Shown: positions 1 through 39,838 of the stretch, in pieces
How positions within the stretch are numbered: the first letter of the stretch is position 1
Layout: every line of letters begins with the position of its first letter
DNA from: a virus
IMG/VR virus record: IMGVR_UViG_3300042388_000241
Coordinates: 1-39,838 of that record
Length of the DNA: 39,838 nt
Reading direction: 5' to 3' (one strand)
Notes under the pieces: model-generated
The model's database searches: none
The model's input: only the letters and a program-made list of their open reading frames with translations
Told to the model about the DNA's origin: nothing
Position numbers and translations under genes: made by a program

Positions 1-127
1 AGTCACAGCGGTGACGGCAGCTGGCTGCACAATTGTAATGGCGCCTGAGACTGGAACTCCTACTGATGGCGATTTCTACATTTGCGTCATTGGAGTTGAT
101 GGCCGTTCAGATGCAAGAAAAGGACGT
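1..127. repeat. Terminal direct repeat, left copy (circular contig overlap)
   Basis: Bases 1-127 are identical to 39712-39838 at the other end. The repeat lies inside one reading frame that runs across the junction without interruption. The simplest reading is a circular assembly whose end repeats the start by 127 bases, a length typical of a k-mer overlap. It is therefore probably not a biological terminal repeat. The unique genome is 39,711 bp. Confidence 0.95.
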
Positions 128-466
128 ACTCCTTTAGAGAACTCTCAGCGTAAGCCTCGAATTGTGGCTGGACAGATTACCGTAGCTTCGGGCGTTCCTT
201 CTATTACGATAGGCGGGGCTACTGGCGGCGCTGACTTAATCAGCGTGGTTGACGGCGGCACTGGAGACTTCTCTTTTACGATTGCAGAGCGCTTTGCGCG
301 AGAGCCAGCTATCTTTTTAACTACCACTACTCAAAGCGCTGAAGTTGTAAGTTTTACTAACGGCGTAGTCAGATTTAAGACCAAAAACTCTTCTGGTGAT
401 GATACTGACGTGAATGGAGTGACTAGCATTTTTATCATAGGGACAGACGTCAATGACACTTTCTAA
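1..466 (+). CDS. 3' part of surface-type virion protein that begins at 39149
   Basis: The reading frame is open from base 2 to a TAA at 464-466 and joins in frame to the gene starting at 39149 once the 127-base overlap is collapsed. The joined protein has about 342 residues. It is rich in Gly, Thr, Ser and Val with alternating hydrophobic residues, as expected of a beta-rich capsid-decoration or tail-surface protein. No catalytic motif is visible. It overlaps the next gene by 14 bases and follows the capsid and a 179-residue beta-rich protein, which supports a virion role. A GTG at base 11 could be mistaken for a start, but circularity makes that start artificial. The function is not recognised. 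Confidence 0.85.
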   Translation, partial: VTAVTAAGCTIVMAPETGTPTDGDFYICVIGVDGRSDARKGRTPLENSQRKPRIVAGQITVASGVPSITIGGATGGADLISVVDGGTGDFSFTIAERFAREPAIFLTTTTQSAEVVSFTNGVVRFKTKNSSGDDTDVNGVTSIFIIGTDVNDTF

Positions 467-1160
467 AGTTCTTTTAGCAATCGCTGCGTCCCTCTGCTTC
501 TGCGCTTCTGTGCAGGCTCAGGGGCTCCCTATTCGTAATGATGTTCCTACGCAGCTAAGGAGCCTTGGCGCTGACTTGAACGTGGGAGCCAACTTTGCGG
601 TTAACCGGTTTGGGCAGCTGCAGTGCCTTTCAGTAGTGGGAGCAGGCGGAGCCACTAGCGCGAATAAGCTTGAAGACTCTGCTCATGCAGATGGGGATGC
701 GGGAACTTATGCGCTTGCCGTGAGGGATGATGACCTATCCCAAGACTCAGGCGCTGATGGCGATTATCAGTCGCTCAGAAGTGATTCTGTAGGGCGTCTT
801 TACGTTAATGCCTTTGGCGGTGATGTTAATAGGTTCTTGGTTGCTTGCAGCGGGATAGCTACTGGCACAGCCGATCAGCCGATTATTTCTGCGGTGGTAG
901 GCAACCGTATTTATGTAACAAGTCTAAGCTGCGTGAATACGGCAGCGGCTGTGGCTTCTTTCCTTACTCTTAAAGACGGGTCAACTGGAAAGTGGAATTA
1001 TTATCTCTCCGCAGCGACTGCGACTTTAGGGAATAATCAATTCCATGTGGTCTTTCCAACTCCAATTCGGGGAACGGCTAATACGGTGATGCAGTTTGCA
1101 ATGACAACTACGGCAACCTCGACCTCTTGCTGCGCAACTTATTTTACCTCAGGGAACTAA
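453..1160 (+). CDS. Unknown protein with Sec signal peptide in the virion gene block
   Basis: This 235-residue protein starts with a clear signal peptide: Lys at residue 5, a hydrophobic core over about residues 6-18, and an Ala-x-Ala-like cleavage site near residue 22 (SVQA before QG). The remainder is Gly/Ala/Thr/Asp-rich with probable beta structure. It has several cysteines, including a CC pair near the C terminus that could form disulphides outside the cytoplasm. It overlaps the previous gene by 14 bases and the next gene follows after 1 base, so it is co-transcribed with structural genes. A secretion signal is odd for a component assembled in the cytoplasm. It may act in the periplasm or outer membrane, or the signal may be a false call on a beta-rich virion protein. 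The family is not recognised. Confidence 0.8.
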   Translation: MTLSKVLLAIAASLCFCASVQAQGLPIRNDVPTQLRSLGADLNVGANFAVNRFGQLQCLSVVGAGGATSANKLEDSAHADGDAGTYALAVRDDDLSQDSGADGDYQSLRSDSVGRLYVNAFGGDVNRFLVACSGIATGTADQPIISAVVGNRIYVTSLSCVNTAAAVASFLTLKDGSTGKWNYYLSAATATLGNNQFHVVFPTPIRGTANTVMQFAMTTTATSTSCCATYFTSGN

Positions 1161-1161
1161 T

Positions 1162-1821
1162 ATGGTTTCTGAAGCTAAGAGAAAAAGCTATGTAGCGTCA
1201 CTCTCTGACGCAATTGCGCGTTCTCTTAGCGGCGATAATACGCAGGCGGCTGAGACGCCTCAGTCTTTGCAGCCTCCACGAGATTGGTATGGCCGATCTG
1301 GTGGGTACAGCTCTGCTGATGAGATGATTCAGAGCTCTCAGGGGCAGCTTTACACGCCTGTAGGCAATACTCTCTCGCAGACTCAGACAATAGGCTCTTC
1401 TACTCCAGCGGCAGAAACTCAAGCAAATGCTCGAACGGGGAGCTGGTATACTGACCCTAATTTGTGGGGCGCCGTTATCCAAGCTGGTGCTGGTCTAGCG
1501 CAGTCGTATTGGTCTCAGTCTTCTAACAAGAAAACGGCAGAGCAGTATGCTGAGCAGCAGGCTGAGGCTCTTAAGGCGGCTGCAATCCTGAAAGAGAAGG
1601 AGATTGCTGCTCAGAAGGAAATTGCAGAGCTCTATTCAGGCGCCACGGTTAAGGCGGCAATGCTGCAGGCTGAGTCTGCAAAGAAGAACACGCTTGCTAA
1701 TCTTTACAACAACTGGGCTGAGATATCTCAGAAGGCAAACGATTCTGAAGGTGAGGCAGCTCAGAATATTGGTTTCATGGTTGGGCGTAGTCTTGATGCG
1801 AGGCAGGCGAGTCTCAAATGA
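1162..1821 (+). CDS. Probable internal virion or tail-associated protein, coiled-coil rich
   Basis: The product has 219 residues. The N-terminal half is polar and Gly/Ser/Gln-rich. Residues about 120-215 form a long Ala/Glu/Lys/Gln helix, likely coiled coil. An AGGGA ribosome site lies 6 bases before the ATG at 1162. The gene ends in an ATGA overlap with the next one. Proteins of this composition between capsid and connector genes in P22/T7-like phages are often ejected core or chaperone-like proteins, but no family signature is visible here. The role is inferred from position only. Confidence 0.8.
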   Translation: MVSEAKRKSYVASLSDAIARSLSGDNTQAAETPQSLQPPRDWYGRSGGYSSADEMIQSSQGQLYTPVGNTLSQTQTIGSSTPAAETQANARTGSWYTDPNLWGAVIQAGAGLAQSYWSQSSNKKTAEQYAEQQAEALKAAAILKEKEIAAQKEIAELYSGATVKAAMLQAESAKKNTLANLYNNWAEISQKANDSEGEAAQNIGFMVGRSLDARQASLK

Positions 1822-3158
1822 GTTACTACAAGGACGAGCAGGGCAATACCTACCAAATCAATCAGGATGGCAGCTACACGCTTATTCAAGCAGCCCCTAA
1901 GAACTCTGCAACGCTTAGTTCTATTGCTCCTGCGCAAAATAATTTGATTGGGCTTAGTGGTCAGGGCGCTGCTCAAGGCAGGTCTGGAAGTGAGCCAGAG
2001 CGCGCTGACGGCGTGCAGTCGGCTAATGCTGCAGATTATGGCGCTACTGCAGCAAGTGCCGCAAGTGCGGCTTCGGCTCTTGGGTCTACCACTACAGTGG
2101 CAGCTACTGGGACAAGCACTGCAGGCGGCGCATTTAGTGGCGTTAGCGGCTCCATGAGCGGAACTTCAGCAGGAAGCCTCTCCGGGTTGTCTGGAAGTAC
2201 GGGGTCGTATCTTGCCGTAGCTGCTGATGCGCTTAGAGCGTACCAAAATTTCACTAACGATAGAGTTGCTGACAAGAAGAAGAACACTCAGTTGCAGAAG
2301 GATATTGCTCGCGGCGTTGCTGACTGGTACACGGGCGGCTTGGCTGGGATGGCGCTTGACCTTGCGCACAAGAATAAGACTTTCAACAAGTGGGAAGCCA
2401 AGCTTGATAAGTGGGACGCCAAGACAAACCCTTCTACAATGCTAATGAATCGCTTTGCTTCTTCTAAAGGGCAAGGCCAAGTCAATCGCGACTGGGTTAG
2501 AAAAGAATTAGTTAAGAACAAGGTCATTGATGACAAGTATCAGATCCAGCTTGCAGATGGCTCTACGTTTGACATGGGCGCTGACGGCAATGCCATGCTC
2601 AAGAACGCAGATGGCTCCGAGCGCAAATATAAATACGTAGATTTTGACAGAAAAGACCTTGGAGATATGCGCGATAATTTAGCGCTGTTAACTCCACTAG
2701 GTCAGCTTGCTACGCTTGGGTACGATAAGCAGACCTCTGCAGACATGGCTGCGTACTTTACTAACGCGGCAACGTCTAATGCTAAGAACTCGGATGACGT
2801 CTTGCAGAATGCAAAGACTATCTCTGAGAAGTTCGGGGTCACCACAGAAAACCTCCCTAGCATCATGGAGGCGTTCAAGAAGACTGGGAACTATGATGAC
2901 GAGACCCTGAAGGTCTATGAAGCTAAGCTTAAGCAGCTTGCGGAGACTCAGTCTAAAGCGGCAAAGGAGGCAGCGGAAGGGAAGGCGACTGTCTCTCTTG
3001 AAGACTTGCTGCCAAAGCCTGACCCAAGAATGGAGAGGGCTTCTAAGGTGTCTCAAATAATGAGTCTGGGACAGCAGCAGCAGTCTAAAGACTCTTATAA
3101 GACCAAAAAATCAAAAGCGTCTTTACGTGGATTAATGCCTGAGAGTTTTGGAGGCTAA
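1818..3158 (+). CDS. Probable virion protein with Ala/Gly/Ser-rich N-terminal region
   Basis: The product has 446 residues. After a short N-terminal segment with a repeated YxxNxDGSY-like pattern (residues about 2-22), residues about 55-140 are dominated by Ala, Gly, Ser and Thr. The rest is charged and mainly helical, with a Lys-rich stretch near residues 150-200 and a helical C-terminal third. It starts by ATGA overlap with the upstream gene. The context (internal virion or tail genes on both sides) suggests a structural or ejected protein. No enzyme motif is seen and the family is not recognised. Confidence 0.82.
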   Translation: MSYYKDEQGNTYQINQDGSYTLIQAAPKNSATLSSIAPAQNNLIGLSGQGAAQGRSGSEPERADGVQSANAADYGATAASAASAASALGSTTTVAATGTSTAGGAFSGVSGSMSGTSAGSLSGLSGSTGSYLAVAADALRAYQNFTNDRVADKKKNTQLQKDIARGVADWYTGGLAGMALDLAHKNKTFNKWEAKLDKWDAKTNPSTMLMNRFASSKGQGQVNRDWVRKELVKNKVIDDKYQIQLADGSTFDMGADGNAMLKNADGSERKYKYVDFDRKDLGDMRDNLALLTPLGQLATLGYDKQTSADMAAYFTNAATSNAKNSDDVLQNAKTISEKFGVTTENLPSIMEAFKKTGNYDDETLKVYEAKLKQLAETQSKAAKEAAEGKATVSLEDLLPKPDPRMERASKVSQIMSLGQQQQSKDSYKTKKSKASLRGLMPESFGG

Positions 3159-3159
3159 T

Positions 3160-3696
3160 GTGGCAAATACTTATAATTTCGGTGGCAAGGCTCTTAAGGC
3201 TGATGCTGAGGATGACAGCGAGGAAGAGAAGATAAAGAAGGCGGCGCTTTACCAAGTTCTTAACAACAGAAGCGGCGGCGGAAGGTCGCTTGACGTCGCT
3301 GGTGGCGGTGGGACTCAGTTATTTGGAAGGCCTCAGCCGGGCACTCAGGGAGAAACTCCCGCGTCTCCTGCGCCTGCTGCTAGGCCCACAATGCCTGAAG
3401 GCGATCAGGTAGGAAAAGACCCTGAGGCTAAGGATCCTAAGAAGTACATGTCGGGGACTTCCCACGGAATGTTCGTCCCGTCTTGGAACAGGCTTCCAGC
3501 AGCGGCTATGCCAGCTCCTGAGGATACAACGGCGGTACATTTGCCGGGAACAGCTACTGGGCTTGACCCTCACGATGCAGATAGGGGAGTGCCTTCTCAG
3601 CAGCCGGGACCTCCGGGGCAGCCCATGGAGAGGCCGGTAGGGCGTCAGCTTAGAGGTCGGCAAGGGGCAACGCTAGGCAGTATTAGACCTCGGTAG
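3160..3696 (+). CDS. Unknown Pro/Gly-rich protein in the virion block
   Basis: I choose the GTG at 3160 because GGAGG at 3150-3154 sits 5 bases before it. An in-frame TTG at 3148 has no such signal and would overlap the upstream stop. The product has 178 residues. Its N-terminal third is charged, followed by a low-complexity part rich in Pro, Gly and Arg (residues about 55-178) that is probably disordered. The function is unknown. The location between probable internal virion proteins and the connector gene suggests a minor virion or assembly protein. Confidence 0.7.
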   Translation: MANTYNFGGKALKADAEDDSEEEKIKKAALYQVLNNRSGGGRSLDVAGGGGTQLFGRPQPGTQGETPASPAPAARPTMPEGDQVGKDPEAKDPKKYMSGTSHGMFVPSWNRLPAAAMPAPEDTTAVHLPGTATGLDPHDADRGVPSQQPGPPGQPMERPVGRQLRGRQGATLGSIRPR

Positions 3697-3715
3697 TCTA
3701 TTCGTAAGGAATGTT

Positions 3716-4006
3716 ATGGCAAAAGATTACGCAAAGATTAAGGCCCTCGCTTCTTCTATCCTTGAGTGCATTGGAGATGACGAGGAAGGGATGAGTCCTA
3801 AGCTCCCCAAGCAGAAGGCTGACATTAATAACGGCGGCCAAGATGAGATGGAGGAGATTCTAGAGTCTGACAAGGCTGACCCCATGGAGGGCGAGGAGCT
3901 GTCAGAGGAAGAGGATTCTACTGATGGCAGAGAGAAGAAGCGTAAGCGCGACTCTGCCATGGCAATGATGGGCTCTGTTCTCTCTTCTAAATTCAACAAG
4001 TGCTAA
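3716..4006 (+). CDS. Small acidic unknown protein
   Basis: This 96-residue protein is strongly acidic over residues 20-70 (runs of Glu and Asp) and ends in a basic KKRKR patch followed by a hydrophobic Met-rich tail. AAGGA lies upstream of the ATG at 3716 and the gene stops 3 bases before the connector-like gene. The charge pattern resembles small assembly or scaffolding helpers, but that is only a suggestion. An opposite-strand frame also stays open here. The plus frame is preferred for its ribosome site and operon position. Confidence 0.72.
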   Translation: MAKDYAKIKALASSILECIGDDEEGMSPKLPKQKADINNGGQDEMEEILESDKADPMEGEELSEEEDSTDGREKKRKRDSAMAMMGSVLSSKFNKC

Positions 4007-4009
4007 CAC

Positions 4010-4960
4010 ATGAGAAGAAGCGACGTTCTAATTACTGCAGCGAGAACAATCTCTCGTAATGCCGCAAATGCGGATGGCACTAAGTCTATTAGTGACGATG
4101 AGATATTGCAGTATTTGAACGATGCGCAAGACCGCATGCAGAACCTCATATCCTCGCAGAAGAACATTGCGAAGATATTCTGCACGCAGCAGATAATCTC
4201 CGTGGTGGCTAATCAGGAAGCCTACTCAGTGCCTGATAGGGTGCTGATGAATAAGCAGATTGAGAACGTGGAGTTCTCTGCTACGGGCGCGCTTGGGGAT
4301 TATGTGGTCCTTGAAAAGCGCAACTTCTTTAATAGGGACACCAACGTTTCCAATTATCCTTCTGCTTACATTAAGAGGGGTAATCAGATTCTACTTCAAC
4401 CAACGCCTGCCGTTTCGGTGGGTACTTTAAGGGTGACGTATGAACGAGATTTGGATGATTTGGATATTCCTAGGGGTGTTATCAGTAGCATTACTACTGG
4501 GACCTCTACTAGCTTTGCTGCTCTGGTACTAGACTCAACGGCTGATGCGTATGAGTCGACGACTCCCGGCTGGAGCACTCAGCAGTACTGCTCCATTGTA
4601 AGCCCTTATGGGGCGCGCAGGGCGTACAACGTTCCAATCTCTACTTACAATACTGGTACTAACACGGTTACGCCTACGGGCTCTTTGTTCACCTACACAA
4701 CGAATGATGTAGAGGTGACTGCTGGCGACGTAGCTGTGTTTAATCAGTACACGACTACCTTTTCTCAGCTGCCTGATTCCTGTGAGCGGTACTTAGTGCA
4801 CTACGCAGCGATGGAGCTCTTTCACAGGGATTCTAGTGCTGACTTTAGCAAGGAGCAGGAGCTTGTTCAGGTAATTGAGCTAGACATTATCAAGGCGCTT
4901 TCTAGTCAGACTAGCGAAGTTCAGTTTATCCCTCAGTTGGATAGGTATGAGTGGTTTTAG
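4010..4960 (+). CDS. Head-tail connector/adaptor-like protein (P22 gp4-like position)
   Basis: The product has 316 residues. The N-terminal part has the pattern common in podovirus adaptor proteins: a short helix, then SDDEILQYLNDAQDRMQ (residues about 27-43), then a beta-rich body. Proteins of this group bind beneath the portal and form the first ring of the tail. The gene lies 3 bases upstream of the 1006-residue tail gene, matching the adaptor-then-nozzle order of P22- and T7-like phages. The assignment rests on the N-terminal pattern and gene order, not on a database match. Confidence 0.7.
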   Translation: MRRSDVLITAARTISRNAANADGTKSISDDEILQYLNDAQDRMQNLISSQKNIAKIFCTQQIISVVANQEAYSVPDRVLMNKQIENVEFSATGALGDYVVLEKRNFFNRDTNVSNYPSAYIKRGNQILLQPTPAVSVGTLRVTYERDLDDLDIPRGVISSITTGTSTSFAALVLDSTADAYESTTPGWSTQQYCSIVSPYGARRAYNVPISTYNTGTNTVTPTGSLFTYTTNDVEVTAGDVAVFNQYTTTFSQLPDSCERYLVHYAAMELFHRDSSADFSKEQELVQVIELDIIKALSSQTSEVQFIPQLDRYEWF

Positions 4961-4963
4961 AGT

Positions 4964-7900
4964 ATGGCGCAAAAGAAATTCCTGCAAAACTTTGCGGTCA
5001 ACTTCAAGGGCATTGACGGGCTCTCGTCTGCTCTTGAGGAAGATGCGGGAAATGTTAACCGCGCTGTAAACTATGAGTTTGCTATCGGCAACTCTCTGCG
5101 CGGTAGCGTGGGGTGCCAAACTCAAGGCGGTAACGGCTTCTTTGGGATATTCCCCTACACGTACACGAGAACGCAGAACCAATACGATATAAAGTATCAG
5201 GTTGCTTCTGGCGTTTATCCTAATCAAACGCCTGATATATCCAGCACTAAGACGTCAGCTGATGGCGCAAGCATTGAAAAGCTAATTGCTATCAATCAGC
5301 AAATGTGGGTGCTTGATACGATGAGTATCCCGCTAACCTACGTGAGTGGCGCCTACCCTTTTACTTGGTACACGACGGTTGCAGTTGTAGGCAACAATAT
5401 TATTACCTTTGTAATGAAGGCTAATGGCGTCACAATTCTAAATTCTAGTTTGCAAAACGGAGTTGATCTTAATTCAAGAACAACTATTTACGGGCTGCTT
5501 GGTACGATTGATAGTTTGGCAGAGTTTTCCATAAATCGTGGGACGCGCGGAGTGTGTCCTCCATTCGCTATAGTAAATGGGGCTCAGACGGCAGCGGCTG
5601 CTGCTGCAACTGCATTTGGGCCTTCTTACACAGTCACCGTATTCAATACTCCCCACACTTTTAAAAGCGGTGATTTAATATGTTTTCCCACCTGCACAAT
5701 CCCGGTGGGATCCTTGCCCACTGTCAATACGATGGCGTCAGGAGTTGTTATTGCAACTACGGCAACAACTATTACGTACATTGGGCCTCAAGTTACTCTT
5801 GCAACTAGTGGAGATATCCTTGGATACATGGGGCAGCCTGCGGCAACATTCCCCATTACTACGGTAGCGACTGCGACTTCGGGAAATCCTACTCTTGTTT
5901 TTAAGTATTGGAGAAACATTCCAGAGAGCTGCGCCAATATAGGCGACCTTTTTATTGACGGGATGAACGGAGCTCTAAACAAGAGCACTAATAGCTGGTA
6001 TCAGTCGCCTAGCTACGTCAATTCAAACGGCGCTTTGTATTTAGCTACAAGCAGAGGGACTGGCTCCGCCTCGGCTGCTCCTATTACAGGACTAGTTGCT
6101 GCTGCTTCTACGGACAAGCTTGTAAAAACAGATGGCATAGCTGCGTATAATGCTGGAATTGAAAACTCTACAGATTACTCTAGCGACTTAAGTATTACCA
6201 AACCGGGAGCTGGAGCTAGAACTGGCACTTATCGTTACAAGTTTTTTCTTCGAAGAAGAGACGCTCAGGGAAACATAATAGAAGGGCCTCCTAGGCCAGC
6301 CGTATCAACTACCTTAGCGGGTGAATATACGCAGGTGTCTGCCTTTATTTCTTTGAGCAGAATCCCACTTGGGACAGCTTCAAGGTGGGCGTTTAAGCAT
6401 ACCACAGAGACACCTGCTAGTGGGCAATTCTTTTACATTGATGACAGCAATGCAGGAGTTGGCAACGATGGATTTATCCAAGTAGGGGATCCAATTTATT
6501 ATGTGCCTACTGCCGTCCATATTGCTGGGCTATGGCAATTTGCTTTTGGCGTTGATGCTCTTGGAAATCTAGCTAAAACTGTTTGTACTGGATATTCTGC
6601 TAGAGCTGCTGGCATGAGTCCAACGACAAGCTCTATTCAAATAGAAGCACCAACACCCGGAACAATTACTGCCAACGCTCTTATTAGCACTGGACTTACG
6701 GTAGTGTTCCTAAGAACAACTGCTGGGGGCAACGTGTTTTACGAGCTTTGCGAGATGCCGGTAGGTCTAAACACGAGTAGCACCACTGTAAGCTTTTATG
6801 ACAACGCAACTGATGCGGCGATGCTTGTATTAGCACCTCAGTACGTTGAGGCCCCAATTGGGAAGGAGCATGACGTCCCTCCTGATTGTTCAGTTGTCAC
6901 TCAGCATCAAGGCGGCCTTGTTGTTGCTCGGTCGTTCAGCAACCCCAATACTGTTTCCTTTTCTACGGCTGACGGGATTGAGTACTTTCCTCTTGCTTCT
7001 AATTCTTTTGATGTCCCCTCAACACAGTCAGGGGCGATTACTGCTATTGGCTCAGATACTAACGACCGCTTGGCGGTGTTCAAGGAGAAGGCTTACTACG
7101 ACATCGTAGGAGACCTTGATGGAGGCAATTTCTCAATCAACGTTAAGAACGAGGGAGACTATGGGGTTACAAGCCAAGCCTCTCTCGTTAGAGTTAAGAA
7201 TGTGCTTGTGGGGCTTTCTCGTCATGGGTTTATTCAAGTATCTGACGGGATGCTAGACCCTTTCTACTTTAAAGAGCTTAACGCACGTATAAGCAATCAG
7301 AACTATAATTTTCAATGGGCTGTTGCATGTAATGACGCCGATTTGAGGCGCTATATTTGCTCTATCCCTACGCAGACAAGGGGTTCTCCACAAACGCTTG
7401 TTATTGACTACTCACGAGACGAGATTCACACGTTTGAGCAAAGCTTCCCGTCAGGAGTTGAGCCTGCTGCCGGGATGGTGTCGCTGAAAAATAACTTTTA
7501 TCACCTTTCAGAGGTGGCGCCTTATTGCTGCTTTGTGCGGCTTCCACGGTTTAATGGGGACAGCCCCACCGGGAATAATGGCGATTCTTTTGTGCATAAC
7601 ACGCACGCTATTTCCTATATCCTAGAGTCCAACGTTATCAACAATGGAGAGCCTGACATCCTAAACACCCCTATTAGAATTAGGCTGTGGTCTATCCCTA
7701 ATGATTATGTTGTGGATGGGTGGGTGCCGTTCTCTGTTCTGGTGGAAGGAGGCGCTTCTCCTATCTCTGCTTACATTGGGAGCAGCTCACCGGGTGGAAC
7801 ATCCTCTACGCTTACCTTTTCTACTACTAACGACATCTTTAAGGATGTGAAGCTTATTCAGTCGGTGAAGACTCACTTCTACATTGTGAGGCTCACTACT

Positions 7901-7984
7901 AACACCGCGAAGCAATCTCCCTTCATTACGGGGTACGAGATTGTCTATGCTGAGAACTATAAGCCGGAGGACTTGGTAAAATGA
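4964..7984 (+). CDS. Large tail hub/nozzle-like protein
   Basis: This 1006-residue protein is the largest uninterrupted product. It is almost entirely beta-rich (Thr, Ser, Gly, Val) and carries propeller-like stretches such as DRLAVFKEKAYYDIVGD (near residue 700) followed by a GxxRHGFIQVSDG-like segment. Comparable segments occur in podovirus tail 'stabilisation' or nozzle proteins (P22 gp10, T7 gp12 type), which form the tube continuing from the adaptor. It follows the adaptor-like gene by 3 bases and overlaps the next gene by 4. No strong ribosome site precedes the ATG, so translational coupling is likely. The nozzle role is inferred. Confidence 0.65.
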   Translation: MAQKKFLQNFAVNFKGIDGLSSALEEDAGNVNRAVNYEFAIGNSLRGSVGCQTQGGNGFFGIFPYTYTRTQNQYDIKYQVASGVYPNQTPDISSTKTSADGASIEKLIAINQQMWVLDTMSIPLTYVSGAYPFTWYTTVAVVGNNIITFVMKANGVTILNSSLQNGVDLNSRTTIYGLLGTIDSLAEFSINRGTRGVCPPFAIVNGAQTAAAAAATAFGPSYTVTVFNTPHTFKSGDLICFPTCTIPVGSLPTVNTMASGVVIATTATTITYIGPQVTLATSGDILGYMGQPAATFPITTVATATSGNPTLVFKYWRNIPESCANIGDLFIDGMNGALNKSTNSWYQSPSYVNSNGALYLATSRGTGSASAAPITGLVAAASTDKLVKTDGIAAYNAGIENSTDYSSDLSITKPGAGARTGTYRYKFFLRRRDAQGNIIEGPPRPAVSTTLAGEYTQVSAFISLSRIPLGTASRWAFKHTTETPASGQFFYIDDSNAGVGNDGFIQVGDPIYYVPTAVHIAGLWQFAFGVDALGNLAKTVCTGYSARAAGMSPTTSSIQIEAPTPGTITANALISTGLTVVFLRTTAGGNVFYELCEMPVGLNTSSTTVSFYDNATDAAMLVLAPQYVEAPIGKEHDVPPDCSVVTQHQGGLVVARSFSNPNTVSFSTADGIEYFPLASNSFDVPSTQSGAITAIGSDTNDRLAVFKEKAYYDIVGDLDGGNFSINVKNEGDYGVTSQASLVRVKNVLVGLSRHGFIQVSDGMLDPFYFKELNARISNQNYNFQWAVACNDADLRRYICSIPTQTRGSPQTLVIDYSRDEIHTFEQSFPSGVEPAAGMVSLKNNFYHLSEVAPYCCFVRLPRFNGDSPTGNNGDSFVHNTHAISYILESNVINNGEPDILNTPIRIRLWSIPNDYVVDGWVPFSVLVEGGASPISAYIGSSSPGGTSSTLTFSTTNDIFKDVKLIQSVKTHFYIVRLTTNTAKQSPFITGYEIVYAENYKPEDLVK

Positions 7985-8451
7985 CCAATCTCTTTCGGTT
8001 TAACGCATCCCTTCAAGGCACATGGAAGCAGACACTAGCCACGGTGCTGCAGATACTGAGAAGGGTTACCTTTGTCATTGAGGATACATTCTCATGGGGA
8101 GATTTTGTCCCAACCCTTTCTTACACTGGAGGCATGACGGCCTCAGGGGTGGTTATTAATGCGGCGCGGTATTTGAAGATTTTTAACTTTGCATGGTTTC
8201 ACTTCGACATTAACCTTACTTTAGTAGCTCCTCTTTCAAACACCATCACAGTGACCCTCCCTGTAACGACTTCTTTAAACTCTGGGTTTCAGGTGGCGTT
8301 TGTGCAGGTCAACAACGCGGTGCTGAGTGAGGCAAGCTATAGTAATATCGCGGCGGGGGCTTCTGATTTACTTATCTATCGTCCTGCGGCTGTGAATTAC
8401 ACGGCGGTCGCTAGTCGTTTAATCTGCAGTGGGTGCTTAGAGGTGATTTAA
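7981..8451 (+). CDS. Small beta-rich tail/virion protein
   Basis: The product has 156 residues and is coupled to the tail nozzle gene by an ATGA overlap. After about 35 N-terminal residues that could attach to another virion protein, the body is beta-rich. It contains a SNTITVTLPVTT segment (near residue 86) and alternating hydrophobic residues like a small C1q/TNF-like or head-fibre domain. No catalytic motif is visible. The likely role is in the virion surface or tail. The family is not identified. Confidence 0.68.
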   Translation: MTNLFRFNASLQGTWKQTLATVLQILRRVTFVIEDTFSWGDFVPTLSYTGGMTASGVVINAARYLKIFNFAWFHFDINLTLVAPLSNTITVTLPVTTSLNSGFQVAFVQVNNAVLSEASYSNIAAGASDLLIYRPAAVNYTAVASRLICSGCLEVI

Positions 8452-8452
8452 T

Positions 8453-9184
8453 ATGGTGACAAAGAAAAAGAAGAAGCCAGTAAAGAAACAGAATCCTGCT
8501 GCTGCTGACCCTGCCGTAGAAGCTGAGCCTGCGAAGAGAGACCCTAATGTTACGGCTCTTAATAACCTTTGGGGCAAGGAGGGTACGCAGGCAGGCGATG
8601 CCCTTATTAAGAAACTTGAGATAGAGGGTGATTTCCTTGGGCGCGTTAATGAGGAAGTCCCCGGACAGCGTGAGTACCTTGATAAGCTAAGGGCTGGACT
8701 GGGTGGGTACTCTTCTCCTGAGTATCAGGCTCAGAGGGAGCAGGCGCAGCAGGGCATTGCCAATCAGTATCAGACGGCAGCTAGTCAGCTAGCCAAGGCG
8801 CAGGCGAGGGGCAAGGTATACGGAGCTGCAGGAGCGGCGCAGCAGTCTAACCTCATTAGGTCAACTCAGGACTCTAAGAACAACTTAGAGCAGCAGTTAA
8901 TGGTGCAGAACATTAACGAGATGCAGAACCGGCTCAACAATTACGGTAATGCCAACGCTGCGACTGAGGCTGCGAACCTTGAGCGGCAAAAAACCAACAT
9001 GGGTAACGTGGCTACTGAAACTGCCACAAGGGCTGAGACGATTACCGGGGCGGGTGGTCTTGCGCTGGAGAAGGCTCAGAACAAGACGCTGGCGGATATT
9101 CAAAGACAGGGAATTGAGGCTATTAATGGAAGACCTTCTCAGCCTGCGCAGCCTGCACCTAAGAAGAAAAAGAAAACAAGGTAA
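8453..9184 (+). CDS. Probable ejection/internal virion protein with Lys-rich ends
   Basis: The product has 243 residues. Both ends are strongly basic: KKKKKPVKK near residue 4, and a Lys/Arg run at the very C terminus. The middle (residues about 75-215) is Ala/Gln/Asn-rich helix, probably coiled coil. GAGGTGA lies upstream of the ATG. The gene begins a run of three long helical proteins leading to the lysozyme, the usual place for proteins ejected with DNA in short-tailed phages. The basic ends could bind DNA or membrane; this is inference. No homologous family is recognised. Confidence 0.75.
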   Translation: MVTKKKKKPVKKQNPAAADPAVEAEPAKRDPNVTALNNLWGKEGTQAGDALIKKLEIEGDFLGRVNEEVPGQREYLDKLRAGLGGYSSPEYQAQREQAQQGIANQYQTAASQLAKAQARGKVYGAAGAAQQSNLIRSTQDSKNNLEQQLMVQNINEMQNRLNNYGNANAATEAANLERQKTNMGNVATETATRAETITGAGGLALEKAQNKTLADIQRQGIEAINGRPSQPAQPAPKKKKKTR

Positions 9185-9190
9185 AAGCTT

Positions 9191-10531
9191 ATGGCGCCTG
9201 TAGACTTTGAGCTTAATGAGAACGACCCTGACTTTAAGCGGAAGCTCGCTGAAGCGCTTGCTGGCCGTCAGGCTATGGGCGTTTCTGACAACGGGAAAGG
9301 CGGCATTAACCCTGCTGAGGTTAACATGCCGATAATGAACCAGCAGCTTAACACGGCGCTGCAGGGCAGTGAGACGGACAAGCTGCAGGAGTTCGGGTTA
9401 TCAGCGCCTAATCCAATAAGTCCTTTGAGGGAGTCTAGCTACGAGGCTAAAGTCCAAGACATAGAGATGCAGAAAGAGTCTGCGCTGGACCGGTTGCAGT
9501 TTGAGCTGCAGAAAAAGCCTGAGATTTCCATGTCGCAAGGCATTGCGGCGGCGCTGCTTGCCACGATTCCAACGCTTGGCGGATACGCAATTGGGAAGGC
9601 TGTGGGGAGTCCTGAGATTCCCAAAGGAACGTATTTCCCCGGCATGTCAGGGGCTGACTTTAGAGAGACGTTTGGAGTGGGCGGCGATGCTGCGGCGGCT
9701 GAGGGCGCTGCGATTGGCGCTAAGGCTGCGGGTGGCTACCTTGATGCTGAGACCAAGCAGCAGCAAGAGATGCTTAAGAACTCGATGGAGTTTGATAAGA
9801 AACAGTTTGAGCGGCTGGAGAGCAAGGGGCTAAGCCTTGAGCAAGCGAGACTTGCGCAGGAAGCTCAAAATCAGCGGCAAAACGACCAACAAGAGTTTAT
9901 GAAGGAGGAGCGCCGGTTAACTAGAGAAGCGGCTATTGAGACTGCGAAGGCTAACAAGAAGGAAACAATAGAAGATTTAATGACCAAAGAACAGAAGCTA
10001 GGGAGAGCTGAGCAACTTTCGGGTAGAACCCCAGATGGGAAACGGCTCCCGTCAAATCTGGACGCGCAGGTAACTAAAGATGCTGCGCAAATGAAAGCTG
10101 CGACCGACTACGCTTATAATATTGCTGACAAACTTGAGGCGTCCAAGATGTCTTGGGCAGAAATGCAAGCGGCTAAGCTTGTAACAAAAGCAGATAGACT
10201 ATACATAGCGGCTTCTTTGGATAGGCTCACTGACTCTGAAGGAAGAAGGAAGTCTGGAGCTGTGATTCCTCCAGAAGAATTTGCGAAGATAAGAAGATTT
10301 ATAGCGGGAGATGATACTCTGACTCCTCAAGAGATTGCGGGATACCTTCGCAGCTATGCAGACGATACGATGAACTATAATCGCTCTTACGTTGAATTTG
10401 CGCAGGCTGCTGATAATCCAGAGGCGCTAGCTGAGCTAATGAAACCAAGACCTACGGCCCCTCCCCCTCCGCCAACTACGGATAGGCTTAAGGAGCTCCA
10501 AGACCTCGCTAATCGGGTAAAGGAACAATAA
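9191..10531 (+). CDS. Probable internal virion protein with long coiled coil
   Basis: The product has 446 residues. Residues about 115-180 hold a Gly/Ala-rich, moderately hydrophobic stretch that could insert in a membrane. They are followed by a long Gln/Glu/Lys/Arg helical region (about 190-275), strongly coiled-coil in character, and a Pro-rich segment near residue 420 (PTAPPPPPTT). An AAGGT site precedes the ATG and the next gene starts 1 base after the stop. Composition and location fit an ejected pilot protein. No enzymatic residues are identified. Confidence 0.78.
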   Translation: MAPVDFELNENDPDFKRKLAEALAGRQAMGVSDNGKGGINPAEVNMPIMNQQLNTALQGSETDKLQEFGLSAPNPISPLRESSYEAKVQDIEMQKESALDRLQFELQKKPEISMSQGIAAALLATIPTLGGYAIGKAVGSPEIPKGTYFPGMSGADFRETFGVGGDAAAAEGAAIGAKAAGGYLDAETKQQQEMLKNSMEFDKKQFERLESKGLSLEQARLAQEAQNQRQNDQQEFMKEERRLTREAAIETAKANKKETIEDLMTKEQKLGRAEQLSGRTPDGKRLPSNLDAQVTKDAAQMKAATDYAYNIADKLEASKMSWAEMQAAKLVTKADRLYIAASLDRLTDSEGRRKSGAVIPPEEFAKIRRFIAGDDTLTPQEIAGYLRSYADDTMNYNRSYVEFAQAADNPEALAELMKPRPTAPPPPPTTDRLKELQDLANRVKEQ

Positions 10532-10532
10532 A

Positions 10533-12944
10533 ATGGCGTTTACTGACGAAGAAGCCGCGTTTCTCCTTAAGCAGGGCCTAACTCCTGAGCAGGTCCTTGA
10601 GGCTGAGAAGCTGGACGCCGACAAGGGCGCCATGAAGGGCTATGTCGATGAGCTTGGCTTAGACACTGCCGCACGCAGCGTTATGGACGTTGCTGGAGGC
10701 ATTAAGGACGCCGGTGTTAAGTTTTTAACGCCTCCCCCCGGTGTTGATATAGGCTCTCCGATTAATGCAGCTAGGACCATAGGAGAGACTTTATTTGGCG
10801 GGGTAAAGACGCCCCTTGAGGCGGTTGATAGGGTAGGCGGTACTGCTGCTTCCATGATTCCCGGCGTTGGTAGAACTGGTTATGGGATGCTTAAGGACTA
10901 TGCTCTTGAGGGCATGCAGATTCCGGGAGCTCCTGAAGGCGTTGCGTATGAGCCAAAGTCTAGGCAGGAGTATGGCGGCCAGCTTGCGAGAAACAACATC
11001 GACGACTTGGTGGGCCTTGGCATAGGCGCTGGAGTAGCTGGCGCTGTCTCTGGGGTTGGTAGGCTCAAGGGCAACTGGCAGGCTAGGAGTGCGGCTAGGA
11101 CTGCAGCTATTAACGACCCTGCAAGTCAGGCGGCGGTAAGACTGGCTAGGGCGCAGGGTCTTATGGACTCCCCAACTGCTAGAGACTCTATTGCGGCAGG
11201 TCGCTTAACAGACCCAATTGTAACAGAAGGCGCTGATATCGCCGTTAACAAGGTTAAAGGCTATGGGCCTAAGACATCACTGCAAGGCGTTGTTACAGAC
11301 GACTTGCTTGCTGATTCGCTTGGAGCACCGGGTAACAACTCAGGGACTACTAGCGTAGCGGCTCGGCAGCTTAGCGAGGCAGGTCCTAGCGTTTTTAATA
11401 CCGGCATCTATCACACAGATACTAAGGCTCAGTTCGATCCATTCACTGGTAAGTTTGAAGGATTTGACGGTAACTTTAGTGTTGCTCCTAAGGCAAGACC
11501 TGCTGAGCTTGCAGATGTAATTGATAAGGCAGAGGTTGCTTCTGCTCAAATTGCAGCTGCTAGGCAACAAACTGTCACAGCCCTAGATAAGGCTCAGCAA
11601 CTATGGAATCAGAATCCTCCCGGCGGAGCTCAGAGGATTGCAGGGCTTACTTTTGAGAAAGACGTAAAGCCTCTTATTGGAGAGCTTGAGACTCTTATTG
11701 ATAAGAGAGCTAAGCATCCTGCCTCTCAGTCGATGGCAGAGGGGATGCAGAAAGCCATTACTGATATGCGCACTGCAATGCTCAGGCTTAAGACAAGCAC
11801 AGAGGCGCACCTTAAAGCTGGCGAAATCGGAGTAAGTGATGCTCTTGCCATTATTGAAGACTCGAACGCAGTAAGGCGCTCGATTGGGCAGTTCGATAGA
11901 AGGGCTCAGGCCAATGGCCTCACTGGTAATCACAATGACTTTGCTGGTAGGGCTGCAGAGCTCTATGGGCTTGGCGAGGTTCAGGCAGCGCTTCAATCAG
12001 CGCTAGAAGCTAAGGCTATTGAGATAACTAAGGCAGCTCCTGCTCTCATGACGCAGGCTCCTGAGGTTTCCTCCTTCTTGTCTCAAGTCGGGGAAAAGTC
12101 TCTTGCTACAATGAATGAGAAGTACGGAGCCTTTCAAACTCTAGCTGAGGCCGGGACTGAAAGGCTTGGGGTAATTGCTAGACAAAAGCTGCAAGCTAAC
12201 TCTAACTCGCTTGTTGGGACTGAGCAGACTAGAAACAACTTGCTTGAGAATCCAAGAGGCAACGCGTTCTCTGTAGTTGCCAATAAAATTGATGACAAGC
12301 TTGGAGTTAGTAGAAAGTTTAGTCCAGTAAGAACAGACAACGAGCAGCTTCGTCAGCGAAAAGCGCTGAGAATGCCTGACGAGGCCATCACTCAAGTCCT
12401 TGATGGGCTTTTGCTTAGAGAAAGGCCCGTTCCTATCCTCAGCAGGGACTTTGAGAAAGTCAGGATGAGCGCTGACTCCATGGCGGAGCTTAACAATAGA
12501 GCGGTTAAGATGGGGCTGCTGGCTAGTGGCGTTTTCTTCACGCTCTCTGAGCCTATGCAGAAAGAAGTGCATAAGCAGGTAGCGCTGATGGCGCCTCAAG
12601 CCATGGAGACAGTGCCCGGTGGCTTTAATGTGGTCAGCCAAGAGTTCATGGACGCAAACGAAAAGGAAGCTCACATCAAGGATGTGCAGGACCTCTCCTT
12701 AGAGCATCAGGCAAGGATTGTCCCTGCATCGTGGCAGAACAAGTTTGTGCCGCGTCCTGATAGGGCAAGCATGCCGGGGGTAAAAACCATGCGGCCTATT
12801 CCTAACCTGCAGCAGTTAAACGCTGACATGGCGCCTGCCTTAGATACCCCAGTCCCAAACCAAGACTCCTCTTACGACGGCGGGACTATGGGAATGCTTG
12901 AGGAGCTAACAAGGGCAAGGGACACCAATGCTAGATCCAGATGA
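10533..12944 (+). CDS. Large probable internal virion/ejection protein
   Basis: The product has 803 residues. The N-terminal 200 residues include Gly/Ala-rich hydrophobic stretches (about residues 100-120 and 155-185). The centre is helical with many Ala, Gln and Lys. An AAGGA site lies 9 bases before the ATG. It overlaps the lysozyme gene by 17 bases. Large helical proteins next to a lysozyme gene in podovirus-like genomes often form the ejected periplasmic conduit. That role is inferred here from size, composition and order. A lytic transglycosylase motif was looked for and not found. Confidence 0.8.
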   Translation: MAFTDEEAAFLLKQGLTPEQVLEAEKLDADKGAMKGYVDELGLDTAARSVMDVAGGIKDAGVKFLTPPPGVDIGSPINAARTIGETLFGGVKTPLEAVDRVGGTAASMIPGVGRTGYGMLKDYALEGMQIPGAPEGVAYEPKSRQEYGGQLARNNIDDLVGLGIGAGVAGAVSGVGRLKGNWQARSAARTAAINDPASQAAVRLARAQGLMDSPTARDSIAAGRLTDPIVTEGADIAVNKVKGYGPKTSLQGVVTDDLLADSLGAPGNNSGTTSVAARQLSEAGPSVFNTGIYHTDTKAQFDPFTGKFEGFDGNFSVAPKARPAELADVIDKAEVASAQIAAARQQTVTALDKAQQLWNQNPPGGAQRIAGLTFEKDVKPLIGELETLIDKRAKHPASQSMAEGMQKAITDMRTAMLRLKTSTEAHLKAGEIGVSDALAIIEDSNAVRRSIGQFDRRAQANGLTGNHNDFAGRAAELYGLGEVQAALQSALEAKAIEITKAAPALMTQAPEVSSFLSQVGEKSLATMNEKYGAFQTLAEAGTERLGVIARQKLQANSNSLVGTEQTRNNLLENPRGNAFSVVANKIDDKLGVSRKFSPVRTDNEQLRQRKALRMPDEAITQVLDGLLLRERPVPILSRDFEKVRMSADSMAELNNRAVKMGLLASGVFFTLSEPMQKEVHKQVALMAPQAMETVPGGFNVVSQEFMDANEKEAHIKDVQDLSLEHQARIVPASWQNKFVPRPDRASMPGVKTMRPIPNLQQLNADMAPALDTPVPNQDSSYDGGTMGMLEELTRARDTNARSR

Positions 12945-13428
12945 GACCGACGCCACTCTGATGAAGAAAGCAAAGTCCGTCCTGATTAGGGATGAGGGCA
13001 TTGCTTACTCTCCTTACAAGGATACCAAGGGGTACTGGACCATTGGGGTGGGGTACTTCATTGGCGTTGATTTAAGCTACCTAAAGCTATCTTGGGACGT
13101 GGTTCAGAAGATGCTTGAGGAGAAGATTGAAGAGTCTCTAAGGGACTTGCATCAAATTTTTGGGGGCTATTTTGATACAATTGGAGCGCCTCGACAGCTG
13201 GCTCTTTTATCTATGATATACTCCCTCGGGAAGTCCCGCTTTATGGGATTTTCTAAGATGATTATGGCCATTAAGGACCAGAACTGGGAGCTGGCAAGCT
13301 ATGAGTGCAAGCATAGCAAGTGGGCAAGCGACGTGGATCCAAAGGGGCTAGAGGGGAAGGGCAGAGACGATAGAGTGGCGTATATGCTTAGGACTGGCGA
13401 GTTACACCCGGAGTACCCAATCAAGTGA
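12928..13428 (+). CDS. T4-type lysozyme (GH24 muramidase)
   Basis: This 166-residue protein cleaves the glycosidic bonds of peptidoglycan. The T4-lysozyme catalytic triad is plainly spaced: Glu23, then 8 residues to Asp32, then 5 residues to Thr38, within RDEGIAYSPYKDTKGYWTIG (residues 21-40). The C-terminal half shows the usual helical lysozyme body, with Trp and aromatic residues near 120-135. There is no signal peptide or anchor, so it needs a holin for release, or is carried in the virion. It overlaps the large ejection-type gene by 17 bases and sits over 3 kb from the holin-like genes, which leaves both endolysin and virion-lysin roles open. Confidence 0.93.
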   Translation: MLDPDETDATLMKKAKSVLIRDEGIAYSPYKDTKGYWTIGVGYFIGVDLSYLKLSWDVVQKMLEEKIEESLRDLHQIFGGYFDTIGAPRQLALLSMIYSLGKSRFMGFSKMIMAIKDQNWELASYECKHSKWASDVDPKGLEGKGRDDRVAYMLRTGELHPEYPIK

Positions 13429-14615
13429 CGATTACTGGGTTTAAATCTACTGACATTGAAAGCCGCTCTAAGGTAGAGCCTGCTACTGTCACGAACTTTG
13501 GCTACAAGCGTCAGGGCCTTGATGTTAACGCCATGACGGGGCTCTTTCTCGTAACGGCTGCCACCTGTTCAGCTGAAACTACTTCCTCAGTTGCTGTTAT
13601 GTCTCCTGCCTCAACCGTGAGAGCGGGGGACGTATTAGACTTTAACGGAGTGCGCTCGGAAATTTCTCTTGTCTCTGGCACTTCTTACACCCTAGGGCGC
13701 TCTATTACGGGCCTTACTAACGGCTCCTCTGTTAACATCTACCGCCCTTCTTATCTCCTCGTAGATTCTACGGGCGCTGTTTCTGTCTCCGTTTCTGGAA
13801 CTCCCAACATAAATCTCGCGCAGGTGGGCGGCGTAGCCACGTCACTTGGTCAAAAGGCGGAAGCTTCAAGCATTCCTGTAGTGCTCGCGACTGAGCAGGA
13901 CACGGCCAAGGACGGCACCGAAACAAGCCAAGGGAAGTTCACGGGAATCGGTGTTCTTAAAGCTGCTCCTTTCGAGGGTAATCCTGCTTGGGCTGCTTGG
14001 CCCGCGTCGGAGGATGGTATCCCTTCAGCTGGTCTTTACGCATATAGCGAAACCTCCCAACTACAAACTCGCCTCAACTCGATAAGTACTTCGAGCACAG
14101 TAGCTAGCGGAGCAGGGCTTGCAGGTCTAGTAACAAGAAGTTTCGTTCAAGGGCCTAAGCTTGCAATCGGTGGCGACTCAATAGCGGCGCTTGTAACAGA
14201 GTCGGCACCATCCGCGACCGATCCGGCGTTACTGGTTAGGAACATCCCAAGCGGCACGCAGCCGGTATCAATTGCATCTCTTCCCGCACTAACCACCGGC
14301 TCTGCAATTGTTGGCCGAGTCGGTCACGATATTACCGGCATTGTAAGCGGGCGGAAAGTAGTTGTAACCGCAGGGACTCGGGAACGACTCGTAGCCTCAT
14401 CAACGCCATGCAAGAAGGTTGACATTGTGGCCGAGGTCGACAACACCGGCACAATCGTGGTCGGCGGCTCAGGCTGTATTGCAACGCTTGCCACTCGTGA
14501 AGGCATTCCGCTTTCTGCCGGGCAACCGTATAGTCTTGAGATCGACGACGCCAACGATATTTATCTTGACTCAACTGTTAGCGGGGACGGGGTAACCTTC
14601 GTCTATTACACATGA
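13425..14615 (+). CDS. Beta-rich virion surface/tail protein
   Basis: The product has 396 residues and starts at a GTG overlapping the lysozyme stop (GTGA). It is Thr/Ser/Gly/Val-rich. Residues about 145-155 contain a SIPVVLATEQ motif, a pattern common in phage tail-fibre and surface proteins. The last 90 residues look like a jelly-roll-type C-terminal domain (VVVTAGTRERLVAS near residue 310, ending VTFVYYT). Codons here use more C at third positions than in neighbouring tail genes, which may mark exchange of a surface module. Receptor binding or virion decoration is inferred. Confidence 0.72.
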   Translation: MTITGFKSTDIESRSKVEPATVTNFGYKRQGLDVNAMTGLFLVTAATCSAETTSSVAVMSPASTVRAGDVLDFNGVRSEISLVSGTSYTLGRSITGLTNGSSVNIYRPSYLLVDSTGAVSVSVSGTPNINLAQVGGVATSLGQKAEASSIPVVLATEQDTAKDGTETSQGKFTGIGVLKAAPFEGNPAWAAWPASEDGIPSAGLYAYSETSQLQTRLNSISTSSTVASGAGLAGLVTRSFVQGPKLAIGGDSIAALVTESAPSATDPALLVRNIPSGTQPVSIASLPALTTGSAIVGRVGHDITGIVSGRKVVVTAGTRERLVASSTPCKKVDIVAEVDNTGTIVVGGSGCIATLATREGIPLSAGQPYSLEIDDANDIYLDSTVSGDGVTFVYYT

Positions 14616-15037
14616 GCAGTAATTCAATCGGGTGGTTCCCCCGCGCATATGACTTTTCTGTCACGGTATCACAGTCATTGGCGGCAACCACGACTGTCCT
14701 TTACACCGTTGCAATCCCAATCTTTGCAAGCGCAGCTAATGGAGTCATTTCCAATGCTACGGCCATTGCGGGTTCAGCCGGGTATCAAGGGATACACTTC
14801 AAGGCTAGACCGACTTCATCAACCGGCAGGAGCGGCGGCATCTCGGTTGCTGGATACCCGTCAATCATGGACGACAGCCGAGCGTCCCTTAGCTCAGATA
14901 CAATTTTTGGTACCACAATTTATTTAATCAAAGCGTATATCGACAACGCTGCTGGTAATATTGTTTTTGAGTTCCGCAACTCGGCGGGAACTTCCGGAAC
15001 TCTCGCTTGCCGAATAATGGGGACGGCTTACCCATGA
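14612..15037 (+). CDS. Small beta-rich protein, possible tail or virion surface component
   Basis: The product has 141 residues and is coupled to the previous gene by an ATGA overlap and to the glycosyltransferase by another. The sequence alternates hydrophobic and Ser/Thr/Gly residues throughout and ends in a beta-like segment (NIVFEFRNSAGTSG near residue 115). It looks like a single small beta-sandwich. It shares the C-rich codon style of the preceding gene, so the two may have been acquired together. The function is unknown. Confidence 0.7.
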   Translation: MSSNSIGWFPRAYDFSVTVSQSLAATTTVLYTVAIPIFASAANGVISNATAIAGSAGYQGIHFKARPTSSTGRSGGISVAGYPSIMDDSRASLSSDTIFGTTIYLIKAYIDNAAGNIVFEFRNSAGTSGTLACRIMGTAYP

Positions 15038-16227
15038 CCAGAATACTGTCCCTTTGTGTTGAGTCTGACCGCATCCTTGGCGGCAGGGGAGAATGCGTCT
15101 TGCAGCTCAATAAGCGGTTCCGCCATGTGCATCATGTTTGTTCAGATTTAACTTGGGACCAGAATCCAACGTGGACTGTGACGGTACCTAAGAGCACGAC
15201 GGGCTATGAGTTTGCCCCCGGCTTTCCTACTAACTTGCTAGTCAACTCTGAAGCGTATCTCATCCACTGCCTTGATATTATCAAAAGGTGGAAACCTGAC
15301 GTGATTCACGCTCACGATTGGGACATGCAGATGATTGCGCGCAATCTTAGGCGCATAACCGGGATTCCGTGGGTTGCACACTTCCATCTTTTCCAACACG
15401 AAATGATGGCAGCGCAGAATAGGCCCGCGAATGACCAGACTTTAGTCCCCCCTACTTACGAGCAGATTGCACTCTTAGAGGCTGACCGAGTTATTTGCGT
15501 GTCTCGCTCAATGGCTACTTACGCCAAGATGCACATGGGAATAGAAAGGCCCATTGATGTTGTTTACAACGGCGTAGAAGCAGCAGCACAGGTTGAGTGG
15601 AAACCAGAGCGCAGCATTTTGTTCATGGGGCGCATAGACCCGCAGAAAGGCTGGGAGCATGTGGTTGAGATAGCAGAAAGGAACAGCTCGGTTAAAGTCT
15701 TTGTAGCTGGGCAGATTGCCGCGATCCCTCAAGAGGAAGCCGAGAAGACCGACGCAATGAAGCGCATACGCGCAGCCGAACTGCTTCCTAATTTTAGATA
15801 CCTTGGGCACGTGAAAAGGTCTTGGCGCGATAGCGCATACAAGAACGCAAGCTTTGTGGCCATGCCGAGCAATCAAGAGCCTTTTGGCATAGTGGCGCTC
15901 GAAGCTATGGCAAGGGGCATTCCTTTAATTACCACAAGAGTCGATGGGCTTGCTGAGTTCTGCGATGATTCCAATTCTTGGCTTTGCAGACATTCTGCTG
16001 ACTCAATTTTCGGTGCGATGTGGGAGGCGCTAAACGCCCCAGAAAAAACGCGCAAACGAATCGAGGGCGGCCTAGTCACCGCAAAGATATTTAGCTGGGA
16101 TAACTCAGCACGAGCAACGCTTAGAGTTTTAGAAGAGGCAAGTCATGGCAACGTTGGAACTGGACCAAGCGCAAGTGACGGAAGTGCGGATAGCAATGAT
16201 CAATGTTGTGGCGCTGCCCCGATCTGA
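15034..16227 (+). CDS. GT4-family glycosyltransferase
   Basis: The ATG at 15034 overlaps the upstream stop (ATGA). A TTG 27 bases earlier is not supported. The 397-residue product has the two-domain GT-B layout. HAHDWD lies at residues 92-97 in the N-terminal domain. GRIDPQKG (199-206) starts the C-terminal nucleotide-sugar domain. The retaining-enzyme E-x7-E pair is Glu282 and Glu290 in QEPFGIVALE, followed by AMARGIPLI. Such enzymes transfer a sugar from a nucleotide donor. The acceptor is not shown. Lying between surface-protein and lysis genes in the late block, it could glycosylate virion proteins or host envelope sugars. The last about 28 residues overlap the next gene and look like tail extension rather than fold. 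Confidence 0.92.
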   Translation: MTRILSLCVESDRILGGRGECVLQLNKRFRHVHHVCSDLTWDQNPTWTVTVPKSTTGYEFAPGFPTNLLVNSEAYLIHCLDIIKRWKPDVIHAHDWDMQMIARNLRRITGIPWVAHFHLFQHEMMAAQNRPANDQTLVPPTYEQIALLEADRVICVSRSMATYAKMHMGIERPIDVVYNGVEAAAQVEWKPERSILFMGRIDPQKGWEHVVEIAERNSSVKVFVAGQIAAIPQEEAEKTDAMKRIRAAELLPNFRYLGHVKRSWRDSAYKNASFVAMPSNQEPFGIVALEAMARGIPLITTRVDGLAEFCDDSNSWLCRHSADSIFGAMWEALNAPEKTRKRIEGGLVTAKIFSWDNSARATLRVLEEASHGNVGTGPSASDGSADSNDQCCGAAPI

Positions 16228-16429
16228 GTGGAGTCAAGAGGACGCGCACGCGCACATATGCCTAGCGTACGGCAACACCGTGGATGGTGCTTTCGTGCCT
16301 AGGTATTACGAGTCTCTTTACTTTAGAGGCGCAGAATTCGGGCAGTTCGTGGCAGCGCTCGGCGGCCTAGAGGCTCAAACGCTTGAGGCAGTGCAGCAAA
16401 TCAAGGGGCTTAGCGGTACGATTAAATAA
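16145..16429 (+). CDS. Small unknown protein overlapping the glycosyltransferase gene
   Basis: The product has 94 residues from an ATG preceded by GAGG. It overlaps the 3' end of the glycosyltransferase gene by 83 bases in another frame. The sequence is well mixed, with Trp, Tyr and Phe in an RYYESLYFRGAEF segment (residues about 53-65) and a helical C terminus, so it looks like a genuine small domain. It directly precedes the two probable membrane lysis proteins. The function is unknown. Confidence 0.72.
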   Translation: MATLELDQAQVTEVRIAMINVVALPRSEWSQEDAHAHICLAYGNTVDGAFVPRYYESLYFRGAEFGQFVAALGGLEAQTLEAVQQIKGLSGTIK

Positions 16430-16444
16430 GTGAAAAGGATGCTC

Positions 16445-16762
16445 ATGTCATCTAACAATGGGGAATCAGAATTCATTCGTGGTGAGCTGCGCCAGTTGAG
16501 GCAGGACCACGTAACGCTGGGCAAGATGTTTGATGAGCACAAAGAAGCTCGAACAGAAGACAATAAGGCGCTGATTGTTGCCATACATTCTCTCACGGCT
16601 ACTTGCGCTGACTTGTCTGGATATATTCGCAGCTTCAACATAAAATTGGACTCTGGGCTTGTTATGTATCAGAGGTTCTCTTTAGCTGCTTTAGGAATAG
16701 TGGGGGCTGTGTTTCTGGGCAAGGAAGCGATTTCCACGCTCAAGGCTTGGCTAGTCCCATAA
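16445..16762 (+). CDS. Small protein with C-terminal membrane segment, possible lysis protein
   Basis: I choose the ATG at 16445 because AAAAGGA (16433-16439) is 5 bases upstream. A GTG at 16430 is also possible. The product has 105 residues. Residues about 10-75 form a polar helix, and residues about 78-96 (FSLAALGIVGAVFLG) are hydrophobic, giving one membrane segment close to the C terminus. It sits 15 bases before the holin-like gene. Topology and place fit a lysis accessory protein or a pinholin-like protein. The family is not recognised. Confidence 0.72.
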   Translation: MSSNNGESEFIRGELRQLRQDHVTLGKMFDEHKEARTEDNKALIVAIHSLTATCADLSGYIRSFNIKLDSGLVMYQRFSLAALGIVGAVFLGKEAISTLKAWLVP

Positions 16763-16777
16763 ACAAAAAGGAACAAT

Positions 16778-16993
16778 ATGCTTAACGACTCAAAAGGCGC
16801 CCTTGCATCTCTTGGAGTTTGGGGTGGGGTTATCTCAGCCCTTCCTGCATTTGACGCTATCCTAGTTGCGCTGCGCATTTTCCCCTTCCCCGTTCTTGGG
16901 GAGCTTTCAAACCTGCTAGTCCCTGCCATCGGCGGCGTGATTGCCGTGATTGGCCGCGTTACTGCAGAGAAGAAGATTACTAAGCTGATTTAG
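16778..16993 (+). CDS. Holin-like small membrane protein
   Basis: The product has 71 residues, with AAGGA 6 bases before the ATG. There are two hydrophobic segments, about residues 8-35 and 45-61, separated by a short polar turn (GEL). The protein ends GVIAVIGRVTAEKKITKLI, a basic tail pattern often seen in small phage hydrophobic proteins annotated as holins. It is the last gene of the rightward block and overlaps the convergent leftward gene by 14 bases. Holin function (timed membrane permeabilisation for the lysozyme) is inferred. Confidence 0.68.
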   Translation: MLNDSKGALASLGVWGGVISALPAFDAILVALRIFPFPVLGELSNLLVPAIGGVIAVIGRVTAEKKITKLI

Positions 16994-17417
16994 CTTGGGA
17001 GAGAGAGGCTTGCTGTTTCTTTAGCAGGTTAAATCTAGTCACGCTGTTTAAGCGGTTTGACCTTCTGGGCCTCTCCTGCGTCTCTATTAACTGCCCTAGT
17101 CTGTCATGGGTATCAAACCTATTGCCTTCTCTTAGCTTTTCTTTAGGCAAAGAAGAGAGTAGTGCAAGGGTATCTCTTACTGCTCTAGGTTCCATGCTCA
17201 ATTGAATGCAGCACCAATGAAAGGAAAATGGGTGTTCCTTGTAGCAGAGAATCCAGTTCTTAGCGCTTTCTGTGTCGGACTTCTCGCAGGAGAGCTCTAG
17301 GTAATCTAGGATTGCTCTCTCTATGATTGCCACTAATAGAAACTTCTCTTCTAGGCAATCGTCGTAGGGGTCGTCTGGTTGTGGTTGATAATGCCTTAGG
17401 GAATCGGTCGTATTCAT
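16980..17417 (-). CDS. Conserved-looking unknown protein at the end of the leftward operon
   Basis: The product has 145 residues. The core (about residues 28-90) has AIIERAILDYL, then a Trp-containing helix (KNWILCY), then PFSFHWCCIQLSMEP and a helix ending in a Leu-rich segment. This pattern looks familiar from small phage proteins encoded near replication or transcription genes, but no function can be assigned. The C-terminal 40 residues are basic and probably bind nucleic acid or are disordered. It overlaps the upstream nuclease gene by 4 bases and the convergent holin-like gene by 14. Confidence 0.75.
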   Translation of the reverse strand: MNTTDSLRHYQPQPDDPYDDCLEEKFLLVAIIERAILDYLELSCEKSDTESAKNWILCYKEHPFSFHWCCIQLSMEPRAVRDTLALLSSLPKEKLREGNRFDTHDRLGQLIETQERPRRSNRLNSVTRFNLLKKQQASLSQAKSA

Positions 17418-17689
17418 TTGGTCTCAGTTGCCTCCAGTGCTTCTTTTAATGTCTCTACTACCGCTAAAGAACCTTTCCACTCGCTGTGGAACTTCTCTTG
17501 GTCGGGTGTAAGCTTCTTGCGCCTGCCTAGGACCTTCACCTCAACGAGGTAGTTCACCCCGCAAAAGCCCACAATAAGGTCGGGCACTCCTCCCCCTATC
17601 TGATGCAGGGTAACGACCGAACGACCCGCTGCTCTTAATCCCTCAACGATTTCAGGCTGATTGCCGTCTATTGCAGCGCGGATTCTCAC
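17414..17689 (-). CDS. VRR-NUC-like nuclease (PD-(D/E)XK fold)
   Basis: I choose the GTG at 17689 because GGAGGG lies 6 bases upstream. An earlier in-frame GTG at 17707 would add 6 residues. The 91-residue product has the small stand-alone VRR-NUC pattern: basic N terminus RIRAAIDGNQPEIV, then GGGVPDLIVG with Asp37, then LVEVK with Glu50 and Lys52, and a LTPDQEKFH helix. Asp37, Glu50 and Lys52 match the metal-binding PD-(D/E)XK triad. Relatives cut branched or structured DNA. A role in replication or recombination intermediates before packaging is inferred. Confidence 0.82.
   Translation of the reverse strand: MRIRAAIDGNQPEIVEGLRAAGRSVVTLHQIGGGVPDLIVGFCGVNYLVEVKVLGRRKKLTPDQEKFHSEWKGSLAVVETLKEALEATETK
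17420..17435 (-). repeat. 16-base repeat before a start codon (copy 1)
   Basis: The 16-mer GGAGGCAACTGAGACC (leftward strand) occurs here, just before the ATG at 17417, and again at 17953-17968 just before the ATG at 17952. It carries a ribosome-binding GGAGG in both places, 11-13 bases from the start. An identical 16-mer at two neighbouring gene starts suggests a duplicated translation-initiation segment. Confidence 0.7.
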
Positions 17690-17952
17690 TCCTTGCCCTC
17701 CCACCACTTAGCGCCAAAGATGCGCGCCACGGTGTAGTAGGCCCACGCCTTAGCCTGCAGCACTAAGCTTGAGCCTGCTCGGTAGAGCATCATGTCTCTA
17801 AAGTGTTGGTCGGTGCGGAGGCGGGTGAGGTTATGCTCCGCAAAAGAATTAGTCATATAAGCCCAGTCATGCCATACGCAGGCATCGTGAAATTCTGGGT
17901 CTTTAATGATGAGAGGCTTTATACCACAGCCAAATCCCTTGGTATCTTTCAT
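17686..17952 (-). CDS. Phospholipase-A2-like small protein (CxxHD motif)
   Basis: The ATG at 17952 is preferred. AAGGAGG lies 11 bases upstream, whereas the longer start at 18003 has no ribosome site. The 88-residue product contains CVWHDWAY (residues 25-32) and an Asp at 48 in a following helix. This resembles the secreted phospholipase A2 active site (CCxxHDxCY plus a later Asp), although the first paired Cys and the Ca-binding loop are not evident. Comparable small phage proteins with an HD...D pattern exist. Enzyme activity is uncertain. It overlaps the nuclease gene by 4 bases. A short helical C terminus ends in Trp/Glu. Confidence 0.55.
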   Translation of the reverse strand: MKDTKGFGCGIKPLIIKDPEFHDACVWHDWAYMTNSFAEHNLTRLRTDQHFRDMMLYRAGSSLVLQAKAWAYYTVARIFGAKWWEGKE

Positions 17953-17968
17953 GGTCTCAGTTGCCTCC
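17953..17968 (-). repeat. 16-base repeat before a start codon (copy 2)
   Basis: This is the second exact copy of the 16-mer described at 17420-17435. Here it also provides the GGAGG for the phospholipase-like gene. Confidence 0.7.
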
Positions 17969-18108
17969 TTGCTAGAAAGGGTGGGGTGGGCTGACAGGCA
18001 CATTGTGGTTTAACGCTAGTCTTCCTAACCTAATGCATGGAGTCCTTCCATTACTAACGCGAACAAACCTTCTTTTCACGACCTCGCCCTTTCCCCATAA
18101 GCATTCTC

Positions 18109-18486
18109 TCATTTATTAGCGCTCCAGCAATATTCTAATTCAAGCTCTCTAAGGCGCTGAAACAAAATCTGATAGCTTTTCATATCTGGATAATAATCAT
18201 AGCCATTAAACTCTATTCCCTCATCGCCCCCTTGCCTAAAGTGCAAGTGCCTTACACCGTCCCAGTATGCGGTCGCCCTAAGCACTTCATCGTAATAAAC
18301 AACATTGTTGCACTCAGCGGACCACTCAACGGCTACGCACTCAAAGCCGACTCCTCCCTCTTTAGAAACACATGGGTCAACTTGATAGAACAAGATAAAC
18401 TGCCCTATTTCCTCACGAGTCCACCCGTCCACCTTGAAGTGAGACAGTTCGCACCCAGAAAATCCGCGCATTTCTCTAAGACTCAT
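18109..18486 (-). CDS. Unknown early protein
   Basis: The product has 125 residues, with AGAGGAA 4-5 bases before the ATG. The sequence is aromatic-rich (many Tyr, Trp, Phe) with acidic patches and several Cys, giving a globular impression of alternating strands and a final helix. No motif is recognised. It overlaps the upstream 60-residue gene by 4 bases. The 105 bases between its end and the next gene (18004-18108) contain a small ATGGA/TCCAT hairpin and nothing else seen. Confidence 0.75.
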   Translation of the reverse strand: MSLREMRGFSGCELSHFKVDGWTREEIGQFILFYQVDPCVSKEGGVGFECVAVEWSAECNNVVYYDEVLRATAYWDGVRHLHFRQGGDEGIEFNGYDYYPDMKSYQILFQRLRELELEYCWSANK

Positions 18487-18665
18487 GCTTCCTCTTTAGC
18501 TTTAGCTAAACAGCCTTCCTTGACCTTGTACATTAATGGCGTCCATTCCCTATACAAATCGCCCCACAACTCATCCCACCACTTCATGCGCTGAGCTCTT
18601 GCCTTCTCGGGATGTCGCTGTTCCCATTTTTGCTGCTTGATGCGCTTACGCCTCGGGCTCGTCAT
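18483..18665 (-). CDS. Small basic unknown protein
   Basis: The product has 60 residues. The N terminus is strongly basic (PRRKRIKQQKWEQRHPEKAR), followed by a Trp-rich helix. It overlaps the genes on both sides by 4 bases, as expected of an operon member. It might bind nucleic acid, but no family is recognised. Confidence 0.62.
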   Translation of the reverse strand: MTSPRRKRIKQQKWEQRHPEKARAQRMKWWDELWGDLYREWTPLMYKVKEGCLAKAKEEA

Positions 18666-19366
18666 AGCCGGCTCTGTCGAACGCGAACCACTTCGTGGGC
18701 GTACTCGTCTTTGTGTTCCTGATCCTCGAATAACAGCGCCGCCTTTCCTTTCTCTACTGGCCCCAATACGCGCAGTAGCTGCCCGTTTCTTCTAAATTGA
18801 AGGTGATACACTCTCGACTTATCCGCCGACCCTTCGTCCAGCACCTCCCGAACGCGAAACGGGGTGTCTCTTTCTCTTTTGTCAACCTCATGGAACAACC
18901 TCGCAGAAGCTTCATGTGCAAACATGTGATGTATTCCTAGCTTGTCATCATACACTATCCACCACTCACGCGGCTGCGGCTTCTTCTGCTCACTTTTCCA
19001 ACACGACTTGCAAACCTCTGGCGCATACGCTTCTGTTATAGCTGTATATGCAAAGCTCAAACCACATTTGCGACAATACTGACTTGGCTGTCTATCTCCT
19101 CCCTCAGCCTCTTCGGCGAGAACGTAGCGGTGCGTTGAGCGACAATCTGTATCTGGAGGGGCCTCGTCTTTTGAGGCATACGAGCCGCCCAATCCGCGAC
19201 TCCCGTACCATGGCACCCAAATCTCTTTCGGCGGCGGCGAGAGCTTTAGAGGCTTGAGCCAAATGACATGCTCCCCTCTGGCTGCTTTAGACTGGTATAC
19301 CTTGTCTCCAACCACCTCCCACTCCGTCCCATCACTCAAGCGTGCGGTTAGCTTTTTCTCGGTCAT
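18662..19366 (-). CDS. Unknown protein with one zinc-ribbon-like motif
   Basis: The product has 234 residues. The first 45 residues look like a small beta domain. Residues 98-122 hold two CxxC pairs (Cys98/Cys101 and Cys119/Cys122), a likely zinc ribbon. The C-terminal part is charged and beta/alpha mixed. It overlaps both neighbours by 4 bases. Zinc ribbons in early phage proteins often bind DNA or other proteins, but the sequence gives no further clue to the role. Confidence 0.75.
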   Translation of the reverse strand: MTEKKLTARLSDGTEWEVVGDKVYQSKAARGEHVIWLKPLKLSPPPKEIWVPWYGSRGLGGSYASKDEAPPDTDCRSTHRYVLAEEAEGGDRQPSQYCRKCGLSFAYTAITEAYAPEVCKSCWKSEQKKPQPREWWIVYDDKLGIHHMFAHEASARLFHEVDKRERDTPFRVREVLDEGSADKSRVYHLQFRRNGQLLRVLGPVEKGKAALLFEDQEHKDEYAHEVVRVRQSRL

Positions 19367-19647
19367 ATGCCCTCGTTGTCTAGAAACTCTTCAAATGTTA
19401 GCGCACGTCCCAAGTTAGCGTGCTCTGCTGCAAGCTCGTTGCGGCTACTAACCCATACACGCCGCACCAACTCACGGCGCTCGGCTTCTGTATACTGAAT
19501 AATTTTATCGTGTGCGTCTGATGTCGGGCTCTCTCCGTTTTTGTCTGGGAAATAGCACCTAACATAATGCAGGTTCGTGTTAATCTCGGAACTATAAGTT
19601 GCGAAATCTACAAAGCGCTCCGTGCCTATCTCACTCAGCTTCTTCAT
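19363..19647 (-). CDS. Unknown early protein
   Basis: I choose the ATG at 19647. AAGGA lies upstream and the start overlaps the previous stop by 17 bases; a longer start at 19710 would overlap much more. The 94-residue product has a central segment with Tyr/Cys/Phe and a helical C terminus (LTFEEFLDNEGI). No motif is recognised. Confidence 0.68.
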   Translation of the reverse strand: MKKLSEIGTERFVDFATYSSEINTNLHYVRCYFPDKNGESPTSDAHDKIIQYTEAERRELVRRVWVSSRNELAAEHANLGRALTFEEFLDNEGI

Positions 19648-19930
19648 TTGCTTCCTTATCCCATAGCGGGTTGTCAATTTTTGCGTATGGGAAAAGTTCG
19701 GCAAAGCCACAAACCGAGTACCCTAGCGACATCTTGAATTCCATATATCGCCGCTTTGACCATGGTCGCTTGGTCTGAAAAAGCACCGCTATTTCGTTTA
19801 GATCGATCATCTTAGCTAAATGCAGTGCCACGATAAGAGGATCTTCTATGAAGCGCTGCACTCCATCAATTATTACCGTTGGGTATTCTATGCCGCTAAC
19901 TTTAACCGGGTATATTTTCCGCTTGCTCAT
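19631..19930 (-). CDS. Unknown early protein
   Basis: The product has 99 residues. An N-terminal beta-like part (YPVKVSGIEYPTVIIDGVQR, residues 7-26) is followed by helical and aromatic-rich segments. It is coupled to the upstream gene by a 4-base overlap. The function is unknown. Confidence 0.7.
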   Translation of the reverse strand: MSKRKIYPVKVSGIEYPTVIIDGVQRFIEDPLIVALHLAKMIDLNEIAVLFQTKRPWSKRRYMEFKMSLGYSVCGFAELFPYAKIDNPLWDKEANEEAE

Positions 19931-20139
19931 GACTTCGGCTCCTCGTTTTCTATGCGGTGATTAACAAGCTCGGTGATATGAAGAGGCGTGCTCGTATCTC
20001 CGTCAAACCAGCCCGTCTTGTATCTACTGAGGCCGACATATATGCCAAGAAGGCAATTATCAGCACCGCCAAGGCTTGCGGAATATTCCTTGCATAGTTC
20101 TCCCAACTTTCTGAAAAACTCTTTGTGCTCTGGTTTCAT
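19927..20139 (-). CDS. Small unknown early protein
   Basis: The product has 70 residues, with AAGGGC before the ATG and 4-base overlaps on both sides. It is mainly helical at the N terminus, with a Gly-rich middle. Nothing in it is diagnostic. Confidence 0.65.
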   Translation of the reverse strand: MKPEHKEFFRKLGELCKEYSASLGGADNCLLGIYVGLSRYKTGWFDGDTSTPLHITELVNHRIENEEPKS

Positions 20140-20390
20140 TTCTTGCCCTTCTTAAAAACATTTACAAACTCAACAGGCTTAGTAATAAGCGAACGCTCTT
20201 TAAAAACTACATTTTCAAGGGCCGACAAGCGGCTTTCCATTTTTGCTATATAACGGCCAATAATCTTGTCGCTTGCAACGGTCCATTCAGCGTGCTGCTC
20301 CAACTCCTTCACACGCTTCTTCAACGCGTTAACGTTTCTCATCGTAGTGTCGGGGGGATTACGCTTCTTCTTTGTCGTCTTGTTCTTCAC
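20136..20390 (-). CDS. Small basic coiled-coil protein
   Basis: The GTG at 20390 lies 8 bases after GGAGG; a TTG at 20393 is the alternative. The 84-residue product has a Lys-rich N terminus (KNKTTKKKR), a long heptad-like helix (about residues 18-65) and a basic C terminus. It overlaps the next upstream gene by 32 bases. It could oligomerise and bind nucleic acid; the role is unknown. Confidence 0.62.
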   Translation of the reverse strand: MKNKTTKKKRNPPDTTMRNVNALKKRVKELEQHAEWTVASDKIIGRYIAKMESRLSALENVVFKERSLITKPVEFVNVFKKGKK

Positions 20391-20580
20391 CAAAGACCCT
20401 CCTTTCTAGTTTGCTTAGTCTTTTTTGCAGCATTGCAATTTTATCCTGAGCTTCACACCACATGCCACAAAGCTCGTTGTGCCCTACTGCAAGCTCTCTA
20501 AACCGCATCTTGATTTGTCTTGAAGTCATGTTGTCTAGGTCAAACGGCTCGTTGGGCGGCCTTGTTTCTTCTGTTGTCAT
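20359..20580 (-). CDS. Small coiled-coil protein
   Basis: The product has 73 residues. An acidic N terminus is followed by a helix with heptad spacing (about residues 20-65, KIAMLQKRLSKLERRVFGEE) and an acidic end. It resembles the following gene's product in length and coiled-coil character, so the two might interact. The start overlaps the upstream gene by 4 bases. Confidence 0.65.
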   Translation of the reverse strand: MTTEETRPPNEPFDLDNMTSRQIKMRFRELAVGHNELCGMWCEAQDKIAMLQKRLSKLERRVFGEEQDDKEEA

Positions 20581-20831
20581 TCCTCAGTCTCCTTAAAAGT
20601 CACGCGCACTTCCTTAACCTCGTATGCGCTTATTGCTTCTTCTGAGAGCGCTCTATCTGCAAGGTCCTCAATTGCGCGGCGCGTTAGCCCTGCAGGGCCT
20701 TTGTCGGTAGCCGCGTAGGCGTCCATAAAACTCTTCTTGAACCTCGCAAGCTCTGCAGCTTCTTTAGTTTTATGAACGTACCCCACGCGCTTGAGGTCCT
20801 TGTTCCAAAGGATGAATCCCTTGAGTTCCAT
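20577..20831 (-). CDS. Small unknown early protein
   Basis: The product has 84 residues. A short beta-like start (GFILWNKDLKRVGYVHKTKE) is followed by Ala-rich helices and a beta-like end. The ATG overlaps the protease stop by one base (TAATG). The function is unknown. Confidence 0.68.
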   Translation of the reverse strand: MELKGFILWNKDLKRVGYVHKTKEAAELARFKKSFMDAYAATDKGPAGLTRRAIEDLADRALSEEAISAYEVKEVRVTFKETEE

Positions 20832-21529
20832 TACTCTAGTTCTCCTCCATCTGGTACAGGCGGCGTGGGCTTTGGCGGCACGCTTGGCTTCCCTTTGCCT
20901 TTTTGGGCAATAGGGCTTCCATCATTCCTGCAGCGGCTCATCTCAGAAATTGATTGAGCGCTAAAAGACAGGTTGTTGGTATATGAGAGCACAATTGCGT
21001 TGGTGCTCATAATGGACACGTCACTAGCGTGAGTAGCCCCGAACACATGCCCTAGCTCGTGCGCCATGGTGATGCCTGAGGCGTTGATGCGGGACTCTCC
21101 TGCAGCGTTAGCTGGGGTAAGCGCTGCCCATGCAACGCGCCTTGAGACATGCCTTGAACAAGCATTGCCCCTAGCGGCGCCGCCTATATAAAGCTGCCCG
21201 TTAGCCACCATAGGACCAGAGACTACAATCGTAGGCCCACTACGAAATCTGCGTAGCCCCTGCGCAATCTTTTCATAGCAGTAGAACTGCTCAGGAAAGC
21301 CCTGCAGCGTGTTCTGAGCCACGCATGGGTCTGTGGGTCTGATTGCCAGTTTGGTGACCGCTATGGGCTTCCCTGCGCCGTCTAGCTTGGTCCTAGCTAC
21401 GGCACTGATAAGCGCCATTTGCTGCGCCATAGGGGCGCCTGTGGCTCCTAGGAGCACTACCCGCACGGGTGTCTCTGCTAAAGCTGGAGTGGAGAGTAGT
21501 AGGGATAGTAATAGTGTTTTAGTTTTCAT
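20831..21529 (-). CDS. Secreted metzincin-type zinc metalloprotease
   Basis: I choose the ATG at 21529 because GGAGG lies 9 bases upstream and the protein then begins with a clean signal peptide (Lys2, Lys4, hydrophobic residues 6-13, ALA cleavage site near residue 18). The 232-residue product carries the full metzincin zinc motif HELGHVFGATH at residues 157-167 (zinc ligands His157, His161, His167; base Glu158). A likely Met-turn is at Met174 (SIMST). Cysteines at 69, 84, 124 and 200 could form disulphides. The C terminus is Pro-rich. It should act outside the cytoplasm, cutting a protein there. Its substrate is unknown, and it is unusual among early phage genes. Confidence 0.88.
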   Translation of the reverse strand: MKTKTLLLSLLLSTPALAETPVRVVLLGATGAPMAQQMALISAVARTKLDGAGKPIAVTKLAIRPTDPCVAQNTLQGFPEQFYCYEKIAQGLRRFRSGPTIVVSGPMVANGQLYIGGAARGNACSRHVSRRVAWAALTPANAAGESRINASGITMAHELGHVFGATHASDVSIMSTNAIVLSYTNNLSFSAQSISEMSRCRNDGSPIAQKGKGKPSVPPKPTPPVPDGGELE

Positions 21530-21788
21530 TTGCTGGTGCCTCCGGGGGTACGATTGAAAGAGTGACTTTTGGCGCTGGCGCGTTGCTTGCCGATGCCTCT
21601 TCAAACTTAATGCGTAAGAGGGTCGTTATGTGGTCAAGAGCTTGTTTGGTAAGCTCTGCATCAGAGCGCCAATGCTTAGAATGCAGGGTGCAGCCCTCTA
21701 AAGAGCGCCATCCTATTTTAAACATATCGATTAGGTCTTGCAGGACAAAGGTATTTTCAACCTCACCTGAAAATAGATTAGTTCTCAC
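21519..21788 (-). CDS. Small unknown early protein
   Basis: The product has 89 residues from a GTG at 21788, with AAAGGAG about 8 bases upstream. The body is helical, followed by an Ala/Pro-rich tail. It overlaps the next gene by 11 bases and the previous by 4. The function is unknown. Confidence 0.68.
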   Translation of the reverse strand: MRTNLFSGEVENTFVLQDLIDMFKIGWRSLEGCTLHSKHWRSDAELTKQALDHITTLLRIKFEEASASNAPAPKVTLSIVPPEAPANEN

Positions 21789-22303
21789 TTGTCGGTCTCC
21801 TTTGTTGGTATGCGTTTAAACAGCTCTATTGGAACATGGTAGAGTTTTTCGAGGTCTCCGAGGTCGCCCCGGTCAGAGCGCCCACCAAATCTGATATAGA
21901 AATTTCTTCTTGCTTCGGTCTCGGATGCGTCCACGTAGTACAAATCGACGCCAAATTGTACGCATAAAAGGACAGTAGGGTGTGCAACGCGTTCAAGAGC
22001 GGCGAAATGAAAATCATGGTAAGCGAAAGAACGGCAAAAGGTATGCAGTCGGTTAAGTTTATCATAAGAAATCATCAACGTTGGGTAGGTTCCGTAGGCG
22101 TGTTTGCGGCATTTGATTTCACAGAAGGAGCTAATGACTCGCTCCCCTGTGTGGATTCGTTTGGTAACAAGATAATCAGCCCTCCACGGCGGTTTAAGTG
22201 GTCCCAGAAGTGTTCTTGATGGCCCGAGCCACAAGCTAATAGTTCTTCGAATAGCTTCTTGCTTACGAATATCGGACGCTTGTTCATATTGTTTTCTTCC
22301 CAT
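21785..22303 (-). CDS. Possible PD-(D/E)XK-like nuclease, unknown family
   Basis: The product has 172 residues. An N-terminal helix is followed by a beta core in which ADYLV (Asp43) precedes SSFCEIKCR (Glu62, Lys64), resembling the D...ExK layout of restriction-like nucleases. A helix with Tyr/Lys (ISYDKLNRL) follows. Spacing and hydrophobic pattern fit, but no specific family is recognised, so the call is tentative. There is no strong ribosome site at the ATG, which overlaps the upstream stop by 20 bases. Confidence 0.6.
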   Translation of the reverse strand: MGRKQYEQASDIRKQEAIRRTISLWLGPSRTLLGPLKPPWRADYLVTKRIHTGERVISSFCEIKCRKHAYGTYPTLMISYDKLNRLHTFCRSFAYHDFHFAALERVAHPTVLLCVQFGVDLYYVDASETEARRNFYIRFGGRSDRGDLGDLEKLYHVPIELFKRIPTKETDK

Positions 22304-22679
22304 TAATCGCTTCCGTCAAAAGCTCCTCGCGCAAATTCTTGTACGCGAGAACTGATTTGCTATCCTTCCACGTTATCCCTGCAGCGCGCAGACGCTGAGT
22401 GACGTACTCAGCCCCCAAGCGGTCCATGCAGTACTCAATCTTTGGATACATAAGACCGTTAGGAAAACAGACGCATTCAGAGTTATGCAGCACAATCACT
22501 TCACCGTCCCTACGCTTAGTTTCGGAAAAACCTCGAAAGGCTAATTCTTTAAGTCTTTCCCTGCGCAGGTTAGCGAGTACTCCAGCCCCCGAGAACATTG
22601 CCGGACGTTTCCGGGGGGAGTTCAAAACTCTAACGTTTTCATTTTGAGATTGTGCGGCAACTTTGAATGCATCTGTCAT
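22284..22679 (-). CDS. Unknown early protein
   Basis: The product has 131 residues, with AGGTGA before the ATG, the same initiation sequence as the adjacent SSB-like gene. Basic helical segments surround a beta-like part (DGEVIVLHNSECVCFPNG, residues about 58-75). It lies 10 bases downstream of the SSB-like gene. No motif is recognised. A role alongside SSB in DNA metabolism is possible by position only. Confidence 0.72.
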   Translation of the reverse strand: MTDAFKVAAQSQNENVRVLNSPRKRPAMFSGAGVLANLRRERLKELAFRGFSETKRRDGEVIVLHNSECVCFPNGLMYPKIEYCMDRLGAEYVTQRLRAAGITWKDSKSVLAYKNLREELLTEAINGKKTI

Positions 22680-22689
22680 AAATCACCTG

Positions 22690-23283
22690 CTAAAATGAGA
22701 TATCATCATCGGTCCACGGAACATCGGTTTGCACCGATGCTGGTTTGATGGGGTTCGGGGGCTTCACTGGCGCTGGGGCTTTTACTACTGGCGTGTCCTT
22801 GCGGTCGCCCTTGCTGTGAAACGCAATCGAGCTAATCGTGTTGCGTGTCTTAGCGGGGTTCGGCTCATGGTTCACCGCGTAATAGTAGCCGATGTGCAGT
22901 GAGCACCAATTCTTAAACGCATTGCCATCCTTGCCAAACACCGGGACCACACCGTCCTCAGATAGCTGAGTTAAGAAGGGAGGGAGCTTCGCCTTCTCGC
23001 CAAAGCTGGGAGTAAAGAGCGCGTTAATCTCGGCAATGTACCCTTCAGGGACTAGCGACAAAACCTTGTCCTGCACAGGGAGAAACGAGAACACGACCTT
23101 TGGCATGGGATCCTCAGGGCGCTCGCCCTTCTCTGGCCTGCAGAACTTCTCGCCACGTGGCAAGGTTATCTGCTTAACCTCGGTTAGCACGCAGAGACTA
23201 CGCCCCTTAGGGAATACGAACCTATCCATACCTCCGCCACCTTCTGTAATTACCCAATTAGCTAATGTGTTGTCTTGAGCCAT
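22690..23283 (-). CDS. Probable single-stranded DNA-binding protein
   Basis: I choose the ATG at 23283, with AGGTGA 5 bases upstream. The product has 197 residues. The N-terminal about 150 residues are beta-rich with aromatics. They are followed by a Pro/Lys linker (about 165-185) and an acidic tip DVPWTDDDISF at the very C terminus. That arrangement (body, Pro-rich linker, short acidic tip ending in Phe) is the hallmark of SSB proteins, whose tip recruits replication partners. The OB-fold itself cannot be confirmed by eye, so other acidic-tailed DNA-binding proteins remain possible. Confidence 0.65.
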   Translation of the reverse strand: MAQDNTLANWVITEGGGGMDRFVFPKGRSLCVLTEVKQITLPRGEKFCRPEKGERPEDPMPKVVFSFLPVQDKVLSLVPEGYIAEINALFTPSFGEKAKLPPFLTQLSEDGVVPVFGKDGNAFKNWCSLHIGYYYAVNHEPNPAKTRNTISSIAFHSKGDRKDTPVVKAPAPVKPPNPIKPASVQTDVPWTDDDISF

Positions 23284-23389
23284 ACTAATCACCTACTTAC
23301 TTATGAGGCTTAATTGCCTCCTTGTTAAACTTCGTTAATGCCCCGTAGTGAGGGCAGCCGGGGCCACGCTGCCGTGCTTGCTTGTCTAG

Positions 23390-23812
23390 CTAATCTTTGA
23401 AAAAGGGCAGGGCAATAAGAGACTTGATCTCCGCATACGCCGCGTCGATAGCGTCAATAGCCCCCCTGCAGTAGTGCTGTTCTTTAGCGTTGCCAGCTTC
23501 TTGTTCTAAATGCTCCGAATTGACGTAGTAATATCTAAGAGCGCCTAGTTTAGTTAGGAGCTCTCCCAAAGGGATGCTTAACGCTTCGCGTGCTTTAGCT
23601 TTAACGGCGGCGTCAGGGATAGCGACGTTTTGAGGCTCCTCTGGTAGTTCGTCCTCTAAGGTGAACTCGGCGTGGTCCTTACAGTCTGAGCACATGCCCA
23701 TGTGGTGCCCTTCTGATTCGTGGGTGTCCCCGATGGGCTTAGCGCCGCAACAGGTGGATAGTACTTGCTCTTTGTCTTGTAATTCCATAAGCCATTCCTT
23801 TGATTTGCCCAT
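23390..23812 (-). CDS. First gene of the leftward operon; zinc-binding-like unknown protein
   Basis: The product has 140 residues; AAAGG lies 6 bases before the ATG at 23812. Cys21/Cys22 and Cys41/Cys44, with His35-His37 between, could bind zinc. The remainder is helical, with a Tyr-rich segment near residue 95. A promoter-like sequence lies just upstream (23853-23880). The 106 bases downstream to the next gene hold a GGCAGC/GCTGCC hairpin near 23350-23370 and no clear gene. Confidence 0.72.
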   Translation of the reverse strand: MGKSKEWLMELQDKEQVLSTCCGAKPIGDTHESEGHHMGMCSDCKDHAEFTLEDELPEEPQNVAIPDAAVKAKAREALSIPLGELLTKLGALRYYYVNSEHLEQEAGNAKEQHYCRGAIDAIDAAYAEIKSLIALPFFKD

Positions 23813-23820
23813 GACAAGCC

Positions 23821-23850
23821 TTTACTAGTTGGTAAACTTAAATGTACAAT
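23821..23850 (+). promoter_or_regulatory. Possible rightward promoter for the HTH regulator
   Basis: TTTACT (23821-23826) and TACAAT (23845-23850) are spaced by 18 bases and match 4/6 and 5/6 of the sigma70 consensus. Transcription would begin close to the ATG at 23862, giving a very short or leaderless message, which fits the lack of a ribosome site there. The palindrome TGTACA (23844-23849) overlaps the -10 box and could be part of an operator. Confidence 0.5.
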
Positions 23851-23852
23851 GC

Positions 23853-23880
23853 TTATTAACTATGAACATGCGTCTGTCAA
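23853..23880 (-). promoter_or_regulatory. Possible leftward early promoter overlapping the HTH gene start
   Basis: On the leftward strand a perfect TTGACA -35 (23880-23875) is followed after 16 bases by TAATAA (23858-23853). It would drive the gene at 23812 and the long leftward operon. It overlaps the start of the divergent HTH gene, so one bound regulator could control both directions. Confidence 0.5.
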
Positions 23881-24179
23881 TAGAAAAAGACAAATTAAGA
23901 TACTGGGGGTTCGCTCGTGAGCTTGCGCGCCTAGGCATCAAACAAGCGGAACTTGCTGAGAAGCTGGGGGTATCTAGGCAAGTGGTCCACAACTGGGTCA
24001 CCAAGGGCTCTATACACGCCCACAAGCGATTTAAGTGGGAGCTCCTTAACATGGGCTTTAACCTGAAAGATAATGCGCCACAGCCCGGCGTAGGGCCTGA
24101 GGGGCAGGGCGTAGAGGCTAAGGCGGATGCGCCTAGTGCCCCTACCCCTGATTCGCCTCAGGCAGAAAAGGTCGATTAG
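23862..24179 (+). CDS. Helix-turn-helix regulator (Cro/CI-type)
   Basis: This is the only rightward gene in the leftward block. I choose the ATG at 23862; another ATG is at 23868, and an upstream TTG at 23829 would run through the promoter. The product has 105 residues. Residues about 26-49 form a classic helix-turn-helix (KQAELAEKLGVSRQVVHNWV), followed by a basic stretch. A Pro/Gly/Ala-rich acidic tail after residue 70 is probably disordered. No ribosome site is visible, which suits a leaderless message. Position between divergent promoters suggests a repressor or Cro-like switch of the early operon. With no integrase seen, true lysogeny is not shown. Confidence 0.82.
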   Translation: MNMRLSIEKDKLRYWGFARELARLGIKQAELAEKLGVSRQVVHNWVTKGSIHAHKRFKWELLNMGFNLKDNAPQPGVGPEGQGVEAKADAPSAPTPDSPQAEKVD

Positions 24180-24189
24180 GGGGGTAATC

Positions 24190-24357
24190 CTAGCGGCCCT
24201 TCCTTGTGGGAACGTCGAATGCTGAGATTTCAACATCGGAGCCCAAAAGTCTGACGTTTATAAAAATCCACGATCCTAGAGTTCCTAGGACAAACATGTT
24301 TATGACAAACCAAGCTATGATGTTCTGAAGGGTGAAGATTTGTTTGAGTAGGTTCAT
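24190..24357 (-). CDS. Small single-span membrane protein
   Basis: A 55-residue reading frame starts at the ATG at 24357 and ends at TAG (24192-24190). The start overlaps the lipoprotein stop in an ATGA. Residues about 11-36 (starting QNIIAWFVINMFVLG) are strongly hydrophobic, followed by a polar, basic C terminus ending TRKGR. Coupling to a lipoprotein gene and a clear membrane span support it as real. The function is unknown. An inner-membrane partner of the lipoprotein (spanin-like or superinfection-related) is only a guess. Confidence 0.68.
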   Translation of the reverse strand: MNLLKQIFTLQNIIAWFVINMFVLGTLGSWIFINVRLLGSDVEISAFDVPTRKGR

Positions 24358-24590
24358 GATCCGCTCACCTCCCCGTCTTCTTGCACTTCACGATGTAAGG
24401 GCGCCTTCTTAGGGCAACCAAACGGGATAAGGGCGCACCATAGGGGCTTATTGTCTGCCCGGTATTGGCGCGACTCCTCGCGGTACTCATCCACGCGGTA
24501 GGCCTTGAGGCTTCCCGTTACACCGCACCCTGATAGGTAGACTGCGGCGATAGCGTACATGCTTAGTGATAGAAACAATCCTAGTCTCAT
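24354..24590 (-). CDS. Small lipoprotein
   Basis: The product has 78 residues. It has a lipoprotein signal: Arg2, a hydrophobic stretch to about residue 18, and lipobox LSGC with Cys22 as the lipidated residue. The mature part (about 57 residues) is polar and has two further cysteines in WCALIPFGCPKK that could pair. It should sit in the outer membrane. It is expressed with the leftward genes rather than with lysis genes, which points more to envelope modification or superinfection exclusion than to an o-spanin, though both are possible. Confidence 0.75.
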   Translation of the reverse strand: MRLGLFLSLSMYAIAAVYLSGCGVTGSLKAYRVDEYREESRQYRADNKPLWCALIPFGCPKKAPLHREVQEDGEVSGS

Positions 24591-24678
24591 ATGGTCTCTC
24601 TCTGTTAAGTGTTAAACGGTAGGCCTTAAGCTTACCAAGGTAAGGGCTATCGACCCTCACCATGCTAGGCTTTAGCGA

Positions 24679-25023
24679 TTAGTTTGCATCAATGCACTTG
24701 ATAACTTCCCATCCGTTCATCCTTGGCTCATCGCTTGGGATAAGGATGCAGAGGTCACCATGCATAGTTTCCCAGCTAAAGATGCCTACCGTGCTCTTAG
24801 GCCCACTACCAAAAACAGGAAGGTCGAGACTTAAATCGATGTAATCTTCGAGCCTCTCGCCACGTTCCTTAAAAAAGGCGTTAGCGTGCCTAAGTGCCCC
24901 AACTAGACCTAGAAGCCCCTTTGCTTCCTTAATGCGCTTTATCTTAGTGCGCGATTGTTTCGCATCCCTATCTTCTCTTAATGCGTCATGCATCGCGGCT
25001 TCGTGTCTATCGTATTCGCCCAT
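24679..25023 (-). CDS. Unknown early protein
   Basis: I choose the ATG at 25023 because AAAGGAG lies 5 bases upstream; an in-frame start at 25047 is less likely. The product has 114 residues. A charged helical N-terminal half (EYDRHEAAMHDALREDRD) is followed by a mixed domain ending in beta-like segments (GDLCILIPSDEPRMNGWEV). No motif is recognised. Confidence 0.72.
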   Translation of the reverse strand: MGEYDRHEAAMHDALREDRDAKQSRTKIKRIKEAKGLLGLVGALRHANAFFKERGERLEDYIDLSLDLPVFGSGPKSTVGIFSWETMHGDLCILIPSDEPRMNGWEVIKCIDAN

Positions 25024-25097
25024 ATGGTCTCCTTTATCCAGCACCACAATCGATGCTTTACAAGCCCCTCAGGGTTAGTGAGGGATAGGTAAAGAAC

Positions 25098-25430
25098 CTA
25101 TATAAGGTTAGCGATAACGATGGGTTTATTACCGTCCGAGCTTCTTGGAGCGGTAAGGGAGTCACGCAATATCTGCTCAGTGTCCAAACGAAGGAAGATT
25201 GGAGAGCTTCCAAGGGGAGATGTGATTAGAAGTCTAATAGACTTTACAAGCTCCTCTACTTGTCCGACTGATTCGGCATTGGTCCAGACATATACAATGT
25301 GCTTGACCTTGGGATCCCCTCTGTCAAAGACATCGGGAGCTCCGTTAAATGTGTGGCTTGCTTCTTCCCATTTCTTAGAGTTGATACGCTTCTTGGTTAA
25401 GACAATGTGCTCATAAACATTCATGCTCAT
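25098..25430 (-). CDS. Unknown protein, first gene of the leftmost early transcript
   Basis: The product has 110 residues; AGGAG lies 7-8 bases before the ATG at 25430. Beta/alpha alternation is visible (NVYEHIVLTKKRI, KHIVYVWTNAESVGQVEELVKS), suggesting a small sandwich domain. The opposite strand also stays open here but lacks a ribosome site and operon context. A good promoter-like sequence precedes this gene. The function is unknown. Confidence 0.72.
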   Translation of the reverse strand: MSMNVYEHIVLTKKRINSKKWEEASHTFNGAPDVFDRGDPKVKHIVYVWTNAESVGQVEELVKSIRLLITSPLGSSPIFLRLDTEQILRDSLTAPRSSDGNKPIVIANLI

Positions 25431-25491
25431 AAACTAATCTCCTAATTGCTAATCATCTAATGTGAAGCAGTTCCCTACCTCACAAGCTAAC

Positions 25492-25519
25492 CTTATACCT
25501 AATCACTGACACTAGTCAA
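25492..25519 (-). promoter_or_regulatory. Leftward early promoter with overlapping inverted repeat
   Basis: On the leftward strand, TTGACT (25519-25514) and TATAAG (25497-25492) are spaced by 16 bases and each match 5/6 of the sigma70 consensus. TGAC-ACTA-GTCA (25507-25518) is an inverted repeat over the -35 box and could be an operator. The promoter would drive the gene at 25430 and those beyond. Confidence 0.6.
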
Positions 25520-25539
25520 CATAAATTTACATGGTAGGT

Positions 25540-25584
25540 AAAAAAAAGGTGGGGTGAAAAATACCGCCCCCCCGCCCTACCTAC
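25540..25584 (-). terminator. Leftward rho-independent terminator-like hairpin
   Basis: Read leftward, GGCGGGG (25576-25570) can pair with CCCCACC (25554-25548) with one mismatch, followed at once by eight T (25547-25540). An outer repeat GTAGGTA/TACCTAC (25534-25540 and 25578-25584) encloses it. It would stop leftward transcripts from the intergenic region before the early promoter. Confidence 0.6.
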
Positions 25585-25784
25585 TATTAAGCTATCGCTC
25601 ATTCATCGGCAAAGCTTTAGAGAATAATTGAGGCTCTATCGATGCGGTTATTTTTATGTAACTAGCTTCTTTTGAGAGAAAGATAAGCTTGCTTAGTCAA
25701 AACGCTATGAGAAACAAAAGCCTTGTTTGTACCCCCTTTCCCTCTAAGTGCTTAATATTACTGATCCGGTAATGGTGAGGGAGT

Positions 25785-25835
25785 GGATAAGCTCGGGGAT
25801 CTATATACCGTATAGGTCAAGATGCAAGCTTATCC
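25785..25835. repeat. Nested palindrome (two stacked hairpins)
   Basis: GGATAAGCT (25785-25793) and AGCTTATCC (25827-25835) form a perfect 9-base inverted repeat. Inside it GATCTATA (25798-25805) and TATAGGTC (25811-25818) form a second 8-base stem with one G-T pair and a 5-base loop. Two stems in line suggest a folded RNA or a protein-binding cruciform. Confidence 0.7.
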
Positions 25836-26200
25836 AGTATCCGTATAAAGGAGCCGGTCACGGATTTAACGTCTGGCACACATAAGGTTTGGCAGGTTAT
25901 CGAGTCTCCAATTACGCCAGCGATGGGCCACGCTTCAAAAAGCATGGAACAACTAAGGGAATCTCCACAACGTTAATTGCAGAGGCCTTCTCTAGCCCCC
26001 CCGAGGCAGGCTAGACACTATAGGTTATGGTTTATGATGGTTTACCTAAATCCCATCTCGGCGTTGCGCAGGGCCCTATTTCAGCCAGTCTTGCAACGTG
26101 TGGTGCCATGTTCTCTCTACTCCCTATTTACCCCTAGACAAGGCGACTCGGCAAGGGCAATATCAGCTTAACCTGTGTCTCTCACATGTTCTCTACTTGG

Positions 26201-26242
26201 AAGGGTCTAACACCGCACTAAACCGCGTTGTTAGGCCCTTTT
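26201..26242 (+). repeat. 12-base inverted repeat followed by a short T run
   Basis: AAGGGTCTAACA (26201-26212) pairs with TGTTAGGCCCTT (26229-26240) at all 12 positions counting one G-T pair; the loop is 16 bases. Four T follow from the stem end (26239-26242). It could be a weak terminator or a helix of a structured RNA. Confidence 0.65.
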
Positions 26243-26310
26243 GAGTGTCTACAGCATACCCATAGATAATACCTATAAGACCCATAGAGAAAATGAATGA
26301 GACTAGGCGA

Positions 26311-26358
26311 GGCAATCGCGGGTAGTTGCCTGCGCCAATCAACTAACCCGATTGCGCC
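26311..26358. repeat. Long imperfect inverted repeat
   Basis: GGCAATCGCGGGTAGTTG (26311-26328) and CAACTAACCCGATTGCGCC (26340-26358) are near-complementary over 18-19 bases with small bulges, around an 11-base loop. It is one of the longest stems in the region. Confidence 0.7.
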
Positions 26359-26430
26359 CCCGAAATGGCAACGGCACAGAAACGTGTTATCGACACATTT
26401 CAAGGCTAATAAGCACCACAATGCACAGGG

Positions 26431-26499
26431 GGCCTGTTTCCCCATGCGCCCAATGGCTTACTAAACCAGTTTTAGAAAACTGATTAACTAAAGCAGGCC
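26431..26499. repeat. Nested inverted repeats
   Basis: CAGTTTT (26467-26473) and AAAACTG (26476-26482) form a 7-base stem with a 2-base centre. GGCCTG (26431-26436) and CAGGCC (26494-26499) enclose it. CCTAGG-like and AGGCC/GGCCT repeats follow directly up to about 26515. Confidence 0.6.
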
Positions 26500-26551
26500 C
26501 GTTTTTCTAGGCCTTTACCCCCTATTCGCGTTCGCGCGCGTGGCTCAGCCA

Positions 26552-26630
26552 GCCCACCCCTCCCCCCGGTCAGGCCGCCAGCGGGGGGTGGGCGCGCGCC
26601 ATAGTACCCGCGCCTAGATTTTTTCTTTTT
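26552..26630 (+). terminator. GC-rich stem and rightward terminator-like T run
   Basis: GCCCACCCC (26552-26560) pairs perfectly with GGGGTGGGC (26585-26593). An alternative stem GGCGCG (26591-26596) with CGCGCC (26609-26614) shares three bases with it and is followed by a T-rich run (26619-26630). The two stems exclude each other, which resembles a terminator/antiterminator choice. It may end an RNA made from this region before the late genes. Confidence 0.55.
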
Positions 26631-26702
26631 CCTGCATCGCCTCTAGTTTTTTTTTGGCTGTATAGCCTTGCTGAAAGCTGTCAATTCTTGGAGTCTTGAC
26701 TG

Positions 26703-26909
26703 ATGAAATTGACGGCAAAACCGGTCAAAAAGCGTCGTTATGGTCGTCATGTTAAGACGTTTACGTTGCGTTTGACGTGGGCGCAGCATCGGAAGCTGCA
26801 GATTTTGTGTTTTGAGTTAGGCATTTCCCAGTCTGATTTTATGCGTAAGACGCTTGGGGTAGCTTTGAAGAACGTGGATTTGGACAAGCCTGTTCGGGGG
26901 ATTAAGTGA
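26703..26909 (+). CDS. Ribbon-helix-helix DNA-binding protein
   Basis: The product has 68 residues. A basic N terminus (KPVKKRRYGRH) is followed by a TFTLRLT strand (residues 19-25) and two helices (residues 27-38 and 42-56, with a GISQSDF turn). This is the Arc/MetJ-type layout in which paired strands contact DNA. GGAG lies 9 bases before the ATG. It is the first gene of the rightward block and directly follows the structured intergenic region, so it may autoregulate or control late transcription. That role is inferred. Confidence 0.78.
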   Translation: MKLTAKPVKKRRYGRHVKTFTLRLTWAQHRKLQILCFELGISQSDFMRKTLGVALKNVDLDKPVRGIK

Positions 26910-27202
26910 TGAGGTGGCAGGTTGAGTTGCAGGAGCTCTTGGTTAATGGGATGCGGTATTGTTTTAAGCCTGTAGGTGGGAGGTTCCCTGAGTTAGATGA
27001 GGATGAGTTAGTGGGTAGTCCTGAGGAGGCTGGTTTTTTGGATAGGTTGGAGGGGCTCATTAACGACTTAAGGAAGAAGGCGTTTTACCGGGGTTATGAG
27101 ATGGGCGCTAGGGATGCGGCGCTGGATGGGGGTTTTGAGTTTGACGTTGATGTGGCCAAGTTTGGTGCATCTAGGGCTTGGGAAGAGGTGGAGGCTGAGT
27201 GA
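26909..27202 (+). CDS. Unknown protein
   Basis: The ATG at 26909 overlaps the previous stop (TGATG) and has GGGGG 8 bases upstream; a GTG at 26906 is also possible. The product has 97 residues, strongly acidic, with a helical C-terminal half. The DNA is very rich in G and T on the coding strand compared with genes after 28.4 kb. The function is not recognised. Confidence 0.72.
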   Translation: MRWQVELQELLVNGMRYCFKPVGGRFPELDEDELVGSPEEAGFLDRLEGLINDLRKKAFYRGYEMGARDAALDGGFEFDVDVAKFGASRAWEEVEAE

Positions 27203-27801
27203 TTAGGTTATCGGCTAGGGAGTTAGCGTTATTTGGGGTTAATGGTTTTCAGGCGATGCAGAAGCCTGATGAGTTAGAGGCTCTGCTGATGATAGTGGAG
27301 AGTTTGGCGCCTAAGGTTGTGGTTGAGATTGGGGTTGGTAAGGGTGGGACGGCGTGGTGTTGGAGTAAGTTTTCGTCTGTGGAGAAGCTTATTCTTATAG
27401 ACCTTCCCGGTGGTCCTTGGGGTGGTGGCCCTACGAAGGAGAGTGTTGAGTACATAGCGGCTAATACCTCTGCCCACGTTCATTTTATAGCTGGGCATTC
27501 TCTTAATTCGGAGACGATGGCTGCGGTTAAGAAGAGTCTTGGGGATGACCCTGTAGATTTCCTGATGATTGATGGGGATCATTCGTATGAGGGTGTGAGG
27601 GCTGATTTTGACCTATACGAGGATTTGGTGAAGGCGGATGGGTTGATAGCCTTCCATGATATTTGTGAGCATCCAGCGGAAGCTAAGTGCAATGTGAAGC
27701 GCTTTTGGGACCAGCTTAAGGGGATGTATGCGCCTGATAGGGTAGCTGAGTTTATCTCTGAGCCTCAGAACTGGGGCGGCATAGGGGTGATTAAGACATG
27801 A
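27199..27801 (+). CDS. Class I SAM-dependent methyltransferase (MT-24/CmcI-like)
   Basis: The product has 200 residues from a GTG overlapping the upstream stop (GTGA), with GGAGG just before. Motif I VEIGVGKGGT (residues 42-51) binds SAM. FLMIDGDHSYEGVRADF (121-137) gives Asp125, Asp127 and His128, typical of metal-aided O-methyltransferases of the CmcI/rhamnosyl-methyltransferase group. AFHDI (151-155) follows. The full domain is present. Members methylate hydroxyls on sugars or small molecules. With two glycosyltransferases in this genome, sugar methylation is a reasonable inference; the actual acceptor is unknown. Confidence 0.85.
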   Translation: MIRLSARELALFGVNGFQAMQKPDELEALLMIVESLAPKVVVEIGVGKGGTAWCWSKFSSVEKLILIDLPGGPWGGGPTKESVEYIAANTSAHVHFIAGHSLNSETMAAVKKSLGDDPVDFLMIDGDHSYEGVRADFDLYEDLVKADGLIAFHDICEHPAEAKCNVKRFWDQLKGMYAPDRVAEFISEPQNWGGIGVIKT

Positions 27802-28205
27802 CTCTCCCCAAGGTTGGTAGCAGGGAGTTATTCGTCAAGGAGGTGACTCTGCCTCTTTCTACTTCTGCCATCTTAGGAAACGGCATTGACGCTACTACTC
27901 TTCCTGAGGGACACCTTTCTTGCCCTCAGTGCAAAGGGCACCTGTGGGAAGCGTGGGTTTACATGGACGCGCACCGGGTGGAGATGGGGTGCCGCAAGTG
28001 TAACTGGAACTGCAGAATCCTTTTTCCTATGGACGTGGTTTTCCCTAACTCTGGCAGGTGGAGTTGTAAGAAGCATCCTGACTTAGGGGTGGTGCTTATT
28101 CACAATGTGGATGTGATTAACATTGGGTGTGAGAGGTGCTACCGGGATATTACTTTTAAGCTGAGAAAGGCTCAGGGGTTAATTTTAGCGGAGGATTTAG
28201 ATTGA
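27798..28205 (+). CDS. Unknown protein with two zinc-binding pairs
   Basis: The product has 135 residues, coupled by ATGA overlap to the methyltransferase. Cys42/Cys45 with Cys65/Cys68 form one zinc-ribbon-like site. Cys90, His93 and Cys111/Cys114 form a second. Between them are beta-like aromatic segments. Paired ribbons suggest nucleic-acid or protein binding. No family is recognised. Confidence 0.75.
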   Translation: MTLPKVGSRELFVKEVTLPLSTSAILGNGIDATTLPEGHLSCPQCKGHLWEAWVYMDAHRVEMGCRKCNWNCRILFPMDVVFPNSGRWSCKKHPDLGVVLIHNVDVINIGCERCYRDITFKLRKAQGLILAEDLD

Positions 28206-28444
28206 ATAAGTTCATTGTGTACCGGCATTCGTCTGGGGAGTTTTGTTTTATTAAGAGAAGCAGCATTTCTTCTTTTAAGCCTGAGTTCATTTCTAAGTTT
28301 CAGTACCGGATTATGGTTACGGCTGATGGGAAGGAATTTATTGCGGCTGAGTCTGAGAGCATGGAAGCTGCTGAGGCTTGGATTATGGCTCAGATTAGGC
28401 TGATTGAAGAGAGTGAGGCGCCTGCTCAGGGAGCTAAGAAGTAG
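28202..28444 (+). CDS. Small unknown protein with TTG start
   Basis: The product has 80 residues. The TTG at 28202 overlaps the previous stop (TTGA) and has GGAGG (28190-28194) 7 bases upstream, which decides this start. Beta-like segments (KFIVYRHSSGEFCFIKRSSI) are followed by an Ala/Glu helix. The function is unknown. Confidence 0.7.
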   Translation: MNKFIVYRHSSGEFCFIKRSSISSFKPEFISKFQYRIMVTADGKEFIAAESESMEAAEAWIMAQIRLIEESEAPAQGAKK

Positions 28445-28798
28445 ATGGAGGAGGAGAAGTCTTTAGTCACTTTAGAGAAGGAGCAGCATGATCTCCAAGT
28501 TTCCCAAGCCAGAAGCCTTGAAGTTCTTTCGCAGGGAATCTCAGATATCGCAGCTTTCCTCACTGGCGGTGGGCTTAGTGAGCTCTTATCGGGATACGCT
28601 AAATCCAGCGCTTCAACAGCAATCCTCGGAGGTCTGGCAGCGCATGATGGACGAAACGCTCTCGATGCTAGAGTACTGGGACAGAACGCTCTCGAAGTCG
28701 TCGAGCAAGTACTCAAAGTGCACGATAAGTTCCATGAGCGACTTTCGGCGAAAGAGCCGAGGGACTCCGAAATAAAACCTGCTCCTAAAGAGGACTAA
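28445..28798 (+). CDS. Unknown helical protein containing a nested second reading frame
   Basis: The product has 117 residues and starts directly after the previous stop. A charged helical N terminus (about 1-35) is followed by a Gly/Ala/Leu-rich middle (FLTGGGLSELLSGYA, residues about 39-53) and a helical, charged C terminus. The stop overlaps the next start by one base (TAATG). A second 95-codon frame lies entirely inside it. Which frame is the main gene is uncertain, but this one maintains the operon spacing on both sides. Confidence 0.68.
   Translation: MEEEKSLVTLEKEQHDLQVSQARSLEVLSQGISDIAAFLTGGGLSELLSGYAKSSASTAILGGLAAHDGRNALDARVLGQNALEVVEQVLKVHDKFHERLSAKEPRDSEIKPAPKED
28488..28775 (+). 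CDS. Nested alternative-frame ORF, possible small protein
   Basis: A 95-residue product is encoded in the +1 frame wholly inside the 117-residue gene. AAGGAG (28478-28483) lies 4 bases before its ATG, a better signal than that of the enclosing gene. The sequence looks protein-like, with a basic N terminus (SKFPKPEALKFFRRE), a helical part containing VWQRMMDETLSMLEYWDR, and a Ser/Lys-rich C terminus. It may be a real overprinted gene or chance. No family is recognised. Confidence 0.45.
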   Translation: MISKFPKPEALKFFRRESQISQLSSLAVGLVSSYRDTLNPALQQQSSEVWQRMMDETLSMLEYWDRTLSKSSSKYSKCTISSMSDFRRKSRGTPK

Positions 28799-29499
28799 TG
28801 ACCGGTAAGATTTACATTGAGAACTACGAGGGGAAGCATAATACCCCAGAGCGTTATAAGGCGTGGGACAACCTAGGGCTTTATAAGAACCTATCCACCG
28901 TGTGGGTTACTCCTACCCGTGGCACCTGCGGGACGCGCGTTGCCTTTTCTTGGGCTGCAGTGCAGGGAGCTGCTAATACGCCGCTCTGCAGAATATGCGT
29001 GGAAGGCTTTGAGGTAGGGAAAGCCTACAATGAGGCGATTGTTCAAATACTCTCTTCTCCTCAGCTCTCTAAGTTTCAGTACCTGCTTACGGTAGAGGAG
29101 GATAATACGCCCCCTCCTGACGGGCTTATTAAGCTCTACGAGTCTATTCAGAAGTATGACGTGGTGGGCGGTCTTTACTGGATTAAGGGAGAGGCCGGAG
29201 TCCCGATGATTTGGGGAGACCCCAAGGAGCCCGGCACCTACGTTCCCCAAGTACCTGTCTTAGACACGGTGCAGGAATGTAACGGGTTAGGTATGGGCTT
29301 TTCTCTCTTTCGTATGGACATCTTTAGAAACCCCGGCTTTGAGTTTGGGCAGTGGTTCAAGACGCTGAGCGACGGCAAAAACATGATGACTCAGGACCTG
29401 TACTTCTTCAAACGGGCGCAGGAGCTAGGCTACAAGTTCGCGTGCGATACGCGCGTGAGAGTTGGACATTACGATCAAGCTTCGGGGGTTATATGGTAA
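28798..29499 (+). CDS. GT-A-type (GT2-like) glycosyltransferase
   Basis: The product has 233 residues. After strand/helix alternation, YLLTVEEDNTPPPDGL (residues about 95-110) gives an acidic EED near the sugar-nucleotide site, equivalent to the DxD of GT-A enzymes. GGLYWIKGEAGVPMIWG, a CNGLGMGFSLFR segment and a closing TQDLYFFKRAQELGYKF with a later His (VGHYD) follow the order usual in phage and bacterial GT2-like proteins. The acceptor is unknown. It lies between methyl-transfer genes, suggesting a sugar-decorating set. Confidence 0.78.
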   Translation: MTGKIYIENYEGKHNTPERYKAWDNLGLYKNLSTVWVTPTRGTCGTRVAFSWAAVQGAANTPLCRICVEGFEVGKAYNEAIVQILSSPQLSKFQYLLTVEEDNTPPPDGLIKLYESIQKYDVVGGLYWIKGEAGVPMIWGDPKEPGTYVPQVPVLDTVQECNGLGMGFSLFRMDIFRNPGFEFGQWFKTLSDGKNMMTQDLYFFKRAQELGYKFACDTRVRVGHYDQASGVIW

Positions 29500-29957
29500 A
29501 AATAGCATTCACTTACGGCACACTGCCAAAGGAAGGTTTTGAGAGCTGCGTTCCTACAGTTACCGCTCACTTAAAGGATGAGTCGGTGGACGAAATTGTA
29601 GGCGACTACGTTATTGAGAAGGTTCCTAACCTTATTCTCTTCATTGAAGAGTGCTACAGAATCCTTCGTCCGGGCGGCAAGGCTGTCTTTACTTCACCTA
29701 ACGCAGCTTCTTCTACTGCGTGGATATCTCCCCTTACGGTGCGCGGCATCTGTGAATCAACGCTTAACTTCTCCTCCAAGGAGTGGCGTGAGCAGTACAA
29801 GTTTACTGACTACACGATGCGCGCTGACTTTGATGTGACTGGTCAGTTTGTAGTTGACCAAGAGGCTCTTGCTCGTAGTGATGAAGCAAAAAACTTCTGG
29901 CTCAAGCGCTACATGAACGTAGCTCAAGGCATCATATTTACTCTTACTAAAAAGTAA
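29493..29957 (+). CDS. Partial-type methyltransferase domain lacking the SAM-binding loop
   Basis: I choose the ATG at 29493, overlapping the glycosyltransferase stop by 7 bases, with GGGGG upstream. The product has 154 residues. It shows the second half of a class I methyltransferase: VDEIVGDYVIEKVPN, EECYRILRPGGKAVFTSPN (residues about 52-70) and the downstream helices. The glycine-rich motif I (E/DxGxGxG) expected upstream is absent, and the N terminus is only about 35 residues long. It may be a degenerate or partner-dependent enzyme, or a truncated capture. Activity on its own is doubtful. Confidence 0.72.
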   Translation: MVKIAFTYGTLPKEGFESCVPTVTAHLKDESVDEIVGDYVIEKVPNLILFIEECYRILRPGGKAVFTSPNAASSTAWISPLTVRGICESTLNFSSKEWREQYKFTDYTMRADFDVTGQFVVDQEALARSDEAKNFWLKRYMNVAQGIIFTLTKK

Positions 29958-29960
29958 TTT

Positions 29961-30221
29961 GTGAAAAACAAAGTTAAGCCAGTTAACCAAGCGGCGCTCC
30001 TTGAGAAGTACATAAAGCGTCTTGTCAGTAAGCAGCCTCAGTGGATGAGGAGTCTGTTTAGTGATGAGCGCGTGGTGTTCTGCGTAGAGGATGACATGTC
30101 TTTTGTCTTAGCTTTTTCTAAAGACTTAGCTCCCACCACTAAAGAAAGAGTCAGGCAGCGCGTTGCTGCGTACATGGAGAAGTTTCCTTGCTCTATTTTG
30201 CAGGAGACGGTTGTCCAATGA
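29961..30221 (+). CDS. Small unknown protein
   Basis: The product has 86 residues from a GTG at 29961, without a strong ribosome site. The basic helical N terminus (KNKVKPVNQAALLEKYIKRL) is followed by a beta-like centre (ERVVFCVEDDMSFVLAFS) and a helix. It overlaps the next gene by 4 bases. The function is unknown. Confidence 0.68.
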   Translation: MKNKVKPVNQAALLEKYIKRLVSKQPQWMRSLFSDERVVFCVEDDMSFVLAFSKDLAPTTKERVRQRVAAYMEKFPCSILQETVVQ

Positions 30222-30472
30222 GAAAGGAAGAAGAGCTTGCTTACATTCTAAAGTGCTTTGAAGAATCTATCCTTGAGAAGTTCGGGAAAGAAATTCCCAT
30301 GGCAGAGTTCAAAGAAGCTTTTCAGCAAGAAAGGGCAAAAAGGCTTAGGGCTTTTGTTGAAAATAAGCTTGGTCATTTAAAAGACAATGACTTTATCAGG
30401 CTTGCAGATATGGCGATTAAGCCACCTGCTCTGCCGGAGGCCGCTGAGCGTGGTAGACAAAAGAAGAGCTAA
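30218..30472 (+). CDS. Small unknown helical protein upstream of terminase
   Basis: I choose the ATG at 30218, which overlaps the previous stop (ATGA); AGGAG is 11 bases upstream. The product has 84 residues, nearly all helical and charged, with a KPPALPEAAERGRQKK tail. It overlaps the small terminase gene by 23 bases. The function is unknown. Confidence 0.68.
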   Translation: MRKEEELAYILKCFEESILEKFGKEIPMAEFKEAFQQERAKRLRAFVENKLGHLKDNDFIRLADMAIKPPALPEAAERGRQKKS

Positions 30473-30947
30473 TTGGGAGAGAACTCCCGAGTGGCAGCGC
30501 ACCGTTGATAGAGTCCTTAAGTGCAAAGAAAAGGGCCTTGAGATGGATGCGATAGTGGCGCTTGTAGGAGAAGATAAGCACGCGGTTAAGCGCATTATTG
30601 AAGATGAAGAGCTGGCGGATGAGCGCGCGCGTGAGGAGTTCGATAGGAAAGTCCCCACCATACAGAATATAATTTCTTTGTCTCTAGGCGCTATTAACGA
30701 CACGCTTAAGGACATGTCTCTTGATGATGAGCTCCGCAAAAGAATGCTCGGCAAAGTCTCTGACGTGGCGCTTTTGGTGAAGGCAGTTGAGTCTTTAAAT
30801 ACGCTTCTTCGTTTGGAGCTTGGCAAATCTACGCAGAACATTGCGGTTAAGAATTCTTATCAGCAGACAAGACAAGTCTTGCAAGAGATAGCAAAGGTTG
30901 ACCCTGTTTTTGATTATCCCACTCTCCCAGAAGGGGATAAGGAATGA
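30450..30947 (+). CDS. Small terminase subunit (TerS)-like
   Basis: I choose the GTG at 30450, with GGAGG 9 bases upstream; longer starts run back through the previous gene. The product has 165 residues. An N-terminal helical part resembles a helix-turn-helix (EKGLEMDAIVALVGEDKHAV, about residues 24-43). A long coiled-coil middle and an extended C-terminal tail (KVDPVFDYPTLPEG) follow, which is the TerS plan of DNA-binding, oligomerisation and TerL-contact parts. It overlaps the large terminase start by 4 bases. The call rests on architecture and position. Confidence 0.75.
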   Translation: MVDKRRANWERTPEWQRTVDRVLKCKEKGLEMDAIVALVGEDKHAVKRIIEDEELADERAREEFDRKVPTIQNIISLSLGAINDTLKDMSLDDELRKRMLGKVSDVALLVKAVESLNTLLRLELGKSTQNIAVKNSYQQTRQVLQEIAKVDPVFDYPTLPEGDKE

Positions 30948-33283
30948 GCGACAAATACTTAGCTGCTAGAAATCACGCTGAGATAATGAGCGCTGTTTAT
31001 GACAGGATTAACAACGTTCACAAGAAGCCCCTTCACACTGGCCAGATAAAGATAGCTAAAGATTATTTTAATAGAGGCATGAAAATCATCATGTCTCAGT
31101 GGGGACGCTCTGGGGGAAAGACAGAGACGGCGCTTTATCTTGCGTGCGTAGCGTCTCTTCTAAACGATAATTTCATCACCTACATAATTACTCCTGAGCG
31201 TAAACAAGGGAAAGAAATCTACTGGGCGCCTAAGCGCCTGCAGAACTATCCTCCTCCTGAATATGTAGAGGCGGACAAAGACTCAGAGCTTCGTTTAACC
31301 TTTAAAAACGGCTCTTTTATATGCATTGATGGATGTGAGAACTACAATGCGCATCGTGGTCTAAAGCCTAATTTAGTTATCTACGATGAGTTTCAGAACC
31401 ACAGCAAAGAGTTTCACTTAGAGGTAATGGCGCCTAATCTTCTTGCTAAACTTTCGTCTCTTGTCATTTTCGGTACTCCTCCAAAGCAAAGAAGTTCTTT
31501 CTACGTAGAGTTTCGTCAGCAGCTTCTAAAGCAGATTAAAGAAGAAGACGCGACGAGAAGCTACTACGAATTTAAGTCTGAGATTAATCCAACGCTAGAT
31601 AAGTCAGAGCTTGCAAAGATTAGAAAAGAGCTCATCGAGTCTGGCAATGAAGTTATCTGGTACCGAGAGTATGAAGGGAAGCTTTCCTTCGGTGGTGAGG
31701 ACGTGGTGTTCCCTAAATGGGATCCTGACAAGCACATGAAGGCTCACCGCGTAGTTACAAGCTACGTTGAGAACGATAGGCACAAGCTTAAATGGTTCAC
31801 TATCTGTGACCCCGGAACGTCATCCTGCTTTGGTGTGCTCTTTGCTGCGTACAGCGCAAGCACTCAGACGCTGTTTATCCTTGATGAGATTTACGAGAAG
31901 GATAGAAAGCGCACGCACACGTCTCTTATCTGGGACAGGATTAGAAAGAAGGAACAGGAGCTCTACCCCACGGGTGATGAGAAATCATGGCGCCGCGTGT
32001 ACGATGAGCAGGCTGCATGGTTCGGGCGTGAGATAGCGGCGAATTATCATATCGGCCTTACTCCTACGCAAAAGCACAGCATAAAAGAAGATGAGGGCGT
32101 AGCGCGCGCAAAGATGCTAATGGCGCAGCCCGGAGCTTTGCTTGTTTCTGATAGGTGCTATTGGCTACGCTGGGAAATCGAGTCTTACATTACAGACGCT
32201 AACGGGAACTACCCTGATAAGAATAACCATTTACTGGATTGTTTGTCGGGAGACACGTTAGTTGAGACCGTTAATGGGCCTATTGAGATAGCAAAGCTAG
32301 TGGGGAAGGTAGGCTATTTAAAAAGTAGGGACGGAAAGATTTGTAAGTTTGATTCGGTGAGGAAAACTCATACAAACGCGCCAATGGTAGAAGTCGAATT
32401 TAGTGATGGAAGGAAAGTTCGGTGTACTCCTAATCACAAGTTTTTGACTGACGCTGGAGATTGGGTAGAGGCGGCTTGCCTACGCCATGGGGTATTGATA
32501 CAGTGCGATACCTATGGAAATAAAAATAATCTCAAAACTAGAGCAAGAGTTTCTCGGGAAGAGCTATCGAAAGTATCGTGGCGAGAATTACTTCAGTCGT
32601 GGCGTGAAAAGGCTTCACAGGGTTGTTTGGGAGTATTTCAATGGGCCAATCCCCAAAGGGCTGCAGGTTCATCACATCGATGGATGTTCAACGAACAACA
32701 GCATTCAGAACCTTTGCTTGCTTACGGTCAAGCAGCACATTGGCAAGCACATGACTCCGGCGCGCAGAGCAGCAGCAAGAAAGCATATGCTAGAGACGGC
32801 AATGCCTTTAGCAAAAGCTTGGCATGGTTCAGAGGAGGGCCTTGCTTGGCATTCTCAGCATGGCAGAGAGGTGTGGGAGAAGATGCCTTTAGTGACCAAG
32901 GTTTGCGAGACTTGCAAGAAGTCTTACCAAGTAAAGAAGAGTGCTTCTCAACATTCAAGGTTCTGTCACCAGAATTGCAAGATGACTGCTCGCCGGAGGC
33001 GGCTCAGGTCATTAGGGTTAAACAGTCAGGGCAAGCCGACACGTACTGCATGAACGTGGAAGATACTCACTGCTTTTCAGTAAATGGCGGGATTATCGTA
33101 CACAACTGCCTTAGATACTTAATGCAAGCGAGTAATTGGAAAATGCTTGAGAAGGTAGAGTCTGAGCTCGTGCAGTCAGTTCATAATCAACCTGCCCAAA
33201 AAGCGCAGGTAATAGAGGTTACTGATTGGGCGGATAACATCGTTGAAGGTTCTTTGTGGGGGATTCCTGATGATTACTTTTAG
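30944..33283 (+). CDS. Large terminase subunit (TerL) precursor interrupted by an intein
   Basis: This is the packaging motor and headful nuclease. The 779-residue precursor has Walker A WGRSGGKTE (Gly54-Thr60), Walker B LVIYDEF (Asp148, Glu149), a coupling motif VIFGTPP (about 174-180), and nuclease acids Asp289 (ICDPG), Asp354 (VYDEQ) and Asp432 (HLLD). Residues 433-721 are an intein. Splicing would give a 490-residue TerL in which Asp432 joins Cys722, restoring HLLDCLRY, the third nuclease motif. The unspliced protein should therefore lack a complete nuclease site. The frame is open throughout, including the 540 bases that also encode an HNH endonuclease in the +1 frame. Confidence 0.96.
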   Translation: MSDKYLAARNHAEIMSAVYDRINNVHKKPLHTGQIKIAKDYFNRGMKIIMSQWGRSGGKTETALYLACVASLLNDNFITYIITPERKQGKEIYWAPKRLQNYPPPEYVEADKDSELRLTFKNGSFICIDGCENYNAHRGLKPNLVIYDEFQNHSKEFHLEVMAPNLLAKLSSLVIFGTPPKQRSSFYVEFRQQLLKQIKEEDATRSYYEFKSEINPTLDKSELAKIRKELIESGNEVIWYREYEGKLSFGGEDVVFPKWDPDKHMKAHRVVTSYVENDRHKLKWFTICDPGTSSCFGVLFAAYSASTQTLFILDEIYEKDRKRTHTSLIWDRIRKKEQELYPTGDEKSWRRVYDEQAAWFGREIAANYHIGLTPTQKHSIKEDEGVARAKMLMAQPGALLVSDRCYWLRWEIESYITDANGNYPDKNNHLLDCLSGDTLVETVNGPIEIAKLVGKVGYLKSRDGKICKFDSVRKTHTNAPMVEVEFSDGRKVRCTPNHKFLTDAGDWVEAACLRHGVLIQCDTYGNKNNLKTRARVSREELSKVSWRELLQSWREKASQGCLGVFQWANPQRAAGSSHRWMFNEQQHSEPLLAYGQAAHWQAHDSGAQSSSKKAYARDGNAFSKSLAWFRGGPCLAFSAWQRGVGEDAFSDQGLRDLQEVLPSKEECFSTFKVLSPELQDDCSPEAAQVIRVKQSGQADTYCMNVEDTHCFSVNGGIIVHNCLRYLMQASNWKMLEKVESELVQSVHNQPAQKAQVIEVTDWADNIVEGSLWGIPDDYF
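32240..33106 (+). mobile_element. Intein in TerL with out-of-frame endonuclease gene
   Basis: The 289-residue intein begins CLSGDTLVETVNG with Cys1 (precursor Cys433). Block B has RCTPNHKFLT with Thr63 and His66 of the intein. The end is VEDTHCFSVNGGIIVHN with penultimate His and final Asn (721), followed by Cys as the first C-extein residue (722). All residues for standard splicing are present. The N-terminal splicing part is about residues 1-89 and the C-terminal part about the last 35; together they make a normal mini-intein. The 165 residues between are Ser/Gln/Ala/Trp-rich with no endonuclease motif in this frame, because that DNA encodes HNH in the +1 frame. Confidence 0.94.
32514..33053 (+). 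CDS. HNH homing endonuclease nested in the intein (+1 frame)
   Basis: The 179-residue product is a complete stand-alone type HNH endonuclease. His35 lies in LHRVVWEYFNGPIPKG, His53/His54 and Asp56 in VHHIDG, Asn61-62 and Asn66 in NNSIQNL, and His75 later. A GLAWHSQHGREVW repeat-like linker (109-121) precedes a zinc finger with Cys131/Cys134 and Cys151/Cys155 and an Arg-rich patch (160-165). The family nicks or cuts DNA at homing sites. Its frame is closed upstream by TGA at 32496. No ribosome site precedes the ATG. It ends inside intein block F. Expression could be by internal start or by +1 frameshift after the N-terminal intein part. Confidence 0.9.
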   Translation: MEIKIISKLEQEFLGKSYRKYRGENYFSRGVKRLHRVVWEYFNGPIPKGLQVHHIDGCSTNNSIQNLCLLTVKQHIGKHMTPARRAAARKHMLETAMPLAKAWHGSEEGLAWHSQHGREVWEKMPLVTKVCETCKKSYQVKKSASQHSRFCHQNCKMTARRRRLRSLGLNSQGKPTRTA

Positions 33284-33758
33284 CTTACTGCTCCTCGCTA
33301 TCAACCTCTGGATTGTCTCTATCGTGTATAGGGCAGAGAAGGTGCTTGCGAGAGAGTTCGATAAGACCAGAAGCTGGGCGCATAACTTTGGCATGCGGTT
33401 TGTAAATGACTGCAACAACCGCATTGATGTGTTTGGTAAAAAGGCAGAGAAAGAGCTGAGAGGTAAGGCAGATAAGGTTCTTATTGACTCTGCCGTTGCC
33501 ACGAAAATGGCAGACCGCGCCTTCAACATGGCATCAAGCGCGAACCTCGGGGTAGTCGCTCTGCAGAAGGCGCTTGCCACCCCAAGACTCATCAATAGGG
33601 GGCAGGCAAAACTCAATGAACTTGCCAAAAATAGTGTTGACGAGTTATTTACTACACAGGGGGAGTACGACTGGCTTAAGCCTCTCTTAAGTGATAGCGA
33701 CCTCGACCTTCTAGAAGAAATCGAACAAAAGAAGCTTAAAGACCAGATGAAATCTTAA
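33270..33758 (+). CDS. Unknown protein with N-terminal membrane anchor
   Basis: I choose the ATG at 33270, with GGGGGA 6 bases upstream, overlapping the terminase stop by 14 bases. The product has 162 residues. Residues about 4-20 (FSLLLLAINLWIVSIVY) are a membrane segment or uncleaved signal. The rest is charged and helical. It lies between terminase and portal, an unusual place for a membrane protein. The function is unknown. Confidence 0.75.
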   Translation: MITFSLLLLAINLWIVSIVYRAEKVLAREFDKTRSWAHNFGMRFVNDCNNRIDVFGKKAEKELRGKADKVLIDSAVATKMADRAFNMASSANLGVVALQKALATPRLINRGQAKLNELAKNSVDELFTTQGEYDWLKPLLSDSDLDLLEEIEQKKLKDQMKS

Positions 33759-33767
33759 GGCACCCTA

Positions 33768-36020
33768 ATGGCTGGAATCGGACCTAACAACAGGTCGGTC
33801 TTTGACGACTTAGAATTCAGTGACAAAGAAATCAGTCCTTTCTGGGCTATAAGCGACATTTCCGACGAGAAAGAAGTAGAGAAGTGGATTGATAACGCTG
33901 TCTCCGCTTGCCAAAGTTACTATAGAGACTACTTCCAGATTCAAATGGACAACCTGCTCCTTTTTCGGGGCATTCAGTGGTTGTCGGCAGATAGAGCTTC
34001 AAACCGCATCCTTGATAGGCAGGGGTTCCCCAACATTAGAAACCCTCGGATTGTCATCAATCACCTTGCTGACTTTGTGACGCAGTGGGTGTCTCGTCTC
34101 ACTAGGTACCGTCCCGCCGTTGCTATCTATCCCGCGCGCTCTGAGCAGTTAGATGCGGATGATGCGAAGATAGCAAAGAGCGTTCTTGATTATATCTGGT
34201 ATCAAGCTCGCATCGATGAAACGCTGCAGGACTTCGTGCGCCAAATGAAGATATTTGGTGAAGCGTACATGTGGATTACGTGGAATCCCCAAAAGGGCGA
34301 CGTACATCCTGATTGGCTAGCTGCGCAGCAACAAGGGCAGAAGGTCCCCGTCCTAGATTCTCAAGGCATCCCCGTAATGAACACCAAAGGGGAGCCTATG
34401 TTCATGGACCACGCTCCTCACGTGGGAGAGGTGGATTACCAGATTGATGCGCCTTGGCATGTGTTTGATCAGCCCTGCCGCAATCGCCGCAACATCGACT
34501 GGTCCTTTAGATGGTACTTAGAAGACGTTGAGTACTTAAAAGCAAAGTACCCTGATAGAGCTGATGAGATTACGGTTGATGCGGATATCAACAACCTCTA
34601 CACGGCTTACCGGCTAGACGTTGGCCGTCTTAAGAATCAGGTAGTGGTGTATGAGTTTTATCACCGCTCCCATGAGTTCATGGAAAAGGGGCGCTACATT
34701 AAGCGCGTTAAAAACGTAATTCTAGAGAATACTGATTTGCCTTACGAGCATGGGCAAATCCCGTATATCTACATGGCTGACCAAGAAATCCCTGACCAGA
34801 TTAGAGGTCAGTCTTTCTTTCAGCAGCTCTTCCCGATTCAGCATCAGATTAACGCTACGGCGTCTCTTATCTACAAGTCCCTCGTTCTTTACGCTCATCC
34901 AAAACTAGTTATTCAAGACGGCTCCTGCGATATGCAGCAGCTTCTGAATGAGTCCACCGTGGTGCAGTACTCTGGCGGCGTAGCTCCTCAGCTTCTCACT
35001 CAGTCCCCGGTGGCGCCTGAGCTCTTTAATCACATGCGGATTCTAGAAGAGACGGCTAACAAGCTTTCTGGCGTATTCACGATGTCTCGTGGCGAGGCGC
35101 CTTCTGGAATACGCGCTGCTAAAGCGCTGCGCGTTCTTGAAGAGCAGGAAGATAAGCGCGCATACGTGACTGCCGTTAAGTACAACAACATTGGCCTTGT
35201 TGAGAATGCCAAGATGACGCTTAGCGTTGCTGGCACGTTCTATGATGATGCCGACGGGCGCCTTGCGCAGATAGTTGGGCGCGACAACGAATTTAAGATA
35301 CTGCAGTTCAAGACCGCTAACCTTTCGAAACCGTATCATGTGCGGGTAGAAAACACGACGGCGCTTTCTCTTTCTCCTGCAGCGAGAATTGATGAAATCA
35401 CAGAGCTCTCTCAAATGCAGTTCACGCCTCAGAGCCTCATGCAGCGTGAGCAGGTCATTCAGCTTCTAGACATGACTGCTTCTGACCAGTTTAAAGACAT
35501 CGTGACCCGCGCAATTAGATGCGCTCAGAGTGAGAACGACGATTTCCTTGCAGGGCGTTTTGTTAGCGCTCCTGTTGAGACGGAAGATTTCATTGCTCAC
35601 TGGAAAATACACTTACAGATGTTTCAGTCTCGTGAGTGGAAGGAGCTTGTCTCCCCTGAGAGAAAACAAGCGGCTCAGCAGCATCTGCTCATTACTGAGT
35701 ACGCAATGCACAAGAAGGCGTACGGCATCATTGGACCTGCGACGGGCGTTCCTATTGCGGTAGGCAATCCCATCTTTGCGCAGCGCTTAATGACTGAGTG
35801 CCCTGATTTCCCAATGCTCCTTGGAGCGCCGCTTCCTACTCCTGCCCCCATGGGGATGGCTCCTCAGGGCGGAGCGCCCGGAGCTCCAATGGGGCCAAGC
35901 CAAGCTTTTAATGGGTTTTTGCAAGAGGCAGGTCCCGTCGACAATCAGATGCCGCTAGAGGGCGGCGAGATGGCGGGACCTCCAGTTTTACCACCAATGC
36001 CAGAGGTTAGTCCCACATGA
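33768..36020 (+). CDS. Portal protein (P22-like)
   Basis: The product has 750 residues, matching the length range of P22-type portals. The N-terminal third contains a basic NHLADFVTQWVSRLTRYRPA segment (about residues 98-117) and an IFGEAYMWITWNP strand set, both typical of that group. The middle holds the wing and stem regions, and the last about 70 residues are Pro/Gly/Met-rich and probably disordered. It forms the ring through which terminase pumps DNA. The next gene starts by a 4-base overlap. Order terminase-portal-scaffold-capsid supports the call. Confidence 0.9.
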   Translation: MAGIGPNNRSVFDDLEFSDKEISPFWAISDISDEKEVEKWIDNAVSACQSYYRDYFQIQMDNLLLFRGIQWLSADRASNRILDRQGFPNIRNPRIVINHLADFVTQWVSRLTRYRPAVAIYPARSEQLDADDAKIAKSVLDYIWYQARIDETLQDFVRQMKIFGEAYMWITWNPQKGDVHPDWLAAQQQGQKVPVLDSQGIPVMNTKGEPMFMDHAPHVGEVDYQIDAPWHVFDQPCRNRRNIDWSFRWYLEDVEYLKAKYPDRADEITVDADINNLYTAYRLDVGRLKNQVVVYEFYHRSHEFMEKGRYIKRVKNVILENTDLPYEHGQIPYIYMADQEIPDQIRGQSFFQQLFPIQHQINATASLIYKSLVLYAHPKLVIQDGSCDMQQLLNESTVVQYSGGVAPQLLTQSPVAPELFNHMRILEETANKLSGVFTMSRGEAPSGIRAAKALRVLEEQEDKRAYVTAVKYNNIGLVENAKMTLSVAGTFYDDADGRLAQIVGRDNEFKILQFKTANLSKPYHVRVENTTALSLSPAARIDEITELSQMQFTPQSLMQREQVIQLLDMTASDQFKDIVTRAIRCAQSENDDFLAGRFVSAPVETEDFIAHWKIHLQMFQSREWKELVSPERKQAAQQHLLITEYAMHKKAYGIIGPATGVPIAVGNPIFAQRLMTECPDFPMLLGAPLPTPAPMGMAPQGGAPGAPMGPSQAFNGFLQEAGPVDNQMPLEGGEMAGPPVLPPMPEVSPT

Positions 36021-37210
36021 CAGATACGCCGGTTACCAATACAGCGCCATCTACTCCTTCCGTTCCAGAATCATCTAGTGAGCCAGTCGCTGCCCCAGTA
36101 GGGGCTAAGCCTTACGATGATGATGTTTTTGATGCCTATACTGACGATGCTCCAGAAACGGAGACTGCAGCTCCTGCCGCAGAGGAGGATGCTGAAGAGC
36201 CAGAAATAGACCCTGAGACCGAAACTAAGGTTGAGGGCGCCAAGGCTACCAAAAATGACAAAGTAGATGACGGCTTTGAGGAAGTTCCTATTAAGCGCGT
36301 GATTAATGGGAAGGACGTTCAGTTTAAGGTTAAAGACGCAATTCAGGCTTACGTAAAGCAGGAAGAGTTTAACCGGAACATGGACCGGCGCATCACGCAT
36401 ATCTCCCAAAGAGAGCAGGCGTGGGAGAAGGATCAGCAATCCTTTAAGGGCAATTTATCTAAGTTAATTCAAGTAGCTCAGGCCGGTGATTTCATCACGG
36501 CGGTAAAAGGCCTTGCCAAAATCGCAACTCACGGCACAAACTTAGATCCAACCACTTTCGAAAAGCAGTATTTTGAGCAGCTAGACAAGGTTAGGGACGT
36601 CTATACAAAGATGACCCCTGAGCAGCGCGAGGCGTATTTTACCAAGCGCTCCCTTGCTGAAGCTAGGCAGCGCGCAGCCGAACTCGAAGAAGTTCAAAAC
36701 TTCTCAGTCGAGAAGTCTCAGCTTCAAGAGAAGGTGCAAACGTTGCAGCAGCAGTACGGGGTCCCTGAAGCAGAGTTTTGGGGAAACTATCAAGTCTTGT
36801 CTAGTGAGCTTGTGAAGAGGGGTGTAGTTGGTTCAGCTGACGAAATTCAGCCTGAACATGTAGTTAACTACTCTCTAGAAGTAAGACGGCAGACGAGAGT
36901 GTTTGAAGCGGCTAAGAAGGCTGGCCTAGAGGATGATGCTAAGATTGAAGAACTTGGCAAAGTCACTGCGCTGGATCCTAGCCTGACAGTAGATGAAATA
37001 GTTCAGATAATTAAGAATGCGAACCTAGTAAGTGTTGCGCCTAACAGCGCGGTTGAGAACTTAAATAGAAAAGCTGGGAAGTCACAATCTCAGTTCAGCA
37101 AGGCCAGCTCGACCAAAAAAGACGACAAAATAAACGGGTACGATGAAGAGGACGTTGAGTTCCTTTATCGCAATCAGCCGAAAGGCTACGCCCGTAAAGC
37201 GATGCGTTAA
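36017..37210 (+). CDS. Capsid scaffolding protein
   Basis: The product has 397 residues. The N-terminal 90 residues are acidic and Pro/Ala/Glu-rich, the middle is a long helix-rich region (about 120-270), and the C terminus is basic (ending KGYARKAMR), the charge pattern of scaffolding proteins that bind capsid through a basic tail. It lies between portal and capsid, its usual place. The exact family is not assigned. It should be absent from mature particles. Confidence 0.78.
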   Translation: MTDTPVTNTAPSTPSVPESSSEPVAAPVGAKPYDDDVFDAYTDDAPETETAAPAAEEDAEEPEIDPETETKVEGAKATKNDKVDDGFEEVPIKRVINGKDVQFKVKDAIQAYVKQEEFNRNMDRRITHISQREQAWEKDQQSFKGNLSKLIQVAQAGDFITAVKGLAKIATHGTNLDPTTFEKQYFEQLDKVRDVYTKMTPEQREAYFTKRSLAEARQRAAELEEVQNFSVEKSQLQEKVQTLQQQYGVPEAEFWGNYQVLSSELVKRGVVGSADEIQPEHVVNYSLEVRRQTRVFEAAKKAGLEDDAKIEELGKVTALDPSLTVDEIVQIIKNANLVSVAPNSAVENLNRKAGKSQSQFSKASSTKKDDKINGYDEEDVEFLYRNQPKGYARKAMR

Positions 37211-37232
37211 CTTTTTTGGAGTGTAAATTCAA

Positions 37233-38495
37233 ATGGCCAATTATAACTTAACCACGGCCACTGGTGTATTTAAAACCAAATACATCAAGATGTCCCGTGA
37301 TATGTTCAACAGCGAAAACGTTGTTGTAGCAAAGATAAAGCGAAACGATGTGTTCGTGGGCGACCAAGCGCTCGTTTCTGTTCCGACGTCCTTTGGTGGT
37401 GGTCGTGGTTCGGGTGTTATTCCCCGCGCTAACGTTACTGCGTACCAGAAGATGCTCATCACCGCTAAGAAGCTCTATGCAATCATCGAGATTGATAACG
37501 AGGCTATCAAGGCATCCCAAACCGATGAAGGCGCGTTTGTTCGGCTCTCTAAAGAGCCTGTAAAGCGTGGCGTTCAGTCGTGGCAGGCTAACCTCAGCCG
37601 CATGCTCTTCAATGACTCCATTGCCGCAAATGGTAACGGACGACTTGGAATTAGCTCAAGCGCAACTGCGGTAACTAGCTCTGCTGGTGTGTACACGGTT
37701 ACTTTCGTAACTGCTGGCGCTAACCCTGTTAACTGGAAGCTTGCAAACTGGGAGGTTAAGGACTTCATTAATGCGTCCTTAATTGCCGGTACTGCAGAGT
37801 ACGAGGTTACTGGCGTTAACCCTGCAGCCTCTGCAACTACTGCAACCGTAACCCTTACTCAGGTTGCTGGTTCTGCGTTTGATTTGACTGGACGTTTGTC
37901 AGTCAACTTCTACATGCAGAATTCGAAAGACAACGATGCTACTGGGCTTCGAGGAGCGCTTCTTGCGACTTCTGGAACTCTGTACAACGTTGCGGTTGGG
38001 TATAGGTGGCAGTCTCCTAGTCAGCTGACTAACTTGAGTGCTGGTATTACTCCTGACCTTTTGAATCAGCAGGCACTGGATATCAAATATGCGTTTGGTG
38101 AAAACCATGACATGTTTGTTACTTCCTATGTGCAGTACAGAAAGCTTCTGAATCAGCTCGAAGACCAGAAGCGCTACATGATTGTTGAGTCACGAAATGC
38201 AGGTCCTAAAGGGAAGTTCTCCTTTCAGGCGCTTGAGTTCATGGCCGACACTGGTCCTATTCCGGTCATCGCGGAAAGGTTCGTGGAAGACGACACTCTC
38301 TATTCATTGAATAGCGATTTCATCGAATTCCATGCACGTCCTGATGGCGGATGGGTAGAAGATCCTACTGCGGGTGGTAGCATTTTTAGGCTTTCGCCTA
38401 CGAATGATACTTGGCAGGCAAGGTATGCGGTGTATGGGGAGTTCGCCATTATGCCGTCTGCTCACGGAATCATGACGGGACTTACCACTTCTTAA
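37233..38495 (+). CDS. Major capsid protein (HK97-fold expected)
   Basis: The product has 420 residues, and GGAG precedes the ATG. The first part (about residues 1-130) has mixed helices and strands with IIEIDNEAIKAS and a Lys/Arg-rich helix. The middle (about 135-230) is Thr/Ser/Ala/Val-rich like an inserted surface domain. The C-terminal part has helical and beta segments (VTSYVQYRKLLNQLEDQKRY, FIEFHARPDGGW). Position directly after the scaffold gene and length support the capsid call. An HK97 fold is expected for this group but not proven here. Confidence 0.85.
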   Translation: MANYNLTTATGVFKTKYIKMSRDMFNSENVVVAKIKRNDVFVGDQALVSVPTSFGGGRGSGVIPRANVTAYQKMLITAKKLYAIIEIDNEAIKASQTDEGAFVRLSKEPVKRGVQSWQANLSRMLFNDSIAANGNGRLGISSSATAVTSSAGVYTVTFVTAGANPVNWKLANWEVKDFINASLIAGTAEYEVTGVNPAASATTATVTLTQVAGSAFDLTGRLSVNFYMQNSKDNDATGLRGALLATSGTLYNVAVGYRWQSPSQLTNLSAGITPDLLNQQALDIKYAFGENHDMFVTSYVQYRKLLNQLEDQKRYMIVESRNAGPKGKFSFQALEFMADTGPIPVIAERFVEDDTLYSLNSDFIEFHARPDGGWVEDPTAGGSIFRLSPTNDTWQARYAVYGEFAIMPSAHGIMTGLTTS

Positions 38496-38541
38496 TGAAT
38501 TGGTAGGAAACTCTGTAGCCTAAGAATCAAAAGGATTATTT

Positions 38542-39081
38542 ATGTCAATGGATAGAATTCACGATGTTAACGGGCTTATGCAGTTTTCTGCGCAGCCTGT
38601 CATCGGGTCTACTGGTACGGCAAGCACAGCGGCTTCCAATCAGTACCCCGGTGGATATCAGTTCGGTAATGGATTTGGAATTGTTGCGGGAAGCAACTCC
38701 ACTAACGGTGGAGCTCTTGTAGCGATTCCGATTCCTCGTGGACAAGCAACGACTGATTTTCAGTCATTTGCTACCACGGGGACTATTACCCATGACGGCG
38801 CTCCGGTGGTGCTGCTCAGCATTTCGACCACGGGCATTTCCCTCAATTTGCAAGCAGCCATCTCGCATGGTCAATGCTTGACGATTGCTTGTGTGGGAAC
38901 TACTGGATCGATTGCAACGGGTCTTACTACAACTGGCTTTGGTGGAACTACCACTGCGGCTTGTCGGGTAGTTGATGTTGCGCAGACCCTCAACTCCAGC
39001 GGCGCTGTTTTCCAAGCTTTTGCACAGCTTGGCGGAACTGCCACTACGAACGTTCCGTTCGTATGGCACCGCATAGCCTAA
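38542..39081 (+). CDS. Beta-rich probable head decoration protein
   Basis: The product has 179 residues, with AAGGA 7 bases before the ATG. It is dominated by Gly, Thr, Ser, Ala and Val in alternating patterns, with few charges, and ends FVWHRIA. It directly follows the capsid gene and is followed by a strong hairpin. A head-decoration or fibre-like role is inferred. No motif is recognised. Confidence 0.72.
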   Translation: MSMDRIHDVNGLMQFSAQPVIGSTGTASTAASNQYPGGYQFGNGFGIVAGSNSTNGGALVAIPIPRGQATTDFQSFATTGTITHDGAPVVLLSISTTGISLNLQAAISHGQCLTIACVGTTGSIATGLTTTGFGGTTTAACRVVDVAQTLNSSGAVFQAFAQLGGTATTNVPFVWHRIA

Positions 39082-39089
39082 GTCGTGCA

Positions 39090-39114
39090 GGCGGGGGGTT
39101 TACATCCCCCCGCC
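39090..39114 (+). terminator. Strong hairpin after the decoration gene
   Basis: GGCGGGGGG (39090-39098) and CCCCCCGCC (39106-39114) pair perfectly over 9 bases with a 7-base loop. Only TT follows before ACC, so a full T tract is missing. It may reduce read-through, or protect the capsid message, rather than end transcription completely. Confidence 0.6.
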
Positions 39115-39148
39115 TTACCAAAAATTTACCCATTAAGTTGGAGATGTA

Positions 39149-39838
39149 ATGTTACGTGAAGTTAAGAATAAGCATATTTCCCCCCGCATCGTTCCTTTCA
39201 CCGCAACCCTCGCAAGCGGTGGCTCTACCGTAGATTTAGGATACGGGGATTTCACCATCTCCAGAGCTTCCACTGGAACTGGAACACTTACTCATAAAAG
39301 CCCGTATTCTAGAAACGGGCTTGTCTTAATTAGCCAGATTACTACGGCGGGTGGCTACGCTACTTACAACGCTTCTACAGCAAGCCCTAGTTCCATCCCT
39401 TTTACTATTCTCAATGCTAGTGGAACTGCAGTTGACGGCTCAATTACTGGCTTTGCTTTTGGCTGGGATAGCACTGACCTTTCTATCTGCAAGGAGCAGA
39501 GAGTTGAGTCTACAACTGCTGCTCCTAGAATTATCTGGGGCAAGATTACTGGAACAACTGGCGCCGTTGCCATCAACGCAAGGGACTTTTCTTGCACGAG
39601 AACGGCGGCTGGAACTTACGCGGTTATCTTCCGTACTGCCTTTGGAAAGGTCCCCATGGTTAAGGTTACGGGGAGCGGGAATACCTCTACTTCCGTAGCT
39701 AATAGAAGCCGAGTCACAGCGGTGACGGCAGCTGGCTGCACAATTGTAATGGCGCCTGAGACTGGAACTCCTACTGATGGCGATTTCTACATTTGCGTCA
39801 TTGGAGTTGATGGCCGTTCAGATGCAAGAAAAGGACGT
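39149..39838 (+). CDS. 5' part of surface-type virion protein (continues at base 1-466)
   Basis: The ATG at 39149 follows GGAG by 8 bases. The frame is open for 230 codons to the window end and continues through the circular junction to the TAA at 464-466, for 342 residues in total. The sequence is beta-rich (Thr, Ser, Gly), with segments such as LIWGKITGTTG-like strands and few charges. It belongs to the run of surface proteins following the capsid. The last 127 bases duplicate the window start. Confidence 0.85.
   Translation, partial: MLREVKNKHISPRIVPFTATLASGGSTVDLGYGDFTISRASTGTGTLTHKSPYSRNGLVLISQITTAGGYATYNASTASPSSIPFTILNASGTAVDGSITGFAFGWDSTDLSICKEQRVESTTAAPRIIWGKITGTTGAVAINARDFSCTRTAAGTYAVIFRTAFGKVPMVKVTGSGNTSTSVANRSRVTAVTAAGCTIVMAPETGTPTDGDFYICVIGVDGRSDARKGR
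39712..39838. repeat. Terminal direct repeat, right copy (circular contig overlap)
   Basis: Identical to bases 1-127. See the left copy. It closes the circle within the 342-residue gene. Confidence 0.95.

Follow-up and report, generated by a model that had tools for sequence, protein, structure and literature searches.

The arrangement known as 'fractured genes', reportedly described by Dassa in 2009, consists of split inteins with an endonuclease gene lying between the two halves. It resembles the locus described here in joining an intein to a separately translated endonuclease gene between its halves, and it occurs as a sister form in 17 relatives of this locus. It differs in that our intein, like those of 77 other loci, is continuous and is overlapped by the nuclease gene. 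I-HmuI, an intron-encoded enzyme, shares the HNH core and is not nested in an intein. HNH inteins of the in-frame kind were reported by Dalgaard (1997), as cited in PMC5050341. These also combine an intein with an HNH nuclease, but the nuclease forms one domain of the intein protein, whereas our locus has it as an overlapping gene of its own, in another frame. The ShiLan domain, the closest report located, is an out-of-frame HNH insert in an actinobacteriophage methylase; its authors saw no features of an intein or an intron (PMC11855218). As in the family described here, the insertion leaves the host frame open and has an HNH zinc-finger gene in an alternative frame, and the distribution is disjunct and homing-like (PMC11855218). 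However, the authors detected no splicing domain and take the insert to remain in the host protein (PMC11855218), whereas a complete intein surrounds the HNH gene in our family. The hosts also differ, being a methylase in ShiLan and mainly the terminase, in bacterial and archaeal records, in our family.

We describe an intein in the terminase large subunit gene (TerL) of a metagenomic virus record of 39,838 bases, the whole of which is referred to as the window. We consider it probable that this intein represents a third architecture beside the in-frame and split forms, in which a continuous intein houses an independent homing-endonuclease gene in a different frame. The architecture would occur in both alternative frames and in bacterial and archaeal records, and would interconvert with split and free-standing forms. 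No earlier description of an intein with an out-of-frame nested endonuclease was found. Literature on out-of-frame, overlapping or overprinted intein endonucleases was limited to the ShiLan work and a genome announcement citing such an HNH gene, with bioRxiv outside the scope of the search. Priority is not certain, as a preprint of which only the title was available (10.1101/2025.01.02.630785) mentions non-canonical intein architecture in that title.

The terminase intein and its nested HNH gene

Features of the locus are given in Table 1. The splicing residues C1, T63 and H66 (T63xxH66), H288-N289 and C+1 are all present (alignment A2), as the earlier note had claimed. The intein has the Hint fold, as judged from the PF14890 match and from a Foldseek match of its structure model to the Ssp DnaB mini-intein (probability 1.00), and solved mini-inteins match the model. 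Two further claims of the note were confirmed, namely that the intein frame lacks an endonuclease motif and that a complete HNH and zinc-finger endonuclease is encoded in the +1 frame. With no endonuclease model found by Pfam in the intein frame, the criterion for a classical in-frame endonuclease is not met. Neither is that for a split intein or fractured gene, as the intein lies in one 779-codon ORF, nor that for a ShiLan-type insertion, as a splicing domain accompanies the out-of-frame HNH gene. A self-splicing intron was also rejected, there being no Rfam intron match at E ≤ 1 in positions 30500-34000.

Table 1. Coordinates of features at the terminase locus of the window
Feature	Position	Strand	Description
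TerL ORF with intein	30944-33283	+	779 codons, uninterrupted
TerL N-extein	30944..32239	+	432 aa; PHROG terminase large subunit, 1.5e-16; relatives L164-L171 49-68% identical
Intein	32240..33106	+	289 codons, continuous in TerL frame; Intein_splicing (PF14890), 4e-11; alignment A2
Intein N-terminal splicing half	32240..32509	+	Residues 1-90; AlphaFold pLDDT 82-96
Intein residues 91-250, overlapped by HNH gene	32510..32989	+	Open, unconserved, predicted disordered; AlphaFold pLDDT 32-52
Intein C-terminal splicing half	32990..33106	+	Residues 251-289; AlphaFold pLDDT 84-95; first part overlapped by HNH 3' end
TerL C-extein and stop	33107..33283	+	58 aa, starts CLRYLMQ; aligns with uninterrupted TerL of L164
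HNH-frame TGA stop	32496..32498	+	Just 5' of HNH start; HNH frame opens at 32499
Nested HNH endonuclease gene	32514..33053	+	179 codons, in the +1 frame with respect to TerL and the intein; Pfam HNH_3 (PF13392), 6e-18; PHROG HNH endonuclease, 1e-26; pLDDT 93
HNH core	32610..32738	+	Residues 33-75; conserved H53-H54, N61-N62, H75; Pfam, alignments A1 and A3
C4 zinc-finger motif of HNH protein	32904..32978	+	C131, C134, C151, C155; invariant in A1 and A3

The closest TerL (L164, 68% identical) has an empty insertion point at the same position, reading KNNHLVD-CLKYLMQ where the window reads KNNHLLD-intein-CLRYLMQ. Because L164 aligns without interruption across this point, the size of the element can be given as 867 bp. 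The insertion site is empty in L165-L170 as well, and the criterion for an intein at a conserved host site is thus met. By arithmetic, removal of the 289-aa intein would leave a TerL of 490 aa, splicing itself being inferred.

In alignment A3 of the HNH protein, H54, N61, N62 and the four cysteines are invariant and H53 and H75 near-invariant; every conserved HNH and zinc-finger residue is intact in the window (alignments A1 and A3). The AlphaFold structure model, for which 93 is the mean pLDDT, was built from A3, an alignment without public-record rows. The only clear solved relative by sequence is I-HmuI (PDB 1u3e; E 5e-6), which is also the best structural match by fold, if a weak one, and is well aligned in the HNH part only. 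Because such an endonuclease is invisible in the intein frame, nested-HNH inteins are easily annotated as lacking an endonuclease, and surveys of mobile inteins therefore probably undercount active ones.

Megablast of positions 28000-38000 against a phage collection returned no matches. Elsewhere in the window, positions 15007-16227 hold a phage-encoded, GT4-like glycosyltransferase (Pfam 4e-24). One relative of the window TerL (L171, 898-2844) has a different mini-intein at the Walker A motif, without an endonuclease, and its nuclease-motif site is empty.

Recurrence, arrangements and mobility

A search with the HNH protein recovered 14 viral contigs, nearly all with an out-of-frame HNH gene inside an open-frame TerL intein, and a profile search added 80 viral loci and 59 loci from prokaryote genomes. 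Locus classes were assigned by profiles for the two intein halves and HNH, and distinct HNH sequences were counted. Nested loci numbered 77, mostly in TerL, with the HNH gene in the +2 frame in 58 and in the +1 frame in 19 (the window included). A TerL intein on the complete plasmid of the haloarchaeal Halobacterium sp. GSL-19 brings the nested total to 78. The arrangement was also found in the cultured phages TJE1 (Tetrasphaera) and Highwayman (Acinetobacter) and in the phage record LS06. With no fewer than 77 further distinct sequences from viruses, bacteria and archaea showing it, and with both alternative frames in use, the nested arrangement is a real and widespread form of mobile intein. 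These data support the main proposal of the earlier note, an intein with its endonuclease in another frame. The nested counts rest on HNH-based searches and are not a share of all phage inteins.

Split inteins surround the HNH gene in 17 relatives; an 18th, L116, was first classed with them and then dropped for assembly Ns. The C-intein ORF of these split loci starts at its own start codon near the HNH end, mostly behind a strong Shine-Dalgarno-like site. HNH loci without a flanking intein amount to 36, and in-frame HNH cases to three (L131, L141 and L151), which gave only weak scores for the HNH family of the window; the remaining loci are contig fragments. One locus (L018) has the same kind of intein, intact and with its frame kept, while its HNH gene is deleted to the last 48 residues. 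No stretch of the intein N-half alignment was conserved enough to scan with.

Identity of the intein N-half and of the HNH protein was correlated across 449 pairs of loci (rho 0.73), against 0.41 for TerL and HNH, although the pairs are not independent. For the pairs L039/L054, L046/L047 and L035/L044, dS of the host TerL is 2-3, and dS of the intein is about that of the HNH gene, at 0.4-0.7. By these comparisons, intein and HNH gene change in step and by less than the genes that host them, the pattern to be expected if the two move as a unit. To explain the HNH tree, many branches of which are weakly supported, about 10-12 switches between the nested +1, nested +2, split and free-standing states are needed, and the arrangements thus appear to interconvert. 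Nested, split and free-standing beside TerL may be three interchangeable states of one HNH family. If true, this interconversion suggests how free-standing nuclease genes join mini-inteins and how split inteins arise. With one family free-standing, nested and split at the same host gene, it becomes testable how inteins gain or exchange endonucleases and become split.

Several further loci are of note in their own right. A nested out-of-frame HNH gene in a phage portal-protein intein of Asaia astilbis (L129, 2215-4515) takes the architecture beyond terminases. Loci L119 (1-4293) and L128 (247-4452) have a second insertion in addition to the nested-HNH intein, with a LAGLIDADG in-frame Pfam match. 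In L005 (1315-4740), the nested-HNH intein is accompanied by another intein-like insertion close to the TerL N-terminus, as seen in translation only. The actinobacterial genes in L131 (2208-6086) and L141 (716-3514), with an in-frame HNH match, are a possible in-frame contrast case; that of L131 is a family A DNA polymerase which also carries a LAGLIDADG intein. In the cultured Vibrio phage 1.245.O (L174, 661-4389), TerL, an HNH match and a 'hedgehog/hint domain protein' are annotated in series. This annotation, the frames of which are unverified, suggests that an HNH gene separates the two halves of a split TerL intein.

Openness and selection in the overlapping frames

Over the HNH gene of the window, the intein frame contains no stops, versus 12.4 expected when the HNH protein is held fixed and synonymous codons are redrawn (exact P about 10^-6.7), and the third frame contains 13. 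The earlier note had put the odds of such openness at about 2 in 10,000, a value that is correct for equal base frequencies but too generous once HNH coding is taken into account. Its inference of selection for continuity of the intein frame is supported beyond the window, as 71 non-redundant nested loci have no intein-frame stops versus a mean of 6.6 expected under the same redrawing (exact summed log10 P of -271), with a mean of 17 stops in the third frame, which is open in none. Because the nested class requires both intein halves in one ORF, it selects for openness, and the split loci must be weighed. Even with that selection, 77 open versus 17 broken loci is far from chance. Relatives with a broken intein frame, which the earlier note would have taken as a refutation, do exist, but they are the split inteins, in which the C-half has its own start codon. 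A natural control is provided by 11 free-standing HNH genes adjoining an uninterrupted TerL (L027, L065, L075, L080, L085, Poludnitsa, BP10, EauM-23, PAE1, Shemara and Fructilactobacillus), in which each alternative frame has 2-37 stops and none is open.

Between related pairs, dN of the HNH gene is far below dS, whereas dN of the overlapped intein frame is mostly at or above dS, with dS saturated for many pairs. Among about 350 HNH-synonymous changes, nine were also intein-synonymous versus 12.8 expected, indicating no preference. By these substitution rates the HNH gene is under purifying selection in relatives, and selection keeps the overlapped intein frame open without preserving its amino acids. 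A dN/dS comparison had been proposed in the earlier note to see whether both frames are supported; constraint was found on the HNH gene, while the overlapped intein frame is held to openness alone. Taken with the low pLDDT of the middle of the intein, these rates make the HNH gene look functional and the overlapped part of the intein a tolerated linker kept only stop-free. The family thus offers many natural examples of long gene overlaps where one frame is maintained for its protein and the other for openness only.

Proposed mechanism and HNH expression

We are confident, short of certainty, that the window holds a mobile intein served by a homing endonuclease from a distinct gene that overlaps it; splicing, internal initiation, HNH translation, cleavage and homing are all inferred. 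What supports this reading is comparative sequence evidence: the two coding frames, splicing and HNH residues that are all in place, an insertion site left empty in relatives and, again in relatives, selection on HNH, openness-only selection on the overlapped intein frame and co-inheritance of intein and HNH gene. Ribosomes would read TerL through into a 779-aa precursor, the N- and C-halves of the intein folding together and leaving the middle ~160 residues as a disordered loop, and splicing would yield the 490-aa TerL. Separate initiation at the internal ATG (32514) would produce the HNH zinc-finger endonuclease of 179 aa. If it acts as known HNH homing enzymes do, this protein would cleave TerL alleles that lack the intein, close to the HLLD/CLRY codons, and in the course of repair the whole 867-bp intein with its nested gene would be copied into them. 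The evidence bearing on such cleavage is indirect only and lies in the co-mobility of HNH gene and intein.

The main rival accepts the intein as real and takes the HNH protein for a packaging or accessory nuclease of the terminase rather than a homing enzyme. Such a role is compatible with the free-standing members that adjoin TerL in Poludnitsa, EauM-23, PAE1 and Shemara and with the mention of terminase-aiding HNH proteins in PMC11855218. We nevertheless find it unlikely, given that in L164-L170 neither the site itself nor the stretch directly downstream of TerL has an HNH gene, that I-HmuI, the one clear relative among solved structures, is a homing enzyme, that the HNH gene travels with the intein and that one nested HNH gene resides in a portal-protein intein.

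The signals for HNH expression bear on two other rivals. A Shine-Dalgarno-like site precedes the HNH start in many +2 and split loci (relatives with such a site include L004, L032, L089, L104, L113 and L119). The HNH start of the window has none, and its +1 clade, in which the HNH ATG is embedded in intein codons, is likewise negative. There is also no promoter match near the HNH start of the window and no terminator signal there. In the absence of both a Shine-Dalgarno-like site and a promoter match, how translation of the window HNH gene starts is unresolved. The HNH gene could accordingly be imagined as a decaying passenger that this genome no longer expresses, the open alternative frame being a remnant, and L018 demonstrates that HNH decay occurs. 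We give this idea little weight, as the conserved HNH and zinc-finger residues of the window are all intact and purifying selection on HNH in relatives is strong.

Programmed frameshifting in place of internal initiation would express a TerL-intein-HNH fusion, and the HNH frame is indeed open for 40-60 nt before the HNH homology in many +2 loci. However, in all 19 +1 loci, the window included, the HNH frame is closed by a stop 0-18 nt ahead of the HNH start, which argues against frameshifting by leaving almost no room for a shift site. The Shine-Dalgarno-like site before the HNH start is, moreover, a strong one in many +2 and split loci, and we regard frameshifting as very improbable. Sequencing or assembly frameshifts, which the earlier note had named as a possible refutation, or a chance open frame might be suspected in a metagenomic virus record, but can practically be dismissed with the arrangement recurring in dozens of records (77 distinct loci; cultured phages and one complete plasmid also carry it) and with chance openness at about 10^-6.7 for the window alone.

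A separate observation concerns L007, L009, L014, L015 and L018, which have TGATACAAT in common, 9 nt 5' of the HNH ATG. This sequence looks like an extended -10 element positioned to give an almost leaderless mRNA, and it may simply reflect conserved intein codons.
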